From positions 1 to 61,532 of the forward strand of contig JAMFSL010000089.1 in NCBI GenBank assembly GCA_026225275.1: a DNA stretch of 61,532 nt. Reading direction: 5' to 3'. The number at the start of each line of letters is the position of its first letter. Position 1 is the stretch's first letter. Shown in pieces: positions 1-61,532 of this stretch. Below the pieces are notes generated by a model. The model was not told the DNA's origin and ran no database searches. It was given only the letters and a program-made list of their open reading frames with translations. The stretch is from Puia dinghuensis. Its GTDB lineage: Bacteria > Bacteroidota > Bacteroidia > Chitinophagales > Chitinophagaceae. The translations under genes were made by a program, and so were the position numbers.

Positions 1-149
1 ATTGATTGAGTAATAGTACCGAAAGAAATGCCCAGCAACAACCCCGTCACAATAGATACGACCAGGAAGGCCAGGAAAGCATTGACCTTCCCCCAGGAGA
101 TCAGCACCACCAATAACAGAATACCAAACAATACGATGTATAGGTGCAT
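1..149 (-). CDS. GntP-type gluconate permease, N-terminal part (cut by window edge)
   Basis: The first 49 codons of a membrane transporter read leftwards out of the window, starting at an ATG at 149. The visible N-terminus is one hydrophobic segment, then SWGKVNAFLAFL and a second hydrophobic segment with GLLLGISFG. This is the usual opening of GntP-family gluconate/proton symporters. The start lies 14 bases behind the stop of the upstream sugar-acid dehydratase, so the two are probably co-transcribed and the permease would import the acid that the dehydratase uses. Only the first two membrane segments are visible, so the family call rests on their pattern and on the neighbour. Confidence 0.7.
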   Translation of the reverse strand, partial: MHLYIVLFGILLLVVLISWGKVNAFLAFLVVSIVTGLLLGISFGTITQS

Positions 150-163
150 ATTCAGACGCCTTT

Positions 164-1879
164 TTAATGCGAATCCCTGCTGACTTCCGAACCGGACCCG
201 CCATTGAGGAAATCCAGATCGGCCCCTTTATCCGCCTGTTGCACATGATTGACGTATAAATGGACATATCCCCGATCGGCACGCGGCGGCGCCGGCTGCC
301 AAAGTTCCCGTCTTTTCTGCAGCTCCTCTGCTGTAACGTCCAGGTGCAACCGCCGGCCTTCGACATCCAGCTCGATCCAGTCTCCATCCTTTACCAACGC
401 CAGCACACCACCGATCGCGGATTCCGGCGACACATGCAACACCACAGTGCCATAGGCAGTACCACTCATCCTTCCATCGGAAATTCTCACCATATCCGTT
501 ACCCCTTTCTCCAGCAATTTTTTAGGCAACGCCATATTGCCAACCTCCGGCATCCCCGGATATCCTACCGGCCCTACATTCTTCAGCACCATGACGCAGG
601 TCTCATCGATATCCAGATCAGGATCATCTATCCGCAGGTGATAATCTTCTATATTTTCGAATACCACGGCTCTTCCCCGGTGCTGCATCAGCGCAGGAGT
701 GGCGGCAGAAGGTTTGATCACGGCGCCATTAACCGAAAGATTGCCCTTTACCACGGCAATACCCGCATGCGGCAACAGCGGTTGGTCATAGGCGGCTATG
801 ACCTCCCGATTATAGCAGGTCTCCTTACCCTTTACATTGTCGGCATGGGTCTTCCCGTTGACGGTCATCGCATTCATGTCGAGGAGGTCCCGCAGCTCGT
901 TCAGGATCACCGGAAGACCGCCGGCATAATAAAAATCTTCCATCAGAAATTTCCCGGAAGGCATCAGGTTTAGCAGGAGTGGTATCCCGCTGCCCAACCG
1001 GTCGAAATCCTCCAATGCCAGCGGTATGCCGATGCGACCGGCGATAGCCGTCAAATGAATAATGAAATTTGTGCTTCCGCCGACAGCGGCATTGACCTTG
1101 ATGGCGTTCTCGAAAGCCTGCCGGGTCAGTATTTTGGATAACCGAAGATCCTCTTTCACCATCTCCACGATGCGCCGCCCCGAAAGATGCGCCAGCACCT
1201 TTTTACGGGAATCGACCGCCGGAATAGCTGCTGCCCCAGGTAAGGTCAGCCCCAGGGACTCCACCATGCAAGCCATAGTGCTGGCAGTGCCCATCGTCAT
1301 GCAGTGCCCGGGACTACGCGACATACAACTCTCTGCCAGAAGGTAATCTGCATCACTCAATTTCCCCGTTTTGCGGTCCTCGTCGAATTTCCAGACATGC
1401 GTGCCGCTGCCGATGTCATGCCCCTGGAATTTTCCGTTCAGCATCGGCCCGCCAGGTACCACCAGCGTAGGAAGATCGACACTGGCAGCCCCCATTACCG
1501 TCGAAGGAGTGGTCTTGTCACAACCCGTCAATAAAACGACTCCATCCAGGGGATTGCCGCGGATCGACTCCTCCGCATCCATACTCGCCAGGTTACGGAA
1601 CAACATCGCCGTCGGCTTCAGCAACGTCTCCCCCAGCGACATCACCGGGAACTCTAGCGGGAACCCGCCAGCCTCATAAACACCGCGCTTCACAACTTCC
1701 GCGATTTCCCGTAAATGTGCATTGCAGGGAGTCAGTTCGGACCAGGTATTGCATATACCGATCACCGGTCTGCCATCAAACATATCTTCCGGAAAGCCCT
1801 GATTCTTCATCCAGCTTCGGTAGATAAAGCCCATCTTGTCGGTCTTCCCGAACCAATGGCGGCTTCTTAACTCATTCAT
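164..1879 (-). CDS. IlvD/Edd-family sugar-acid dehydratase (arabinonate/xylonate/gluconate type)
   Basis: 571 residues. It should remove water from an aldonic acid to give a 2-keto-3-deoxy acid in the cytoplasm, using an iron-sulphur cluster and Mg2+. The three cluster cysteines of this family can be placed at C52 (in PCNAH), C120 (TGCDKTTP) and C193 (GHCMTMGTAST). The spacings of 68 and 73 residues match those of pentonate dehydratases. The active-site serine loop SDGRMSGTAYG lies near residues 467-477. Length and motifs fit the sugar-acid branch better than dihydroxy-acid dehydratase of branched-chain synthesis, and the adjoining GntP permease supports catabolism. The exact substrate (arabinonate, xylonate, gluconate or fuconate) cannot be read from sequence alone. 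Confidence 0.88.
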   Translation of the reverse strand: MNELRSRHWFGKTDKMGFIYRSWMKNQGFPEDMFDGRPVIGICNTWSELTPCNAHLREIAEVVKRGVYEAGGFPLEFPVMSLGETLLKPTAMLFRNLASMDAEESIRGNPLDGVVLLTGCDKTTPSTVMGAASVDLPTLVVPGGPMLNGKFQGHDIGSGTHVWKFDEDRKTGKLSDADYLLAESCMSRSPGHCMTMGTASTMACMVESLGLTLPGAAAIPAVDSRKKVLAHLSGRRIVEMVKEDLRLSKILTRQAFENAIKVNAAVGGSTNFIIHLTAIAGRIGIPLALEDFDRLGSGIPLLLNLMPSGKFLMEDFYYAGGLPVILNELRDLLDMNAMTVNGKTHADNVKGKETCYNREVIAAYDQPLLPHAGIAVVKGNLSVNGAVIKPSAATPALMQHRGRAVVFENIEDYHLRIDDPDLDIDETCVMVLKNVGPVGYPGMPEVGNMALPKKLLEKGVTDMVRISDGRMSGTAYGTVVLHVSPESAIGGVLALVKDGDWIELDVEGRRLHLDVTAEELQKRRELWQPAPPRADRGYVHLYVNHVQQADKGADLDFLNGGSGSEVSRDSH

Positions 1880-1968
1880 ATAGAAGTAATTTGTGGGAGC
1901 CTCCGGCGGCTCTGGCAGGGAAGTTATTCAATTATTCTCATCCATAGACGATAAGAATTTACTTAGCA

Positions 1969-2682
1969 TTATTCACCCTTCATGTACAACTTAAAACAGT
2001 CATTGATATAGACAAGGATGTCTACTGGAGCCGCCTTACGGCAATAATCATAGGAAGGCCGGTATTTTTTCATGAACTGAATGAGACTGTCTCCCTGGAA
2101 ATGGGTGATCTTCGTTACATATTCCTTACTATACCGGAAATTGACGTAATAATCCTGCTCCTCTTTCGACAGCCGTTTCTGCAGCTTTTCCCTTTGCCTC
2201 TCCGGCTTACCGGCATTGCGGAAAATATTCATTTCCACTCCGACACCATCCCCCGCCCGCTGATGTTCAAACCGGGGCGTATTGCCATTATCGTAGACCC
2301 AAGCGTATTCCTTCCGACGGTCCATCGAATCCAATTGATAGTTGCTGTATACTACGCTCACCGACTGCAGGCTTTGCGGCCTGACGGCCAGGGAGATCTG
2401 GTACGTATTGGTCAGCATGGATTCGGTAATGGTGACCGTATCTGCCTTATACCCCACGGAAGAAAAAGAAACATGGTCGCCGGCCATGACCTGGATACGG
2501 TAAGAACCATCCTCATCGGAAAGATCGTAACGCTGCTCGGTAATATTATGAATACTCACGGACTTCAGCGTATCCTCGCCATTTTTGGAAAAGATCCTGC
2601 CGGTCAGGAATTTCTGGGCAGATCCTTGTTCCGACAGCAACAACAGCAATAATGGTACAAATAAAAAGATTTTATAACGCAT
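1969..2682 (-). CDS. Secreted carboxypeptidase-regulatory-like domain protein
   Basis: 237 residues from the ATG at 2682, chosen because it gives a clean signal peptide (MRYKIFLFVPLLLLLLSEQG, then SAQ). An in-frame upstream ATG would bury it. Residues about 25-105 form a CarboxypepD_reg-like beta-sandwich (LTGRIFSKNGEDTLKSVSI, then DEDGSYRIQ and VSFSSVGYKADTV). This is the domain found at the N-terminus of SusC-like receptors and on many secreted Bacteroidota proteins. The rest is charged and not recognised. The protein is probably periplasmic or outer-membrane associated. The gene starts about 140 bases from the divergent NIPSNAP gene. No enzymatic function is visible. Confidence 0.7.
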   Translation of the reverse strand: MRYKIFLFVPLLLLLLSEQGSAQKFLTGRIFSKNGEDTLKSVSIHNITEQRYDLSDEDGSYRIQVMAGDHVSFSSVGYKADTVTITESMLTNTYQISLAVRPQSLQSVSVVYSNYQLDSMDRRKEYAWVYDNGNTPRFEHQRAGDGVGVEMNIFRNAGKPERQREKLQKRLSKEEQDYYVNFRYSKEYVTKITHFQGDSLIQFMKKYRPSYDYCRKAAPVDILVYINDCFKLYMKGE

Positions 2683-2823
2683 AAGTTTATCAGGAGTGCG
2701 CCAAGTTAGGTTTATTTCTGTTATTTGAAGGACCGTCGCTTTCAAGTTTTTGTTAAAACGTATTCCTTTTCTACATTTACCGACGGAATATCATTCCAGT
2801 TCCTCATTTTCAACAATTTATTT

Positions 2824-3714
2824 ATGAAAAAGTTGTTCGCCCAATGGGCTAGCCCGGGACGTGCTTTCCTGTCCTCACTCCTCCTGCCCTTCCTCCTCCT
2901 GCTGACAGGTTCAGGGGCTTTCGCCACCCCTCCCCGCATTGCTGCCCTGCCCGACCACAGCCCTCTCCCCTCGGGCGCCAAAGCCTTTGGCGACGGCGCC
3001 CCCAAACAGGCATTCTACGCCATCCGCGTCTACCAGCTCAAGACCCCACAACAGGAGGCCCGCGTGGACAGCTTCCTCCAATACGCTCTCATCCCCGCCC
3101 TGCACCGCCAGGGAATATCTCAGGTAGGTGTCTTCAAACCCGTGGGCAATGACACCGCCGCCATCCGTAAGATGTATGTCTTCATTCCCCTGAAGAACCT
3201 TGACCAATACGTTACCCTCCCGGCATCTCTCGCCAAAGACATGCGCTTCCTGGCCGATGGCAGCAGCTATCTCGATGCCGGCTACAACGATCCCCCTTAC
3301 GTTCGCATGGAATCCATTCTCCTCCAGGCTTTTCCCGATATGCCTGCTCACGCCGCCCCCTGGTCCGGTCAGCCCTACAGCCCCGACAGGATCTACGAAT
3401 TACGCAGCTACGAAGGCCCTACGGAAAAATTATTCGCCAATAAAGTGCAGATGTTCAACCAGGGCGGAGAAATTCCGCTGTTCGCCAGATTGGATTTTCA
3501 TGCGGTCTTCTATGCCTCCGTACTCGCAGGCGCCCACATGCCCAATCTCATGTACATGACCAGCTTCGACAATATGGCCGCCCGAGATCAGCACTGGAAG
3601 AGTTTCTTCGATGATCCCACCTGGAAGCAATTGGTAGCATCACCGGAATACCAGCACAATGTTTCGCATGTCGATGATATCTTCTTACATCCTGCGCCCT
3701 ATTCAGAATTGTAA
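2824..3714 (+). CDS. Exported NIPSNAP-family protein with two ferredoxin-like domains
   Basis: 296 residues from the ATG at 2824. This start is chosen because a signal peptide follows it (MKKLFAQW, then a long leucine stretch ending GSGAFA). Two NIPSNAP-type dimeric alpha/beta-barrel domains follow: one beginning FYAIRVYQLKTPQQEARVD with LIPALHRQGI, the second beginning RIYELRSYEGPTEKLFANKV with MFNQGGEIPLF and the terminal DPTWKQL. Family members of this type in Bacteroidota are secreted and of unknown activity. The gene converges on the GntR gene with only one base between stop codons, so there is no room for a separate terminator. The surrounding sugar-acid genes give only a weak hint of role. 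Confidence 0.75.
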   Translation: MKKLFAQWASPGRAFLSSLLLPFLLLLTGSGAFATPPRIAALPDHSPLPSGAKAFGDGAPKQAFYAIRVYQLKTPQQEARVDSFLQYALIPALHRQGISQVGVFKPVGNDTAAIRKMYVFIPLKNLDQYVTLPASLAKDMRFLADGSSYLDAGYNDPPYVRMESILLQAFPDMPAHAAPWSGQPYSPDRIYELRSYEGPTEKLFANKVQMFNQGGEIPLFARLDFHAVFYASVLAGAHMPNLMYMTSFDNMAARDQHWKSFFDDPTWKQLVASPEYQHNVSHVDDIFLHPAPYSEL

Positions 3715-3715
3715 A

Positions 3716-4357
3716 TCAGTAATTATTATCCAGTATTCTCTGCAGCACCTGCAGTGCCTGCCGTTGCTTCCTTGCTTTGATCGCCTGGTATAATTGCTCG
3801 TGTAGAAAATGGTTCATCGCAAACCGACTGATGCCATGACTCTCCCTCGCCGCAAAGAAATTCCGCAGGATCAATGTGAAATGAAAATAAAGATCCGTCA
3901 GCACCGGATTGCCCGCGGCCCGGGCTATCGCCAGGTGAAAAGCGATATCAGCTTCGGCACAGGCCTCCGGATTTTCCGCCTGAATGGCCTGCTTCCGCTT
4001 GTCCAGGTCCTGCGCTATCTCCGTCAACTGCGTCTCAGTATGCCTCTCCGTGGCAAGGTTCACGATCTCCTTCTCCAGTAAGAACCTCACCGCATTGATA
4101 TCGTCAAAATCGGCACGCCGAAGCCGCTGATCTATCGTCATCGCTTCGAAATGATTGTTCACGAAAGTGCCCGACCCCTGCTGCACTTTCAACAGTCCGG
4201 ACATGGCCAGGGTCTTGATCGCCTCCCGCACGGTCGACCGTCCCACCCCATATAACTTCATCAATTCCGGCTCTGCCGGAATTTTCTCCCCGGTTTTGAA
4301 TTTGCCGCTTTCGATATCAGCCTTCAACCGGTCGACTACCTCGCTGTATAATTTCAT
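3716..4357 (-). CDS. GntR-family transcriptional regulator, FadR/FCD subfamily
   Basis: 213 residues. Residues about 1-68 are the GntR winged helix, with KLYSEVVDRLKADIESGKF, KIPAEPELMKLYGVGRSTVR and the wing LKVQQGSGTFV. Residues about 85-210 are an all-helical FCD effector domain containing AEADIAFHLAIARAAGNP and a C-terminal HFLHEQLYQAI. The D/H residues in these segments are the usual metal ligands for binding a carboxylic acid. It is divergent from the oxalate decarboxylase gene, and three identical-architecture palindromes lie in the shared intergenic region, one of them over this gene's own -10-like box. A carboxylate-responsive repressor of itself and of the decarboxylase is the simplest reading; the ligand is not known. 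Confidence 0.87.
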   Translation of the reverse strand: MKLYSEVVDRLKADIESGKFKTGEKIPAEPELMKLYGVGRSTVREAIKTLAMSGLLKVQQGSGTFVNNHFEAMTIDQRLRRADFDDINAVRFLLEKEIVNLATERHTETQLTEIAQDLDKRKQAIQAENPEACAEADIAFHLAIARAAGNPVLTDLYFHFTLILRNFFAARESHGISRFAMNHFLHEQLYQAIKARKQRQALQVLQRILDNNY

Positions 4358-4384
4358 GGCCGTTGATCAGATTAATTAGGTCTA

Positions 4385-4392
4385 CAAACATA
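4385..4392 (-). promoter_or_regulatory. -7 box of the GntR-family gene
   Basis: On the minus strand this reads TATGTTTG, a perfect match to the Bacteroidota TAnnTTTG box, 28 bases before the regulator start codon. No clear TTTG -33 element is at the expected distance. The box is embedded in palindrome 1 (4386-4400), which would place the regulator across its own promoter. Confidence 0.5.
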
Positions 4393-4400
4393 CGATGTTT
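4386..4400. promoter_or_regulatory. Putative GntR operator 1
   Basis: Perfect inverted repeat AAACAT-ACG-ATGTTT. It overlaps the -7 box of the divergent GntR gene. It shares both half-sites and the 3-base spacer length with the two other copies in this intergenic region. Confidence 0.7.
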
Positions 4401-4493
4401 CCGCAAAAAAAGTTATAAATCAACCCCTTAAAAGCGTCATAAACCCGTCAGGCAAGTGAAAGCATGCCATTTTAAGCCCGTTATCAACTTGTT

Positions 4494-4508
4494 AAACATC
4501 AGATGTTT
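4494..4508. promoter_or_regulatory. Putative GntR operator 2
   Basis: Perfect inverted repeat AAACAT-CAG-ATGTTT, upstream of the oxalate decarboxylase promoter. Its centre is 20 bases, about two helical turns, from the centre of operator 3, so dimers bound at both sites would lie on the same DNA face. Confidence 0.7.
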
Positions 4509-4513
4509 TACAA

Positions 4514-4528
4514 AAACATATGATGTTT
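4514..4528. promoter_or_regulatory. Putative GntR operator 3
   Basis: Perfect inverted repeat AAACAT-ATG-ATGTTT. It ends one base before the TTTG -33 element of the oxalate decarboxylase promoter, a position suited to blocking or contacting RNA polymerase. Confidence 0.72.
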
Positions 4529-4529
4529 A

Positions 4530-4561
4530 TTTGGTTTTGGATTTTTTCTATACTAAGTTTG
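4530..4561 (+). promoter_or_regulatory. Bacteroidota-type promoter of the oxalate decarboxylase gene
   Basis: TTTG at 4530-4533, 20 bases, then TAAGTTTG at 4554-4561. This fits the primary sigma factor consensus of Bacteroidota (TTTG, about 20 bases, TAnnTTTG) exactly. Transcription would begin near 4566, leaving a leader of about 20 bases before the ATG at 4588. Confidence 0.7.
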
Positions 4562-4587
4562 TATCGCAAAATCACAATCATCAGTAT

Positions 4588-5766
4588 ATGCCAACATCAA
4601 GACGTAATTTCCTATCTGCAGCCTCCCTGTCCACACTCGGCATGGCTGCTATCAGCTCGACAGTCGGCTCACTCCTTCCCAACAAAGCAGCAGCCTCCCC
4701 GACGGGGCATCCCGGATCTACCACTGCACCTCGTCCGCTCGAAGAATTCGAAGACTTCATTTACGATATTGAGAACGGAACGAAAGGCTATGCCAGTGAA
4801 GGCGGTACGGCAAAAGAAGCCACGGTCGAAGAATTTCCCGTCTCACAAAGCATCGCCGGCGTATCCATGCGCCTCAACCCCGGGGCCTTCCGGGAGCTTC
4901 ACTGGCATTCGATTGCCGCCGAATGGGCTTATATACTGGAAGGCCAGGTACGGACGACGATTATCACCCCCGATGGCACAACGTCCACGGACGATTTCGA
5001 AAAAGGAGATATCTGGTATTTCCCCAAGGGCCACGGCCATATGCTGCAATGTTTGGGCGATAAGCCCTGCCATTTCCTGCTGGGCTTCGATAATGGCCAC
5101 TTTTCGGAATTCGGCACCTTCAGCATCACCGACTGGATCAGCCACACTTCCCCCGACATCCTGGCCCGCAACACAGGCCTCCCAGCCAGCTTTTTTGCAA
5201 AGCTGCCAAAGAAAGAACTTTATATCGGTGTCGGTAAACTGGCGACAGAACCCAGACCCAAAAACATCAACCCATCCCTCCCCTTCAGCACCTCCTCACA
5301 TAGATTCCGCATGGAAAAAGACGGAATCATGCAGGAATTCAAGGGGGGCTATACCAAATTGGTCTCATCACTGGAATTTCCTATCCAAAGTACCCTGACC
5401 GCCTTACGGATGGATATAGAACCCGGCAATATCCGCGAACTGCACTGGCATCCGAATGCCGATGAATGGCAATATGTAATGAGCGGTTCCGGCAATGTAT
5501 CCATCTTCGGATCGCACGGCCGCGTAAAGACAATGCCCTACAGTAAAGGAATGGTCGCATTTATCAAGCAAGGCTATGGTCACTACCTCGAAAATACCGG
5601 CACAGAAACATTAAAACTCATCGTCCTTTTCAACAGTCCAATTTACCAGGAGCTATCGTTGAACGACTGGTTAAATTCCAATCCGCCCCAACTGGTAGCC
5701 GATCATTTCGGTATGACCCCGGATCAAGCCTCTTCGCTGGTTAATCACCGGCAGGGGATTTATTGA
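4588..5766 (+). CDS. oxdC: Tat-exported bicupin oxalate decarboxylase
   Basis: 392 residues from the ATG at 4588; this start places a twin-arginine signal (SRRNFLS, residues 4-10) at the N-terminus and fits the promoter. The enzyme converts oxalate to formate and CO2 with Mn. Cupin 1 ligands are H105, H107, E112 and H151 (ELHWHSIAAEW, KGHGHML). Cupin 2 ligands are H286, H288, E293 and H332 (ELHWHPNADEW, QGYGHYL). The lid over site 1 reads SEFGT with E174 kept, where Bacillus OxdC has SENST; this glutamate separates decarboxylases from oxalate oxidases. Export suggests it detoxifies or consumes oxalate in the periplasm. It is divergent from, and probably controlled by, the GntR/FCD regulator. 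Confidence 0.9.
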   Translation: MPTSRRNFLSAASLSTLGMAAISSTVGSLLPNKAAASPTGHPGSTTAPRPLEEFEDFIYDIENGTKGYASEGGTAKEATVEEFPVSQSIAGVSMRLNPGAFRELHWHSIAAEWAYILEGQVRTTIITPDGTTSTDDFEKGDIWYFPKGHGHMLQCLGDKPCHFLLGFDNGHFSEFGTFSITDWISHTSPDILARNTGLPASFFAKLPKKELYIGVGKLATEPRPKNINPSLPFSTSSHRFRMEKDGIMQEFKGGYTKLVSSLEFPIQSTLTALRMDIEPGNIRELHWHPNADEWQYVMSGSGNVSIFGSHGRVKTMPYSKGMVAFIKQGYGHYLENTGTETLKLIVLFNSPIYQELSLNDWLNSNPPQLVADHFGMTPDQASSLVNHRQGIY

Positions 5767-5980
5767 CCCTCTTTCTCACATTATAATATATGATAACACT
5801 TATTATTTATTACAATTTTATAGCCTATTCGCCGCTAAAACTTTAATAAAACCTTTGTTTATTCATTTTTTTCCTAACCTTCGTCCCCGCTCTCTCTCAA
5901 ACACGATAAGGCCCTGATAGCACGCACCGTTGCCATTTCCGGTATAAATGGCGCCATTTAAACCATTCCTGATTTTTGCC

Positions 5981-6562
5981 ATGTTTGCACTATCAACCAA
6001 CCCCGACTATGCTGCCTTTTCGGTAAGACCAGTCAACAAAGCAACAGACCGCCCCGTGGTCCGGGAAATCTTCCGGCGGGAATTCTATGGCGACAAAAGA
6101 CTGTCTTATCCCGATGAAGGCTTATGGGAAATCTATGATCGGATGGAGATCGCCGGCTCCTTCGGCGCTTACTTCGTCTGTCGCGGTGAACAGGTACTCT
6201 TTCTGCTCGAAATCCATCCCCCCATTCAGATGGACCTGACCAGCGACTATTTCGCTGACCCGGGCGCCGTCGGGATCTACTTCTTCACCTTGTCCCGTGA
6301 CGAAACTATCTGTTATCCGGCCTTCCGGGCCTGCATCGCTTCACTTTTCGCAGAACCCGCTATCACCCGCATCCTGACCTCCCTCGGTCAGGCATCGGAA
6401 TACGACCCCAAGACGCGGCTACTGGAAAAATCGGGATTCTCCCGCCAATCAGCCTCCTCCGGCAGAACCACCGTCTACTGCTGTACCCGCGCCAGTTTTC
6501 ATGCCGAAAAGGTTCTTTCCACCGGCATACTATTTGCCTTCCCTTCTGCGTTAACGGAATGA
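5981..6562 (+). CDS. Possible GNAT-like acetyltransferase
   Basis: 193 residues if it starts at the ATG at 5981; an in-frame ATG at 5948 would add 11 residues. The opening FSVRPVNKATDRPVVREIF resembles the first strand and helix of GNAT acyltransferases (RPV..ATD at the N-terminus). The segment LLEKSGFSRQ near the C-terminus resembles the closing GNAT motif in which a neighbour residue precedes E/K-x-x-GF. The acetyl-CoA loop (Q/RxxGxG/A) is not clear. The last 25 residues look unrelated, and the reading frame may have decayed there. A GNAT remnant lies 150 bases downstream. The function is unknown and the family call is tentative. Confidence 0.4.
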   Translation: MFALSTNPDYAAFSVRPVNKATDRPVVREIFRREFYGDKRLSYPDEGLWEIYDRMEIAGSFGAYFVCRGEQVLFLLEIHPPIQMDLTSDYFADPGAVGIYFFTLSRDETICYPAFRACIASLFAEPAITRILTSLGQASEYDPKTRLLEKSGFSRQSASSGRTTVYCCTRASFHAEKVLSTGILFAFPSALTE

Positions 6563-6589
6563 ATATTCCTATCAAAACAACCCTCTTGT

Positions 6590-6673
6590 ATGAAGAACGC
6601 AGACAAACCATTCATCGGCATCATTATCGTTACTATAGCCATCCTTTATGGCGTTATCGCACTCCTGAGCTAA
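6590..6673 (+). CDS. Putative 27-residue membrane peptide
   Basis: An ATG at 6590 opens 27 codons: a charged head (MKNADKPF) followed by one unbroken hydrophobic segment (IGIIIVTIAILYGVIALLS) to a TAA. The composition is that of a single-pass small membrane protein. It sits between an acetyltransferase-like gene and a GNAT remnant. There is no clear ribosome binding site, which is common in Bacteroidota. It could equally be a chance reading frame. Confidence 0.35.
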   Translation: MKNADKPFIGIIIVTIAILYGVIALLS

Positions 6674-6714
6674 ACTATTTATCGCTCTGGAATTCCCTGA
6701 CCTTTGCCCAATAG

Positions 6715-6864
6715 TTCGGTTACCGTCAGGTCTATATCGAGACCATGCCGGAATTGCAAAAAGCAATGTCCGCCTACGAAAAATTTGGCTTTCGGTATTT
6801 GCAGGGGCCAATGGGTGATACGGGGCATTACAGCCGCGCCTTCTGGATGCTCAAAGATTTATAG
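6715..6864 (+). pseudogene. C-terminal remnant of a GNAT acetyltransferase
   Basis: The frame reads FGYRQVYIETMPELQKA, then AYEKFGFRYLQGP and HYSRAFWMLKDL before a TAG. This is the C-terminal third of a GNAT enzyme: the beta5 ETM segment, the AYEKFGF motif and the closing strand. Directly upstream, the same frame meets a TAG at 6712-6714, and no start codon or acetyl-CoA loop is present. It is therefore a truncated relic. The missing part is not elsewhere in the window. Confidence 0.65.
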
Positions 6865-7018
6865 AGCACCTGCTGCAACAAAAGAAGGGAAAGAATTAAA
6901 AACGGGCTGAGCCAATGGAATAACACTCCTATAAACATGGATAAGTTACGACGGAAGGGTAAAAAGGGTTGTCCGATCATCTCACCTGCGGTAGAAAAAA
7001 TCCAGGGGTCTGTAAAGT

Positions 7019-7639
7019 TCAGCCAGCCGGCTTCACTTCATAAATCGGACTGAAAAGATACAACTTTCCGGTGGCTACTTCGACACATTGATACCTTTTT
7101 CTTAATTTTTTCCCTTTTCGGAATAACCGTTGATCCTCCAGGATAAAAGATCCCCCCTCAGGGATTTGTTCCACCAATAATAACCCCTCCGTGTCCGCAT
7201 CATATCGCCTCAGCACACGCATCAGATTCTCATCCGCACAACTGCTGGCCGGAAGATTGTGCAGGTTCTTCTTCAACGCCGCCAGAATATCCGCGGGAAA
7301 AACCGACAACGGAATAAACTCCTCCAGGACCTTCCGGTAAATTCCCTTCCACTCCTTGCCATGCGACTGCACTCCATTACCGAACTCCATGAACGTCACC
7401 AGATGCGCCAGCTCATGAATCAGCGTGATCAGGAAGGAATAATGATTCAAATTCCCATTGACACTGATCCGGTGATTCTGCGCCCGCGTGGCATGCCGGT
7501 AATCCCCCAATACGCTCTTGCGCTCCCTTGTAATAGTCAGATGCACCTGGTAATGATTCAGATACTCCAGGATCAACGGAGCTGCCGGACCCGGGATCCA
7601 CCGGCTAAGGTATTCAAGCGGCGCTTCTTTCTTAGGCAT
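7019..7639 (-). CDS. SprT-like zinc metalloprotease domain protein
   Basis: 206 residues. The zinc site HELAH is at 75-79 with the expected third ligand H93 (SHGKEWK), preceded by the substrate-binding beta strands typical of SprT/Spartan domains (RISVNGNL). The C-terminal region after residue 115 is basic (RKGKKLRKRYQC) and carries no obvious zinc ribbon. SprT-like proteins are cytoplasmic and are linked to DNA-protein crosslink repair in eukaryotes; the bacterial role is unclear. Its start overlaps the stop of the upstream membrane protein gene by 8 bases, so it is the last gene of the bactofilin/AtpZ operon. Confidence 0.78.
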   Translation of the reverse strand: MPKKEAPLEYLSRWIPGPAAPLILEYLNHYQVHLTITRERKSVLGDYRHATRAQNHRISVNGNLNHYSFLITLIHELAHLVTFMEFGNGVQSHGKEWKGIYRKVLEEFIPLSVFPADILAALKKNLHNLPASSCADENLMRVLRRYDADTEGLLLVEQIPEGGSFILEDQRLFRKGKKLRKRYQCVEVATGKLYLFSPIYEVKPAG

Positions 7640-8036
7640 TTTTGGGGGACTTCCTGGTCAGTTGGGTTAATATTCTGACTTCCAGGTAGGTATAGAGGAT
7701 ATATAAAATAAAACAACCGAAGATACCATTCTTATTGGGCGGCCCCGGTGTCAATATATAAGCGCTCATCGCCAGCAGGCACACCAGCATCTTAACCACC
7801 AGGCTGCCATACATCATCCTAACGAAGGAATAAGCATTGGCTTTACTTCGTAACCCCCTGGTATACAGGTAAAAAGAGACCTTAGTTACAAATAATAATA
7901 CACTGTTGCCTCCCAGCAATACCCTGTAGTCTGTATTCCAGCCGGCCAATAACGGCCGCCCGGCCCATATCAATAATGTGGTAACAAAAAAAACGATCAC
8001 TATAGGCAGAAAAGGCCTGCCGGTTTTATTTTCCAT
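7632..8036 (-). CDS. Four-helix membrane protein of the ATP synthase neighbourhood
   Basis: 134 residues with four hydrophobic segments (about 11-30, 41-58, 78-95 and 102-122) and a basic tail (RKSPKNA). In many Bacteroidota an AtpI-like small membrane protein of this design sits between an AtpZ-type gene and atpB. Here the AtpZ-type gene is directly upstream, overlapping by 11 bases, but no ATP synthase subunit follows: the SprT-like gene takes that place. A role in assembling the c-ring or in Mg2+ uptake, as proposed for AtpI/AtpZ, is inference from position only. Confidence 0.5.
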   Translation of the reverse strand: MENKTGRPFLPIVIVFFVTTLLIWAGRPLLAGWNTDYRVLLGGNSVLLFVTKVSFYLYTRGLRSKANAYSFVRMMYGSLVVKMLVCLLAMSAYILTPGPPNKNGIFGCFILYILYTYLEVRILTQLTRKSPKNA

Positions 8037-8298
8037 TTTTTCCTCCGGAACTTGCTTTGATTAATTGCACCAATAATAGTACAATGACCAGCAAAGGTAA
8101 GGCCCAGGAAAGAATCGGAAAAGTAAGCTTCAGCCATTTATCTGCCTTCACCCCAAGGAATAGGGATAGGCCCACCGATGCCGCCACCTGGGTAGAAAGT
8201 CCCAGGTAACGTGTCCACTCACGGCGGCCATCTCGATCATCCGGCCCCGTTGTCCCGTCCTTACCCTTATTGCTATCAGGCTGTGGCGACCTCTGCAT
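8026..8298 (-). CDS. AtpZ/AtpI-family membrane protein
   Basis: About 90 residues from the ATG at 8298, chosen over an upstream in-frame ATG at 8358 because it shortens the overlap with bactofilin. A hydrophilic N-terminus is followed by GLSTQVAASVGLSLFLGVKA, DKW and a second hydrophobic segment ending LVQLIKASS. The first helix, the G-x-x-x-D-K-W/L turn and the two-helix design are those of AtpZ (formerly AtpI-like), which assists F-type ATP synthase assembly and divalent cation transport. It overlaps the stop of bactofilin by 23 bases and the next gene by 11. Confidence 0.72.
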   Translation of the reverse strand: MQRSPQPDSNKGKDGTTGPDDRDGRREWTRYLGLSTQVAASVGLSLFLGVKADKWLKLTFPILSWALPLLVIVLLLVQLIKASSGGKNGK

Positions 8299-8725
8299 GT
8301 TTAATCTCCCTCTTGAACTCGGCAGCAGCAGGCTTTCCGTTCGAAGCATTGGTTTCAACAGCAGGCGTCATATGACATTCCCCATTGAAATTCGCTGTCG
8401 GTTCGATCTGCAGCTTGGTGGCCTGTATATTGCCATTTACCTGGCTCCCACCCTTCAACTGCAACAGATCCTTCACCTTGATCGTGCCTGTAACCTTCCC
8501 CATGATATCGGCCTGCTGACCATTGATATCACCCTGAACTACTCCATTCGCGCCAATGACGACTTTCGCAGAACAGTGAATGTTGCCTACCAGGGCGCCG
8601 TCAATACGCAGATCACCGTTGCTGGTGATATCGCCTTTCATAGTGGTTCCAGCGCCGATCAGGCTGGTACTCGTGCCGACGGATGCTTCTACTGACATCC
8701 CGTCTTTGGTTTTTCCGTTGAACAT
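8276..8725 (-). CDS. Bactofilin (polymer-forming cytoskeletal protein)
   Basis: 149 residues. The core, about residues 20-120, is a right-handed beta-helix of short repeats with glycine turns (LIGAGTTMKGDITSNGDLRI, DGALVGNIHCSAKVVIG, GVVQGDINGQQADIMGKVTG). It is flanked by disordered tails, the usual bactofilin plan. Bactofilins polymerise without nucleotide on the inner membrane face and organise cell-wall enzymes. The gene lies 11 bases behind a membrane protein that matches the N-terminal part of the M23 peptidases usually paired with bactofilins, which supports a role in local peptidoglycan remodelling. Confidence 0.9.
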   Translation of the reverse strand: MFNGKTKDGMSVEASVGTSTSLIGAGTTMKGDITSNGDLRIDGALVGNIHCSAKVVIGANGVVQGDINGQQADIMGKVTGTIKVKDLLQLKGGSQVNGNIQATKLQIEPTANFNGECHMTPAVETNASNGKPAAAEFKREIKHAEVATA

Positions 8726-8736
8726 AGTATCAGATT

Positions 8737-9132
8737 TTAGTCATTAATTTTCTCAGGCTTTGGCATCGTCAGGGTCGTCGTGTCCAGCTTTACCGTCGTA
8801 TTCCCCCCTAAAACTCTGCGTATACTCTCCAGGTACTGATCTTTATACCTTACCTCCGTCTCTAACGAATCAGTCCGTATTTTTAGTTCACGAAGATCCC
8901 TTGTATTACTCACATCTCCATAACCCGGAATATACAGCTTCAACGGGGTGAAAACGATCAATGCCACCGTTAATCCCGTCAACAATACAAAAATCGTGCA
9001 GAGAAAAATATAGACGCTCAGGCGGGAGAGTTTGAAAGTCACCACTTCTTCATAGGTATCGTCATTCATGACAACCAGCCGGTAGCGGTTCTGAAGACGT
9101 TTCAAGGTGGAGTTGGCATCGAATTTGGCCAT
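8737..9132 (-). CDS. Membrane anchor module of an M23 peptidase, without the peptidase domain
   Basis: 131 residues from the ATG at 9132 (MAKFDANSTLKRL). A basic cytoplasmic segment (LQNRYRLVVMNDDTYEEV) and FKLSRLSVYIF lead into a transmembrane helix (about 45-65), then FTPLKLYIPGYGDV and a short coiled coil (DLRELKIRTDSLETEVRYKD). This is the N-terminal half of a well-known Bacteroidota M23 (LytM) endopeptidase architecture, but the gene ends before any HxxxD or HxH zinc motif, and none appears downstream. It may be a natural stand-alone membrane partner of bactofilin. Confidence 0.6.
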   Translation of the reverse strand: MAKFDANSTLKRLQNRYRLVVMNDDTYEEVVTFKLSRLSVYIFLCTIFVLLTGLTVALIVFTPLKLYIPGYGDVSNTRDLRELKIRTDSLETEVRYKDQYLESIRRVLGGNTTVKLDTTTLTMPKPEKIND

Positions 9133-9243
9133 ATATTGGATTGACAATGCGCAGCCCGGACCCCCGGTGCATTTTAGTAAAGATAATAAAATAAAATATC
9201 CAAAAACGAGTTATTGGAATATTACTTTTGCCGGCAATTCAAA

Positions 9244-9369
9244 GAGACGCGGAAGCGTCTCGACCGCGACCGGAGGTCGCGAACGAGGATTTGCCGGTGG
9301 CAAAGCCGAAGTTCATAATCATTAGCGTTTTGCTGGAAAGGGGTACTTTTATCTATAGCCCTTTCCAGC
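9244..9369 (+). repeat. Structured intergenic element, copy A
   Basis: Parts in order: hairpin GAGACGC-GGAA-GCGTCTC (9244-9261); hairpin CGCGACC-GGA-GGTCGCG (9265-9281); motif GCGAACGAG (9279-9287); hairpin TTTGCC-GGT-GGCAAA (9290-9304); CGAAGTTC (9307-9314), whose GTTC can pair with the GAAC of the motif; AATCATTAGCG; and an 11-bp inverted repeat (9332-9342 with 9359-9369, GCTGGAAAGGG) around a 16-base loop. The order recurs in copies B, C and D with different stem sequences. It fills the divergent space ahead of the porW-like gene, 27 bases from its start codon. Confidence 0.65.
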
Positions 9370-9396
9370 ACATACAAAAGGACATCAAAGGACATC

Positions 9397-12300
9397 GTGA
9401 CGTATAGTAAGATTTTGCTATCAGGGATACTCTCGTTTCTGTATCTGACCACCATAGGACAGGTAGGCGTCGACTATGACCTCAAAAAACCCAAAAAATG
9501 GGAAAACCGCACTCTCGCTTCCGAAACCGCCAATAACGGCAAAAAATTCAGAAAATTCCGTCACTTCGTCCAGAACAACATCACCCACTATAACTACTAT
9601 TACAACAGCAACGAAAAGGTCAAGCTGATCATCGCCCGCGCCAAACTATCCTTTAAAGAAGACTATAGCCGCCTCCTCCCCTTCTATAATTATACCCTCG
9701 ATGCCACGGCCGCTCAGAAAAAAGATCTCGACTCGGTCATCTATAAGTGCACGATGGGTATCCTCATCCATGATACCCGCAACGACTGGACGGATAACCT
9801 CTACCTGCTGATGGGCGAGACGTACTACCTGAAAAAGCAATACGACTCCGCCGCTATCACCTTTCAGTTCATCAACTGGGCCTTCGCCCCCAAGGAGAGC
9901 GACGGGTACGCCATCCCCATAGGCAGCAATTACAACGCCGACGCAGGAGGTAATAATAGTATCGTCAGCACCGCTGAAAAACAAAAGCCTCTCGAAAAAT
10001 TTTTCCAACTGCCACCCCCGAGCCGTAATGACGCCCTGCTCTGGAAAATACGGACCGAGCTCGCCAAAGACGATTATATAGGAGCCGCCAGCCTGATCGA
10101 GGTCCTGGCCCGCGACCCTCAGTTCCCACCCCGCCTTCAACCGAATCTGCAGGAAGAAAGGGCCCTCTATTTCTACAAACAGAATGTCTACGATAGCGCC
10201 GCTTATTTCCTCGAAAGGGCACTCCCCGCCGCCGGCACCCGGGAAGAAGGCGCACGCTGGGAATACCTGATCGCCCAGCTATACGAAAGGCTGGGCCAGT
10301 CCTACGAGGCCAAAACTTTTTACGAAAGGGTCATCGCCCACACCTACGACCCTATCCTCGAAATCTACGCCCGGTTGAACGCCATCCGCCAGAATAAAGA
10401 AGGTGGAGCGGATTATATCCAACGAAACATCGATGCTCTCGTCAAAATGGCTCACAAAGACCGCTTTGAATCCTATCGGGATATCATTTATTATACGGCC
10501 GCCCAGATGGAGCTCGAACGGCACAATATTCCCGGCGCCATCACCTTCCTTAACCTCTGCACTAAAAACTCTGCGCGCAATGGTACCCAGCGCGACAAAG
10601 CCTTCCTACAGCTGGGCAATCTCTCTTTCGAAGCGAAGGACTACCGAATGGCTAAAAGCATGTACGATAGCATCAACATGATCAGCCTTACCAGAGAGCA
10701 GGATGTCAGCTGGCTGCCCGATCGTAAAGCCGCCCTCACTATCATCGTAACCCAGATGCAGATCATGTACCGCCAGGACAGCCTTCAGCGTATCGCCGCC
10801 CTGTCCCCGCCTATCCGGGACGCCTTCCTCAAAAAGCTGGCTAGATATCTCCGCAAACAACAAGGCCTCCGCGACCAGGAGGAAGAAAACGGTACCGGCT
10901 CTAACAATACAAATAATAAGCAAATCCCCGACCTTTTCGGCACAGGGGCTAACGCCTCGGCGGCAGACTGGTACTTCAACAACCAGAACCTGAAAACCAG
11001 GGGGTACAGCGATTTCAAATCGAATTGGGGTAACCGGCCTAACGTCGACAACTGGCAGGTCTCCTCCATCATGAAATCCAACCTTGCGGCGACGAATGTA
11101 AAGAACAATGCCGGCTTCGGCACTGATGCCCAGGCCAAAGGCGCTTCCTCCTCGGGCATCGATTACAAATCCCTGCTGGCGAACGTTCCGACGACTCCTG
11201 AAAAACTAAAGAAATCCAATGACTCTATAGAAAAGGCACTCTTTCTCCTCGGGAAGACCTACCAGGAAGGGATAGCTGATTACGCTTACGCCATCAATGC
11301 CTACGACTCCCTGCTGTCGAAATTCCCTGCTACCTTGCAAAAAGAAGAGGCCCTGTTAAACATGTATTATTGCTATAAGAAACTGGGGGATGAGGCAAAC
11401 GCAGCCCGGATACTCGAACTGCTCAAACAGAAATTCCCCAAAGGCTCCTTTACCGCCAAAGCCGTCAATCCGGATTCCGCTAACGAGGCGAAGACCAGGC
11501 AAAAGGTCAACGCCACCCACCAATACGAAAAGATCTACAACGCTTTCATCGAAGGCAACTTCGACAGCGCTATCGCAATGAAAAAGGTGGCCGACAGCCT
11601 GTATGGCGACAAATACTGGACACCGCAGCTGCTCTACATTGAATCGGTTTATTTCATCCGCACACACCAGGATCCGCAGGCCAAAATGGTCCTCAGCCAG
11701 ATTATCGGCAAATTCCCGCACACACCTATGGCGGACAAGGCTACCACCCTGCTGGATGTACTCAACAGGCGCCGGCAAATTGAAGACTATCTCACCCACC
11801 TGCAAGTGAAAAAAGCCGCCGATGACGACAGCATCACCATCTCTAATTTCCCCACAGCCAGAGATTCCCTGAAAGGAACCCGGCTTGTGCGTAATGATTC
11901 GAATATGCTGAAGCAAGACGATACTTCTTCATGGGCCAAGGCGAAAGCAAGAGAACAGGCTTTGGCCAAAACAACCACTAAGCCCACGGTCACCTTACCC
12001 GGCATGATCAAAGTGGATAGCACCAACGGCGCCAATACGATCAAAATGGACGACTTTCAGCTGGCAGCCCTGCACCGTTACCAGGATTCCCTGCAGACAG
12101 CCATGGCCAAATCCAGTGCCGACTCGGCTCAAAAGGCTATCCTGAAACAACGCGCCGACTCTGTCCAGGCTGCGTTGAAGAAACTACAGGCAGATACTGC
12201 CCAGCTGGCGGCCAAACTGCGCACGATGAACTCCGCCTTTGCCCTTACCCCGGACAAACCACACTCGGTGCTCATCGTCATGAATAAGGTCGACCCAGTC

Positions 12301-12450
12301 TATGTGTCTGAGGCGAAGAATGCCTTCAACGGCTATAACCAGGAAAATTTATACAGCCAGTCCCTGACGGCGGATAACGCCTCGATCAGCGATAGCGTCA
12401 AACTACTCGTCATCAGCGGATTCGCGACAGATGCAGACGCACTCACCTAA
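9397..12450 (+). CDS. porW: PorW/SprE-like type IX secretion TPR protein (interrupted by a stop)
   Basis: 1017 codons from a GTG start at 9397; the start is supported by the signal peptide that follows (KILLSGILSFLYLTTIG). The N-terminal third (FRKFRHFVQNNITHYNYYYN, then RAKLSFKEDYSRLLPFYNY and TRNDWTDNLYLLMGETYYLK) followed by tetratricopeptide repeats, with a further TPR block after residue 600, is that of PorW/SprE, a periplasmic factor of type IX secretion and gliding. PorW is usually a lipoprotein, but no lipobox cysteine is visible here. The frame ends at TAA 12448-12450, yet the same frame continues with typical family sequence to 12618, so this stop is premature. Confidence 0.65.
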   Translation: MTYSKILLSGILSFLYLTTIGQVGVDYDLKKPKKWENRTLASETANNGKKFRKFRHFVQNNITHYNYYYNSNEKVKLIIARAKLSFKEDYSRLLPFYNYTLDATAAQKKDLDSVIYKCTMGILIHDTRNDWTDNLYLLMGETYYLKKQYDSAAITFQFINWAFAPKESDGYAIPIGSNYNADAGGNNSIVSTAEKQKPLEKFFQLPPPSRNDALLWKIRTELAKDDYIGAASLIEVLARDPQFPPRLQPNLQEERALYFYKQNVYDSAAYFLERALPAAGTREEGARWEYLIAQLYERLGQSYEAKTFYERVIAHTYDPILEIYARLNAIRQNKEGGADYIQRNIDALVKMAHKDRFESYRDIIYYTAAQMELERHNIPGAITFLNLCTKNSARNGTQRDKAFLQLGNLSFEAKDYRMAKSMYDSINMISLTREQDVSWLPDRKAALTIIVTQMQIMYRQDSLQRIAALSPPIRDAFLKKLARYLRKQQGLRDQEEENGTGSNNTNNKQIPDLFGTGANASAADWYFNNQNLKTRGYSDFKSNWGNRPNVDNWQVSSIMKSNLAATNVKNNAGFGTDAQAKGASSSGIDYKSLLANVPTTPEKLKKSNDSIEKALFLLGKTYQEGIADYAYAINAYDSLLSKFPATLQKEEALLNMYYCYKKLGDEANAARILELLKQKFPKGSFTAKAVNPDSANEAKTRQKVNATHQYEKIYNAFIEGNFDSAIAMKKVADSLYGDKYWTPQLLYIESVYFIRTHQDPQAKMVLSQIIGKFPHTPMADKATTLLDVLNRRRQIEDYLTHLQVKKAADDDSITISNFPTARDSLKGTRLVRNDSNMLKQDDTSSWAKAKAREQALAKTTTKPTVTLPGMIKVDSTNGANTIKMDDFQLAALHRYQDSLQTAMAKSSADSAQKAILKQRADSVQAALKKLQADTAQLAAKLRTMNSAFALTPDKPHSVLIVMNKVDPVYVSEAKNAFNGYNQENLYSQSLTADNASISDSVKLLVISGFATDADALT

Positions 12451-12618
12451 CTGCAGAACGTCCGCGCTCTCGCTCCACGCCAGATCGTACCCTGGCTGCC
12501 GGCCGACAAATACACCATCCTCATCATCTCGGCCACTAACCTGTCCGTACTGATGAACAATAAGGATATGTCAGGCTATCGCAAATTCCTGTCAGCCGCC
12601 TACCCGGGGAAATTTTAA
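12451..12618 (+). pseudogene. Detached C-terminal 55 codons of the PorW/SprE-like gene
   Basis: Directly after TAA at 12448-12450 the same frame runs on as LQNVRALAPRQIVPWLPADK, then YTILIISATNLSVLM and FLSAAYPGKF to TAA at 12616-12618. The codon use matches the upstream gene, and a 17-base inverted repeat (CCTTCGGC, C, GCCGAAGG; 12624-12640) directly behind 12618 marks the original gene end. One base change (for example TAA from GAA or CAA) would restore a 1072-residue protein. Confidence 0.6.
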
Positions 12619-12704
12619 CCCATCCTTCGGCCGCCGAAGGCTTGCCGTAGGCGCTGCCGAACCCTCATCCGGCACCCCATAACCCAGCACGAATTTTGAA
12701 CTAA

Positions 12705-12740
12705 TTAACACTGTTTTTAGGCCGCTTAACACTATTTTTA
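12705..12740 (+). repeat. Pair of 15-bp direct repeats ahead of the penicillin-binding protein gene
   Basis: TTAACACTGTTTTTA at 12705-12719 and TTAACACTATTTTTA at 12726-12740 are 21 bases apart start to start, about two helical turns, and 37 bases upstream of the start codon. The arrangement suits tandem protein binding or a duplicated promoter element. There is no other evidence. Confidence 0.35.
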
Positions 12741-12776
12741 CGAAGGCGACAAACCGCTATTACAAGAATAACTTAT

Positions 12777-15203
12777 ATGTCAGCTAAACTGGTCCCCGTA
12801 TTCTGGAAGGTTTTTCTCTATGGTCTCGGAGCCTTTATCCTTTTCCTCGTCCTGATCAACCTGGGCGTATTCGGTTCCCTCCCCTCCCTCAAGGAATTGG
12901 AAAACCCCTCCATTACGCTCGCCACCGAGGTCTTCGCAGAAGACGGCACCCCAATGGGAAAATATTATAAGGACAAAGGCAATCGCAGCAACGTCGAATT
13001 CAAGGATATCTCCCCCAATGTCGTCAATGCCCTCGTAGCCACCGAAGACGCCCGCTTTTACGAACATTCCGGTATCGATGGATACTCGGTCATGCGGGCC
13101 GTCCTAAAGCTCGGCAGGGACGGCGGCGGCAGCACGATCACCCAGCAGTTGGCCAAGAACCTGCTGGAACAGGGTTCTAAGAACTTCATGCGGCGATTTA
13201 TCGAAAAAATGAAGGAATGGATCATTGCCATCAAGTTGGAACGCAATTTCACCAAACAGGAAATCCTCGCCCTTTACCTCAACGAAGTGCCATTCGGCGA
13301 TAACGTCTATGGTATCCGCAACGCATCCCGCACATTCTTCGGCAAGGAACCCGACCGCTTGTCAGTCGACGAAGCCGCCGTACTCATCGGTATGCTCAAA
13401 GGTAACACCCTCTATAACCCGCGGCGAAATCCCAAAATGGCCATCGAACGCCGGAATACAGTCATTAACCAGATGGTGAAATACAACTATCTCGATAATA
13501 AGGAAGCCGCCGCTGATAAAGTTCTGCCCATTGACATGAGCAGCTATAAAAAAGTCGATGAGAATAACGGCCTCGCACCCTATTTCCGGGATGTCCTTCG
13601 TGAAGACCTCCGCAAATGGTGTAGGGACCATAAGAACCCCGCTACCGGCGAACCCTATAACTTGTATAACGATGGCCTGAAAATCTATACGACGATCAAT
13701 CCCCGCATGCAGCTCTATGCCGATGAAGCGGTGGCCAAACAGCTGCCCATACTGCAAAGGGCCCTCAGCGCGCAGGCTAATGTCCGCAAAGGACTCATCT
13801 GGAAAGATCACGCCAATACACTCGACGCAGCCATGCGCAACAGTGACCGCTGGCATGCACTGGAAGATGAAGGCAAGAGCGATGCCGACATCCGCAAGAC
13901 CTTCTTACAGCCTGTCGCCATGAAAGTCTTTGCCTGGAATTCCAAGCGGGAAAAAGACACCGTCATGACGCCCATGGACTCTATCAAATACTCGCAGGCC
14001 ATGCTGCAGACGGCTTTCATGGTCATGGACCCCGTTACGGGCGCCGTCAAAGCCTGGGTGGGCGGCATCGACTTCAAAACCTATAAATTCGACCATGTCA
14101 ACATCAATACCAAACGCCAGGTAGGCAGCTCGATCAAACCCTTTCTGTATAGCCTCGGTATCGAGGATTTCAACATGACGCCCGAGACGCAATGCGAAAC
14201 CAGTCAACAGTATTTCCCCGGCTTCGGTTACGTCCCCGCCCGGCCCGACAAACATGAAGGGGGTAGCATGACCATGGCCACAGGCCTCGCCTGGTCGATC
14301 AATGGGGTTGCTGCCTATATCATGAAGCAGGTCGGTCCCAAGCGCTTCGCCGAATACATCAATCAGATCGGCATCCCCACTAAGATTGATCCCTATCCTT
14401 CGATGGCCCTGGGCGCATGCGATCTCTCCCTCTTTGAAATGCTGTGGGGCTATACGATGTTCCCCGACGGCGGCTACAGCACGAAACCATACTATATTTC
14501 CCGGATCGAAGACAAGAACGGGAATGTCCTCGAACGCTTCGATACGCAAAGAAAAGAAGTCATCAGCCAAAACACCGCTTATACGATGGCCCGCATGATG
14601 CAGGGCACAGTAGACTTCGGCACGGCCGCCGGTCTCCGCAACCGCCTGGATATCGCCGAAATGGGCGGCAAGACAGGTACGACGAATGACAACGCGGATG
14701 CCTGGTTCATGGGCTACACTCCGCAGCTGTTGGCCGGCTCCTGGATCGGCTGCGACGACCGCTTTATCCGGCTGGAAGGCGGCCTTGGCTTTGGCGCACA
14801 GGCCGCACGCCCTATCTGGGAATATTTCTACAACAAGGTCCTCGCCGACAAGACCCTCGGCATCGACCGGCAGGCCAAATTCGTCCAGCCGGAAACGATG
14901 CGCAAAGAAATGATGTACGATTATCAGAACCTTATCGAGAAGACAGCCCCGCCCGGAGCAGAAGGCGCCAATGAAGGCAATGGCAAAGCCAATCAATATA
15001 TCGACAACAGCGCGCCTACTGTCCCCCTGGACTCCAAGCTTACTCCTGACGAACAGAAAATATTGAAAGAGGCGACTACTACCGAAAAAAGTAGTAGCCA
15101 GGGATCCATCAAGATCACCGTATCGGATGGGCAGCAACAACCGCCGCCTAAGAAAAAAGGTTTCTTCAAGCGACTGTTCGGAAATAAAAAAGAGAATAAT
15201 TGA
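12777..15203 (+). CDS. Class A penicillin-binding protein (PBP1a-type, GT51 plus transpeptidase)
   Basis: 808 residues. A short cytoplasmic tail and one transmembrane helix (about 8-30) precede the GT51 glycosyltransferase: catalytic E90 in ATEDARFYEH, then GGSTITQQLAKNLL and LYLNEVPFG. The transpeptidase follows with SxxK at S451 (QVGSSIKPF), SxN (AWSINGVAAY) and KTG (GGKTGTTND). The enzyme polymerises and cross-links peptidoglycan on the periplasmic side of the inner membrane. The last 90 residues are a low-complexity, lysine-ending tail (KKKGFFKRLFGNKKENN). The gene stands alone between the PorW-like gene and a small secreted protein, and all key residues are present. Confidence 0.93.
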   Translation: MSAKLVPVFWKVFLYGLGAFILFLVLINLGVFGSLPSLKELENPSITLATEVFAEDGTPMGKYYKDKGNRSNVEFKDISPNVVNALVATEDARFYEHSGIDGYSVMRAVLKLGRDGGGSTITQQLAKNLLEQGSKNFMRRFIEKMKEWIIAIKLERNFTKQEILALYLNEVPFGDNVYGIRNASRTFFGKEPDRLSVDEAAVLIGMLKGNTLYNPRRNPKMAIERRNTVINQMVKYNYLDNKEAAADKVLPIDMSSYKKVDENNGLAPYFRDVLREDLRKWCRDHKNPATGEPYNLYNDGLKIYTTINPRMQLYADEAVAKQLPILQRALSAQANVRKGLIWKDHANTLDAAMRNSDRWHALEDEGKSDADIRKTFLQPVAMKVFAWNSKREKDTVMTPMDSIKYSQAMLQTAFMVMDPVTGAVKAWVGGIDFKTYKFDHVNINTKRQVGSSIKPFLYSLGIEDFNMTPETQCETSQQYFPGFGYVPARPDKHEGGSMTMATGLAWSINGVAAYIMKQVGPKRFAEYINQIGIPTKIDPYPSMALGACDLSLFEMLWGYTMFPDGGYSTKPYYISRIEDKNGNVLERFDTQRKEVISQNTAYTMARMMQGTVDFGTAAGLRNRLDIAEMGGKTGTTNDNADAWFMGYTPQLLAGSWIGCDDRFIRLEGGLGFGAQAARPIWEYFYNKVLADKTLGIDRQAKFVQPETMRKEMMYDYQNLIEKTAPPGAEGANEGNGKANQYIDNSAPTVPLDSKLTPDEQKILKEATTTEKSSSQGSIKITVSDGQQQPPPKKKGFFKRLFGNKKENN

Positions 15204-15235
15204 TCCTCCATGAGGCCGGTGACATAATTGCTGAA

Positions 15236-15273
15236 TGTCCACTATCGGACGAAAGAACGTCCGGAAACGGACA
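15236..15273. other. Nested inverted repeat behind the penicillin-binding protein gene
   Basis: TGTCC, ACTAT, CGGACG, AAAGAA, CGTCCG, GAAAC, GGACA. Two concentric perfect stems (5 and 6 bp) are separated by a symmetrical 5-base internal loop, beginning 32 bases after the stop codon. No U-run follows, so if it ends transcription it is not a classical intrinsic terminator. Confidence 0.4.
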
Positions 15274-15331
15274 CTCACCAAAAGCTATCAAAAAATTATA
15301 GTACTCGCAATCAATGCGTTACAAGCCATAA

Positions 15332-15339
15332 TATCTTTG
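15332..15339 (+). promoter_or_regulatory. -7 box of the PepSY-like gene
   Basis: TATCTTTG matches TAnnTTTG perfectly. No TTTG lies about 20 bases upstream. It would give a leader of about 65 bases before the ATG at 15410. Confidence 0.35.
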
Positions 15340-15409
15340 GCATTGCATTCGTCATATAGGATACAGCTAGCGACCAGTTAAAAACATCATCACCTTTAAA
15401 AAAAAATTT

Positions 15410-15856
15410 ATGAAACGCTTATATATGGCAGTTATACTGCTGTTATCCATTTCTCTTACCAGCTTCGCTTCAAACACCTACAAGGCCCCTGGCTTTGTAG
15501 GAATCGAAAACTTCAACAAGACATTCCCTCAGGCTGTTATCACGGAATATAAAAGTAAGGGAGATTTTACAGAAGTAAGCTTTGTGTGGAACGGCTTAAA
15601 TTTAGTGGCCTTCTTTTCTGATGCAGGTGAACTCGTAGCCACCAGCCGCACGATCGCTTTGGCCAACCTTCCTGTGGCTGCCCAGCTCAGGATCAAAGCG
15701 AATTACTCCGATTATATTCCCCACAATGCTATAGAATTCGACGACGCCGAAAATGGCTTATGCTATTATGTGATCGTCGCCAATGAAAAGAAATCGCTGC
15801 TGTTACATGTAACAGCAGAAGGAACGATTAGTGTTTTTAAGAAAATGAGTAACTAA
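15410..15856 (+). CDS. Secreted PepSY-like small protein
   Basis: 148 residues with a signal peptide (MKRLYMAVILLLSISLTSFA). The mature part consists of one alpha/beta repeat (NFNKTFPQAVITEYKSKGDF, TEVSFVWNGLNLVAFFSDAG, ELVATSRTI) of the kind seen in the BLIP-like/PepSY-like domain of Bacteroidota periplasmic proteins, where lumenal residues bind other proteins or peptides. Its function is unknown. Its 3' end overlaps the converging rlpA gene by 4 bases. Confidence 0.6.
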   Translation: MKRLYMAVILLLSISLTSFASNTYKAPGFVGIENFNKTFPQAVITEYKSKGDFTEVSFVWNGLNLVAFFSDAGELVATSRTIALANLPVAAQLRIKANYSDYIPHNAIEFDDAENGLCYYVIVANEKKSLLLHVTAEGTISVFKKMSN

Positions 15857-16359
15857 TCCTGCCCTGTCTTGTCTTTAGTCAAATCATCGCCCGCCACCCC
15901 GGCGGGCTTTTTCTTGCCAAATACATCGATTCGTACCTTCGTCAGCCCCCGCCCGGCATACCCGAGCTGCGCAGCGGCAGCCCGGCTAAGATCGATCAGT
16001 CGCCGGTTACGTGGATGCATCTTGTCATTGATTTGCACGATCACCGACCGGTGATTACGGAGATTGGTCACCCTTATCCACGTGTGCATAGGCAACGTAT
16101 TGCTGGCCCCCGTTAATTTTTCCTGAGAAAATATCTCATCCGTATAGGTCTTACGGCCCTCAAACTTATTGGAATAATAACTCGCGATCCCATATTGTAC
16201 TTTGATCGCTCCGGCCGCACCGGCCTTCGATTTTATCTGTGCAGGCTCATGATGAACCCTCGGTAAGGCAGAATCGCCTATCGCCCGCTCTTCCCGGCCA
16301 AAAACGGCCACAGGCAAAAACAGGCAGGCAAGTAATCCTTTTCGAATTTTTGTTGACAT
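15853..16359 (-). CDS. rlpA: RlpA-family septal ring lytic transglycosylase-like lipoprotein relative
   Basis: 168 residues with a signal peptide (GLLACLFLPVAVFG) and a double-psi beta-barrel at about 52-150: QYGIASYYSNKFEGRKTYTD, LPMHTWIRVTNLRNHRSVIV, QINDKMHPRNRRLIDLSRAA. The family cleaves glycan strands lacking stem peptides or binds them at the division septum. The catalytic Asp is in the INDKMHP segment, where RlpA has NDRGPF-like sequence. No SPOR domain is present, so septal targeting by that route is absent. It is convergent with the PepSY-like gene. Confidence 0.82.
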   Translation of the reverse strand: MSTKIRKGLLACLFLPVAVFGREERAIGDSALPRVHHEPAQIKSKAGAAGAIKVQYGIASYYSNKFEGRKTYTDEIFSQEKLTGASNTLPMHTWIRVTNLRNHRSVIVQINDKMHPRNRRLIDLSRAAAAQLGYAGRGLTKVRIDVFGKKKPAGVAGDDLTKDKTGQD

Positions 16360-16431
16360 GGCGATTGGGTTTCGTTTTCAAAGGATGTGGATATCGTCCG
16401 CTTACTCCCAAATAGTGGGCCATATTCTCCC

Positions 16432-18114
16432 TCAGGAGATTGGCTTTTCACCAAAATACCTGTTCCTCAATTGCTTATCCTCCCCGTAAATGTCGTCATG
16501 GAAAAGTATCTGCCCCTTTTTCCCCTCTACCGTAAAATAGCGGATAAAAATAGGCACCCGCGCAAAACCATATACCGTATGCTTTTCCTGCCGCGTTATC
16601 CAGGCTTTCAAGGTATCCGGATGATACTTCATCGTATCGTTGCGAATCAAAAACGCGGATAGCTTGCGCCACTCCTTCACCCTTACACATCCATGGCTCA
16701 ACGCCCGGAAGGTTTTATCGAACAGCCACCGGCCATTGGTATCATGCAAATACACGTCGTATTTATTCTTAAAGTTAAACTTCATGACCCCCAGTGAATT
16801 ATCATCCCCCTGCCGCTGCTTGATCTGGTAAGGAAAATTGTTTTTGTTGAGCCGGGCCCATCGGATGGTCGTCGGATCCCGCACACTGTCATTGTCGTCA
16901 ACCACCATCAGGTTCTGTTTGGCCAGATAACCGATATCCCGTTTGATCGCAGGCAACATCTCTTTGAAAATAATGCTGGTCGGCACATTCCACTGCGGAT
17001 AAGTCACAAAATTGGAGATCTCGCTGGTCAACAGCGGAGTCCTGGTCTTAAGCGCACCGACAATGACCTTGGATTCCATCACCACGGTATCACTATCCAC
17101 CACTTCCAGGTTGAAAGCCGGCAGATTGACCCAAACATACATCGGTGGCAACGTATCGGGCAACAGTTTATACCGGTCGAGATTGATGGCAATCCGTTTG
17201 AATTTTTCCCAATCGGAATTGTAATTCATCATATCTACCATATCCTGTGACGGCTTACCCGTCACTTTCAATTTATTGTTGACCTGGTATTGACGGATCG
17301 CGCCCCTCATCACACCCGTATCAGAGACATTAGCGAACGCAGCAGAATCGATATATCCCGACTCCTGCAGCCTGTGAGCCAGAGCCTGACAAAACCCTGC
17401 AGAGTCTTTATAGGGATAATCCACCCAGGTCATCTTCCGGAAATGAGCCGCCGTGAGGAATCCATGCAGATAAGCCTTCAGTGAATCATAGCCCCTGTGT
17501 CTGGGCTCGAGATCATGTAGTGTCTCAGTGATATTATTAGTTTGTACTGCCGCATTCAGCGCCACAACGTAGACTGAATCCGGTAATACCGAGTCCTTGC
17601 GGAGCGTCACGCTATCATAATCCAGCCGGCCTTGTTTGAGATCTTTGACCAGCGTAAAAAAAGCATCGGTCAACAGTAGATCGGCCCTGTTCCAGATGGC
17701 GGCACTCTTCCGCGCCATCGTATCTTCCTGCACGATACGTTGGGCAAATTGTAAAGCAGTGAAATGATAATCCGTCGGAAAAAGCCCATATTCCTTACTG
17801 TTGGCAATAAAGGCAAAGAGAGAGTCCGCCTGCCGCAGCCAATTTTCCTTGTCGCTCCAGACAGGGGTGTAGCTCTTAATGCTATAGAAACTGTCCTCCA
17901 GCTTGCGATAGTTCAGGACAGTCGAATCATTGATCTTATCCCCTTTGTCCGCAGCATATTCGAGAAGGCTTTTCAGGTCAGCGCCCACGTGGTCTTCCAC
18001 TTGAGCTGGTGCTTTTACAACGTCCTTGTCTTTTTCCTCATGTCCGCATGCCATGAATAAGATCAGCGTTATCACAGCAGGAAAAGACAGGACGCTACGC
18101 TTTCGATAATTCAT
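16432..18114 (-). CDS. YcbB-type L,D-transpeptidase lipoprotein
   Basis: 560 residues from the ATG at 18114, chosen because it gives a lipoprotein signal (VITLILFMACGHEE). Domain order is that of E. coli YcbB/LdtD: an N-terminal scaffold domain, a peptidoglycan-binding helical domain interrupting it (GAIRQYQVNNKLKVTGKPSQ), and a YkuD catalytic domain with the nucleophile in LSHGCVRVKEW, preceded by YLHDTN. It makes 3-3 peptidoglycan cross-links in the periplasm. It lies 114 bases downstream of aroC in the same direction, but it is probably a separate transcription unit in function. Key residues are intact. Confidence 0.87.
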   Translation of the reverse strand: MNYRKRSVLSFPAVITLILFMACGHEEKDKDVVKAPAQVEDHVGADLKSLLEYAADKGDKINDSTVLNYRKLEDSFYSIKSYTPVWSDKENWLRQADSLFAFIANSKEYGLFPTDYHFTALQFAQRIVQEDTMARKSAAIWNRADLLLTDAFFTLVKDLKQGRLDYDSVTLRKDSVLPDSVYVVALNAAVQTNNITETLHDLEPRHRGYDSLKAYLHGFLTAAHFRKMTWVDYPYKDSAGFCQALAHRLQESGYIDSAAFANVSDTGVMRGAIRQYQVNNKLKVTGKPSQDMVDMMNYNSDWEKFKRIAINLDRYKLLPDTLPPMYVWVNLPAFNLEVVDSDTVVMESKVIVGALKTRTPLLTSEISNFVTYPQWNVPTSIIFKEMLPAIKRDIGYLAKQNLMVVDDNDSVRDPTTIRWARLNKNNFPYQIKQRQGDDNSLGVMKFNFKNKYDVYLHDTNGRWLFDKTFRALSHGCVRVKEWRKLSAFLIRNDTMKYHPDTLKAWITRQEKHTVYGFARVPIFIRYFTVEGKKGQILFHDDIYGEDKQLRNRYFGEKPIS

Positions 18115-18228
18115 ATACGCCCCAATATAATACAACGCATTAATATTTCTAAGCGCAATCGGCTATTTTTCTGTTATTTAGCAGATACTCCAACATATCC
18201 GCCCGGCATCCTTCTTCCACGCCTGCCT

Positions 18229-19263
18229 TTAGCTCTCCTTTTGTCCGGCTTCCGGCCATATCCTCGGGATATGTTGCTCCAGCAAGAACAGGTCAGCTAG
18301 CACAATGGCAGTCACCGCCTCCAGAATGACAGGCGCCCGCAAGGCCACACACAGATCATGTCGCCCCTTGACAGAAAAGTTTTCCAGCTGCTCTGTTTCC
18401 CAGTTAAGCGTCAGTTGCTCCTTTGGTGTAGAGGAAGTAGGTTTGATGGCAATACGAAAGACAATTTCGTTGCCGTTGGTAATACCGCCAACAACGCCGC
18501 CGGCATGATTTGTACGGGTGTGACCCGTCATATCCTCGATGGCATCGTTATGCTGGCTGCCAAACATCCGGGCGGCCGCAAAACCCCTCCCGAATTCGAC
18601 TCCCCTTACCGCCGGGATGGCAAAGACAGCATGCGCCAGCAATGACTCCACCGAGTCGAAAAATGGCTCACCGAGTCCTACCGGCAGGCCGCTGACCCGG
18701 CATTCCACGATACCACCGATAGAATCCTTGGCATCGATAGCCCGTTGCAACCCCTTTTCGAGGTCCGTCTCCCCCCCTATCTCAAGAATATTAGCTTTGA
18801 TCTGTACGCCGCCATCAGCCACACCGCCGCTCATCAGCTTCTTGGCAATCACGCCCGCAGCCACCAGCCCCACTGTCAGCCGCGCCGAAAAGGCCCCACC
18901 ACCACGATAGTCCTCAAAACCGCCGAATTTTTGGTGGGCCACAAAATCGGCATGGCCGGGCCTGGGCACAGCACGCTGCTTCTCATAATCCCCCGAACGG
19001 GTGTTGTTATTCTCGAACAGAATGGTGATCGGCGCACCCGTAGCCCTTTGCTGGAAGACGCCACTACGGAAAATGGGTAGATCATCCTCTTTCCTCGGCG
19101 TCGTTCCCTTCTGAATACCACCTTTCCGCCGTTCCAGGTCGGGTAAAAAGTCTTCCAGTACCAGCGGCAGACCGGCCGGGCATCCATCGATATTGATGCC
19201 TACGCTCTCCCCGTGGGATTCGCCAAATATATGTACCCGGAAAAGCCGCCCAAAACTATTCAT
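18229..19263 (-). CDS. aroC: Chorismate synthase
   Basis: 344 residues. Converts EPSP to chorismate with reduced FMN, the last step of the shikimate pathway. The family signatures are present: FGESHGESVGINIDGCPAG at the N-terminus, then RPGHADFVAHQKFGGFEDYRGGGAFSARLT and GRHDLCVALRAPVILEA (quoted in parts: RPGHADF, DYRGGGAFSAR, GRHDLCVALR). The start overlaps the aroA stop by 4 bases (ATGA), indicating coupled translation. It is the last aromatic gene of the minus-strand cluster. Confidence 0.95.
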   Translation of the reverse strand: MNSFGRLFRVHIFGESHGESVGINIDGCPAGLPLVLEDFLPDLERRKGGIQKGTTPRKEDDLPIFRSGVFQQRATGAPITILFENNNTRSGDYEKQRAVPRPGHADFVAHQKFGGFEDYRGGGAFSARLTVGLVAAGVIAKKLMSGGVADGGVQIKANILEIGGETDLEKGLQRAIDAKDSIGGIVECRVSGLPVGLGEPFFDSVESLLAHAVFAIPAVRGVEFGRGFAAARMFGSQHNDAIEDMTGHTRTNHAGGVVGGITNGNEIVFRIAIKPTSSTPKEQLTLNWETEQLENFSVKGRHDLCVALRAPVILEAVTAIVLADLFLLEQHIPRIWPEAGQKES

Positions 19264-20544
19264 AGCTGTATTTTTACAGTTCCACCCAGCTCTTGCAAAT
19301 GCCGGTAGAAATCAGGATATGACTTGTCGATAGCATCCGCAGCCTCAATGGTCACCTCTCCTTCCGCCTTTAGGGCCGCAACGGCACAGGCCATAGCAAT
19401 ACGATGGTCATGCCGGGAATGCACAATCGCACCGTGCATACCCTGACCACCACGGATCAACATTTTATCTCCCACCAGGTCGATGCTCAACCCCATCTTG
19501 CCGAACTCTTCCTGCAGCGTGAGACCGCGATTGCTCTCCTTATGCGCCAGCCGGCTGACCCCGGCAATGACTGTCGTCCCTTCGGCTTGAGCGGCAAGCG
19601 CCACCAGTGGCGGAAAAAGGTCCGGACAATCAGTGGCGTCAAACGTAAAAGCTTTAAGTCCGGTCGCCGGCCCAATGCCGATCGCATGATCACTCATTGT
19701 CAGACTCGCTCCGCTATCGCTCAAAGCCCGCAAAATGGCCTTATCGGCCTGCGTAGACCCCGCATCCAGCCCGCGCACAATGATCGGCCCGGCTATCGCC
19801 CCTGCCACCAGCAAAAAAGCGCCGCCGCTCCAATCCCCCTCTACGGTATATTCCAGCACCCCATTACCCCCTCTACTATCCGGGCCGCCCGAAAAATAAA
19901 ATTCTTCATAATTCCTGTTCTCCACGCTCCAGCCAAAATGCTTCATCACATCCAGCGTCAGGTCGATATAAGGCTTACTTTTCAAATTGTGCACCCTGAT
20001 CGTGACGTCCTTCGCGCCAGCCGCAACATAGGCCAGCAAAAGACCCGTCAGAAATTGTGAAGACAAGGATCCGTCAATCGCAATATCCCGCGGCTTCAAC
20101 GGTCCCTGTATTTCCAACGGCAATTTGCCCTTATTGGATACTACCCTGATCCCTAACTGCGGGAAAATTTCATCGAAGAAATCCATCGGTCGGCTCAGCA
20201 AGCTGCCTTCTCCATTCACTTTGACAGTTTGCCCGCTCAGAGCAATAATGGGCGCGAACATCCGCAACCCCAACCCGCTCTCGCCGCAATTCACGGTGAT
20301 ATCCGCCGCACCTCCGACCCCTTTACTGACCACCTGCAGCGACCCATCTTCCAATCGCGTCACCTCCGCCCAGATCGCGTATCACTCCCAGCGCAGCCTT
20401 ATCATCATTGGAATAACCGGGGTGATGGATAATCGTCTCTCCGGCCCTCAGCAATGCCGCCGCACATGCCCGTTGCATCGAACTCTTGGAGGCAGGCGCC
20501 AGGATCTCTCCCGTCAGCGCCGATGGTTGAATAGTCGTTCGCAT
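19260..20544 (-). pseudogene. aroA: EPSP synthase with one frameshift
   Basis: 5-enolpyruvylshikimate-3-phosphate synthase, read in two frames. The N-terminal frame starts at the ATG at 20544 and gives SALTGEILAPASKSSMQRAC up to VIRDLG, with the expected KSSMQR. The C-terminal frame resumes with VTRLEDGSLQVV and continues through GESGLGLRMFAP, SSQFLTGLLLA and HDHRIAMACA to 19260. The break is at about 20366-20371 in a GGCGGAGG stretch. The span of 1285 bases is one more than a multiple of three, so one inserted base (or two lost) explains it. Its start shares a base with the aroB stop (TGATG). All other motifs are intact, so sequencing error or very recent mutation is likely. Confidence 0.85.
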
Positions 20545-21575
20545 CACCTTGCCGTTATAATAGATTGTAAAAGTTTTTCCAGTTGCACGATCGGGATCAC
20601 CTTGACGACCCCCTGCCCGATCTTGTTCAATAAGATATAGTTCATCGAATCTTTTACCCGCTTCTTATCCATTCGCAATACACTCATCACTTCTTTCGGA
20701 TCGAAACTCGCTTGCGTTGGTAGCCCGTATTTTTTTAACGTAGCTATCACCCGGTCCGTATCCCCAAAATTGGCATATTCCTCCGAAATCATACACGCCG
20801 CCACCATCCCGATGGAAATGGCTTGCCCATGCGACAATTTATACAGGTTCTCGACAGCATGACCCAGCGTGTGGCCGAAATTCAGCAGACGCCGGTCACC
20901 GTGCTCGAATTCATCTTTTTCCACGACAGCCGACTTGATCGCCACGTTCCGGCGGATCAGCCTGGCCAGAGCCGCCTTATCTTTCTGATAAAAAGTCAGC
21001 TTATTCTTTTCTAATTCCCTGAATAATGCCGCATCCTTAATCGCCGCGTGCTTGATGATCTCGGCGAAACCATTTACCCACTCTTCTTTCGGCAGGGATT
21101 TCAACAGGCTGTAATCATACAATAGGAAAACCGGCTGCCGGATCGTACCGATCAGATTCTTATAGACGCCCACGTCGATACCGTTCTTCCCGCCGATAGA
21201 AGCATCTACCATCGCCAGGATCGAAGAGGGAACAAAGCCGAAAGATAACCCCCTCATATAGATCGCGGCTACATAACCGGCAAGGTCCGTAACGACACCG
21301 CCGCCTACCCCGATCAGCCAGGTCTTGCGGTCCGCTCCAAATCCGATCAGTTGATTGATGATACTGTTGACGGTCTCCTGTACTTTATATTGCTCCCCGG
21401 CACTGATGACTATCGTCTTCCAGCCGTTGAACTTCTTGCGTTGCGCTGAAAAAATATGCTCATCGGTGATCAGTACCGCCTGATCCCTTGCAACCAGTTT
21501 CTCCAGGTAGGAGAAATCCGCATCGAGATAGCAAGTGGTTTTCTTTCCGGAAAATGTATACTGTACCTTGTTCAT
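20544..21575 (-). CDS. aroB: 3-dehydroquinate synthase
   Basis: 343 residues. Closes DAHP to 3-dehydroquinate with NAD and a metal ion. Visible signatures are the NAD-binding GVGGGVVTDLAGYVA, the active site FVPSSILAMVDASIGGKNGID, and the metal ligands in NGFAEIIKHA and LLNFGHTLGHAVE with a further LSHGQAISIGM. The reading frame is intact. It lies behind the transposase gene, from which it is separated by 158 bases holding structured element copy B, and ahead of aroA, which it overlaps by one base. Confidence 0.95.
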   Translation of the reverse strand: MNKVQYTFSGKKTTCYLDADFSYLEKLVARDQAVLITDEHIFSAQRKKFNGWKTIVISAGEQYKVQETVNSIINQLIGFGADRKTWLIGVGGGVVTDLAGYVAAIYMRGLSFGFVPSSILAMVDASIGGKNGIDVGVYKNLIGTIRQPVFLLYDYSLLKSLPKEEWVNGFAEIIKHAAIKDAALFRELEKNKLTFYQKDKAALARLIRRNVAIKSAVVEKDEFEHGDRRLLNFGHTLGHAVENLYKLSHGQAISIGMVAACMISEEYANFGDTDRVIATLKKYGLPTQASFDPKEVMSVLRMDKKRVKDSMNYILLNKIGQGVVKVIPIVQLEKLLQSIITAR

Positions 21576-21612
21576 ATCGAAGGATCTTTAGCCTAACCCA
21601 AAGTCTCTTTGA

Positions 21613-21700
21613 AAAATGGACCACAGGTCAGGACTTCGCCTTTAACACCGTTAAAGGCTCGTTCGCAACCTTCGCGTCCGCTCGGTTGGGCCGAAGGCCC
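21613..21700 (-). repeat. Structured intergenic element, copy B
   Basis: Minus strand, in order: hairpin GGGCC-TTC-GGCCC (21688-21700); stem AACC...GGTT (21667-21687); motif GCGAACGAG (21658-21666); hairpin CCTTTAAC-GGT-GTTAAAGG (21639-21657); CGAAGTCC (21631-21638); then GACCTGTGGTCCATTTTT (21613-21630), a weak hairpin with a U-run. The last 18 bases occur identically at 41673-41690. The element lies between the transposase stop and aroB, the usual place for a REP element beside its transposase gene. Confidence 0.65.
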
Positions 21701-21733
21701 ATTATTAGCGAATCCGGCCCGAAGGGTTAACTT

Positions 21734-22210
21734 TTAACCAAAACCCAGAGGGCCGGTAAATTTATCGAAAATCTCCAATTCGCTCTCCAACGTCTTAGAC
21801 CGGTGAATGTCCTCCTGTTTGCCGATGTAATCGACCACTTGCTGCACTCCACTGGGGCTTACCGAATACGCCGCATACCCATCCTCCCATTCGAACCCCG
21901 AAGCCAGCAGCTTGTTGTCATTCAGCCAGTCTGCCGATATCATCCGGATACTTTTGATGACCTGCGTTAGGTTTTGAGCAGGCATGAGCTGCAGCAGACA
22001 ATGCACATGGTCTTCCACGCCGCCCGCCGCTACTATTTTTATTCCCCTCTCACCGCTGTCCTTTTGCAGATGGACCAGCAATACCCGCCTCACCGGTTTG
22101 GTCAGCAAAGCCTCCCGACCTTTTACGCTCATAATCACATGTACGAAAAGGTAAACGATGGCAGGCTGTTGATGGGGCGGGCTACCCGGCTCGATGGAAG
22201 GTTCGGTCAT
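21734..22210 (-). CDS. REP-associated (IS200-like) Y1 transposase
   Basis: 158 residues of the Y1_Tnp fold: opening strand IVYLFVHVIMSVKGRE, HUH metal site with D67-H68-V69-H70 followed by CLLQL, and catalytic tyrosine Y128 in YIGKQ with Q132 four residues on, as in IS200/IS605 TnpA. These enzymes cut and join single-stranded DNA at hairpins. The gene is single and flanked by no insertion-sequence ends, and it begins 4 bases behind the DAHP synthase stop. It is followed at once by structured element copy B. This fits a RAYT (REP-associated tyrosine transposase) that acts on dispersed elements rather than a selfish insertion sequence. Confidence 0.8.
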   Translation of the reverse strand: MTEPSIEPGSPPHQQPAIVYLFVHVIMSVKGREALLTKPVRRVLLVHLQKDSGERGIKIVAAGGVEDHVHCLLQLMPAQNLTQVIKSIRMISADWLNDNKLLASGFEWEDGYAAYSVSPSGVQQVVDYIGKQEDIHRSKTLESELEIFDKFTGPLGFG

Positions 22211-22214
22211 GGAC

Positions 22215-23306
22215 CTAAGAGTTCATGATCTTATTCTGGTGGTTGATGGACTCCATATGCACCGCATCATAATATTTGGTGATGAATTCCTTGCTGAGAT
22301 GAAGCTTCTCGCCTTTGGCAAAAGCCTTTTCCAGGATGGCATTCCACCGGTTGGTCTGAAGGATGGTAATGTTATTCTCCTTCTTGTAGGTCCCGATCTG
22401 ATCGGCTACACGCATCCGCTGACCCAGTAACTGTATCAATTCGTCATCGATATGGTTGATCTGCTCACGCAACTTCTCCAGGGCGGTGATGAAATCCTTT
22501 TCCGTCGTCGTCTCGTGACGCCATTTGATGCTGTCAAGCAATTCGGCCAGATTTTCCGGCGTGATCTGCTGCTTGGCATCGCTCCAAGCGTTGTCAGGGT
22601 CGATATGCGTCTCGATGATCAGTCCGTCCATATCCAGGTCAATGGCCTTTTGCGCAACCTCCAACAGAATATCGCGGCGGCCGCTGATATGCGAAGGATC
22701 GTTGATCATCAACATACCCGGCGTGCGACGCTTCATTTCGATAGCAAGATGCCACATAGGCGCATTGCGATATTCCATATTGCCGTACGAGCTGAAGCCA
22801 CGGTGGATCAGCCCAATCTGGTTGATGCCGGCCTTAGCGACGCGTTCCACAGCTCCTGTCCACAATTCGATATCGGGATTGATGGGATTCTTAATGAGCA
22901 CCGGCACATCCACGCCACGAAGGGCATCGGCCACATCCTGTACGCTGAAGGGGTTGACCGTCGTCCGGGCGCCGATCCACAACACATCTATGTCGAAGTG
23001 CAAAGCGTCTTCTACCTGCTTGGCTGTAGCAACCTCTACCGCCACCGGCAGGCCCGTCAGCTTTCTTGCCTGTTGCAGCCAGGGCAACCCCTTGGTTCCT
23101 ACGCCTTCAAAACTACCGGGACGGGTCCGCGGTTTCCAGATACCAGCCCGCACCATGTCGACCTTACCTGTCTTGGCAAGGCGGGTGATCGTCTCCACGG
23201 TCTGTTCCTCGGTCTCTGCACTGCAGGGCCCGGAAATGATCAAAGGGCGTTTGTTCCAGGCTGCCTGGACAATTTCCTTTGCGCTCTTTGTTGCTGTTGC
23301 TTCCAT
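22215..23306 (-). CDS. Bifunctional DAHP synthase / chorismate mutase
   Basis: 363 residues. The N-terminal 260 residues are a type I-beta DAHP synthase (LIISGPCSAETEEQ, VRAGIWKPRTRPGSF, LIKNPINPD, DPSHISGRRD, DGLIIETHIDP), which joins PEP and erythrose 4-phosphate at the entry of the shikimate pathway. The C-terminal 90 residues are an AroQ chorismate mutase (LEKLREQINHIDDELIQLLG, RMRVADQIGTYKK), which makes prephenate. The fusion is usual in Bacteroidota and lets prephenate or chorismate inhibit the first step. pheA in this window lacks a mutase domain, so this protein supplies prephenate for both PheA and TyrA. Confidence 0.93.
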   Translation of the reverse strand: MEATATKSAKEIVQAAWNKRPLIISGPCSAETEEQTVETITRLAKTGKVDMVRAGIWKPRTRPGSFEGVGTKGLPWLQQARKLTGLPVAVEVATAKQVEDALHFDIDVLWIGARTTVNPFSVQDVADALRGVDVPVLIKNPINPDIELWTGAVERVAKAGINQIGLIHRGFSSYGNMEYRNAPMWHLAIEMKRRTPGMLMINDPSHISGRRDILLEVAQKAIDLDMDGLIIETHIDPDNAWSDAKQQITPENLAELLDSIKWRHETTTEKDFITALEKLREQINHIDDELIQLLGQRMRVADQIGTYKKENNITILQTNRWNAILEKAFAKGEKLHLSKEFITKYYDAVHMESINHQNKIMNS

Positions 23307-23324
23307 ATAAACGAAATTTGAATG

Positions 23325-25025
23325 TTATCTACTATTCGCATCATTCATCCTGATCCTCCGGCCCTTGAAATTCTTTCCGTCTATCGCCCGTATCATCTGC
23401 GGCGCCGACTTCTTGTCAACCTCGATCCAACTGTTCATCTCCTTCATATCTATCCGGCCCAGTACTTCCTTCCGCAGATCGCTCATATCGAGGATGAACT
23501 GCAGAAAACTCGCCTTATAAAACCCGTCCTTGGTACCCAGGTTGACGAACAGCCGCGCATAATCTCCATTGGCGTTGAACTCTCTCGGTCCTGCAGTCCT
23601 CGGCTCCCGGCCGGTCCCACCCTCGGTCCTCGACGACGTACGTCCCACTTCCCGTCTATCTCCGCTCCGGCTGTCCCGGCCCGCATATTCCCGCGCCCGT
23701 TCGCGGGCATTCAGGTCCTCGGCATTCTCGTAATATTTCAGGAACCGGTCGAACTCCATCGCGGCCACCCGCTTCAGCACCTCTTCCTTACTGATATCGG
23801 CAAACTTCTCAGCCAGCATAGGCACGTATGTCTCATAGTCCCCGTGACTGATGTCCGCCTGTAATAATTTCTCCATGAAATGAAAGAACTGTTTCCTGCA
23901 GACATCCTTGCCGCTGGGTATCTCCATCTTATGGAAAGACGCCTGCGCGATCCGTTCGATCTGCTTCAGCTTCCCTATTTCCCGGCTATGCACGATGGAT
24001 AGAGATATTCCCGTGCTACCCGCTCTGCCCGTACGGCCGCTCCGATGGGTATATACTTCTATATCATCAGGCAACTCATAATTAATCACGTGCGTGATCT
24101 CTTTCACATCGATCCCTCTCGCAGCTACGTCCGTGGCAATCAGCAGTTGTAATGTCTTGTCCCGAAATTCTCCCATCACCTTATCCCGCTGCTGCTGGGT
24201 CAGATCCCCATGCAGCGCGTCGATATCGTATCCTTCCCTGGTCAGCTTCTCGGCGATATCCTGCGCATCTGCCTTCGTACGGGTGAAAATCAGCCCGTAA
24301 ATGCCGGGATTGAAATCGATCAGCCTTTTTAATGTCTCATAGCGTGAATGTGCCGCTGTGACATAATACTGATGATCGATACTCTTATTGGCCGTATTCA
24401 TTTTGCCGACCGTGATCTCTGTCGGCGACTGCATGTACTTCTTACTCACACGCTTGATCTCAGCAGGCATCGTAGCGCTGAACAACCAGGTTGCTTCCCG
24501 CTGCGGCGTATTTTGTAAAATGAACTCGATGTCGTCCTGGAAACCCATATTCAACATTTCATCCGCCTCATCCAGCACCACATACTTGATCTGCTCGAGA
24601 TTGATCGCCTTGCGCTCGATCAGGTCGATCAACCTGCCGGGCGTCGCGACGACGATCTGTACCCCTCTTTTGATATCCCTGATCTGCATCCCGATGGATG
24701 TGCCCCCATAGACCGCCACCACATGCATCCCCGGAATGAACTTCTTGAATAACTCCACTTCATTCACGATCTGGATGCACAATTCCCTGGTCGGACAGAC
24801 CACCAGGGCCTGCGGATAGCGATCGGCCACCTGCACTAATTGCAGTAGCGGTAATCCAAAAGCTGCCGTTTTTCCCGTTCCTGTTTGCGCCAGTCCTACC
24901 AGATCCTTCGTGCCGCTCAACAAGACAGGGATGGCCTGTTCCTGTATGGGTGTCGGATTCTTGAATCCCAAAGCGTCCGTAGCTTGTACCAGCCTGGCAT
25001 CCAAACCTAGCCCTTCAAATGTCAT
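23325..25025 (-). CDS. DEAD-box RNA helicase with DbpA/CsdA-type RNA-binding domain
   Basis: 566 residues from the ATG at 25025 (MTFEGLGL); a tandem ATG lies 3 bases upstream. Helicase motifs in order: the Q motif FKNPTPIQEQ, AQTGTGKT, PTRELCIQ, TPGR, DEAD, SAT, and ATDVAARGIDV with HRSGRTGRAG. After a charged arginine/glycine/glutamate-rich linker (ARERAREYAGRDSRSGD) the last 75 residues form a DbpA-like RNA-binding domain. Such helicases act in ribosome assembly and mRNA decay, often in the cold. It lies inside the aromatic cluster, 135 bases after tyrA and 18 bases before the DAHP synthase, so it is probably co-transcribed with it. Confidence 0.9.
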   Translation of the reverse strand: MTFEGLGLDARLVQATDALGFKNPTPIQEQAIPVLLSGTKDLVGLAQTGTGKTAAFGLPLLQLVQVADRYPQALVVCPTRELCIQIVNEVELFKKFIPGMHVVAVYGGTSIGMQIRDIKRGVQIVVATPGRLIDLIERKAINLEQIKYVVLDEADEMLNMGFQDDIEFILQNTPQREATWLFSATMPAEIKRVSKKYMQSPTEITVGKMNTANKSIDHQYYVTAAHSRYETLKRLIDFNPGIYGLIFTRTKADAQDIAEKLTREGYDIDALHGDLTQQQRDKVMGEFRDKTLQLLIATDVAARGIDVKEITHVINYELPDDIEVYTHRSGRTGRAGSTGISLSIVHSREIGKLKQIERIAQASFHKMEIPSGKDVCRKQFFHFMEKLLQADISHGDYETYVPMLAEKFADISKEEVLKRVAAMEFDRFLKYYENAEDLNARERAREYAGRDSRSGDRREVGRTSSRTEGGTGREPRTAGPREFNANGDYARLFVNLGTKDGFYKASFLQFILDMSDLRKEVLGRIDMKEMNSWIEVDKKSAPQMIRAIDGKNFKGRRIRMNDANSR

Positions 25026-25160
25026 CATATACTGTATAAAATTTGCGCGAAGGTACGATTTTTGCCCCGTACTGCCGCGGGATTCTGCCACCCCGTCAGT
25101 CTCCCCGGCCGCAGGAACCCGCATCCCCCCGTTGGACGCCATAGCCCCGCCGACGGCGCG

Positions 25161-26008
25161 TTATTTAATGATCCTCCTGATCTTATTCGCGTTGTCCATC
25201 AATTCCTGTAAATAATCATAATTCTCCTTCTCCAGGCAGCTTTTGAACTTCCTCAGCTGGGCGATATGTTCGTTCAGTACGTCCAGCACATGTTCCCTGT
25301 TCTGCTTAAAAATAGGCAGCCACATGGCCGGATTACTCTTCGCCAGCCTCACCGTACTCTCAAACCCCCCCCGGCCAGGTCGAAGATGGCCTCGTCCTCC
25401 TTTTCCTTCTCCAACACGGTATTGGCAAGGGCAAAGGAAGTGATATGCGAAATATGACTGATATATGCAGCGTGCATATCATGGCCGTCGGCATCCATGT
25501 AGACCATTTTCATGCCCATTTGACGGTACAGATCCTCCATCACTTCGACTGCCGCCGGATCACTCTTTTCTTTCTCACAGATCACACAGGTACGTCCCGC
25601 AAAAGCATTGTGCACCGCCGCTTCCGGCCCGCTATACTCTGTCCCCCACATGGGATGGGAAGCGACAAAACGACTGCGCATCGGGTGACTGGCGAGACTT
25701 TCGCACAGCGTTTTTTTGGTTGACCCCGCATCCGCCACGATCTGTTGTCCTGTGACGAGATCCATGATCTGCCGCATCACCGGCACGGTGGCATCCACCG
25801 GGATCGCCACATAGATCAGGTCGCTCTTTTTCACCGCCGCTTCCAATGGCAGCGCCTCATCGATCAATCCCAATTCCAATGCCTTGTCCAGGCTGTCTGC
25901 CGAACGGCCCACGCCGATCACATGGCGTACCAGACCCCTGTCTTTCAATGCCAGGCTAAAGCTGCCGCCGATCAACCCTACCCCTACGATCGTTACTGAG
26001 TCTAACAT
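25161..26008 (-). pseudogene. tyrA: Prephenate dehydrogenase with a frameshift in a run of eight G
   Basis: NAD(P)-dependent conversion of prephenate to 4-hydroxyphenylpyruvate. The ATG at 26008 (MLDSVTIVGVGLIGGSFS, the dinucleotide fold) is chosen over an upstream in-frame start; it overlaps the aminotransferase stop by 7 bases. The first frame continues through PVDATVPVM, ADAGSTKKTLCESL and HPMWGTEYSGP to FDLAGGG, then shifts. The second frame resumes with VRLAKSNPAMWLPIFKQNRE and ends at 25161. The break is at a run of 8 C on the plus strand (25365-25372); nine would give the family sequence GGGFESTVRLA. The span of 848 bases is one short of a multiple of three. Confidence 0.87.
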
Positions 26009-27177
26009 ATGCCCGCCCCCCTTACACGCCCGATGCTTTCCTGTAATTTCTCTTCGGTGCTGCAAAGACTGACCCTCACGTATTTCTCCCCAGCCGGACC
26101 AAATATGCCACCCGGAGTAATGAATACCCCCGCTTCATGCAGCACCCGGTCACTCAGTGCATAGCCATCCTTATAAGTCGCCGGTATCGCCGCCCACACA
26201 AACATACCCACCTGGTCTCTGCTGAAATCACAACCCAACAGCTCCAGGAGATCGAAAACCTTTCCTCTTCTGGCACGGTAGACGGCATTCACGCTGTCGT
26301 ACCAATCCTTGCCCAGGGACAGGGCCTTCGCGGCCGCCAGTTGCACCGGCAGGAACATGCCGCTGTCCATATTGCTCTTGAACCGTAATACTTCGTCGAT
26401 CCTTTGTTTCGCTCCCACCAGCGTACCCACCCGCCAGCCAGCCATATTCTGCGACTTGCTCAGCGAATTCAGCTCGATCACCACCTCCTTTGCCCCCGGC
26501 ACCGAAAGAAGACTCATCGGGTTGTCATTCAGAATAAAACTATACGGATTGTCATGACAGATCAGAATATCGTGTTTCCTGCCGAACGCCACCAGTTTTT
26601 CAAATAGATCCTTATCCGGCAGCTGTCCCGTCGGCATATGCGGATAATTCACCCACATCAGCTTGATGCGGCCGCCAGCCACGCCTGCCTCCACCAGCCG
26701 TTCAAGCTTCTGGAAATCCGGCTTCCATCCCCCTTCTTCCGTCAGGTCATAGTCCACACAAACCCCACCCGCCAGCTTGACCGCACTCCGGTAGGTCGGA
26801 TAGCCCGGATTGGGTACCAGCGCACCATCACCCTCGTTCAGGTAGGTCATACAGATATGCATGATACCTTCCTTCGACCCGATCAGCGGTAGGATCTCCG
26901 TATCCGGATCCAGCCCCACTCCATACCATTGCCGGTACCAGGCGGCAACCGCCTGACGAAGGATGGGCGAACCCTTGTAAGATTGGTACGCATGCACGTT
27001 GGGCTTTGCGCTCTCCTCCTGCAGCACGCGGATCACATCCGGATGTGGCGGCCTGTCAGGACTGCCGATGCCCAGGTTGATAATATTCTTTCCCTGCCGG
27101 TTCAATTCATCGATCTCCCTCAGCTTTTGTGAAAAATAATACTCACCGATACCTTCCAGTCGCTTGGATGTATTCAT
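26002..27177 (-). CDS. PLP-dependent aminotransferase, probably for aromatic keto acids
   Basis: 391 residues of fold type I class I/II. Signatures are INLGIGSPDRPPHPDVI, the cofactor-binding IGSKEGIMH and NPGYPTYRSA, and the lysine in LNSLSKSQNMAGWRVG. It is placed between pheA (4-base ATGA overlap) and tyrA (7-base overlap), in the position where phenylpyruvate and hydroxyphenylpyruvate need amination. This suggests it makes Phe and Tyr. By sequence alone it is also close to LL-diaminopimelate aminotransferases and aspartate aminotransferases, so substrate specificity is inferred from the operon. Confidence 0.85.
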   Translation of the reverse strand: MNTSKRLEGIGEYYFSQKLREIDELNRQGKNIINLGIGSPDRPPHPDVIRVLQEESAKPNVHAYQSYKGSPILRQAVAAWYRQWYGVGLDPDTEILPLIGSKEGIMHICMTYLNEGDGALVPNPGYPTYRSAVKLAGGVCVDYDLTEEGGWKPDFQKLERLVEAGVAGGRIKLMWVNYPHMPTGQLPDKDLFEKLVAFGRKHDILICHDNPYSFILNDNPMSLLSVPGAKEVVIELNSLSKSQNMAGWRVGTLVGAKQRIDEVLRFKSNMDSGMFLPVQLAAAKALSLGKDWYDSVNAVYRARRGKVFDLLELLGCDFSRDQVGMFVWAAIPATYKDGYALSDRVLHEAGVFITPGGIFGPAGEKYVRVSLCSTEEKLQESIGRVRGAGIC

Positions 27178-28034
27178 ACTGTTCTGCCTTTTTTATAAAT
27201 ACCATAGATCTTTAATGCCGCAGTCACCGGTCGCATCGCCTCGATCACCCGCTCGAACTGCCCGAGGTCCTCGAATTCCATGTCTGCATGAAAGGAATAC
27301 TCCCATTCACTGCCGGGTATCGGGAACGACTGGAGCTTACTTAGATTGATCCCCCCGTCCGCAATGGTCGTCAGCACCCTCGCCAGACTTCCCCGCGAAT
27401 GATCGGTATGAAAATTCACCGACGCCTTATCCGGATGGTCTACCGTCACTGCGCTGTCTTGCCGTTGCAGGATCAGAAAGCGCGTGTAATTGTTCTTCAT
27501 CGTCTGAATATCCGGCGCCAGGATCTCCAGCCCGAACAGACTGGCAGCCAGTTTGCTGGCGATAGCCGCCGTATGCCGGCCTCTATGCTGTGCCAGATGC
27601 TTGGCACTAAGCGCCGTGTCTTCCGTCTCTACTAATTTCCAACCGGGACGCCGCTCTAAAAAATCAATACATTGTAATAAAGCCATATGATGGGAATGTA
27701 CCTCCCGGATATCTTCCAGCTTCACCCCCGGATTCACCAACAGATTCTGACTGATCTGGAGATAGATTTCTCCCACCACCCGCAAATCACTTTGTTGCAA
27801 TAGATTGTAGTTCGGCAGGATGCTGCCCGCGATGGAATTTTCGATGGCCATTACCCCGCCTTCACTCTCCTGTTGACTGGATGCAACCCGCACCAGCTCC
27901 CTGAACGTCCCACACGTGATCACCTGCACATCCTTGCCAAAGTATTGCTGCGCCGCCACCTGGTGGAAGCTGCCCTCATAGCCCTGAATGGATACTCTTG
28001 TGCTGCTCTTTACCTCGTCTGATGGTTTGCGCAT
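27174..28034 (-). CDS. pheA: Prephenate dehydratase with ACT domain
   Basis: 286 residues. The catalytic domain, about 14-190, has SIQGYEGSFHQVAAQQYFG, AIENSIAGSILPNYNLL, LLQCIDFL and the TRF motif in NNYTRFLIL. It turns prephenate into phenylpyruvate. The ACT domain at about 205-285 begins SRGSLARVLTTIADGGINLS. Where E. coli PheA has the Phe-binding ESRP motif this protein has LQSFPIPG, so feedback binding may differ. There is no fused chorismate mutase. It is the first structural gene behind the leader peptide and attenuator at 28138-28297, with structured element copy C in between. Confidence 0.93.
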   Translation of the reverse strand: MRKPSDEVKSSTRVSIQGYEGSFHQVAAQQYFGKDVQVITCGTFRELVRVASSQQESEGGVMAIENSIAGSILPNYNLLQQSDLRVVGEIYLQISQNLLVNPGVKLEDIREVHSHHMALLQCIDFLERRPGWKLVETEDTALSAKHLAQHRGRHTAAIASKLAASLFGLEILAPDIQTMKNNYTRFLILQRQDSAVTVDHPDKASVNFHTDHSRGSLARVLTTIADGGINLSKLQSFPIPGSEWEYSFHADMEFEDLGQFERVIEAMRPVTAALKIYGIYKKGRTV

Positions 28035-28051
28035 ATCGGTTGGTTTGTCTT

Positions 28052-28129
28052 GACCTTCGGCGGAGCTGCTTCGCCACGCTCCTTCTCGGTCGCAACCTTC
28101 GCCGAAGCTCGGTTGCGGCCTATGAGGCC
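28052..28129 (-). repeat. Structured intergenic element, copy C (in the pheA leader)
   Basis: Minus strand, in order: hairpin GGCCT-CAT-AGGCC (28117-28129); hairpin GCAACC...GGTTGC (28092-28116); motif GCGACCGAG (28085-28093); hairpin GGAGC...GCTCC (28062-28082); CGAAGGTC (28052-28059). Here the motif carries GACC and the closing element GGTC, whereas copies A and D have GAAC and GTTC. The pairing is kept by a double change, which argues for a conserved structure. It lies between the attenuator and the pheA start codon. Confidence 0.65.
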
Positions 28130-28137
28130 CCGTGGCC

Positions 28138-28172
28138 CTAAAATGGAAAAGTCCCGGCTTTTGACCGGGACT
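28138..28172 (-). terminator. Attenuator terminator ahead of pheA
   Basis: Minus strand: AGTCCCGG (28172-28165), a 7-base loop TCAAAAG, CCGGGACT (28157-28150), then TTTCCATTTT. This is a perfect 8-bp GC-rich stem followed by a U-rich tract, 116 bases before the pheA start codon. Its 5' arm is also one arm of the competing antiterminator. Confidence 0.85.
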
Positions 28173-28236
28173 CCTTTTGTTATTTTTGTCGTTAATCTTT
28201 TAGTTCATTTAACTTTTAACAAAAGCAATCCCGGTC
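28163..28236 (-). promoter_or_regulatory. Antiterminator pairing of the Phe/Tyr attenuator
   Basis: Arm 1 (28236-28217, inside the end of the leader peptide gene) is GACCGGGA, TTG, CTTTTGTTA. Arm 2 (28182-28163) is TAACAAAAG, GAG, TCCCGGTC. They pair as 9 bp plus 8 bp around a 3x3 internal loop. Arm 2 contains most of the 5' half of the terminator stem, so antiterminator and terminator exclude each other. Ribosome stalling in the Phe/Tyr run would leave arm 1 free and let the genes be transcribed. Confidence 0.85.
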
Positions 28237-28297
28237 TACTTGTAAAGTAGAAATAAAAGTAAAAGAAAAAATAACGGTATGCCTTCGTTGTGTTCAT
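28205..28297 (-). CDS. pheL: Phe/Tyr leader peptide of the aromatic operon
   Basis: 30 codons from the ATG at 28297 to a TGA at 28205. Residues 7-18 are YRYFFFYFYFYF, that is eleven Phe or Tyr in twelve positions, followed by TSRPGLLLLKVK. This is the classical design of an attenuation leader peptide sensing charged tRNA-Phe and tRNA-Tyr, and the downstream operon makes exactly these amino acids (pheA, aminotransferase, tyrA, DAHP synthase/chorismate mutase). The last codons overlap arm 1 of the antiterminator. The symbol pheL is used by analogy with enterobacteria; the sequence is not homologous. Confidence 0.88.
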   Translation of the reverse strand: MNTTKAYRYFFFYFYFYFTSRPGLLLLKVK

Positions 28298-28306
28298 ATC
28301 AGTAGC

Positions 28307-28336
28307 CAAAATTAACCACTTCTGCGGAATATCAAA
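28307..28336 (-). promoter_or_regulatory. Promoter of the leader peptide and aromatic operon
   Basis: Minus strand: TTTG at 28336-28333, 18 bases, TAATTTTG at 28314-28307. The -7 box matches TAnnTTTG perfectly. Transcription would begin only about 5 bases before the leader ATG at 28297, so the leader peptide may be translated from an almost leaderless mRNA. Confidence 0.6.
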
Positions 28337-28392
28337 ATTTATTTTCTCTGCGTCTGCGCCGCGCTCACTAAGGATTCTCGTAGTGCGCCGGT

Positions 28393-28956
28393 TTATGCCA
28401 ACCGGTTATTGATCTGCTGGTCGATAAGCGTGAACAGATGAAAAGGCTTGTAGGTCCGCCAATTCTCCAGCTCGATCAGCTCGATATATCTGTTCAGTTT
28501 AGCCTTCCTGAAATCATACTGCGTCTGTTCAGGCATGTTGAGGCAGGCAATCCATCCCCCGGCATCAGTCACTTCCTCGAACCATTCCTCATAATAGTCC
28601 TTGTCGCCACTATGAAAATTAAGAACATTCTCTGCGATGAGGATGAATTTCGTTATGCCGGATTCGAAAAATTTATCCGTTACCTCCCGCTTCAGGAACA
28701 TAATGTCGTTTTCGATTGCATCGTTCCATTCCCCGAATAGCTCAATTATCGCATATTGTTCCTCATAATCCGCCAGCAATACCTTCATATACAGGGTCCG
28801 GGACCCGAACTCATCCCATTGCGGATGGATATAATAGTTATAGATCGTTTGAGTAAACTCAAATTCCGAGTATATCCTCCCATAGAAAGGCGATCGCTCG
28901 TCTTCCTCGCTCACGTACAGGTGACGCCAATTGTAAAAAGGTTCTATCTCGTGCAT
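28393..28956 (-). CDS. Conserved acidic protein of unknown function
   Basis: 187 residues without signal peptide or membrane segment; the codon pattern and the balanced mixture of strands and helices mark it as a real gene. It is acidic and rich in Tyr/Trp (YNWRHLYVSEEDERSPFYG, YYIHPQWDEFGSRTLY). The middle part ELFGEWNDAIENDIMFLKRE followed by ITKFILIAENVLNF looks like an alpha/beta fold. I do not recognise the family. It ends 57 bases before the leader-operon promoter region and reads in the same direction. A cytoplasmic location is likely. Confidence 0.6.
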   Translation of the reverse strand: MHEIEPFYNWRHLYVSEEDERSPFYGRIYSEFEFTQTIYNYYIHPQWDEFGSRTLYMKVLLADYEEQYAIIELFGEWNDAIENDIMFLKREVTDKFFESGITKFILIAENVLNFHSGDKDYYEEWFEEVTDAGGWIACLNMPEQTQYDFRKAKLNRYIELIELENWRTYKPFHLFTLIDQQINNRLA

Positions 28957-28997
28957 AAATTTAATATAAGGAGCCGCTGGAAGCCCCCGGATCCATT

Positions 28998-29096
28998 GCG
29001 AACGAGCAGGAACGAAGTTCCGGCGAAGTTCTAACGAAGGACAATCATTAACGGTTTGCAGAAAAAGGGCTATTTTTTAGGTTGCCCTTTTTCTGC
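28998..29096 (+). repeat. Structured intergenic element, copy D
   Basis: Motif GCGAACGAG (28998-29006); hairpin GGAAC-GAA-GTTCC (29009-29021); CGAAGTTC (29024-29031), with GTTC able to pair with the GAAC of the motif; AATCATTAACGGTTTGC (29043-29059); and a 13-bp perfect inverted repeat GCAGAAAAAGGGC (29058-29070) with its complement (29084-29096) around a T-rich loop. Copy A has the same parts in the same order over about 110 bases. The two 5' hairpins of copies A to C are not clear here. The element ends 4 bases from the murQ stop codon. Confidence 0.65.
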
Positions 29097-29100
29097 ACAT

Positions 29101-29916
29101 TTAATCGCCCGCGGCCTCCACCGCCTTTTTAACGCTGCCCGATTTCAACAACAATTCCCGGGCCCGCTCATAATCCTTCAGCCCGGTGCTTTCCATCACC
29201 ATCCTTGTTCCCCGGTCCACCAATTTACTGTTCGTCAGTTGCATATTTACCATCTTATTATCCTCTACCCGCCCGATGCGTATCATCACAGTAGTAGACA
29301 GCATATTCAATACCAGTTTCTGCGCCGTCCCGCTCTTCATCCGGGTACTGCCTGTGACGAACTCGGGCCCTACGATCACCTCGACGGGAAAATCGGCCTC
29401 TGCCGCTACCGGACTGCCGGGGTTGCAAACGATGCAGCCCGTCGGGATACCCCTTTCGCGGCATGCCGCCAGCGCACCGGACACATATGGCGTCGCACCG
29501 CTCGCGGCAATACCAACTACAAAGTCCTTGTCGGACACTTCATATGCCAACAGATCCAGCCATCCCTGCTGTGCATTATCTTCAGCATTTTCCACCGGCT
29601 GGCGGATCGCTGTTTCACCACCCGCAATCACGCCAATGACCCAATCAAACGCCAGCCCATAGGTGGGCGGGATCTCGCTGGCATCCAAAACACCCAACCT
29701 TCCACTTGTACCGGCGCCAATATAGAACAACCTGCCTCCAGCAAGCATTTTGTCTGCCACCGCCGCAGCCAGCAGCGCTATCTGTGGGATCACCTTTTCC
29801 ACTGCATCCGGCACAGTCTTGTCTTCCTTATTGATACCGGTAAGGATATCACTAATGCTCATCTGCTCCAGATGATGGTAGTGGCTTTCCTCTTCGGTCA
29901 CTTTATCAAATGCCAT
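29101..29916 (-). CDS. murQ: N-acetylmuramic acid 6-phosphate etherase
   Basis: 271 residues. Cleaves the lactyl ether of MurNAc 6-phosphate to give GlcNAc 6-phosphate during peptidoglycan recycling or scavenging. The SIS-domain signatures of MurQ are present: GRLFYIGAGTSGRLGVLDAS near residue 65, PPTYG, the second lobe IAASGATPYVSGAL, and EVIVGPEFVTGSTRMKSGTA. The length is close to the usual 300, and the C-terminal helical domain is complete. It overlaps the upstream sugar kinase by 11 bases, so kinase and etherase are made together and probably act in sequence. Confidence 0.93.
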   Translation of the reverse strand: MAFDKVTEEESHYHHLEQMSISDILTGINKEDKTVPDAVEKVIPQIALLAAAVADKMLAGGRLFYIGAGTSGRLGVLDASEIPPTYGLAFDWVIGVIAGGETAIRQPVENAEDNAQQGWLDLLAYEVSDKDFVVGIAASGATPYVSGALAACRERGIPTGCIVCNPGSPVAAEADFPVEVIVGPEFVTGSTRMKSGTAQKLVLNMLSTTVMIRIGRVEDNKMVNMQLTNSKLVDRGTRMVMESTGLKDYERARELLLKSGSVKKAVEAAGD

Positions 29917-30751
29917 GCGTATGAAATTTTATCAGCCCGTCCATTGGCTTCTGCAGGATATTTCCCAGTTCGAATTCATAAGAGCTGCACAGTTCCCTGA
30001 TCACATCCCTGAACCCATAAGCTACGCCGCCCACAAAATGTATCGGCAATTTCCAGCTTTCCCGGTACTTACACAAATGCTGAAAGAAAAAATCATTCAA
30101 CCCATCCTCGATGATGTTTTCGATCATATAATGCCCCCTGTTCTCCCCCAGGAAAAGGGCAAAAGAAGCCAGGTAGCGGTTAGGCAGCGGCTGCTTGTAG
30201 ACCCGCTCCAGGATCTCCTTGGTGTTGGTCGCATATCTGGCATCGAACTTATACCGTAATTCCTCATCAAAAGTATTATAAAGATAGTATTGCAGCACCT
30301 TTTTGCCGAGGTAAGCCCCGCTGCCCTCATCCCCCAGCACAAATCCGAGTCCCGGACTGTTCTTGGCTATTTTCCTGCCGTCGAAATAACAGGAATTACT
30401 GCCCGTTCCCAGAATGCAGGAAATACCCTTCGTCGACCCGCAAAGAGCCAGCGCAGCACCCATCAGGTCATGTGTCACGTGGGTCCTTGCGCCCGGCAAA
30501 GCACGCCGGATAGCCTGTTGAACGATTTTCCGGTTGTCCGGATTTTTACAGCCCGTGCCGTAATAATACACCTCGTCCACCTGAAACTTCTTCAGCGCTG
30601 GCAGCAATTCCTGGACCAGTACCTGCCCGATACCCGTCGCATCGAGGAAGTAGGGGCTGATACCCTGGGTATCGACCCGCTTCTTTTTCCCGTTATATAG
30701 CAGACACCATTCACACTTGGTGGAACCGCTGTCAGCGATCAATATATTCAT
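29906..30751 (-). CDS. BadF/BcrA-type amino sugar kinase (MurK-like candidate)
   Basis: 281 residues from the ATG at 30751 (MNILIADSGSTKCEW), which places the phosphate-1 loop DSGSTK at the N-terminus as in ASKHA kinases. Further signatures are GTGCKN, DLMGAALALCGSTKGISCIL, GTGSNSCYFDG and GFVLGDEGSGAYLGKK. The family includes GlcNAc kinases and the MurNAc/GlcNAc kinase MurK of clostridia. Overlap with murQ suggests that it phosphorylates MurNAc (or GlcNAc) in the cytoplasm to feed the etherase. The substrate is inferred from this pairing. It is divergent from the protease gene with 100 bases between start codons. Confidence 0.85.
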   Translation of the reverse strand: MNILIADSGSTKCEWCLLYNGKKKRVDTQGISPYFLDATGIGQVLVQELLPALKKFQVDEVYYYGTGCKNPDNRKIVQQAIRRALPGARTHVTHDLMGAALALCGSTKGISCILGTGSNSCYFDGRKIAKNSPGLGFVLGDEGSGAYLGKKVLQYYLYNTFDEELRYKFDARYATNTKEILERVYKQPLPNRYLASFALFLGENRGHYMIENIIEDGLNDFFFQHLCKYRESWKLPIHFVGGVAYGFRDVIRELCSSYEFELGNILQKPMDGLIKFHTHGI

Positions 30752-30851
30752 ATTTTGGCCGCGGACCTTTAATCCGCATTTGGCCTGCAAGTTAAATATG
30801 ATTGCTTAATTTGCAGCTTTTCGGGGTACCCCCGCTAAAATTTCTGTTTGA

Positions 30852-32447
30852 ATGAAAAAATTACAGGTCTGGCTACCCTTGTTATTCGCCATCGTGATGG
30901 TGGTAGGAATGGTTATTGGTTTTCGTTTACGCGGCAACATCCGCACATCCGGCTTTTTTCGGCGTGCTGATCAGTCGTCCGAACAGGAAGTCATGGACCT
31001 GATAGATAAAAAATACGTCGACACAGTATCTAACGACAGCCTGGGCGAAAACGCCATCGATGGTATGCTGTCCCGCCTCGACCCCCATTCCCTCTTTATT
31101 CCGGCACAGGACCTGTCCGAAGTGAATGAAGACCTGCAAGGTAATTTCGAAGGCATCGGGGTCGAATTCCAGATCTTCGATGACACGGTCAACGTCATGA
31201 ACGTCCTCGCCGGCGGCCCCAGCGATAAGGCAGGTCTTCAGGTAGGAGATAAATTCGTCAAAGTAGGCGATTCTGTAGTGGCAGGCAATGGCATCAATAA
31301 TGACAAGATCCGCCGAATGCTGCGGGGACCGGGAGCCAGTAAGGTGACCGTCACCCTCTTACGGGTGGGCGAAGCCGGCCGGCCCCGGGCAATCACTATC
31401 ACGCGGGGGACGATTCCCTTACCCTCGGTCGACGTCGCTTACATGATCAATAAGGAAACCGGCTATATCCGGATCAACAAGTTTTCGGAGACGACGCACG
31501 CCGAATTTGTCCAGGCACTCATGAAATTACAATCCCAGGGTCTCCAAAAGCTTGTCCTCGATCTGCGGGATAACGGCGGGGGTATACTGCAGGAATCCAT
31601 CGAAATTGCCGACGACTTCCTCGAGGGTGATAAACTGATCGTCTATACGGTCGGCGCCCATTCTCCAAAAATGGAATATCGCTGCCGCCGCGATGGCCTG
31701 TTTGAAAAAGGTAATCTGGCTCTCCTCACCGACGAGGGAACGGCCTCCGCCAGCGAAGTGCTCACAGGCGCCATGCAGGACTGGGACCGGGCTACGATCA
31801 TCGGCAGAAGGACTTTCGGGAAAGGATTAGTACAGGAACAATATCAACTGTCTGACGGATCTGCCCTGCGGCTCACCATCGCGCGCTACTATACGCCGAC
31901 AGGGCGCAGCATTCAAAAACCCTATAACAAAGGACATGAAGATTATGATGAAGAGGTGATGAACCGCTTCCATGATGGAGAAGTGATCCATGGCGACACC
32001 GCCATTCACTCGGGTCCCGCCTTCAAGACCCTCGGCCCGGAAAAAAGGACGGTCTATGGCGGCGGCGGCATCACTCCTGACATTTTTATCAGCTTTGATA
32101 CGACTACGCTGTCCCGCAGTATTACCTCACTCTATGTCAGTGGTACGCTCAATCGCTTTATCTACACCTACTATATTCAGCATCTGCCGGCCTTTCAACC
32201 CTTCAACGGACCTACCGCATTCGCCACCGGCTTTCATGACGATGAAAAGGTCTATAATGCACTGGTCACCTATGCCGCCAGGGATACTATCGATCTGCGG
32301 CAGTTGCCTGCCCGCGATAAAGAGGCTCTTCAACATCGGGTCAGGGCGCTCCTGGCACGGCAGATATGGCGTACCGAAGGTTATTATGAGGTCAGCAATG
32401 CCTATGACCCGGTCGTAGCCAAAGCGCTTGAGGTAGTCGAAAAATAA
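30852..32447 (+). CDS. S41 C-terminal processing protease with PDZ domain
   Basis: 531 residues. An N-terminal membrane anchor or signal (LLFAIVMVVGMVIGF) is followed by a helical cap (LIDKKYVDTVSNDSLGENAI), a PDZ domain at about 95-185 (GGPSDKAGLQVGDKFV) and the S41 catalytic core. The serine is in DEGTASASEVLTGAM and the lysine in RRTFGKGLVQEQ. It is periplasmic and trims the C-termini of envelope or secreted proteins. The last 130 residues are a family-specific extension with several YY/YT pairs. A bidirectional hairpin begins at the stop codon. Confidence 0.92.
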   Translation: MKKLQVWLPLLFAIVMVVGMVIGFRLRGNIRTSGFFRRADQSSEQEVMDLIDKKYVDTVSNDSLGENAIDGMLSRLDPHSLFIPAQDLSEVNEDLQGNFEGIGVEFQIFDDTVNVMNVLAGGPSDKAGLQVGDKFVKVGDSVVAGNGINNDKIRRMLRGPGASKVTVTLLRVGEAGRPRAITITRGTIPLPSVDVAYMINKETGYIRINKFSETTHAEFVQALMKLQSQGLQKLVLDLRDNGGGILQESIEIADDFLEGDKLIVYTVGAHSPKMEYRCRRDGLFEKGNLALLTDEGTASASEVLTGAMQDWDRATIIGRRTFGKGLVQEQYQLSDGSALRLTIARYYTPTGRSIQKPYNKGHEDYDEEVMNRFHDGEVIHGDTAIHSGPAFKTLGPEKRTVYGGGGITPDIFISFDTTTLSRSITSLYVSGTLNRFIYTYYIQHLPAFQPFNGPTAFATGFHDDEKVYNALVTYAARDTIDLRQLPARDKEALQHRVRALLARQIWRTEGYYEVSNAYDPVVAKALEVVEK

Positions 32448-32472
32448 ATGCGCCCCGATCGGGAGGCGCATT
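32447..32472. terminator. Bidirectional hairpin between the protease gene and the DUF6249 gene
   Basis: AATGCGCC, then CCGATCGGGA, then GGCGCATT: an 8-bp perfect stem. On the minus strand it is followed by TATTTTTC, a fair U-tract for ending the converging DUF6249 gene. On the plus strand the U-tract is poor. Confidence 0.5.
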
Positions 32473-32533
32473 CAAACTTCAGCTTCATTTATGGCTATCG
32501 CTGCTTCAATCTGCGATCGCTTTATAGCTTGTC

Positions 32534-32947
32534 TTACGACTTGTCTTCCTTATCCAGCAATTCTCTCTTCTCGATCCGGTAGGAGGTGATCAGCCCCAGG
32601 CCACCGCCAATGGCGATCAACGCAAAATAAATGCTGACGTTCGCGCCACTGGCCCTGGACCGCCCATCTTCCCACTTGTCCACAAAATGGCCCACCTGGT
32701 ACAACAGGGTATTATCCAGCAGGTACGCCGCAAATAACCCCAATCCTGCTCCTACCAACAGCAGCCCCATTTTAAGGCTCCGGAAAGGCGCCGGCCGGGG
32801 GCGTTCCGGCTTCATCTTCGGATCCAATCCTTTTTCGATCATTGCCAAATTTTCCTTGGCACGCATATAACGTGAACCAAAAATCACCGCGCATATGGAT
32901 ACACTCGTGATGATCAACCAAAATATACTTATTACATCGGGTCCCAT
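32534..32947 (-). CDS. DUF6249-type small inner-membrane protein
   Basis: 137 residues with three hydrophobic segments (about 5-25, 58-80 and 102-122). Between the first and second is a basic cytoplasmic stretch with the family-typical LAMIEKGLDPKM. Proteins of this design are common in Bacteroidota next to ECF sigma factor genes, and one lies here, divergent, 149 bases away. Function is unknown. Confidence 0.68.
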   Translation of the reverse strand: MGPDVISIFWLIITSVSICAVIFGSRYMRAKENLAMIEKGLDPKMKPERPRPAPFRSLKMGLLLVGAGLGLFAAYLLDNTLLYQVGHFVDKWEDGRSRASGANVSIYFALIAIGGGLGLITSYRIEKRELLDKEDKS

Positions 32948-33043
32948 TTTATTTTCTTTTTAATTGATGGACGATTCAGTTTACATCTACTCAGACTAAG
33001 ACAGTTGTCCGCAGGTTACACCCCTGGTTCCATAAAGCCACTT

Positions 33044-33051
33044 TATTTTTG
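33044..33051 (+). promoter_or_regulatory. -7 box of the sigma factor gene
   Basis: TATTTTTG fits TAnnTTTG exactly, 45 bases before the GTG start. No well placed TTTG -33 element was found. Confidence 0.35.
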
Positions 33052-33096
33052 TACCTTTTCTTGTAACCAGCAGGCGTCATTATAAGTCTTATAGGA

Positions 33097-33681
33097 GTGA
33101 CATATAACGAACTCACTGATACAGAGATTATTAAGAGAATCCTGCAGGGCGAACAGGCTATATACGCCCAGTTGGTTCTGCGCTATCAGTCCTATGTGTT
33201 CACCCTGGTGCTACGCTTCACCGACAACCGGGAAGATGCTGAAGAGATCAGCCAGGACGTCTTCGTCAAAGCCTATCGCTCCCTCGCGGATTTCCGGGGC
33301 GATGCCAAATTCAGCACCTGGCTCTATACGATTGTCCGGACCAGCTGCATCACCTTCCTGCGGAAGAAACGACTACCCACGGCCTCGCTTGACAATGAAA
33401 AGACGATGATGCAGGTGGAAAGCAGGGAATCTGACATTGGGGCCAACCTTGTTGAGCAAAAATCCCGGCATGCCATGCTGAATGCCGCGATCCGCCTTCT
33501 CAGCCCGAACGACAGCCAGATCCTTAACCTGTTCTATAAAGGTGAGCAGTCCCTGGAAGAGATCGGCAGGATCGTGGGCCTGGATCCCAATGCGGTAAAA
33601 GTAAAATTGCACCGTGCCAGGAAACGGCTCAAAGAAAAAATAGAGACACATTTTAGCTACGCCATGGAGGAATTGTCATGA
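33097..33681 (+). CDS. ECF-type RNA polymerase sigma factor
   Basis: 194 residues from a GTG at 33097 (no ATG lies at the N-terminus of the conserved part). Region 2 (QAIYAQLVLRYQSYVFTLVL, DAEEISQDVFVKAYRSLADF, FSTWLYTIVRTSCITFLRKK) and region 4 (LSPNDSQILNLFYKGEQSLE, EIGRIVGLDPNAVKVKLHRA) are complete. It redirects RNA polymerase, probably to envelope-stress genes. The next gene, 40 bases on, encodes a membrane protein of anti-sigma type, so activity should be set by that partner. Confidence 0.93.
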   Translation: MTYNELTDTEIIKRILQGEQAIYAQLVLRYQSYVFTLVLRFTDNREDAEEISQDVFVKAYRSLADFRGDAKFSTWLYTIVRTSCITFLRKKRLPTASLDNEKTMMQVESRESDIGANLVEQKSRHAMLNAAIRLLSPNDSQILNLFYKGEQSLEEIGRIVGLDPNAVKVKLHRARKRLKEKIETHFSYAMEELS

Positions 33682-33721
33682 TGGAGTCAGCTGATTTTAT
33701 ATTATTTTTAAAGACGATAAC

Positions 33722-34261
33722 ATGAATACGGAGCAACCAATGGAAGATCGTTTATGGGACTATATCGACGGACTCAGCAGTCCCACCGAGCGTACCGCTG
33801 TCGAAACACTCATCGCGGCCAACCAGGAATGGCGTCGCAAATACCGGGAACTGCTCGACGTACACCAGTTGTTAGCCGGTTCGGAGCTGTCGGATCCCTC
33901 TATGCGGTTCACCAAAAATGTGATGGAAGAGATTGCGCGTTACCATGTTGCGCCGGCGACCACCACGTATGTCAACAAGAATATCATCCGGAGTATCGGA
34001 GCCTTCTTCCTCAGCATGATCGCCGGGCTGCTGATATATTGTTTCGCCACGATCAAATGGCCCAGCGCCAGCAGCAGCAGCTCGTCTAACCTGATTTCTT
34101 CCTATAGCAACAGCCTGGAAAAAAATATACCCCTGGAAAAATTCAACTGGGAAAAACTCTTCAGCAGCTCCTACGTGACCGCATTCATGCTCATCGCCGT
34201 AGTGCTTGGGCTGGTTTTGCTGGACATGTACCTCCAGCGGAAAAAACAACAGGTCTCTTAA
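33722..34261 (+). CDS. Membrane protein, probable anti-sigma factor
   Basis: 179 residues. The N-terminal 90 residues are helical and cytoplasmic (EDRLWDYIDGLSSPTERTAV, ETLIAANQEWRRKYRELL), resembling the zinc-free anti-sigma domain that binds ECF factors. Two transmembrane helices follow (about 98-117 and 150-170) with a serine-rich periplasmic loop (SASSSSSSNLISSYSNS). Partner choice rests on position: it starts 40 bases after the sigma factor. The stop codon lies inside the hairpin at 34248-34272. Confidence 0.65.
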   Translation: MNTEQPMEDRLWDYIDGLSSPTERTAVETLIAANQEWRRKYRELLDVHQLLAGSELSDPSMRFTKNVMEEIARYHVAPATTTYVNKNIIRSIGAFFLSMIAGLLIYCFATIKWPSASSSSSSNLISSYSNSLEKNIPLEKFNWEKLFSSSYVTAFMLIAVVLGLVLLDMYLQRKKQQVS

Positions 34262-34272
34262 AGAGACCTGTT
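34241..34272 (-). terminator. Intrinsic terminator of the DUF6934 module
   Basis: Minus strand: AACAGGTCTCTT, T, AAGAGACCTGTT (12-bp perfect inverted repeat, 34272-34248), followed by GTTTTTT (34247-34241). It stands 32 bases after the 54-codon gene and overlaps the end of the converging anti-sigma gene. The plus-strand U-tract is absent. Confidence 0.75.
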
Positions 34273-34303
34273 GCAAAATATCTTCCTTGAAAATTTCTCT
34301 GTT

Positions 34304-34468
34304 CTATTCGGGCAAGCCGGCGATGGCAATCATTTTCCTGCCCTTGTCGATTTTATCCTTGATGAACTGGGGAGCAGTTTCATACGTCGTCTCCTTAAGA
34401 TCCCTATTGATCTTGGTACGAGGAGCTTTCTTTTTTGCAGCTGATAAATTGAGCTTTACCACTTTCAT
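34304..34468 (-). CDS. 54-residue basic protein coupled to the DUF6934 gene
   Basis: 54 codons from the ATG at 34468 (MKVVKLNLSAAKKKAPRTKI) to a TAG at 34304. It is lysine-rich, with 14 Lys/Arg, and ends RKMIAIAGLPE. Its start overlaps the DUF6934 stop by 4 bases (ATGA), and it is followed at once by a strong terminator, so the two genes form a closed unit. Small basic partners ending in a similar IxxLPE-like segment are, as I remember, common behind DUF6934 genes. A toxin-antitoxin-like relation is possible but not shown. Confidence 0.7.
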   Translation of the reverse strand: MKVVKLNLSAAKKKAPRTKINRDLKETTYETAPQFIKDKIDKGRKMIAIAGLPE

Positions 34469-34920
34469 ACCCCAAATTTACTAATTTTTTTTATCAAAAA
34501 AGCTTCAAAATTCTTCTCCCGCCTAAAAATCTCCCAAGTATCCTCACAAAATCCATAAACGACAAAATCAGTAGTTATTTCGGCTAAATTGTTAGCTATT
34601 CCTATCCTATAAAGTCTTGTCCTCGCTTTGGTACTACCCGCTGCGTAAATGAAACAATGAGGATGCTTTTCGAAAAACTCATATACTGCATGTGCGACAG
34701 TTGCCAGAACCTTTTGACTATCGTTATTATTGGTAACGACCAGATCGTCTATTTCTCCATTTGCGCCAATATCTCCAAAGCCTAGATTATACACAGTAGA
34801 ATCCCTTCCAAATTGAACGATTTTTACGCGCTTTTTAACTCGCCCTTTTGGACCCTCGCTATAAAACTCAAATTCTAGCAAGGAGGTCGATGCCTCGACT
34901 GGATATCTATCATGTCTCAT
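34465..34920 (-). CDS. DUF6934 family protein
   Basis: 151 residues, cytoplasmic. The conserved blocks of this Bacteroidota family are clear: FEFYSEGPKGRVKKRVKIVQ, VYNLGFGD, DDLVVTNNNDSQKVLATVAH and YAAGSTKARTRLYRIGI. The family has no assigned function. It is often found as a compact two-gene cassette scattered in genomes, as here with the 54-residue gene. A 16-base palindrome lies 20 bases upstream of the start codon. The gene is 48 bases behind the tex stop in the same direction. Confidence 0.78.
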   Translation of the reverse strand: MRHDRYPVEASTSLLEFEFYSEGPKGRVKKRVKIVQFGRDSTVYNLGFGDIGANGEIDDLVVTNNNDSQKVLATVAHAVYEFFEKHPHCFIYAAGSTKARTRLYRIGIANNLAEITTDFVVYGFCEDTWEIFRREKNFEAFLIKKISKFGV

Positions 34921-34940
34921 CCCACAAGCCTTTAGTTCAA

Positions 34941-34956
34941 CAATAAATATTTATTG
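34941..34956. promoter_or_regulatory. 16-base perfect palindrome ahead of the DUF6934 gene
   Basis: CAATAAATATTTATTG sits between tex and the DUF6934 gene. The minus-strand sequence running out of it, TATTGTTG, resembles a -7 box with one mismatch. This is the location expected for a self-regulating module. Confidence 0.4.
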
Positions 34957-34968
34957 CCCTGGTCGCTC

Positions 34969-37328
34969 CTAATCCTTAAACTTCTTCTTCAACGCATTCA
35001 GCTTCGCCTGAAAATCATCCACCGGCGCTTCCTTCTTCACTGGCGCTGCACCGCCTGGCTTTTTCCCTGCATCTCCCCCTGCCTGTCCTCCGCCTCCGGC
35101 CGGCCGGCGATCACCACCACCCGGCTGTTGTCCATCATGCCGCTGCCCACCCTGCCGCTGTCCCCCACCTGCCCGCTGACCATCACCCTTCGCCGGCGCA
35201 TTCCCCTTCATCGACAACGAAATCCTCTTACGCGCTACATCCACCTCCATCACCGTCACCATCACCTTCTGCTGCAGCTTCACCACCGTATTTGGATCCG
35301 ATACATACGTATTGCTCAATTGGGAAATATGCACCAACCCATCCTGCTTGACACCAATATCCACGAATACCCCAAACTGCGTGATATTAGTGACAATACC
35401 CGGCACCGTCATGCCCTGTTTGAGATCCTCCATCGTCTTGATCGTCTCCTCAAACCGAAATTCCTCTATCTGGTTCCGTGGATCACGGCCCGGCTTCTCC
35501 AACTCCTTCAGAATATCATCAATGGTGAATTCACCCACCGTGTCTGAAATATATTTTTTTCGCACCACCTTTTTCCGCAATTCCTGCTGCGAGATAAGAT
35601 CCGCAACGGAACATTGGAGGTCGGACGCCATCTCTTCAACGACATGATAACTCTCCGGGTGAACCGCACTGTTGTCCAGCGGGTTGGCAGCTTCCCGGAT
35701 CCGCAGGAAGCCGGCACACTGCTCGAAGGTCTTGGGCCCCATCAAGCTCACCTTTTTTAATTCTGCCCTCGTAGAGAAAGCACCGTTTTGCAACCTGTAT
35801 TCAACGATATTCTTCGCCAGCGTGCCACTAAGACCCGAAACGTATGTCAGCAAATGCTTACTGGCCGTATTCAGATCTACACCTATATGGTTCACACAAC
35901 TTTCCACGACCCGGTCCAGCTCTTCCTTCAGCTTGGTTTGATTCACATCATGCTGGTATTGCCCTACCCCGATAGACTTGGGATCTATCTTCACCAGTTC
36001 GCTCAATGGATCCAGCAGTCGCCGGCCGATACTCACCGATCCCCGCACCGTCACATCCTGATCGGGAAATTCCTCACGGGCTACTTCGGAGGCGGAATAG
36101 ATCGACGCGCCACTCTCATTCACCATGAAGATGCTGACCTTTTTGCCGAAATCGATTCCTCGCACGAGCTGCTCAGTCTCACGGCCTGCCGTCCCATTAC
36201 CCACGCCAATGGCTTCGATATCATAGCGGTCGACCAGCTGCCGGAGCGTCGCAATACTGGCCTGTACCTCGTTCTGCGGCGGATGCGGATAAATAGTGCT
36301 GTAATGAACGAAATTCCCCTGCGCATCGAGGCAGACTACTTTACAACCGCTACGAAAGCCAGGATCCAGGGCCAGGATGCGCTTGGACCCCAGCGGTGAA
36401 GCCAGCAGCAATTGTCGCAGGTTCTCCGCAAAAACCCTGATCGCCTCTTCGTCAGCCTTATTCTTACTGATGAGCCGGAATTCATTTTCGATAGAAGATT
36501 TCAACAGACGGTCGAAAGAATCCTCAACGGCCTTTTTAACCTCACCCGAACAGGCGCCGGAACCAGTCACGAAGATCCGCTGCAGATCATCCACCGCCGT
36601 TTGCTTGTCGATATTGATATCCATAATGAGGTAACCTTCCTTCTCTCCCCGGCGGATAGCCAGTATCCGATGGGACGGACAGGCAGCCAATGATTCGCTG
36701 AACTCGAAATAATCCCGGTACTTCTGCGCTTCCTCTTCTTCTTTTTTACCCGTCACCGCCTTCGAACTCAGCACGGACGACTGCGTGAATAGCTGCCTCA
36801 CCTTGTTGCGGGCCTGCTCATGCTCAGCTATCCATTCCGCTATGATATCCCGCGCCCCTTGCAAGGCCTCCTTGGTGTCCTTTACCTGATCGCCCACAAA
36901 CTTTACCGATTCTTCTGCCGGATCGCCTTCACCCTGCGCAAACACCAATGCCGCCAGCGGCTCGAGGCCTTTTTCGATCGCTGTCGTAGCTCTCGTCTTC
37001 CGCTTAGGCTTATAGGGCAGGTAAATATCCTCCAGTTCGGTCGCGTCGTAACAATTGTCGATCCGCGTTTTTAATTCCGGGTTCAGTTTACCCAACCCCT
37101 CGATGGTTTTCAGGACCGTCTCCTTCCGCTTGTCAAGCTCCGCAAAATATTTGATCTGCTCGACCACATCATTGATCTGGACCTCATCAATATTCACGTA
37201 GCCTCCTTGCGGTAACGGGCCATGAACGGAATCGTAGCCCCCTCTGCCTGCAGGTCATAAATGTTGTTGACCTGTTTGAGGCTAAAGCTTAGTTTTTCTG
37301 CGATCTTACGGATATATACTGGTTCCAT
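34969..37328 (-). pseudogene. tex: Tex-family RNA-binding protein with one frameshift near the N-terminus
   Basis: S1-domain protein acting on transcription and RNA, 786 residues when repaired. The first frame starts at the ATG at 37328 (MEPVYIRKIAEKLSF) and runs to FMARYRKEAT; the second resumes at once with NIDEVQINDVVEQI and continues to 34969. The break is at about 37194-37198, where ACGTGAAT stands for ACG GGN AAT, one base missing; the span of 2360 bases is one short of a multiple of three. The core has ILALDPGFRSGCKV (YqgF-like), helix-hairpin-helix and S1 motifs (VPGIVTNITQFGVFVDIG). A glycine/arginine/glutamine-rich stretch precedes the end (QRAGGGQRQGGQRHDGQQPG). Confidence 0.85.
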
Positions 37329-37493
37329 ACGTTCAAATTTTATAACGCTCCGCGGTGGCCCTGGCCTTATAGCCCATTCCCCCCTCGGCGGGCGGCAAAT
37401 GTAAAGTTTCGTGCGAAAGAAAAAATTTTGATTTTTCAACAAGACCGCTGACGCGAAACCAACGCTTAATACCAACCAAACCCCTAAATTCAA

Positions 37494-37501
37494 TACCTTT
37501 G
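37494..37501 (+). promoter_or_regulatory. -7 box of the cystathionine beta-synthase-like gene
   Basis: TACCTTTG matches TAnnTTTG exactly, 20 bases before the ATG at 37522. No TTTG at the usual distance upstream. Confidence 0.4.
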
Positions 37502-37521
37502 GATCACAATAAATCGCTGGT

Positions 37522-38883
37522 ATGGATATCAAGAGCAACATTCTGGAAACAATAGGAAATACCCCCCTTATCCGGCTTAACAAATTGACCAAAGATCTCC
37601 CCTGCACCGTTCTTGCCAAAGTGGAATACTTTAATCCCGGCAATTCCGCCAAAGACCGCATGGCCCTCAAAATGGTGGAGGTAGCCGAACAGGAAGGCAA
37701 ACTGCAGCCCGGCAGCACGATCATCGAATGCACCTCAGGTAATACCGGACTGGGATTGGCGCTTGCGGCCATCGTCAAAGGATATAAATGTATTTTCACC
37801 ACCACCGACAAGCAGTCCAAGGAAAAGATCGATATCCTCAAAGCCCTGGGTGCAGAAGTGATCGTCTGTCCTACGAATGTCGAACCGGATGATCCCCGCT
37901 CTTACTATTCCATTGCCCGCCGCCTCGCAAAGGAGATCCCCCATTCTTTTCATGCCAATCAATACGACAACCTCGCCAACCGGCTCGCCCATTATGAAAC
38001 CACCGGCCCGGAGATCTGGCAGCAGACCGATGGAAAAGTTACCCATCTCGTCGTCGCCACCGGCACAGGCGGCACAGTCACCGGCACGGCTATGTTCCTC
38101 AAGGAAAAGAATCCCGCCATCCAAGTCTGGGCAATGGACCCCTTCGGCTCCCTGCTCACGAAATATTTCCGCACTGGTGAAGTCGACATGAATGAAGTGC
38201 ACCCCTATATCAGCGAAGGCATCGGCGAGGATTTTATCCCGCAGAATTATGACATGAAAGTGGTGGATGCCTTCGAACAGGTGACGGACAAAGACGCCGC
38301 TATCATGGCCCGTCGTCTCGCCAGAGAGGAAGGACTCTTTTGCGGCTACAGTGCCGGGACAGCCATGCAAGGGCTGCTGCAATTGAAAGACCGCCTGAAA
38401 AAAGACGATCTGGTAGTCGTTATCCTGCACGATCACGGAAGTCGCTATGTAGGTAAAATTTACAATGATCAATGGATGATGGAACGGGGGTTTATGGATG
38501 TCAAGACCTTCAAAGACATCATCGCCAGCCGGGGCACCAAACGACTGATCACCGCCAGCGCCGACCAGACCGTTGCCGAAGCTTTTGAACTCATGCAGAA
38601 ATACCATATCGATAATCTTCCCGTATTGCAGAACGGCGAAGTGATTGGCGCCATCAGCGAAAGCGGGCTCTTCTCCCGCATGATGACAGCCGGCGCCGAC
38701 CTGAAGAGCAGAACAATAAGTGAAGTGCTGGAAAACCCCTATCCTGTCGTTTCCTTCGATACCCCGCTGGAAAGGATCAGCAGTCTCATCAATCGTGAGA
38801 ATGGCGCGGTTCTGGGGAAAGATGACAGCGGCAACTACCATATCATCACCAAGTACGATGTGATCCAGGCGCTGGGCGCCTGA
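37522..38883 (+). CDS. Cystathionine beta-synthase-type enzyme with C-terminal CBS pair
   Basis: 453 residues. The PLP-dependent core (1-320) has IGNTPLIRLNKL, the cofactor lysine in NPGNSAKDRMALKM, and the phosphate loops CTSGNTGLGLALAA and GTGTGGTVTGTA. The last 125 residues hold two CBS modules (ITASADQTVAEAFELMQKYH with NLPVLQNGEVIGAIS, and VVSFDTPLERISSLIN with YDVIQALGA). The order is that of eukaryotic-type CBS, condensing serine and homocysteine; cysteine synthases lack the CBS pair. The CBS modules probably bind an adenosine ligand. It has its own -7 box and stands alone. Confidence 0.9.
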   Translation: MDIKSNILETIGNTPLIRLNKLTKDLPCTVLAKVEYFNPGNSAKDRMALKMVEVAEQEGKLQPGSTIIECTSGNTGLGLALAAIVKGYKCIFTTTDKQSKEKIDILKALGAEVIVCPTNVEPDDPRSYYSIARRLAKEIPHSFHANQYDNLANRLAHYETTGPEIWQQTDGKVTHLVVATGTGGTVTGTAMFLKEKNPAIQVWAMDPFGSLLTKYFRTGEVDMNEVHPYISEGIGEDFIPQNYDMKVVDAFEQVTDKDAAIMARRLAREEGLFCGYSAGTAMQGLLQLKDRLKKDDLVVVILHDHGSRYVGKIYNDQWMMERGFMDVKTFKDIIASRGTKRLITASADQTVAEAFELMQKYHIDNLPVLQNGEVIGAISESGLFSRMMTAGADLKSRTISEVLENPYPVVSFDTPLERISSLINRENGAVLGKDDSGNYHIITKYDVIQALGA

Positions 38884-39550
38884 TCCCATCCCCTCATTTC
38901 ACCTCCACGGAGCATTCCGTATCTGATATCGTGTCTTTACCGGGCCATTCACCCCGTCGATCGTAGTTCTACTAACGGCCATAACGAAAGTTTACTAACG
39001 TATTATGCGATGATTACGAAAGTGTTAGTAATTCGTGAAACGTATAAATAGAGCAAAACCTCTATTGGTTAATTAACGTTAACAAATTATTTTTGACTCA
39101 GAAGTTGATTGATAGCATCAATCACCAATATCCACCGAAAAACCAAACCGAGTCCCGAAAATCCAATTTCCGTAAGAAACTGAACTCAATATCCAAGAAA
39201 TTCCATTGCAAGATCCAATATCAGTCAACTTCTATTTTCTTTAAAACCTGTGCACCCTAATCCATATTCCTGACCGGTACATTTTGATCGTCCTGAAAAG
39301 CTAAACGTCTTAAAAAATCCAACGTCCGAAAAACCTAAAAGGCAGTCCTCATCCTATAACGTTAAACCACTGCTTTGATCGCGGTACCCTCCTGCTAAAT
39401 AGATCAGCAACGCAGAATTTAGCAGGAGGCCTTCATCGGAAATCCTTCGCCCCCGGTTCCACACCTCCCGCTCCCTCGCCATTCCTGTCCTCCCCGACCA
39501 CAACGCGCGCATCCTCTTCCTTTGCTTATCTTGCGCCCTAATCATCTTTC
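38884..39550. other. 667-base AT-rich gap with three inverted repeats and no supported gene
   Basis: The stretch is richer in A/T than its flanks. It holds TTACTAAC (38992-38999) with GTTAGTAA (39024-39031); TGATTGAT-AGC-ATCAATCA (39106-39124); and a 13-bp perfect inverted repeat CCTCCTGCTAAAT (39388-39400) with its complement (39417-39429) around a 16-base loop. ACGAAAGT occurs at the left edge of the first repeat and inside its loop. No frame has credible coding character; a minus-strand 63-codon frame across the third repeat is dismissed. Confidence 0.6.
39388..39429. other. 13-bp perfect inverted repeat ahead of the BtuF-like gene
   Basis: CCTCCTGCTAAAT, AGATCAGCAACGCAGA, ATTTAGCAGGAGG, 122 bases before the start codon at 39551. 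No U-run follows on either strand, so it is not an intrinsic terminator. It could act as an operator, a recombination site or an mRNA hairpin. Confidence 0.5.
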
Positions 39551-40375
39551 ATGCCTTCTTTTACCGACCAATTAGGCAGAACTATCACCCTGCCACACCA
39601 CCCTGCCCGAGTTATCTCCCTGGTGCCCTCCCAGACTGAATTGCTCTATACCCTGGGGCTGGACACTGAAGTCGTCGGTATCACCAAATTTTGCATCCAC
39701 CCTCCTGACTGGTTTCGTACCAAACCCCGGGTAGGCGGGACCAAAGACGTTCACCCCGAAAAAATAGCCGCTCTCCGACCAGATCTGATCATCGCCAATA
39801 AGGAAGAGAATGTCCGCGAACAGATCGAATCCCTTGCCACCAGCTATCCCGTTTGGGTCAGCGACATCCATACACTGACCGATGCCCTGGCCATGATCGG
39901 TTGCCTCGGCAACATCGTCGGATACCCTGACCAGGCAAAGGCCCTCACCAGCCAGATCCAAAAGAATTTCGCTGCGTTGTCCGCTTCCCTCGGGCTCCAT
40001 AGCTATCAAGGACGACGTCCCCGAACCGCTTATCTGATCTGGCGCACCGGCACTCCCCTCTCCTATATGGCCGCCGGCTCCGGCACCTTCATCGACGATA
40101 TGCTACATCGCTGTGGTCTGACCAATATCATCGTCCAGCCCCGCTATCCCGTCATCGACCCTTCCGCCCTGGCCGCCGCCTGCGACCTTATCCTGCTCTC
40201 TTCCGAGCCGTACCCTTTCGGCGACAAGCATCGCGAAGAATTGCAAGCCCTCATCCCAAACGCCGGCATCCGTCTGGTAGATGGCGAAATGTTCAGCTGG
40301 TATGGCAGCCGCCTCCTCCATGCACCAGCCTATTTTCAGCGCCTGCTGAATGACAATCACCCCTCCGGCGTCTGA
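39551..40375 (+). CDS. BtuF-like helical-backbone metal-receptor protein without signal peptide
   Basis: 274 residues. The periplasmic-binding-protein type III fold is evident: RVISLVPSQTELLYTLGL, VGITKFCIHP, VGGTKDVHPEKIAALRPDLI, a backbone helix (ALTSQIQKNFAALSASLG), then YLIWRTGTPLSYMAAGSGTF and FIDDMLHRCGLTNI. Relatives bind cobalamin, haem or siderophores for ABC importers. This protein starts directly with MPSFTDQLGRTITLP, with no signal peptide or lipobox, and no permease or ATPase gene is near. It may work in the cytoplasm or have lost export. An earlier start with a signal was looked for and not found. Confidence 0.8.
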   Translation: MPSFTDQLGRTITLPHHPARVISLVPSQTELLYTLGLDTEVVGITKFCIHPPDWFRTKPRVGGTKDVHPEKIAALRPDLIIANKEENVREQIESLATSYPVWVSDIHTLTDALAMIGCLGNIVGYPDQAKALTSQIQKNFAALSASLGLHSYQGRRPRTAYLIWRTGTPLSYMAAGSGTFIDDMLHRCGLTNIIVQPRYPVIDPSALAAACDLILLSSEPYPFGDKHREELQALIPNAGIRLVDGEMFSWYGSRLLHAPAYFQRLLNDNHPSGV

Positions 40376-40471
40376 CAAGCCGCCCCCCTTGCAACCTCCA
40401 ACACCGGCAAAATCAATATTTCCGCGCAAAAAATCCGACCTTTACGCAGACTCAAAAGCCCAATCAGCATC

Positions 40472-41584
40472 ATGGAGTTCGTCGATTCGTTTTTTTCCAC
40501 CGCATCATCCGGCGAGGCCAACAAACCGTCCCGGAAAAAGCCCATCTTCCCCATTACCGAACCCCTCCGCAATTACCTCAAGCACCATGGCCGCGAAGTC
40601 CGGCTGCCTGTCTCCTATCGCGACCTGCAACATATCACTTATTCCATCCCCTTAAAGGATAAAAACCAGCAGGACACGCTATGGGAAACGGTCGTATACG
40701 ATATGCGGAACTGGGATTTCATCCGCGAAGGACTCGTGCAGATGTATGCCATCCTCAAGACGGAAGGCGACTTCAGTTATACCAAGCACCTCGATGTAGC
40801 CCGCATCGATTATTGCAGCTTCGCCAACTCCAATCCCTTCCGCATCCGCATCGTCAATAAGTTCAATGATAACTACGATCACTACTATATCAAACAGGCT
40901 GATGCCTCCCGCGTCTATGGCCTGGAACTGGAGCATCTGTTAACCCCTAACCGAATTACCTATTTTACCCATCTGAACACATTGGTGGAAGAACATATCC
41001 CGGGTATCCCTGGCGATCTCTTCATCAAAAACTTCGTCAACGACCCGCAGACTAACCAGATCAGGCTGTCTAAAGAATTCGTCAAATTCAATGAACGCTG
41101 TTTTGTCCGCCTGCTCGGTGATATGCGATCTTATAATTTCGTCGTCGATATCACTCCCGACATCGAGGACTATCAGTACCGGATACGGGCCATCGACTTT
41201 GACCAGCAATCCTATGAAGGCAGAAAAAACCTGTATATCCCGCAATTCTTCAAGGAGAACCGGCCCTTCGTCGAGCTGTGCATCAAGTACCTCAACAAGG
41301 ACTCCATCGAACAGTACCAGACGGAAGAACGTACTATGATGGCTTTCCGGGTGGCCTCCTCCCGGTTCCGGCTGATGGAATTGCTGAACATTATGGCCCG
41401 CAATGACGGCCTGTCAACTCCAGAAAAGCTACTCCAGCTAAAAACAGAACTGGCCGATAACTTCAAAAATCCCGCTTTCCTTAAATGCCGTTCGATGGGC
41501 CAGGTGGTCAAAAGACAGCTGAAACAGACCCTGCAAAAGAATCTGTCCTTCCTTCAAAAAAATCTCGGCAAATTCGAAGATTAA
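40472..41584 (+). CDS. Conserved protein with a kinase-like core, function unknown
   Basis: 370 residues, cytoplasmic, no signal peptide. I do not recognise the family name, but the residues look like a protein-kinase-like/aminoglycoside-phosphotransferase-like fold: a nucleotide-binding lysine in YYIKQADASR (K141) followed by a helix with LELEHLL (E152/E154), a hinge-like THLNTLVEEHIPG, a catalytic-loop-like GDMRSYNFVVD (D217, N222) and a DFG-like RAIDFDQQSYEG (D242/D244). The C-terminal 120 residues are helical and basic. It lies 170 bases ahead of the class II aldolase gene, reading the same way, with a complex hairpin region and terminator between. Confidence 0.6.
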   Translation: MEFVDSFFSTASSGEANKPSRKKPIFPITEPLRNYLKHHGREVRLPVSYRDLQHITYSIPLKDKNQQDTLWETVVYDMRNWDFIREGLVQMYAILKTEGDFSYTKHLDVARIDYCSFANSNPFRIRIVNKFNDNYDHYYIKQADASRVYGLELEHLLTPNRITYFTHLNTLVEEHIPGIPGDLFIKNFVNDPQTNQIRLSKEFVKFNERCFVRLLGDMRSYNFVVDITPDIEDYQYRIRAIDFDQQSYEGRKNLYIPQFFKENRPFVELCIKYLNKDSIEQYQTEERTMMAFRVASSRFRLMELLNIMARNDGLSTPEKLLQLKTELADNFKNPAFLKCRSMGQVVKRQLKQTLQKNLSFLQKNLGKFED

Positions 41585-41599
41585 AAGGCCTTGCCTTAT

Positions 41600-41645
41600 C
41601 TTCGCGCCTCCGATTCTCCAAGGAACTTAATCGTTCGGCGCGAAG
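41600..41645 (+). other. Long imperfect hairpin behind the kinase-like gene
   Basis: CTTCGCGCC (41600-41608) pairs with GGCGCGAAG (41637-41645); inside, CGATT pairs with AATCG (41611-41615 and 41629-41633). The sequence GCGCCTCCGAT of the left arm region recurs at about 41693-41703. Confidence 0.5.
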
Positions 41646-41656
41646 AAGGTTAATAA

Positions 41657-41690
41657 TTGGCGGCCGCCAATGGACCTGTGGTCCATTTTT
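41657..41690 (+). terminator. Palindrome and terminator-like hairpin ahead of the class II aldolase gene
   Basis: TTGGCGGCCGCCAA (41657-41670) is a 14-base palindrome. It is followed directly by TGGACC-TGT-GGTCCA and TTTTT (41671-41690), a 6-bp stem with a U-run. The 18 bases GACCTGTGGTCCATTTTT also occur on the minus strand at 21613-21630 in structured element copy B. Confidence 0.6.
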
Positions 41691-41754
41691 GCGCGCCTCC
41701 GATGCCCGTTGAATATAACCCCTCGGAGCGAAAATCGGCTAAAGCTCATAAGAC

Positions 41755-42822
41755 ATGAAAAAATACAAGCCCGGAGTCCTGTTCGGTGAAGAATTAGAAG
41801 CGCTGTATAAAGACGCCAAAGACAATCAATTTGCCCTTCCGGCCGTCAACACGATCGGTACCAACACGATCAACGCTGTGCTGGAAACCGCCGCCAAGGT
41901 CAATTCTCCCGTTATCATCCAGTTCTCCAATGGCGGAGCCCAGTTCATTGCCGGCAAAGGCATGCCCAACGATCAGCTGCAGGGCAATATCTCCGGCGGT
42001 ATTTCCGGCGCCCTGCACATTCACAACGTAGCCAAATACTACGGCGTACCCGTCGTATTACATACCGATCACGCGGCTAAGAAATGGCTCCCCTGGATCA
42101 GTGGCCTGATTGATGCCGGTGAGCAGTTCTTCAAAGAAAAGGGCCAGCCCCTCTTCAGCTCTCACATGCTGGACCTGTCGGAAGAACCCATCGAAGAAAA
42201 TATCCATACCTCAGTCGAATTCTTCAAACGTATGAAGCCCCTGGGCATGGCCATCGAGATCGAACTCGGGGTGACCGGCGGTGAAGAAGACGGAGTCGAC
42301 AACAGCGGCGTGGAAAATCATAAATTATACACCCAGCCAGAAGACGTGGCTTACGCTTACACAGAGCTCAGCAAAGTGGGACGCCTCTTTAGCGTAGCTG
42401 CCGCCTTCGGTAACGTCCACGGCGTATACAGTCCCGGTAATGTCGAATTAAGGCCCGTCATCCTGAAGAATAGCCAGGACTATATCGAAAAGAAACTCAA
42501 TACCGGCCCCAAACCTGTCTATTTCGTGTTCCATGGCGGCAGCGGCAGCCCCCAGCACCAGATCCGGGAAGCCATCGGTTATGGCGCGATCAAAATGAAT
42601 ATCGATACCGATCTGCAATGGGCTTTCTGGGAAGGTATTCAACAGTTCTACAAAAAGAATGAAGCGTATCTTCAGGGCCAGCTCGGTAACCCCGAGGGCC
42701 CTGCCAAGCCCAATAAAAAATACTATGACCCCCGTGTCTGGTTGCGCAAGGCGGAAGAAAATTTCAGCAAACGCCTTGAGGTTGCCTTCGAAGACCTCAA
42801 CTGCGTCAACCGCAACGCATAA
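41755..42822 (+). CDS. fbaA: Class II fructose-bisphosphate aldolase
   Basis: 355 residues. The zinc-dependent aldol cleavage of fructose 1,6-bisphosphate in glycolysis and gluconeogenesis. Family signatures are FALPAVNTIGTNTINAVLET, VVLHTDHAAKKWLPWISGLI (the zinc ligand H and catalytic D), SSHMLDLSEEPIEENI, IEIELGVTGGEEDGVD, AAFGNVHGVYSPGNV (zinc H), FVFHGGSGSP and KMNIDTDLQWAFW. The length fits the E. coli FbaA type (class IIa). It is directly followed, after a terminator, by a class I enzyme for the same reaction. Confidence 0.95.
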   Translation: MKKYKPGVLFGEELEALYKDAKDNQFALPAVNTIGTNTINAVLETAAKVNSPVIIQFSNGGAQFIAGKGMPNDQLQGNISGGISGALHIHNVAKYYGVPVVLHTDHAAKKWLPWISGLIDAGEQFFKEKGQPLFSSHMLDLSEEPIEENIHTSVEFFKRMKPLGMAIEIELGVTGGEEDGVDNSGVENHKLYTQPEDVAYAYTELSKVGRLFSVAAAFGNVHGVYSPGNVELRPVILKNSQDYIEKKLNTGPKPVYFVFHGGSGSPQHQIREAIGYGAIKMNIDTDLQWAFWEGIQQFYKKNEAYLQGQLGNPEGPAKPNKKYYDPRVWLRKAEENFSKRLEVAFEDLNCVNRNA

Positions 42823-42848
42823 GAATTAATCGTTTTATAATACTCCCG

Positions 42849-42881
42849 ATCCCTGTCTGCAAAGGCGGGGATTTTGTTTTT
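42849..42881 (+). terminator. Intrinsic terminator of the class II aldolase gene
   Basis: ATCCCTGTC, TGCAAA, GGCGGGGAT (9 bp with two G-U pairs), then TTTTGTTTTT. It begins 26 bases after the stop codon. Confidence 0.8.
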
Positions 42882-42925
42882 AAATCATCCACCCCTAACT
42901 TGCAATACAATAAAAGCGATTTCCC

Positions 42926-43990
42926 ATGGCTTCGAAAAAAATTACCGACCTTCTCGGCGACAAAGCATCCTTCTTACTCGACCACAAACCCGTCATCGAT
43001 AAATCCACGATCAGCGCCTTCCCCTCTCCCACCCACGTCGAAGAGATCTGGGTCAATTCAGGCCGCAACAACCACGTCCTGCGGAGCCTGCAGACACTGA
43101 TCAGCCACGGAAGGCTGGCCGATACCGGCTATCTCTCTATTTTCCCTGTCGACCAGGGTATCGAACATAGTGGCGGAGCTTCCTTCGCACCCAATCCCAT
43201 GTATTTCGATCCCGAAAATATTATCAAACTGGCTATCGAAGCCGGTTGCAACGCAGTGGCCTCCACCTTCGGCGTACTCGATATCATGAGCCGTAAATAC
43301 GCTCACCGCATTCCCTTCGTCGTCAAGCTCAACCATAACGAATTCCTCAGCCTCCCCAACAGATACGATCAGACCATGTTCGGCACCGTTAAGACAGCCT
43401 GGAATATGGGTGCCGTTGCCGTCGGAGCAACCGTATACTGGGGGAGTGCCGAAAGCGACCGCCAGTTAAAGGAAGTCGCCGAAGCCTTCGAAGTAGCCCA
43501 TGAATTGGGTATGGCCACGATCCTGTGGTGCTATACCCGTAATGCAGGATTTAAAGTGGATGGAGTGGATTATCACACCTCCGCAGACCTTACCGGCCAG
43601 GCCAATCATCTCGGTGTAACCCTCCGGGCCGATATCATCAAACAGAAATTACCGACCAATAATGGCGGCTATCTCGCTACCAAGCATGGAAAGACATCCC
43701 CGCTGGTCTATAGCAAACTGACCCATCCCGATAATCACCCCATCGATCTCACCCGCTATCAGCTGATCAACTGCTATAATGGTCGCGTAGGTCTCATCAA
43801 CAGTGGCGGCGAAAGCAAAGGCGCTTCCGATATGGCCGACGCCGTCTTCACTGCGGTCGTCAACAAACGCGCGGGCGGTATGGGCCTGATTCTCGGCCGT
43901 AAGGCTTTCCAGCGTCCCTTCAGCGAAGGCGTGGAGATGATCAAGACGATCCAGGACGTTTACCTGGATAAGGATATCACGATCGCCTGA
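42926..43990 (+). CDS. fbaB: Class I (FbaB/DhnA-type) fructose-bisphosphate aldolase
   Basis: 354 residues. A metal-free Schiff-base aldolase of the archaeal/DhnA type. Visible features are [50 protein letters not shown] (strand lysine), [24 protein letters not shown] and [14 protein letters not shown], with [12 protein letters not shown] binding phosphate near the end. It has its own transcription space behind the fbaA terminator. Two unrelated aldolases side by side suggest separate use for glycolysis and gluconeogenesis, or for oxidative stress, when the class II metal site is vulnerable. Confidence 0.92.
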
Positions 43991-44026
43991 CGCCGGCGAC
44001 ACAACATAGACGCCGCGACGCAGAGG

Positions 44027-45250
44027 CTAGAACGCCTCACCCAAATTGAGGTAAATCGCATCATACCCTTTGCTGGCAGCAAAGTCAATACACACATTCG
44101 TACCGGAATGCTTGTTGAACTTGATGCGCAAACCCGCACCTGCAGCCGCATGTATATAAGCAAAATTATTGATCTGAGCCTCCGTCACCGAATTCGCATT
44201 GGCGAATACGACGAATCCCAGTAACTCATCCGGCGTGATCGACCGCCGGTATTCCGCCTCAAGGTCAAAAAGCGACCTGCCCGTGTACCGGCTGGGATAA
44301 AAGCCCCTTCCGGAGCGCTGATACGAATCCCAGCCGATGGCCGGAAGATCCAGATAAGGAGGATTCGTCCCAAAGGTCGTCCAGAGATAAGACCAGAAGG
44401 CCAGCGTATTCTGATGCTTCTCGTTAAAACTGATATATTTCCGTGCATCTACGTACAGCGATGACCATTCGTATTCGCTACCGATGAATTTTGGATTAAC
44501 CCGAAAAACGATATTGTAGTACCAGCCGGGCAACGGGTTCAGGGAATTATTGCGTGTATCGTATAACAAGTTGAGCGTTAATCCGGACGAGAGCGAATTA
44601 GCATGATTGGCCACCCCATTCGAATACTTCGTGAACTGCCCCAGGTTCACCGTGTCATTGTCCGGACGAATATTGATATGCCAGTCCAAATCATAACCTA
44701 TTCCAGCAAACAGATATTCCTTGATGCGCTTCAACCTGTTCTGGTAAAATCGTACATACGTATACCGCATCAGTTCTTTATTACTTGGCGCGGAATTTCC
44801 ACCCAGGCCCCATGTATACTGCGGATAAAAAGTCAACCGGTAGTCGCCGCTATAGTTCCATGCGTTATTGGGCTCCCAGATATTCGTCCGGAACGGCAGA
44901 TTATACTCGCCTTTGAAATTAGTACTGGGTGAAAAAGTAAGATTCGACAGGTAAGTCGTTTTCCGATCGCCCAGGTAAAAGCCCGCCGTTGTCGAGGTGA
45001 CCAGTGCAGTACCACCACCGGGTACCGCATTGCTGAGAGGTACCAGGGAATAATAGACTCTTCTGCCTTCCACCTTGGGTGGCTTTTTCAGGTGAATATG
45101 CGAAACCTGCAGGAAGATCCCGATAATATCCCGTTGCCCGGAAGTATCCTTGACCAGCCTGCTGGACGGCACCAAAGTCCCGGTAGGATTTTGAGCCAGT
45201 ACGGACAACGACCATAAGCAGCAAAATAAGGCGGCGAAAACTTTGGGCAT
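44027..45250 (-). CDS. Omp85/BamA-superfamily outer membrane barrel protein
   Basis: 407 residues with a signal peptide (FAALFCCLWSLSVLAQ). The rest reads as alternating beta strands of a 16-strand barrel with the closing family motifs: GLTLNLLYDTRNNSLNPLPG (the surface-antigen D15 signature), a late strand GRGFYPSRYTGRSLFDLEAE and the terminal GLRIKFNKHSGTNVCIDFAA with the last residue F. There are no POTRA domains, so it resembles the short patatin-less FplA or BamA-like barrels of Bacteroidota rather than BamA itself. The substrate is unknown. It is divergent from the propeller gene, 38 bases between starts. Confidence 0.8.
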   Translation of the reverse strand: MPKVFAALFCCLWSLSVLAQNPTGTLVPSSRLVKDTSGQRDIIGIFLQVSHIHLKKPPKVEGRRVYYSLVPLSNAVPGGGTALVTSTTAGFYLGDRKTTYLSNLTFSPSTNFKGEYNLPFRTNIWEPNNAWNYSGDYRLTFYPQYTWGLGGNSAPSNKELMRYTYVRFYQNRLKRIKEYLFAGIGYDLDWHINIRPDNDTVNLGQFTKYSNGVANHANSLSSGLTLNLLYDTRNNSLNPLPGWYYNIVFRVNPKFIGSEYEWSSLYVDARKYISFNEKHQNTLAFWSYLWTTFGTNPPYLDLPAIGWDSYQRSGRGFYPSRYTGRSLFDLEAEYRRSITPDELLGFVVFANANSVTEAQINNFAYIHAAAGAGLRIKFNKHSGTNVCIDFAASKGYDAIYLNLGEAF

Positions 45251-45288
45251 ATATGCAAGGATACCAACTATTGTGCTATTTTCCCATA

Positions 45289-46404
45289 ATGAATGTTATA
45301 GCCTTCCCGGGCCGCAAGGCCCTCCTCATGTGTTGCGTTTTCGCTACAATTCTGAACCCCGTAATTGCCCAGAAATCGGCAGGAACTTCCCCTTCCCCAG
45401 CCGCCGGCACGGCCTCCGCCGCTCCAACGAGCCCCGCCCCAAAGGCTACCATCCAACTGCTCACTACCGGCCCCCATAGCGACCTCCGTGGTCTCAGCGC
45501 CGTCAACGACGAAATCGTCTGGGTCAGCGGCAGCGGCGGAACAGTGGGAAAAACCCTTGACGGCGGCAAAACCTGGACCTGGATGACAGTCCCAGGATAC
45601 GAAAAGGGTAATTTCCGCGACATCGAAGCCTTCGACGGCAAAGTAGCCATCATCATGGCCATCGATACACCCGCCGTTATCCTCAAGACTATTGATGGCG
45701 GAAAGACCTGGAAGCTCGTATACGAAAATAAGACCCCAGGCATGTTCATGGATGCCATGGAATTCTGGAACTATGACAGTGGCATCGTTGTCGGCGACCC
45801 CATCAACGGAAGATTCTTCATCACCCGCAGCTTCGATGGCGGCAACAGCTGGCATGATATCCCCTTTTCAGAATTGCCGAAGGCCGACTCCGGCGAAGGC
45901 TGCTTTGCCTCCAGCGGCACCAATATCCGCAGCCTGGACAGAAGCACAGCCTGCTTTGTCAGCGGCGGCCCCCGCCGTTCACGCCTCTTTATCCGCGACA
46001 AAGCCATCGACCTTCCCATCCTGCAAGGCACCACGTCCACCGGCGCCAACTCGGTCGCCGTAAAAGATCATAAAACCCTGCACGGTGGCCTGCACCTCAT
46101 CGTCGTAGGCGGCGATTTCTCGAAAGATACAATGGTGGAAAAAAATTGCTTTCTGACCGATGACGGCGGCAAGACCTGGATACGCCCCATTATGCCGCCC
46201 CATGGCTATCGCAGTTGCGTGGAATATATTGGCGGCAATAACGTGCTCACCTGCGGCACTTCAGGCGTAGATATCTCTTATGACAATGGAATGAACTGGC
46301 AGCTCCTCACTACCACCGGCTATCATGTCTGCCGGCTCGCCAAAAAAGGAAAGGCCGTCTTCCTCGCTGGCTCCCGCGGTCGTGTGGCTAAACTCACACT
46401 ATAA
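45289..46404 (+). CDS. Secreted YCF48/Asp-box beta-propeller protein
   Basis: 371 residues from the ATG at 45289, chosen for the signal peptide (LMCCVFATILNPVIAQ); an in-frame ATG at 45253 would bury it. After a proline/alanine/serine-rich linker the protein has repeated Asp-box loops: GKTLDGGKTWTWM, LKTIDGGKTWKLV, TRSFDGGNSWHDI, TDDGGKTWIRP and SYDNGMNWQLL. These make a seven-bladed propeller of the YCF48/HCF136 or sialidase-like group. Annotation pipelines often call these oxidoreductases without reason. No catalytic sialidase arginine triad was looked up. The location is periplasm or surface, and function is unknown. Confidence 0.8.
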   Translation: MNVIAFPGRKALLMCCVFATILNPVIAQKSAGTSPSPAAGTASAAPTSPAPKATIQLLTTGPHSDLRGLSAVNDEIVWVSGSGGTVGKTLDGGKTWTWMTVPGYEKGNFRDIEAFDGKVAIIMAIDTPAVILKTIDGGKTWKLVYENKTPGMFMDAMEFWNYDSGIVVGDPINGRFFITRSFDGGNSWHDIPFSELPKADSGEGCFASSGTNIRSLDRSTACFVSGGPRRSRLFIRDKAIDLPILQGTTSTGANSVAVKDHKTLHGGLHLIVVGGDFSKDTMVEKNCFLTDDGGKTWIRPIMPPHGYRSCVEYIGGNNVLTCGTSGVDISYDNGMNWQLLTTTGYHVCRLAKKGKAVFLAGSRGRVAKLTL

Positions 46405-46418
46405 AAAAAGTCGCACTA

Positions 46419-47246
46419 TCAATGCCCTTCCACGACGCCCGCCTTCCGCAGATACTCCATCAACTCCTCCGGATGATCCGTTTGCATCCCCTGAATATGC
46501 TCACCCAACAACCGTCCCCAATCCGCCGGACCCTCCTTTTCACTTTGACCATCCAGCCATAGGGCTACCCCTCTATGCGCCACAAACCGCTGCATAACGG
46601 TATCGTATACATTATCCAGCACGCCAATGGTATTTTTCTCCAGAAAGCTGTCTATCTGTACCCTGGTCCGTACACCATCAGGAAGGCTCGTCATCAATGG
46701 CATCTGGGGAACGATAGTCCTCCATTCGCCATATTGCGGAGGCTTGTTAAGATAGACCACCACATGCCCTTCCATTCCCGCCGCCTTTATCTGCCGCCAT
46801 GTCTCCGCCACATCCGCTTCTTTGTAATCAAGATAAATATTCATCTTCCCCGCACACGCCGCCAGTACCTCCCGGAACTCAGGTACACGGTACACGATGC
46901 TGTCCCCTGCCTTCCCGCGTACCCTCAATGCCCTCATCTCCGCCAGCGTCAGCCCGGAAACCTTCCCATGCCCATCCGTCATCCGGTCGACAGACGCGTC
47001 ATGACTCAACACAAGATAACCGTCCCGCGTCGTGCGAAGATCGATCTCGACATAGTCGACACCACAGCGAATGGCATCCTGCACCGCCGCCACCGTATTC
47101 TCAGGCACATGCTCATGGTCGGCACGATGCGCAATCACCACAAAACGATGTCGCGCAATAGGCAACTGCGGCCGGTCCTGTGCCATCGCCGCCCCTCTTG
47201 CCATCAAACCCACCACAAACAAAACCGGAAAAATAAACTCTTTCAT
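46419..47246 (-). CDS. Exported glycerophosphodiester phosphodiesterase
   Basis: 275 residues with a signal peptide (FIFPVLFVVGLMARGAAMAQ). The GDPD barrel is complete: VIAHRADHEHVPENTVAA (catalytic His and the E/N pair), VDYVEIDLRTTRDGYLVLSHD (metal-binding E and D, second catalytic His), DRMTDGHGKVSGLTL, and LDYKEADV for the later metal Glu. It hydrolyses deacylated phospholipids to glycerol 3-phosphate in the periplasm. It ends 14 bases from the converging propeller gene and lies 11 bases behind the TonB receptor, so it is the last gene of the glycan locus transcript. Confidence 0.9.
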   Translation of the reverse strand: MKEFIFPVLFVVGLMARGAAMAQDRPQLPIARHRFVVIAHRADHEHVPENTVAAVQDAIRCGVDYVEIDLRTTRDGYLVLSHDASVDRMTDGHGKVSGLTLAEMRALRVRGKAGDSIVYRVPEFREVLAACAGKMNIYLDYKEADVAETWRQIKAAGMEGHVVVYLNKPPQYGEWRTIVPQMPLMTSLPDGVRTRVQIDSFLEKNTIGVLDNVYDTVMQRFVAHRGVALWLDGQSEKEGPADWGRLLGEHIQGMQTDHPEELMEYLRKAGVVEGH

Positions 47247-47257
47247 AACTATAAGTT

Positions 47258-49696
47258 TTAATTCAATTTCTTTTGGGCCGCCTTCAGCAACTGCTTCCTC
47301 CCCCGGTCGATACTGCTCTTCCAGTTATAGCTTAAAGTCAGCCGGTAGTTTCGGGTTTGTGTGGTAGAATAACTGTGTAGGTAGAAATCCGTTCCTCTCG
47401 TTGTGGCAGTAGTACTTTGCTCGATGAAAGGATCGGTCACATTCAGTGTCACGATTAGCTTTTTCTGCCAGAACTTCCGCTGGATGCCCAGGTTCATATT
47501 AACTGTTGCAGTCGATACGCCCTGGGGACTGCCATTACGATTGTAAAGACAGGAAATATTGAAATTCCAGAGCTGCGTAGGCATATAGTTGAGGTTCACA
47601 TTCGTATAGAACGACCCGTTATCCTGGTAGTCGTTCACCGTCCGGTCATAAGTGCCATAATGACTGTAGATATAGTTGAGACCGATATTGGCCTTCAACG
47701 CGGGTGAAAAAGTATACCCCGACCACGTTCCGGTGGAATATTCCGTCCGGCTGCTGATATTCTGATAGGTCGTGACCGTCACCCCGTTGGGTTCCAGCGT
47801 CGTGATCTGCGAATAGACGTCCTGCACAAGATTCAGCCCGACGCTGTAGTTGAAATAATAATTATTGTTGCTCTTGCCCGTATGCAGGTCAAACTGATGG
47901 GACAGACTGGGCATCAGCCTCGGGTTGCCGTATTTGAGATTGTACGGATCGGAATAGTCGATGGTCGGATTCATTTGGTCGAGGCCCGGCCGCGAAATCG
48001 TCCGGCGGTACACCAAGGTCAGCGACCACTGGTTGTCCCAGGTCTTGTTGATATTGGCGAAAGGCAGCCAGTTCCAATACGCATTACGGGTAGTGCTGTC
48101 CACATTATACAGGTCGAACCTAACGAGCGTCCTGTTCACCGACGTCCCCGCGCTGATCGTCAGTCCATGAGCGATCGTGCGTCGCAGCGACGCCCGAAGA
48201 TTCGTCTTGGTTTCCAGGAAGTTCAGGTTGCTGCTCAGCGAGTCGTCGACAACCCATGCGTTGTCAGCTTTATCCAGAGCGCTGGTGACCTGCAATACAT
48301 CATTGCTGCTGGAATTGTAATAGCCGCCCAGGGACAGCAGAGTGCGGGCGCCTTTATCGAGAGGCTTGTCATAGCTGAACCGGAATTCGTAACCATGGAT
48401 CCGGCTGTCACCGTGCAGGCGCTGACTGGAGTCCGATCCGGAAAAAGTATAGTCGGGATTGAGATACTGCTGGTAAAAAGACTGATTTTCCCAATCTTTG
48501 GTGTAATTGCCCGAAGCAGTGATGGTCAGCACCTCTTCCGGCAATTTCCCGGTATGACGAAGACTCAGGTTAGCGTTCGGCGTAAAGGCATATCCATTAT
48601 CCTGCGTCGACCGGTTACTCAATCCATACAGACTGTCGTACTGATTGATGGAGGTGTAATCCAAAAGGGAGTAGTCTTTGTAATTATTCTGATTCACCTG
48701 GAAGACTGCGCTCAGCGTATTGAATTTATCGAAGTCGTAATCCAGGCTGAAACGCCCGTTCGGCCGGGTATTCTTATTGAGATAGCTGTTTTTAGTATTC
48801 AGCATATCAGTGGAATCGGGATAGATATTCGTTCTGTCCGAATAACCGTTGCCATCAAATTTATTATACCCTTCCCCGACACTCAGGTTCAGGGCGAGTT
48901 TATGATCCCTGTAGCTCACATTCGTATTGCCACCATACTCGCCACGGGTCCCCCCATAGACACTCACGCGGCCGCCGAGCCCTATCTTACCCTTGCGCGT
49001 GACGATATTGATCACTCCTCCGTCTTCATTGGCATATTCGGGCGGCGGATTGGTCATCACTTCGATCTTTTCGATCATGTTTCCGGGAAGAGCATCCAGG
49101 AAATCCTGCAGTTGCTGCGCATTCAGATTGACAGGCTTATCGTCGATGAGAACAATAGGCGTTTTGCCCCTCACGACGAGGTTGCCGTTCGCGTCTGTCG
49201 CCACTAAGGGCACATTTCTTAACAACTCATTGGCGCTCGATCCCTCGCTCAGCGGCGACTCCGCCGCATTGAAGGTGAGGTTGCCCCCCTTGCTCTGCAC
49301 CAGCGGCTTCTCCGCATAAACGACGACCGCATCCATATCCGAGCTCTTCTGCACCAGCCGCAGATCGTTCAGGCTGAAATCAGCCCTTCCAGCCCTCACA
49401 TGGATACTATCGATGACAAGATTGTTATACCCCACCGCCGATATCCGCAGCCGGTAGTAGCCATAGGCCAGGTTATTGAAATTAAAGGCGCCTTCCGGCG
49501 TACTGGCCATCGACTGCCCACCCGCAGGACCGGCCTGGCTGATCAGCGTGACGGTGGCGTCCGGCACCGGCTTGCCGGTCTGCTTGTCCAGGATATTGCC
49601 GGTCACCGTTCCTGCACCAGCTTTTTGAGCGCTCGCAGGTACGACAAACAGACACAATAATAATACAACGAACCCTATACGGTATGTCCAAACCAT
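47258..49696 (-). CDS. TonB-dependent receptor of the outer-membrane-barrel (non-SusC) type
   Basis: 812 residues. Signal peptide (VVLLLCLFVVPASAQ), a carboxypeptidase-regulatory-like domain (GTVTGNILDKQTGKPVPDAT), a plug domain (PIVLIDDKPVNLNAQQLQDF, MIEKIEVMTNPPPEYANEDG, GGVINIVTRKGKIG) and a 22-strand barrel ending RNYRLTLSYNWKSS. The family is the PF14905-like group, which lacks a SusD partner and often serves small peptides, siderophores or unknown ligands. It lies 15 bases behind the duplicated propeller protein gene and before the phosphodiesterase, and its ligand cannot be predicted. Confidence 0.88.
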   Translation of the reverse strand: MVWTYRIGFVVLLLCLFVVPASAQKAGAGTVTGNILDKQTGKPVPDATVTLISQAGPAGGQSMASTPEGAFNFNNLAYGYYRLRISAVGYNNLVIDSIHVRAGRADFSLNDLRLVQKSSDMDAVVVYAEKPLVQSKGGNLTFNAAESPLSEGSSANELLRNVPLVATDANGNLVVRGKTPIVLIDDKPVNLNAQQLQDFLDALPGNMIEKIEVMTNPPPEYANEDGGVINIVTRKGKIGLGGRVSVYGGTRGEYGGNTNVSYRDHKLALNLSVGEGYNKFDGNGYSDRTNIYPDSTDMLNTKNSYLNKNTRPNGRFSLDYDFDKFNTLSAVFQVNQNNYKDYSLLDYTSINQYDSLYGLSNRSTQDNGYAFTPNANLSLRHTGKLPEEVLTITASGNYTKDWENQSFYQQYLNPDYTFSGSDSSQRLHGDSRIHGYEFRFSYDKPLDKGARTLLSLGGYYNSSSNDVLQVTSALDKADNAWVVDDSLSSNLNFLETKTNLRASLRRTIAHGLTISAGTSVNRTLVRFDLYNVDSTTRNAYWNWLPFANINKTWDNQWSLTLVYRRTISRPGLDQMNPTIDYSDPYNLKYGNPRLMPSLSHQFDLHTGKSNNNYYFNYSVGLNLVQDVYSQITTLEPNGVTVTTYQNISSRTEYSTGTWSGYTFSPALKANIGLNYIYSHYGTYDRTVNDYQDNGSFYTNVNLNYMPTQLWNFNISCLYNRNGSPQGVSTATVNMNLGIQRKFWQKKLIVTLNVTDPFIEQSTTATTRGTDFYLHSYSTTQTRNYRLTLSYNWKSSIDRGRKQLLKAAQKKLN

Positions 49697-49711
49697 GACA
49701 ATAATCAGTTA

Positions 49712-52700
49712 TTAATGATCAGTAGAAGCCCTGATGACCCCGAAATACCGGCCCATCCAATAAGGTAATAAAAATACGTCACCCCCGCCCAGCTCACCCC
49801 CGCCATTGCCTTTATCATCCAGCTGAAAAAGATTCCTGTTGTGCTTGTTCTCCGGCCGCTCGTCAGGCGGCAACACCTCGCGCGTATACTGTTCCAGGCC
49901 ATTGGGAGGAAGTAACACCATGTCTTTCCTGCCGCTGTTGGTGATATTCCAGTTGATCAAATCCAGCGGCATTCTCTGTAACTCCCAGATGGCGGAATCC
50001 AGATCGAACGCGGAGGCGCCGGTGATCACGCCATAACAGAGATCCCACAACCCGTCTTTCGCCGATCTTTTATATTCCCAGTGATCCCGGATGGCTTCCC
50101 CATATTGCGCTTGCAGTCCCTTGTCCAGCGCATAGGGATATAATCCCCAGTAAGCAAGGAAATACATCTCGTCATCCGAATTGTTCCAGCCGCCGGACAA
50201 TTCTTTGCTCCACGCGTCGGCTTTACTGGGAGCCTGCCCTATCTCCCGGACAGGCCGCATCAGGTTCTGCAGGTAGTGGTTTTGATTGAGGAGCTCCAAT
50301 GCCTTATCCCTGTACTTCTCCTTGCCCGTAAAATGCCAGGCGATCTCTAAAAAAGCGATGATGTTCGACGAATAAAGCTTCTTATCCCCCACCATGTCCG
50401 GGAACCGGTTCACATACTCAGGCCCCCATAACCCCCACAAGGTAGGCCGGCCATCCACATCGATCAGCCGCAAACCGTTGTCCAGGATATATCCGGTCAG
50501 TTGATCGATCAGCCGCACAGCCCGCGCCTTCAATTGCGGATCATCGGTGTATTGGGCGACAAGCGTCAGCGAAAAAAACTGGCCTACGGCCTGATCGCTG
50601 CTGGAAGAACCGCGCCAGTCCCAGGCAGAGTCCGGTGAATGATGCCAGCTGCTGGGCGTCCTGGCGTAACCGGGATACCAATAGCTCTCTATATTTTCCC
50701 GGTATTCTTCTTTGAACTCTTCCAATCCCCTTCTCTCGATACAACGACCGAAAAGACCGGTTACGCCGCTGAGCGTGAACAACCGCTCCATTGCGTCGAA
50801 AGATTCATAGTAATTTTGCTTCGCAGCGGAATCATGCGTGACGAGATACCGAAACATCTCTCCCACCAGGTACATGGATGTCCATAAATTATCGCTGTCA
50901 TGAGGCCTCGTCTCGGCCGTGCTTACATCCCCCTCCTTCGTACCGGAATAGTCGCTGTAGAATCCATAACGAATATGCCGCTGCCGGACGATATTTTCAT
51001 AGAATGCCGCTTTCTGTTCCAGGCTCATCCGCTCAAAACATATCTTCCCCAACCCTTTGTCAGTCAGCACCAGCACGGAACTGTCCGCGCCCTGACTGAT
51101 ACTCACCACCCTGTCGCCGGGCAGCCAGCGTTCGGAAGCGTAATACCGGAAATGACCATCCCCCCCACGTGTAAACGCGCCCTCCGCAGACCCGAACCAC
51201 AACTGCCCGTTTATTACCTCCAGCACGGTAATATCCGTGCAGGGCAGCCGACGTTTCCAGTCACCCAGGGGACGCCGCGAAGCAAGTCCCAGTTCGATAT
51301 AGCCATTCCGCGAACCAACCACTGCCTTACTGTCCCAAAAGGCCAGACAGGTAAGGCCGGCCCCGGAAAACACCCGGACAATCTTTTTGGTCAGGGGCGA
51401 GAAACACGAGACCGATCCCCCCGACAATAACCAGAACAGGCCCTGGGACGGCTCATAACGAATATCCAGCAGCGGAACGGAAGACACGCCCGACCATTGT
51501 ATCGAATCCCCCGCCAACACCAACCGCCGTCCGTCGGATACCAGGAACTTCCCTCCCTCACCCGCAGCTACCAGGTGCGCGCCGGGCATCCCATGCCGCA
51601 CATACAGTTTGCCTGCCCAGGCATTGCTGAACAACGCCTCGTCATCAAGATAAGCCACCTGCCCATCAGACACACACATTCCGGTGATCCTCCTGTCTGT
51701 CAGCACACGATATACTCTGTCGCGCAACAACGAGCCCGGGTACAACAACCGGCCACTGTAAGGACGAAACACCCCGCTGTCTGCCAATACCTGTACCACG
51801 CCATTCCGATCCGAGACCACCGTGTGAAAGACGCCGGCTGACGCCTCCGTCCACTCGCCGGATGCCGCATGCTCCGCCGGGAAATATTTTATACTGTAAT
51901 CCTGTACATATCGCTCTTCAGAATCCACATCCTTTGCACGCGCAGTATCCTTCACCACGTCTGTACTCCCTGCGTCCCCGGCATCCTTCACCCCCGCCAC
52001 CATACCCACCGTCTCCACGGGCGCCCCAATCACCCCAAGATACCGCCCCATCCAGTAAGGTAGCAGCCAGATATCCCCGGCACTGTGCTCCGCACGCCCA
52101 TTCCCATTACCATCCAACTGGAACCGGTTGGAATTGTGCCGGTTCACCGGCAACTCGTCAGGCGGCAGCACCTCGGCAACACTCTGCTCCCTGAAATTGG
52201 CAGCAATGGGAATGATATCCCCCCGCCGGCTGTTGCGGACCGACCAGTCGATCATATCCAGCGGCGACCGCTGCAGGTACCAGACTGCCGCGCCGAGGTC
52301 AAACAATGGCGTCCCGGTCATCGCCGTAAAAATATCCCATGCACCCTCCTTCTCCGGCCGCTCTGCCTGCCAGTGATCCAGGATCGCCAACTTATATTTT
52401 TCTTGCAAAGTATCGTTTAGTGCATACCGGTACAAACCCCAATAACCCAAAAAATACATCTCGTCGTCGGAATGATTCCAGGCATCCGAAAGCTTTTTGC
52501 TCAGCTGGCTGCCGTCTTCCGGCGCATGCCCTATTTCGCTGAGCGGCCGGAGCAGATTCTCCAGGTAGCCGTCATTGTTCATCAGCTCGAGGGCCTTATC
52601 CCGGTAGATCGCCTTACCGGTAAAATGCCAGGCCGTCTGCAGCATGGCGATGATATTGGAAGAATTCAACTTTCGGTCGCCGACATTCTTCGGTTGCGCG

Positions 52701-54244
52701 TTGACATACGAAGGATTCCAACGTCCCCACGTCGTGGGCTTACCATCCCAGTCGACCAGGTAGAGATCATGCTCCACGATATGCGACATCAGCGCGTCCA
52801 GTAGCCTGACGGCCTTTTGCCGCAGGACCGTATCGTCCACGATCTCGGCGACCACCCCAAATGCAAAAACATGACCGATGGCCTCGTCGCTGCTGGTGGT
52901 CGATTTCCAATCCCATTCGGGAGCGGCGGCATGTTTCCAAACCTGTGTATCCGCGGCGGCATACCCTCTCCGTTCGAACGACCTGGACGGAAACCCTTTC
53001 AGCGAGTTGATCGTATACAACCTTTCCATCGCATCCAGCGACTCCCTGCAGTTCTGTAGCGCCTCGGGACTATGCGTGGCAGCATACCGGAATGCCTCGG
53101 CTCCCAGGTACATGGAAGTCCATAATCCGTCATTGTCGGAATCTTCCACACTACCGGTAGACAAATCCCCATTCTTCATCCGCTCCAGTGTGGAGTTGAA
53201 CCCCAGCCGGATATGCCTGTCCCTTACCTGTTTTTCAAAATACATGGCCTTATCATATAAGGTCATCGGGTCGAAATGTATCTCCCCCAGCCCCTTGTCC
53301 GTAAGGATCAGCACCGTTCCTCCCGGTCCCCCCGCGATATCGGTAACCTCATCGGATGGCAGCCACCGTCGGGACGCGAAATAATCGAACCCGCCATCCC
53401 CCCTCAGCACATACGCCCCCTGCGAAGAGCCAAACCAGGTGCGCCCGGCGACACGCCGGATCACCCGGATATCCGCACAAGGCATCCGCTGGTTCAAATC
53501 CCCGATGGGGAGACCGGAGGATCCGTTCACCAGGAAATAACCGTTATGCGTACCCAACAGCACCTCATCGCTGTTCTCTATCGGCTCCATACAAGTGAAG
53601 TCACTCCCGCGATACACGACCCGAAACTTTCTGTAGGCGGGTGAGAACAAAGCCAAAGTATGCCTGCCCAGCACCCAATAGGCACTGTTCTTCCGGTTCC
53701 ACCGGAGATCCAGCACAGTATCCGCCGAACTGCCCTGCCATAGCACTGCCGAATCTTTCCGGTATTGCAGGGAATGGCCGTCAGAAAGCAGGAAAGAAAA
53801 GTCGGGACCGCCCGCGAGCATAGCCACCCCCGGCATAGTATGCGACATGTACAGCTTTCCGGCCCAGGCATTACTGACGACAGCCTGCTCATCGGCATAT
53901 ACAAATTCCCGCTGGTATAAGGCGATATCTCTTATACTCCTTCCGGTTAACAAACGATAGGTTTTGTCCGGTGATAACTGCCCGGGATATAAGTGGGCGC
54001 CGTCGGAAGGCCGCAGCAATCCCTGCGATGAAAGTATCTGAATGACGCCGTTGCGGTCACAAAAAACTTTAGTCAACTTTAAACTGGCCGCATCCGGCAC
54101 CCGCAGCGTCTCGTATTTAATACTATAATCCTGTTGATAGATACTGTCCCTGTAGACGGGCTGCCCGCCACCGGGCTCCGCTGACTGCCCCCATACTGAC
54201 ATATACAATACCAGCAAAGGCAAATAAAACATTGAACGTCTCAT
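49712..54244 (-). CDS. 1510-residue exported protein made of two tandem propeller plus helical-barrel modules
   Basis: Signal peptide (MFYLPLLVLYMSVWGQ) and two homologous halves of about 700 residues: module 1 at about 37-740, linker 741-778 (low complexity, Ala/Asp/Val), module 2 at about 779-1505. Each half begins QDYSIKY, has a beta-propeller part of about 300 residues (NAWAGKLY, WFGS.QGA/EGA, TDKGLG) and an all-helical part resembling an (alpha/alpha)6 barrel (DAMERL, SSNIIA, AWHFTGK, YRDKALEL, DDEMYFLGYWGLY), and ends LLPYWMGRY(L/F)GVI. I do not recognise the family. Its place between GH20 and a TonB receptor in a glycan locus suggests sugar binding or cleavage. No intact catalytic motif was identified. 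Confidence 0.75.
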   Translation of the reverse strand: MRRSMFYLPLLVLYMSVWGQSAEPGGGQPVYRDSIYQQDYSIKYETLRVPDAASLKLTKVFCDRNGVIQILSSQGLLRPSDGAHLYPGQLSPDKTYRLLTGRSIRDIALYQREFVYADEQAVVSNAWAGKLYMSHTMPGVAMLAGGPDFSFLLSDGHSLQYRKDSAVLWQGSSADTVLDLRWNRKNSAYWVLGRHTLALFSPAYRKFRVVYRGSDFTCMEPIENSDEVLLGTHNGYFLVNGSSGLPIGDLNQRMPCADIRVIRRVAGRTWFGSSQGAYVLRGDGGFDYFASRRWLPSDEVTDIAGGPGGTVLILTDKGLGEIHFDPMTLYDKAMYFEKQVRDRHIRLGFNSTLERMKNGDLSTGSVEDSDNDGLWTSMYLGAEAFRYAATHSPEALQNCRESLDAMERLYTINSLKGFPSRSFERRGYAAADTQVWKHAAAPEWDWKSTTSSDEAIGHVFAFGVVAEIVDDTVLRQKAVRLLDALMSHIVEHDLYLVDWDGKPTTWGRWNPSYVNAQPKNVGDRKLNSSNIIAMLQTAWHFTGKAIYRDKALELMNNDGYLENLLRPLSEIGHAPEDGSQLSKKLSDAWNHSDDEMYFLGYWGLYRYALNDTLQEKYKLAILDHWQAERPEKEGAWDIFTAMTGTPLFDLGAAVWYLQRSPLDMIDWSVRNSRRGDIIPIAANFREQSVAEVLPPDELPVNRHNSNRFQLDGNGNGRAEHSAGDIWLLPYWMGRYLGVIGAPVETVGMVAGVKDAGDAGSTDVVKDTARAKDVDSEERYVQDYSIKYFPAEHAASGEWTEASAGVFHTVVSDRNGVVQVLADSGVFRPYSGRLLYPGSLLRDRVYRVLTDRRITGMCVSDGQVAYLDDEALFSNAWAGKLYVRHGMPGAHLVAAGEGGKFLVSDGRRLVLAGDSIQWSGVSSVPLLDIRYEPSQGLFWLLSGGSVSCFSPLTKKIVRVFSGAGLTCLAFWDSKAVVGSRNGYIELGLASRRPLGDWKRRLPCTDITVLEVINGQLWFGSAEGAFTRGGDGHFRYYASERWLPGDRVVSISQGADSSVLVLTDKGLGKICFERMSLEQKAAFYENIVRQRHIRYGFYSDYSGTKEGDVSTAETRPHDSDNLWTSMYLVGEMFRYLVTHDSAAKQNYYESFDAMERLFTLSGVTGLFGRCIERRGLEEFKEEYRENIESYWYPGYARTPSSWHHSPDSAWDWRGSSSSDQAVGQFFSLTLVAQYTDDPQLKARAVRLIDQLTGYILDNGLRLIDVDGRPTLWGLWGPEYVNRFPDMVGDKKLYSSNIIAFLEIAWHFTGKEKYRDKALELLNQNHYLQNLMRPVREIGQAPSKADAWSKELSGGWNNSDDEMYFLAYWGLYPYALDKGLQAQYGEAIRDHWEYKRSAKDGLWDLCYGVITGASAFDLDSAIWELQRMPLDLINWNITNSGRKDMVLLPPNGLEQYTREVLPPDERPENKHNRNLFQLDDKGNGGGELGGGDVFLLPYWMGRYFGVIRASTDH

Positions 54245-54265
54245 GCAATAATTTTTGTGCGTTGA

Positions 54266-56308
54266 TTACTCCGCCGCCCTGTCAATAAGCCGCCGGATAG
54301 CCGTCACCACTTGCAGCTCACATCGCCCGCTTTGCTGCGTGGCCCGCTGTACCACTTCCGACTGCCGCCTCAGCCAGTCACCGCCGGCAGGCTTGTTCTC
54401 GCGAATATAATGCATCGCCTCCAGCCCCGCCGCAGCCAGTTCCGATAGACTCTTAGACAACGGTGCCGCCTCTTCCAGCACAGGTGAATGAGAGAGCAGC
54501 AACTGGAATGCCAAATCATTATCTTTCCATATTTGCAGTTGCGCGATGATCCGATTTTCAGCAACCCCACCCCCCAAAAAATCCTCCACCCACCGGTTGA
54601 AAAGCCGGGGCAACCGCTGATCCGGAATAGCGACATCCGCCAGTTTCGTCAGCGGAGAAAAAACGGTATACATCGTATCCCCCTGATTCCGGTCATAGAT
54701 CTTCAACGGCTCCAGCACATCGACCAGCGTCTCCAATGCCTTCGTATCCCATCCGTTCGCCAGCCGCCGCAGCATCCCAGCCCTGTTGGTCTCCTGCCGC
54801 AAGCCCAACCCCTCCAGCTCCAGGTTGACCACATCCAGCCGCCGGTACATATCGTCGCTGTCCCGTACAGTCCCGGGAGACCACAGCCGCTCGGCAATAG
54901 CCGCCGTACGCGGCCATATCCTGGAATCAACGGTCTCCGGGGTGATGAGCTCACCCCACATCGTAGCCTCGCCGCCCAATATCCGCGCCCGCTCTTCCGC
55001 CGTCAATGTCACACTATCCGGTATCGGGTCATTGGCATAATGATAGGCAGCCGGCTGTATAAGATCGATATAGTAGCCATAAGAAAGAATAGCCCGATAC
55101 CCATTCCTGACCGATTCATAATAGGCGGCATTACCCCGCCACGACTGTATCACGATATCCTTGGGAATACCCGGCTGCAGGATCTCGTCCCACCCCATCA
55201 TGGTCTTGCCATTCCTGCGAATGATAGGCTCCAGCCGCCGGTTGAAATATGTTTGCAGATCCATATATGCCTTCATCCCATGGGCCTGCATAAATGCCTT
55301 GATATGCGGCGTCCGCTCCCAGTCCTTTCCTGTGTTCTCGTCGCCGCCGATATGAAAATAGGCATCCGGGAACAACCCTGCCATCTCCGTAAAAAGTTTA
55401 TCGAGAAAAATATACACGCTGTCATTGGTAGGATCCAGCACAGGATCGAAGACCCCGAAATATCGTTGCAGGGTATACAGTCGTTTCACACTGGCAAGCC
55501 CCGGATAAGCCGTGAGAATGGCTGTCGTATGTGCCGGAACGACGAATTCCGGAACCACCCTTATACCACGCTGCCCGGCATACCGCACGATCTCCCGTAT
55601 CTCTTCCTGCGTATAGTACTGACCGTCAGAAGCCACCTGCTGCAGCCGGGGAAACACCTTCGACTCGACCCGGAACCCCTGGTCATTGCAGCAGTGCAGA
55701 TGCAACACATTCATCTTGACCGCAGCCATGCCGTCCAGCGTACGTTTGATCTCTTCTACGGGCTGAAAATGAAGGGCCACGTCGAGCAACAGGCCCCGCC
55801 AGGCAAAACGTGGCCGGTCCGTGATCGATACCCCTGGAAAATAATATCCTGTCGTATCGGCGCTGATCAGCTGGAACAACGTCTCCAATCCATGAATAGC
55901 CCCCAGATCGGTCTCCGCAACCAGATGCGCCTGCCGGGCATCGATCTCCAGGCGGTAGCTCTCATCTTCATGCAACTCCAGTTTGCCGGGCCGCTTCACA
56001 CTAATGAGCAACGTAGCGGAAGAGACGGTATCTGCCGGCCTTACATACCCGGTACCGTCCAGAAAGATACCCGTCCGCTCGCTCAACCGCCGGATAAACC
56101 GGCTGGCCTCCGCATATAGCCTTGGATCGGGATGACCCTTCACCGAAATCGTAAACTGCTGCGTGACAGACAGACGCTGACCGCCCGCTGTAAGTTGCAG
56201 GGGCGCCGGCATGAGAACCCGGATACCTTCCTGCGCACTCGCAGACAGAACGGTCAGGCTGCCTTGCAAAACTAACAGCATATAGAACGAAACGAAACGC
56301 CACATCAT
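54266..56308 (-). CDS. GH20 beta-N-acetylhexosaminidase
   Basis: About 680 residues from tandem ATGs at 56308/56305; an AAAGGA stands upstream, and a signal peptide follows (FYMLLVLQGSLTVLSASAQ). A GH20b lead domain (to about 165) precedes the barrel with RGLLLDVALHF, NVLHLHCCNDQGFRVE, PEFVVPAHTTAI and the catalytic pair D323-E324 in FHIGGDENTGKDWE. It removes terminal GlcNAc or GalNAc by the substrate-assisted mechanism. It is the only recognisable glycosidase of this locus, 10 bases behind susD, and so indicates a hexosamine-containing glycan (chitin oligomers, glycoprotein or peptidoglycan fragments). Confidence 0.92.
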   Translation of the reverse strand: MMWRFVSFYMLLVLQGSLTVLSASAQEGIRVLMPAPLQLTAGGQRLSVTQQFTISVKGHPDPRLYAEASRFIRRLSERTGIFLDGTGYVRPADTVSSATLLISVKRPGKLELHEDESYRLEIDARQAHLVAETDLGAIHGLETLFQLISADTTGYYFPGVSITDRPRFAWRGLLLDVALHFQPVEEIKRTLDGMAAVKMNVLHLHCCNDQGFRVESKVFPRLQQVASDGQYYTQEEIREIVRYAGQRGIRVVPEFVVPAHTTAILTAYPGLASVKRLYTLQRYFGVFDPVLDPTNDSVYIFLDKLFTEMAGLFPDAYFHIGGDENTGKDWERTPHIKAFMQAHGMKAYMDLQTYFNRRLEPIIRRNGKTMMGWDEILQPGIPKDIVIQSWRGNAAYYESVRNGYRAILSYGYYIDLIQPAAYHYANDPIPDSVTLTAEERARILGGEATMWGELITPETVDSRIWPRTAAIAERLWSPGTVRDSDDMYRRLDVVNLELEGLGLRQETNRAGMLRRLANGWDTKALETLVDVLEPLKIYDRNQGDTMYTVFSPLTKLADVAIPDQRLPRLFNRWVEDFLGGGVAENRIIAQLQIWKDNDLAFQLLLSHSPVLEEAAPLSKSLSELAAAGLEAMHYIRENKPAGGDWLRRQSEVVQRATQQSGRCELQVVTAIRRLIDRAAE

Positions 56309-56318
56309 GAATATCCTT

Positions 56319-58094
56319 TTACCATGGTTCGTTGGTGCCCTCCAGCAACCAGAATTTGGACCAGGAACTATTATTGCCATCAGGCCCAATATAGGCAGAA
56401 GGCTGTAAATTATTGATAGCTACCTGCGCATTGGTCGAGTTGTCCTCCAGTTCGGAGTTGGCATACGTGAATCTTACAGGAATTTCCCCCCGGTAAGAAG
56501 CCCATCCGATGGTAAGGGCCGGATAGCCTGTCCTTCTCCAGTCCATATAAGCCTCGTTGCAGGCCTGCCAGGCCGCGATCCACTTCTGCTGCATGACCTG
56601 CTGCAGCGTACCGTTAAAGGCAACTGCGGTCTGGGCGATATAGCTGTTGTAGCTTTTCACGCAGCCGTAGTAGTTATTCACATCCGACTGGTAGTTGCTG
56701 AACACCTGCCAGGTGTTGAACGATGCCTGGATGCCGGCATAGTACCAGGCAGAAGCCGATTGACCTACATTCCAGCCTTTCAACGCCGCCTCAGCCAGAT
56801 CGAAACAGACTTCGCCGTAAGAAGCTATCCTTTCCGCCAGCAGCGGGCCGCTGGGCTGATCATAAATGTCCTCCCTCAGATAAGAGACGTAATTGTTGAG
56901 GGAGGTCGACTGCTGTCCCGATAAGTTGAGGTTATACTGGAAATCCGGATAACCCGAGTAGCTGATGGGAATACCCACATAAACAGACGAAGTATCATAA
57001 AGGTTCTTGGTAGCCGTGCTCGCGGCCCCAAAGGGCCTGTCTTGCGTATAAGTGGCCAGACTGAATTGCTTGTAATTGTCTGCGGTTGCAGCAGCCGGAT
57101 TGAGATACCTGACACTTCCGGAAAGCACCGTAAGGGTGGTATCATCGCCCGGCATGAAGGCCGATGCATTGACGATCGTCGGCGTGACGATCGGCTGGGC
57201 CATGATCACGATCCGGGGATCCTGCAGGGCCTTCAGGGTCATGGTCATCGTTCCGCACATCTTGTTCCTGTCGAACTCCGATGCGCTGGTGAATACCTGG
57301 GCAAACTGGTAAGATGAATTGGCGTCTACACCAGGAAATGGCATGAGGCAATCGTCGGTAATGCTCTGGAATACGCTGTCGGCAATCGCTTCCACATTAG
57401 ACTGCTCACTCAGTTTGGAGGAAAGACGTAAATAATATCGTAGCAAAAGTGTATAAGCGAATTTTTTCCACTGCACAGGATCCCCGGCATAAAAGACATC
57501 CGAGGTTTGGGTGGTGCTCGTGATCTCGGGGTGGTCGGCCATCGTGCCGTTGAAATACGGTATGGAAGCCTGAAGATCCGCGATGACCCTTTGATAAATG
57601 CTTTCCTGGGTATCGAAAACAGGGAAGTTATAAGCTCCGCCCTGGTCGCCGCTCAGCGCCATGGAGTCGGGCGCATCCCCCCAGTAGTCAGCAATATTAC
57701 CGAAATTGAAGGCCCTCATCACCAGCGCAACCCCCTGGTGGAAATTCCATTTATTGGCTTGCGCCTCCTGCAGGAGCAGTTTGTTGTTCGTAAGAGTGGC
57801 ATAATTACCCGTCCAGTCGAAGTCGCCCGGATCCCATTCGTAATCACTGAAGGTACTTCCAAACGCATCCTGGTAGGTCTGCTGCATCGCGCCCGAAATA
57901 TTCCCCGAGCCCAGGTTACCATACCACTTTGCGGTTGTCGTCAGCACTCCCGCCATCAGGTAATCCGGTGATGAGGCAGACGGCGTTATACTGTTGGGAT
58001 TGCTATTGAGTTCAGAGAATTTCTTACAGGAATCCGCCCCCAGGAGTATGATGGAGAAAACGCAGATCGTCATTTTTCTTATTGCGCTTTTCAT
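56319..58094 (-). CDS. SusD-like surface glycan-binding lipoprotein
   Basis: 591 residues from the ATG at 58094 (MKSAIRKMTICVFSIILLGA, then DSC), chosen for the lipoprotein signal. The family opening FSELNSNPNSITPSASSPDY and LMAGVL, the TPR-like helices, and the closing YMDWRRTGYPAL, RFTYANSELEDN match the SusD_2-like branch. It caps the SusC channel on the outside of the cell and binds the glycan. It lies 35 bases behind susC and 10 bases before the GH20 gene, so it forms the core of a polysaccharide utilisation locus. Confidence 0.92.
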   Translation of the reverse strand: MKSAIRKMTICVFSIILLGADSCKKFSELNSNPNSITPSASSPDYLMAGVLTTTAKWYGNLGSGNISGAMQQTYQDAFGSTFSDYEWDPGDFDWTGNYATLTNNKLLLQEAQANKWNFHQGVALVMRAFNFGNIADYWGDAPDSMALSGDQGGAYNFPVFDTQESIYQRVIADLQASIPYFNGTMADHPEITSTTQTSDVFYAGDPVQWKKFAYTLLLRYYLRLSSKLSEQSNVEAIADSVFQSITDDCLMPFPGVDANSSYQFAQVFTSASEFDRNKMCGTMTMTLKALQDPRIVIMAQPIVTPTIVNASAFMPGDDTTLTVLSGSVRYLNPAAATADNYKQFSLATYTQDRPFGAASTATKNLYDTSSVYVGIPISYSGYPDFQYNLNLSGQQSTSLNNYVSYLREDIYDQPSGPLLAERIASYGEVCFDLAEAALKGWNVGQSASAWYYAGIQASFNTWQVFSNYQSDVNNYYGCVKSYNSYIAQTAVAFNGTLQQVMQQKWIAAWQACNEAYMDWRRTGYPALTIGWASYRGEIPVRFTYANSELEDNSTNAQVAINNLQPSAYIGPDGNNSSWSKFWLLEGTNEPW

Positions 58095-58129
58095 GTTGTT
58101 CGCTTTTTTAAGTTTTTTTGAATCCGGAA

Positions 58130-61100
58130 CTAGAAACGCACATTCAATTTTACACCCACAGGGATAGACCATGGAGAGATATTATAGTATTCCTCACCCT
58201 GCTTGAACTGCGAACCATTCGCCTGCGGCGTCGGTGAATAGTTGAATGCCTGCTCGGGATCGACCCCTATCTTGGCCTTGGTCCACAACAGCACGTTCCT
58301 GGTATAGACACCCAGCGAGACGCCCTGTACTTTCAGGGCCCTCGCGACCTGCCCCGGTAAAGCAAACATGATGTTCAGCTCCCTTAGTTTGATGAACGAC
58401 GCATCGAACATGTCCATCCGCCCGAAATTCCAGGGACCGTTGGTGACCGCATCTTCATAATCATCATAAACGGTCGTGGCCGGATTGCCCAGGTTTTCTG
58501 TATAGCCCCCGCTTCCGTTGCTGATTACCCCGGGGTAGAACGCCGCATCATAAATGGGATAGCCCGGGACCGCGGTGCTGTTGGGACCGCTGGGATTATT
58601 TAATATCCCGCCCTTGGCCTGCGTGGGACCTCCTACGATATGATATTGCTGCCGACCCTGCAACTCAATGAATTTGGCCGGATTCGACTTCAGGTAGGCA
58701 GGGATATTGGCGGCATCCGCGGCAGGAATCGGAATACCTGCATTTTCCTGGGACCTGAGATCGGCATTGGACCCTTGGTAACGGTAGGTCTTGGAAAAGA
58801 ATATCCCGCCCAGACGCATGTCTATACTGGCGCTGAGGGTAATGAACTTATAGGTCACGGAAGTCTGCATACCCATCATCAGCTTGGGATTGAAGTTCCC
58901 TATGATCTGCTTATCCTGGAAATCACCCCCGTTTAACTTTTGCAGGATACCGCCGGAACTCAGCAGCGGATACCCGTAATAAGGAGAGCTCTTGTCGGTA
59001 ACCGTAGCGATGATGTTATCCCAAAGCTGACCGATCTTTCCATCGCTGTACATCTGCCTGCCTTTGGAATCCAGCTGGTTGGGTATCGGCTGCCCTTTGG
59101 CATAAGTCCATGCGCCGGAAGGACCATCCTGCCAGAAAGAGAAGTAAGGCACACCGGAAGTCAGCGAAATGATATAGGAATTGTTCTTCGTATAGTTGAC
59201 GCTCATGTCCCAGGTCCAGTCCTTATGGGCAATGATGGTGCCGCCCAATTGCAGCTCGATGCCCTGGCTGCGGACGAGGCCGGCATTGATCTGCCTGCTG
59301 GTATAACCGGCGGAAGCCGGCGTACTGATACCCAGTATCTGGTTCTTGTTATCCGACTGATAGACCGTTCCACTGAAACGCAGCCGGCTCTTGAAGAAAG
59401 CCAGATCGACACCGGCTTCGGTAGAGATGGCCTTCTCAGGCTTGAGGTTGGGGTTCAGCAGGGATGGGGACAACGACTCTGTCGTCGTGCCGCCAAAACT
59501 GCCGATGCCGACGATGCCATACAGGTTATAGGGATCGGTATCTTTACCCACACTCGCCCAGCCGCCGCGCACCTTGAAAAGGCTGACGCTCGGACCAAAT
59601 TTGAATATCTTATGAAGCAACAGGCTCAGCGACGCGGAAGGGTAGAAATAGGAATTGTTTCCCGGCGGTAGCGTGCTCGACCAGTCATTCCTTCCGGTCA
59701 GGTCCAGGTAGGCCATGTCGGCATAACCCAGCGAAACAGTGCCATAGGAACTGTAGATCGCCTTTTCATAATGACCGGACGCATACCGGACATTGGCCTG
59801 GGCGATATTCGATACGTTGAACAGTTCGGGAGCAATAATGCCCGTTCCCGGCGCCGAATACACCTGGTTCGTGGAATTATAGTCGTACTGGAGATTGCCG
59901 CCGGCCGATGCGCTGACATCGATCTTGTTATCGAATTTGGTCTTATAGGTGACCAGGAAATCTGTATTGCTTTCCGTATTGTAAAGGTTGGTCAACCCGA
60001 AATAACCGTTCAGCTCCGCATCCAGGCTTTTGGAAATGTCCGTCTCGCGGTTCTCGTAGTAAAGATCCTGCGAATATCGGGCAAAGGCGCTCCAGTGAGG
60101 ATTGAAGGTCATGACAGCTTTAAGATTGCCGAACAAATGGTTGCGCAGATACTGGTTCTTGGTCTGATGCAGTACGAACCAGGGATTATCCGTCACATCG
60201 TTACCTACCGGGCTTTGCGGTGTCGGATCTTGGTCCACGCCGACCGGCGGCAGTGGTTTCATCTGCTGGATACCGGGCGTCAGCCAGTAGTTCTTGATCT
60301 GCTTGACATCGATGCTCGCCGGCAGGACGAGCGCATCGGACAGCGCACCATCGTTATTGCCCGCGGCGATGTTTGGCGTGCTCGAACGCGTGTAGTTGAT
60401 GGAAGACGACAACTTGATAACTGAATTGATCTTGTGATCTATATTCAGGGCCAGGTTGAACCTGTTCAGCCCACTCGTGGGAATGATGTCGCTGGCCGTC
60501 AGATTGGAAAAGGAAAACCGGTAATTGTCCCTGTCCGTTGAATTTTCCACCGAAAGACTATTGGCGTTGGTGAAACCCGTATGTACCAGCCCTTTCAGAT
60601 TGCTATGCGAGACTAGCGGCAGCGGCTCGTATGACCCATCGGCCTGCAGCGGACTGTTCCACTGGATAGCCTTGATGCCCTGGTTCAGCGGAGTGCCGAA
60701 ATAATATTCGTCCCAGCTGGGCACATCCACGATCTGCCCCTGCCAGCTGTTATAACCATTTGGCACGGTATAGGGATCAGTACCCATCGAATAATCCTGG
60801 TTGTTGGGAAAGTAGTGATAAGGCATGTTTGCCTCATTGGTAGTGCTGAAAGTCATCCCTAATCCTCTCGCTTTTTTACCCGACCTGGTGGTGATCAGCA
60901 CCACCCCGTTACCTGCCCGGGAGCCGTACAGCGCCGCGGCGCTGGGACCCTTGAGGATCGAGATGCTCTCGATGTCATTGGGATCGATATCTGAAATGAC
61001 GTTACCGTAATCCACATCATTCCCGCTACCGTTGTTGACGCCTATATTATTCATCGAATTCTGCATGGGGACGCCGTCCACGACGAATAACGGCTGGTTG

Positions 61101-61532
61101 TCGTTATTCAGCGACCTGATCCCACGGATCACTACGCTCACGGATGCAGAAGGAGACGAGCTCGTAGTCGTCACGGCCACACCGGAAACCTTTCCCGACA
61201 TCGACGTCAGCAGATTATCCTGTGGAACCTTATTCATGTCGTCTCCGCCGATCTGACCGACATCATAGCCCAGCGATCTCTTGTCTCGGGTAATGCCAAG
61301 GGCGGTAACGACGACACCCGACATCTCCTGGCTGTTGCCTGACTCCATAGATAGTGTAATGAAGACCTTACCATTGACCGGAAATTCCACCGTCTTATAA
61401 CCAACTGAACTGAAGATCAGAATGGCATTGGGCCCCGACACGCTCAGCTGAAAATTACCCTCCGCGTCGGTGGTAGTGGCTTTCGATTTTCCTTTTTCAT
61501 GGACAGTGACACCGGACATCGGTCCGTTGGCG
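58130..61532 (-). CDS. SusC-like TonB-dependent glycan importer (5' end outside the window)
   Basis: At least 1133 residues; the frame is open to the end of the window (reading ANGP before the first visible Met), so the start, signal peptide and part of the first domain are missing. Visible are the carboxypeptidase-regulatory-like domain (TTTDAEGNFQLSVSG, ILIFSSVGYKTVEFPV), the SusC-specific box and plug (VVVTALGITRDKRSLGYDV, PLFVVDGVPMQNSMNNIG, SISILKGPSAAALYGSRAGN, GVVLITTRSGKKA) and the barrel, with the C-terminus PVGVKLNVRF. It imports the oligosaccharide captured by the SusD partner. The window gives no sigma/anti-sigma or hybrid sensor for the locus; it may lie beyond the edge. Confidence 0.93.
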   Translation of the reverse strand, partial: ANGPMSGVTVHEKGKSKATTTDAEGNFQLSVSGPNAILIFSSVGYKTVEFPVNGKVFITLSMESGNSQEMSGVVVTALGITRDKRSLGYDVGQIGGDDMNKVPQDNLLTSMSGKVSGVAVTTTSSSPSASVSVVIRGIRSLNNDNQPLFVVDGVPMQNSMNNIGVNNGSGNDVDYGNVISDIDPNDIESISILKGPSAAALYGSRAGNGVVLITTRSGKKARGLGMTFSTTNEANMPYHYFPNNQDYSMGTDPYTVPNGYNSWQGQIVDVPSWDEYYFGTPLNQGIKAIQWNSPLQADGSYEPLPLVSHSNLKGLVHTGFTNANSLSVENSTDRDNYRFSFSNLTASDIIPTSGLNRFNLALNIDHKINSVIKLSSSINYTRSSTPNIAAGNNDGALSDALVLPASIDVKQIKNYWLTPGIQQMKPLPPVGVDQDPTPQSPVGNDVTDNPWFVLHQTKNQYLRNHLFGNLKAVMTFNPHWSAFARYSQDLYYENRETDISKSLDAELNGYFGLTNLYNTESNTDFLVTYKTKFDNKIDVSASAGGNLQYDYNSTNQVYSAPGTGIIAPELFNVSNIAQANVRYASGHYEKAIYSSYGTVSLGYADMAYLDLTGRNDWSSTLPPGNNSYFYPSASLSLLLHKIFKFGPSVSLFKVRGGWASVGKDTDPYNLYGIVGIGSFGGTTTESLSPSLLNPNLKPEKAISTEAGVDLAFFKSRLRFSGTVYQSDNKNQILGISTPASAGYTSRQINAGLVRSQGIELQLGGTIIAHKDWTWDMSVNYTKNNSYIISLTSGVPYFSFWQDGPSGAWTYAKGQPIPNQLDSKGRQMYSDGKIGQLWDNIIATVTDKSSPYYGYPLLSSGGILQKLNGGDFQDKQIIGNFNPKLMMGMQTSVTYKFITLSASIDMRLGGIFFSKTYRYQGSNADLRSQENAGIPIPAADAANIPAYLKSNPAKFIELQGRQQYHIVGGPTQAKGGILNNPSGPNSTAVPGYPIYDAAFYPGVISNGSGGYTENLGNPATTVYDDYEDAVTNGPWNFGRMDMFDASFIKLRELNIMFALPGQVARALKVQGVSLGVYTRNVLLWTKAKIGVDPEQAFNYSPTPQANGSQFKQGEEYYNISPWSIPVGVKLNVRF

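Follow-up and report, generated by a model that had tools for sequence, protein, structure and literature searches.

The attenuator of the enterobacterial pheA leader consists of a Phe-rich reading frame, mutually exclusive terminator and antiterminator helices and a sequestering arm, and it controls pheA. Such ribosome-mediated attenuation requires a ribosome close behind the RNA polymerase. Older computational surveys of attenuation may include Bacteroidetes. In the excerpted text of a 2010 paper, ermC aside, the authors were aware of no leader-peptide system demonstrated outside Proteobacteria and Actinobacteria before their own Firmicutes case (PMC2965389). A 2021 flavobacterial transcriptome study offers, in its available sections, strong clues for leader-peptide attenuation before amino acid operons, as well as a conserved structured 5' element, without Rfam hits, before pheA (and hisG) in Flavobacteriaceae (PMC9723704). 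In other phyla and for other amino acids, S. meliloti trpL (PMC7298713) and C. glutamicum ilvBNC (PMC11857589) are described, in the accessible parts of these reports, as leader peptides on leaderless mRNAs. Among the matches listed in the open-licence literature, a scope outside which most subscription papers lie, none put an attenuator of this type from Bacteroidota to an experimental test.

Here, with a probability of roughly 0.9, we propose that a ribosome-mediated transcription attenuator sensing charged tRNA-Phe and tRNA-Tyr controls the pheA-aminotransferase-tyrA-helicase-DAHP synthase row in a 61,532-nt stretch of Puia dinghuensis DNA (the window), on the basis of sequence comparison and folding models. 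The reading frame, the arms and the promoter box are seen in the DNA itself, as are the conservation before pheA and the covariation. Like the enterobacterial Phe_leader, the locus has a leader reading frame, exclusive helices, a sequestering arm and pheA downstream; unlike it, it places Tyr beside Phe codons (as do 90 of 90 unique leaders of its relatives) and has another promoter type and another predicted 5' UTR. With the pheA element of Flavobacteriaceae, compared by the description in the sections available, it shares the phylum, the gene and the lack of an Rfam hit (PMC9723704). As clues to attenuation by leader peptides and a 5' element before pheA have already been reported there, the design is less new than it may seem; what is described here is the leader, the arms, their covariation and the breadth of the element. 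The predicted start of translation at, or almost at, the 5' terminus of the RNA recalls trpL and ilvBNC, as excerpted. Viewed as an attenuator for Phe and Tyr that is conserved and follows the classical layout of arms, in a phylum where such systems have hardly been studied, the candidate appears well supported.

The leader reading frame, MNTTKAYRYFFFYFYFYFTSRPGLLLLKVK, occupies 28205..28297 on the minus strand, to which the other features of the locus also belong. It comprises 30 codons, with the Phe/Tyr run in codons 7-18, and Phe or Tyr stands at 11 of these 12 positions, exactly as the original prediction, made from the letters of the window, had reported. Among 768 ATG-started window frames of 15-60 codons, nested frames each being counted apart, the second-best holds 5 Phe/Tyr in 12, and in 20 shuffled windows the top value per 12 codons always lay at 4-6. 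For this window, such an aromatic run lies far outside chance. Downstream lie pheA, encoding prephenate dehydratase (27174..28034; PF00800, 2.7e-56; NF008865, 2.9e-54, below its curated cut-off), a class I/II aminotransferase (26002..27177), tyrA, encoding prephenate dehydrogenase (25161..26011; PF02153 and, in two parts, PF20463), a DEAD-box RNA helicase (23325..25142) and a DAHP synthase/chorismate mutase (22215..23306; NF006421, NF009239 and TIGR01805, all below their curated cut-offs). The gaps or overlaps between these frames are small, and the genes are probably co-transcribed. As the first gene is a prephenate dehydratase, a switch read through Phe and Tyr codons suits what the row would produce. 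The tyrA gene is divided into two frames (25349-26011 and 25161-25352) in the stretch 25349-25370, where the frame is interrupted at 8 consecutive G, the remainder of the dimerization domain lying in the other frame; this may equally reflect a sequencing error, slippage or a genuine break.

Arm 2, the 5' strand of the antiterminator, lies within the leader frame (28217..28236); arm 3, the 3' strand of the antiterminator, also contains the 5' strand of the terminator (28163..28182); and arm 4 joins the 3' strand of the terminator (28158-28147) to the U-tract (together 28138..28158). The antiterminator pairs GACCGGGA with TCCCGGTC (28236-28229 with 28170-28163) and CTTTTGTTA with TAACAAAAG (28225-28217 with 28182-28174), and the duplex between the 3' half of the leader and the 5' strand of the terminator reaches -31.7 kcal/mol, a value equaled by 0 of 2000 shuffles. 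The terminator stem is AGTCCCGG/CCGGGACT (28172-28165/28157-28150), followed by an interrupted U-tract, CTTTTCCATTTTA. Both the terminator (28172-28138) and a 9+8-bp antiterminator using its 5' arm had been predicted, and both were recovered, with the qualification that the U-tract is interrupted; a simple consensus scan of the stem called a terminator solely on its opposite strand and none on the leader strand. On one point the original prediction was wrong: it had found no third arm that would sequester the 5' strand of the antiterminator and had suggested that the resetting step may differ from that of E. coli. In the minimum-energy fold, 28289-28275 pairs with 28233-28218, and this fold together with pair counts defines arm 1, the partner of arm 2, as leader codons 3-8 (28275..28289). 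Since a sequestering arm exists, no unusual resetting step is needed. In the window, this helix is equaled in pairing strength by 34 of 2000 shuffles. Adjoining arm 2 is a small hairpin, CTACTT-TAC-AAGTAG (28236..28250), which we propose, tentatively, to be a pause hairpin. The locus presents the characteristic parts of a leader-peptide attenuator: a short leader frame with a codon run for the product amino acids, a predicted intrinsic terminator between the leader and the first structural gene, an antiterminator that uses the 5' strand of that terminator and a 1:2 helix competing with the antiterminator, the last being the weakest helix and not outcompeting 2:3 at equilibrium in the window.

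In the case of the established Rfam model for such leaders, Phe_leader (RF01859), the window scores 27.1 bits, below the gathering score of 55, which places it outside that family. Among 60 Chitinophagaceae genomes none has a match above the cut-off, and 42 of them hold 127 sub-threshold matches, the window site itself being absent from these. As just 5 of the 127, including the best-scoring one at 43.6 bits, lie immediately upstream of pheA (G006, G021, G028, G040 and G055), the affinity to Phe_leader is weak and not family-level. In a control set of 14 genomes the model matched in E. coli and B. subtilis, above the cut-off in one. Two matches of the window to miRNA families were dismissed, being far below their gathering scores.

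To place the element among its relatives, 110 pheA loci were taken as the best 30 of 133 matching genomes (195 searched) and the best 80 of 164; the two sets have genomes in common and, consisting of the best matches of each list, lean to close relatives. With L097 and L105 left out because their upstream sequence is too short, 108 loci with 700 nt upstream remain. An aromatic leader, defined as a frame with at least 7 F/Y/W in 12 codons, is present upstream of pheA in all 108 (107 with ATG; L067 with GTG). The 107 leader-terminator sequences with ATG reduce to 90 unique ones, a set outside which L067 falls; Phe and Tyr both occur in 90/90 and Trp in 12/90. Run triplets of the form T-[TA]-N carry T or C at their third position 868 times and A or G not once; the corresponding ratios in the other two frames are 254:116 and 283:287. 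This bias is partly by construction, as the leaders were picked for aromatics and an open frame excludes TAA and TAG; its informative part is that the Phe codons TTT/TTC occur 509 times in the runs and the Leu codons TTA/TTG 0 times. These observations bear on whether a ribosome reads the switch at all. Exclusive helices, taken alone, would equally fit an attenuator whose reader is a protein or an RNA that binds an amino acid or a tRNA, the reading frame being incidental. Such a reading is very unlikely in view of an aromatic run kept as a reading frame in every one of the 108 loci, of the use of Phe and Tyr codons to the exclusion of TTA/TTG (in leaders chosen for aromatics) and of the finding that none of 20 relatives' loci has an Rfam match at gathering score. 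In two of the loci we made side observations. The frame immediately upstream of the L067 leader resembles, by eye, the C-terminus of the helicase of the window, pointing to a gene order unlike that of the window, and L104 comes from a record labeled Beijerinckiaceae, an odd place for it; the contig is short and has perhaps been misbinned.

Each of the 107 ATG-started loci has a T-tailed hairpin after the leader, the tail being T-rich; applied to shuffled versions of these regions, the same search detected a hairpin in just 2 of 450, neither as high as the lowest real score. By our own criterion, then, the T-rich tail is constant, which speaks against stalling acting through pheA translation (by coupling or reinitiation) or through Rho, and not through intrinsic termination. 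The imperfect U-tract of the window would suit that alternative, as would the many relatives whose hairpin is no more than about 40 nt away from the start of the pheA match; in the window, hairpin and pheA are 112 nt apart, and overall we consider the alternative highly improbable in comparison with attenuation at an intrinsic terminator.

Covariation was assessed in an alignment (A1) of 49 of the 90 unique rows, hand-picked from 71 representatives below 88% identity. In the terminator (3:4), 95.3% of cells are paired against a shuffled mean of 86.7%, and 35 cells are changed on both sides against 6.3; the corresponding values are 87.8% against 81.4% and 38 against 12.9 in the antiterminator (2:3), and 79.0% against 75.7% and 25 against 12.0 in the sequestering helix (1:2). 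None of 500 shuffles reached the paired or both-sided values of any of the three, and the covariation scores likewise exceed all shuffles, a comparison that may be inflated by the relatedness of the rows. When the arms were slid against each other, 3:4 and 2:3 beat every slid version in paired cells, both-sided changes and covariation score. For 1:2, the paired percentage (79.0 against 37.5-55.6) and the covariation score are above every slid version, but its both-sided count of 25 is no higher than after a shift of 1 or 2 columns (25 and 26), and two other counts were reached by 24 and 32 of 500 shuffles. Swapping arms between species weakened pairing in 63.7% of cases for 1:2, 75.4% for 2:3 and 79.3% for 3:4. 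By these comparisons, the terminator and the antiterminator clearly covary; helix 1:2 is present and conserved across the aligned rows, yet is the weakest of the three. Paired changes can also be followed by eye, as in CCCGG/CCGGG versus CCCCCG/CGGGG for arms 2-4 and in GCAT/ATGC versus AGGA/TCCT (L082), AGTAT/ATACT (L107) or GCAAATACA/TGTATTTGC (L086) for arms 1-2. The small hairpin at 28250-28236 has 75.6% of cells paired against 68.3% in shuffles and 37 both-sided changes against 19.7, values reached by 0 of 500; two other counts of it were reached by 27 and 61 of 500. The original prediction had proposed looking upstream of pheA in related Chitinophagaceae for conserved aromatic runs and covarying stems, and the search was positive for both.

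Comparison of the leaders also bears on the possibility that the frame encodes a functional small hydrophobic peptide, the hairpin being the ordinary terminator of a small gene. The residues KAYR...RPGMLLL are indeed recognizably conserved in part of the family. These conserved residues, KAYR and RPGMLLL, flank the run and are encoded within arms 1 and 2, and the conserved ends track the RNA arms; where arm 2 is in another frame (SRVVFAK, SKSRG), the peptide differs and the pairing segment is kept. Moreover, in the 86 of 90 leaders in which the arm-2 core was identified, the position of the stop codon ranges between 2 nt upstream and 37 nt downstream of the point at which that core begins. A functional peptide is scarcely to be expected here.

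In the mechanism that we envisage, transcription would start a few nucleotides before the leader AUG. When Phe and Tyr are plentiful, the ribosome would pass the aromatic codons and cover arm 2, arm 3 would pair with arm 4, and transcription would stop. When Phe or Tyr is short, the ribosome would stall in codons 7-18 with arm 1 covered or left behind; arm 2 would be free to pair with arm 3, no terminator would form, and the genes would be read. Were the leader untranslated, arm 1 could sequester arm 2, and termination would be the default. It is from this arrangement that we infer termination, antitermination and the sensing of both amino acids in the cell. The leader of the window was folded with an assumed ribosome footprint masked, the results being equilibrium sums and not kinetics. 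In this folding through the terminator, the predicted occupancy of antiterminator 2:3 is 0.67-0.94 with the A-site at codons 9-17 and 0.00-0.03 with the A-site at codons 20-28. In the latter case the terminator occupies 0.55 of arm 3, which is approximately the ceiling because only part of arm 3 belongs to the terminator. A stall at codon 18 already favors the terminator, and with the ribosome at the stop codon 2:3 remains at 0.60 until arm 4 is made. The earlier suggestion that stalling on Phe/Tyr codons switches the structures agrees with this model. Without a ribosome and with arm 3 just completed by the RNA polymerase, the equilibrium values are 0.90 for 2:3 versus 0.00 for 1:2; with arm 4 present they are 0.47 for 1:2, 0.24 for 2:3 and 0.41 for 3:4. 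As 2:3 beats 1:2 at equilibrium in the first of these states, default termination would need 1:2 to be folded first.

The sequence before the leader ATG has the layout TTTG-N18-TAATTTTG, in which the last element is a -7 box of the TAnnTTTG type (28307..28314) and the first a -33-like TTTG 18 nt upstream of it (28333..28336); transcription is predicted to begin near 28302, some 5 nt upstream of the ATG. A TAnnTTTG box lies within 60 nt of the leader in 84 of 90 unique relatives versus 123 of 1800 shuffles, and 49 of these 84 also have a TTTG 16-21 nt ahead of the box. In 79 of the 90 the end of the box is 4-10 nt away from the ATG, and as the published position of the Bacteroidetes box is -12 to -5 in the sections available (PMC9723704), a 5' UTR of 0-6 nt is predicted for these 79. 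In comparison, leaderless mRNAs amount to 5.5% in F. psychrophilum (PMC9723704, as excerpted), and 5' UTRs under 10 nt to about 3.7% in B. thetaiotaomicron (PMC7366714, in the accessible text). Beyond the family, 13 of the 32 distant leaders tested have the box within 60 nt, and in 6 of these 13 it is no farther than 10 nt away; a near-leaderless start as a class-wide trait was rejected on this count. Bacteroidota promoters and translation start rules are described, in the same partial source, as unlike those of Proteobacteria (PMC9723704). Because attenuation needs a close ribosome, a conserved attenuator in Bacteroidota would make transcription-translation coupling there directly testable, and in this test we see the main value of the element. 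We supply the alignment and a covariance model (R1) of this element, for which the 20 loci noted above gave no Rfam match at gathering score.

In its own genome, R1 finds one strong site (E 4.6e-22) among 14 matches, namely the window site and 13 others with E 0.029-9.6; of the weaker ones, seven (L112-L118) were considered, and none is an aromatic leader. In the phylum, 296 genomes were searched and 90 gave a match at E <= 0.01, many of them weak. Among the best 29 phylum loci besides its own, L142 and L145 are without an aromatic leader and the other 27 possess one, that of L123 being recognized by eye and beginning with GTG. These 27 leaders precede a pheA relative (tblastn) in 23 cases and a DAHP synthase-like gene (by eye) in 4; 20 are outside the family (f3, f5, f8 and f34), two of which (f34) are outside the class. 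A counter-check sample of 30 genomes without a strong R1 match, 28 with a pheA relative, showed an aromatic leader before pheA in 15 of 18 from the class (5 of 5 from the same order among these) and in 0 of 10 outside the class. In other families the leaders before pheA carry different arm sequences. Of the 35 leaders outside the family, 32 were tested, L125, L164 and L165 being omitted as near-duplicates. A terminator-like hairpin follows in 32/32 by a looser criterion, used without a shuffle control. In 27/32, no more than 3 of 100 shuffles equal the complementarity between leader and arm 3, and 5/32 have no clear antiterminator (L128, L130, L131, L141 and L168). The odds seem to us about even that the class possesses separately built attenuators of this kind, which would read Phe and Tyr in one mixed run, with overlapping helices in the codons flanking the run and, in Chitinophagaceae, translation near the 5' end of the RNA. 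If so, their conservation would imply close coupling of transcription and translation in Bacteroidota.

Some of the loci in other families differ in arrangement. An aromatic leader and hairpin stand, by eye, before a DAHP synthase-like gene in L131, L138, L140 and L141, and the L140 leader holds Trp too. In L167 two aromatic-rich leaders lie upstream of pheA (at about -351 and -189), each with its own terminator-like hairpin; these are possibly tandem attenuators.

The Puia dinghuensis genome also has candidate leaders for other amino acids. A His-rich leader, MRFNGQHHHHHFILPESNDLEVGR, precedes hisG (L148; above the family cut-off), a WWW leader, MNTKINQQWWWHTKSEWGM, precedes a trpE-like gene (L149; 376 bits, below the TIGR00564 cut-off), and an Ile/Val-rich leader ending in VVIIIPAIKGGGW (L117) precedes ilvE (by eye) upstream of ilvD. 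In these loci (contigs C165 and C234), a hairpin with a T-run follows each leader, by eye; leuA of the same genome has no convincing leader. Given the His-, Trp- and Ile/Val-rich leaders, attenuation appears, at the level of sequence, to be a general strategy in this genome.

Repeat-like sequences are found around the row of genes. Between the terminator and pheA, a palindromic stretch of ~50 bp (28052-28102, minus strand) looks REP-like and has 14 more matches in the same genome. At the other end, between the DAHP synthase and aroB, there is an IS200-like/REP-associated tyrosine transposase (21734-22210, minus strand; PF01797), which is perhaps related to REP-like repeats.
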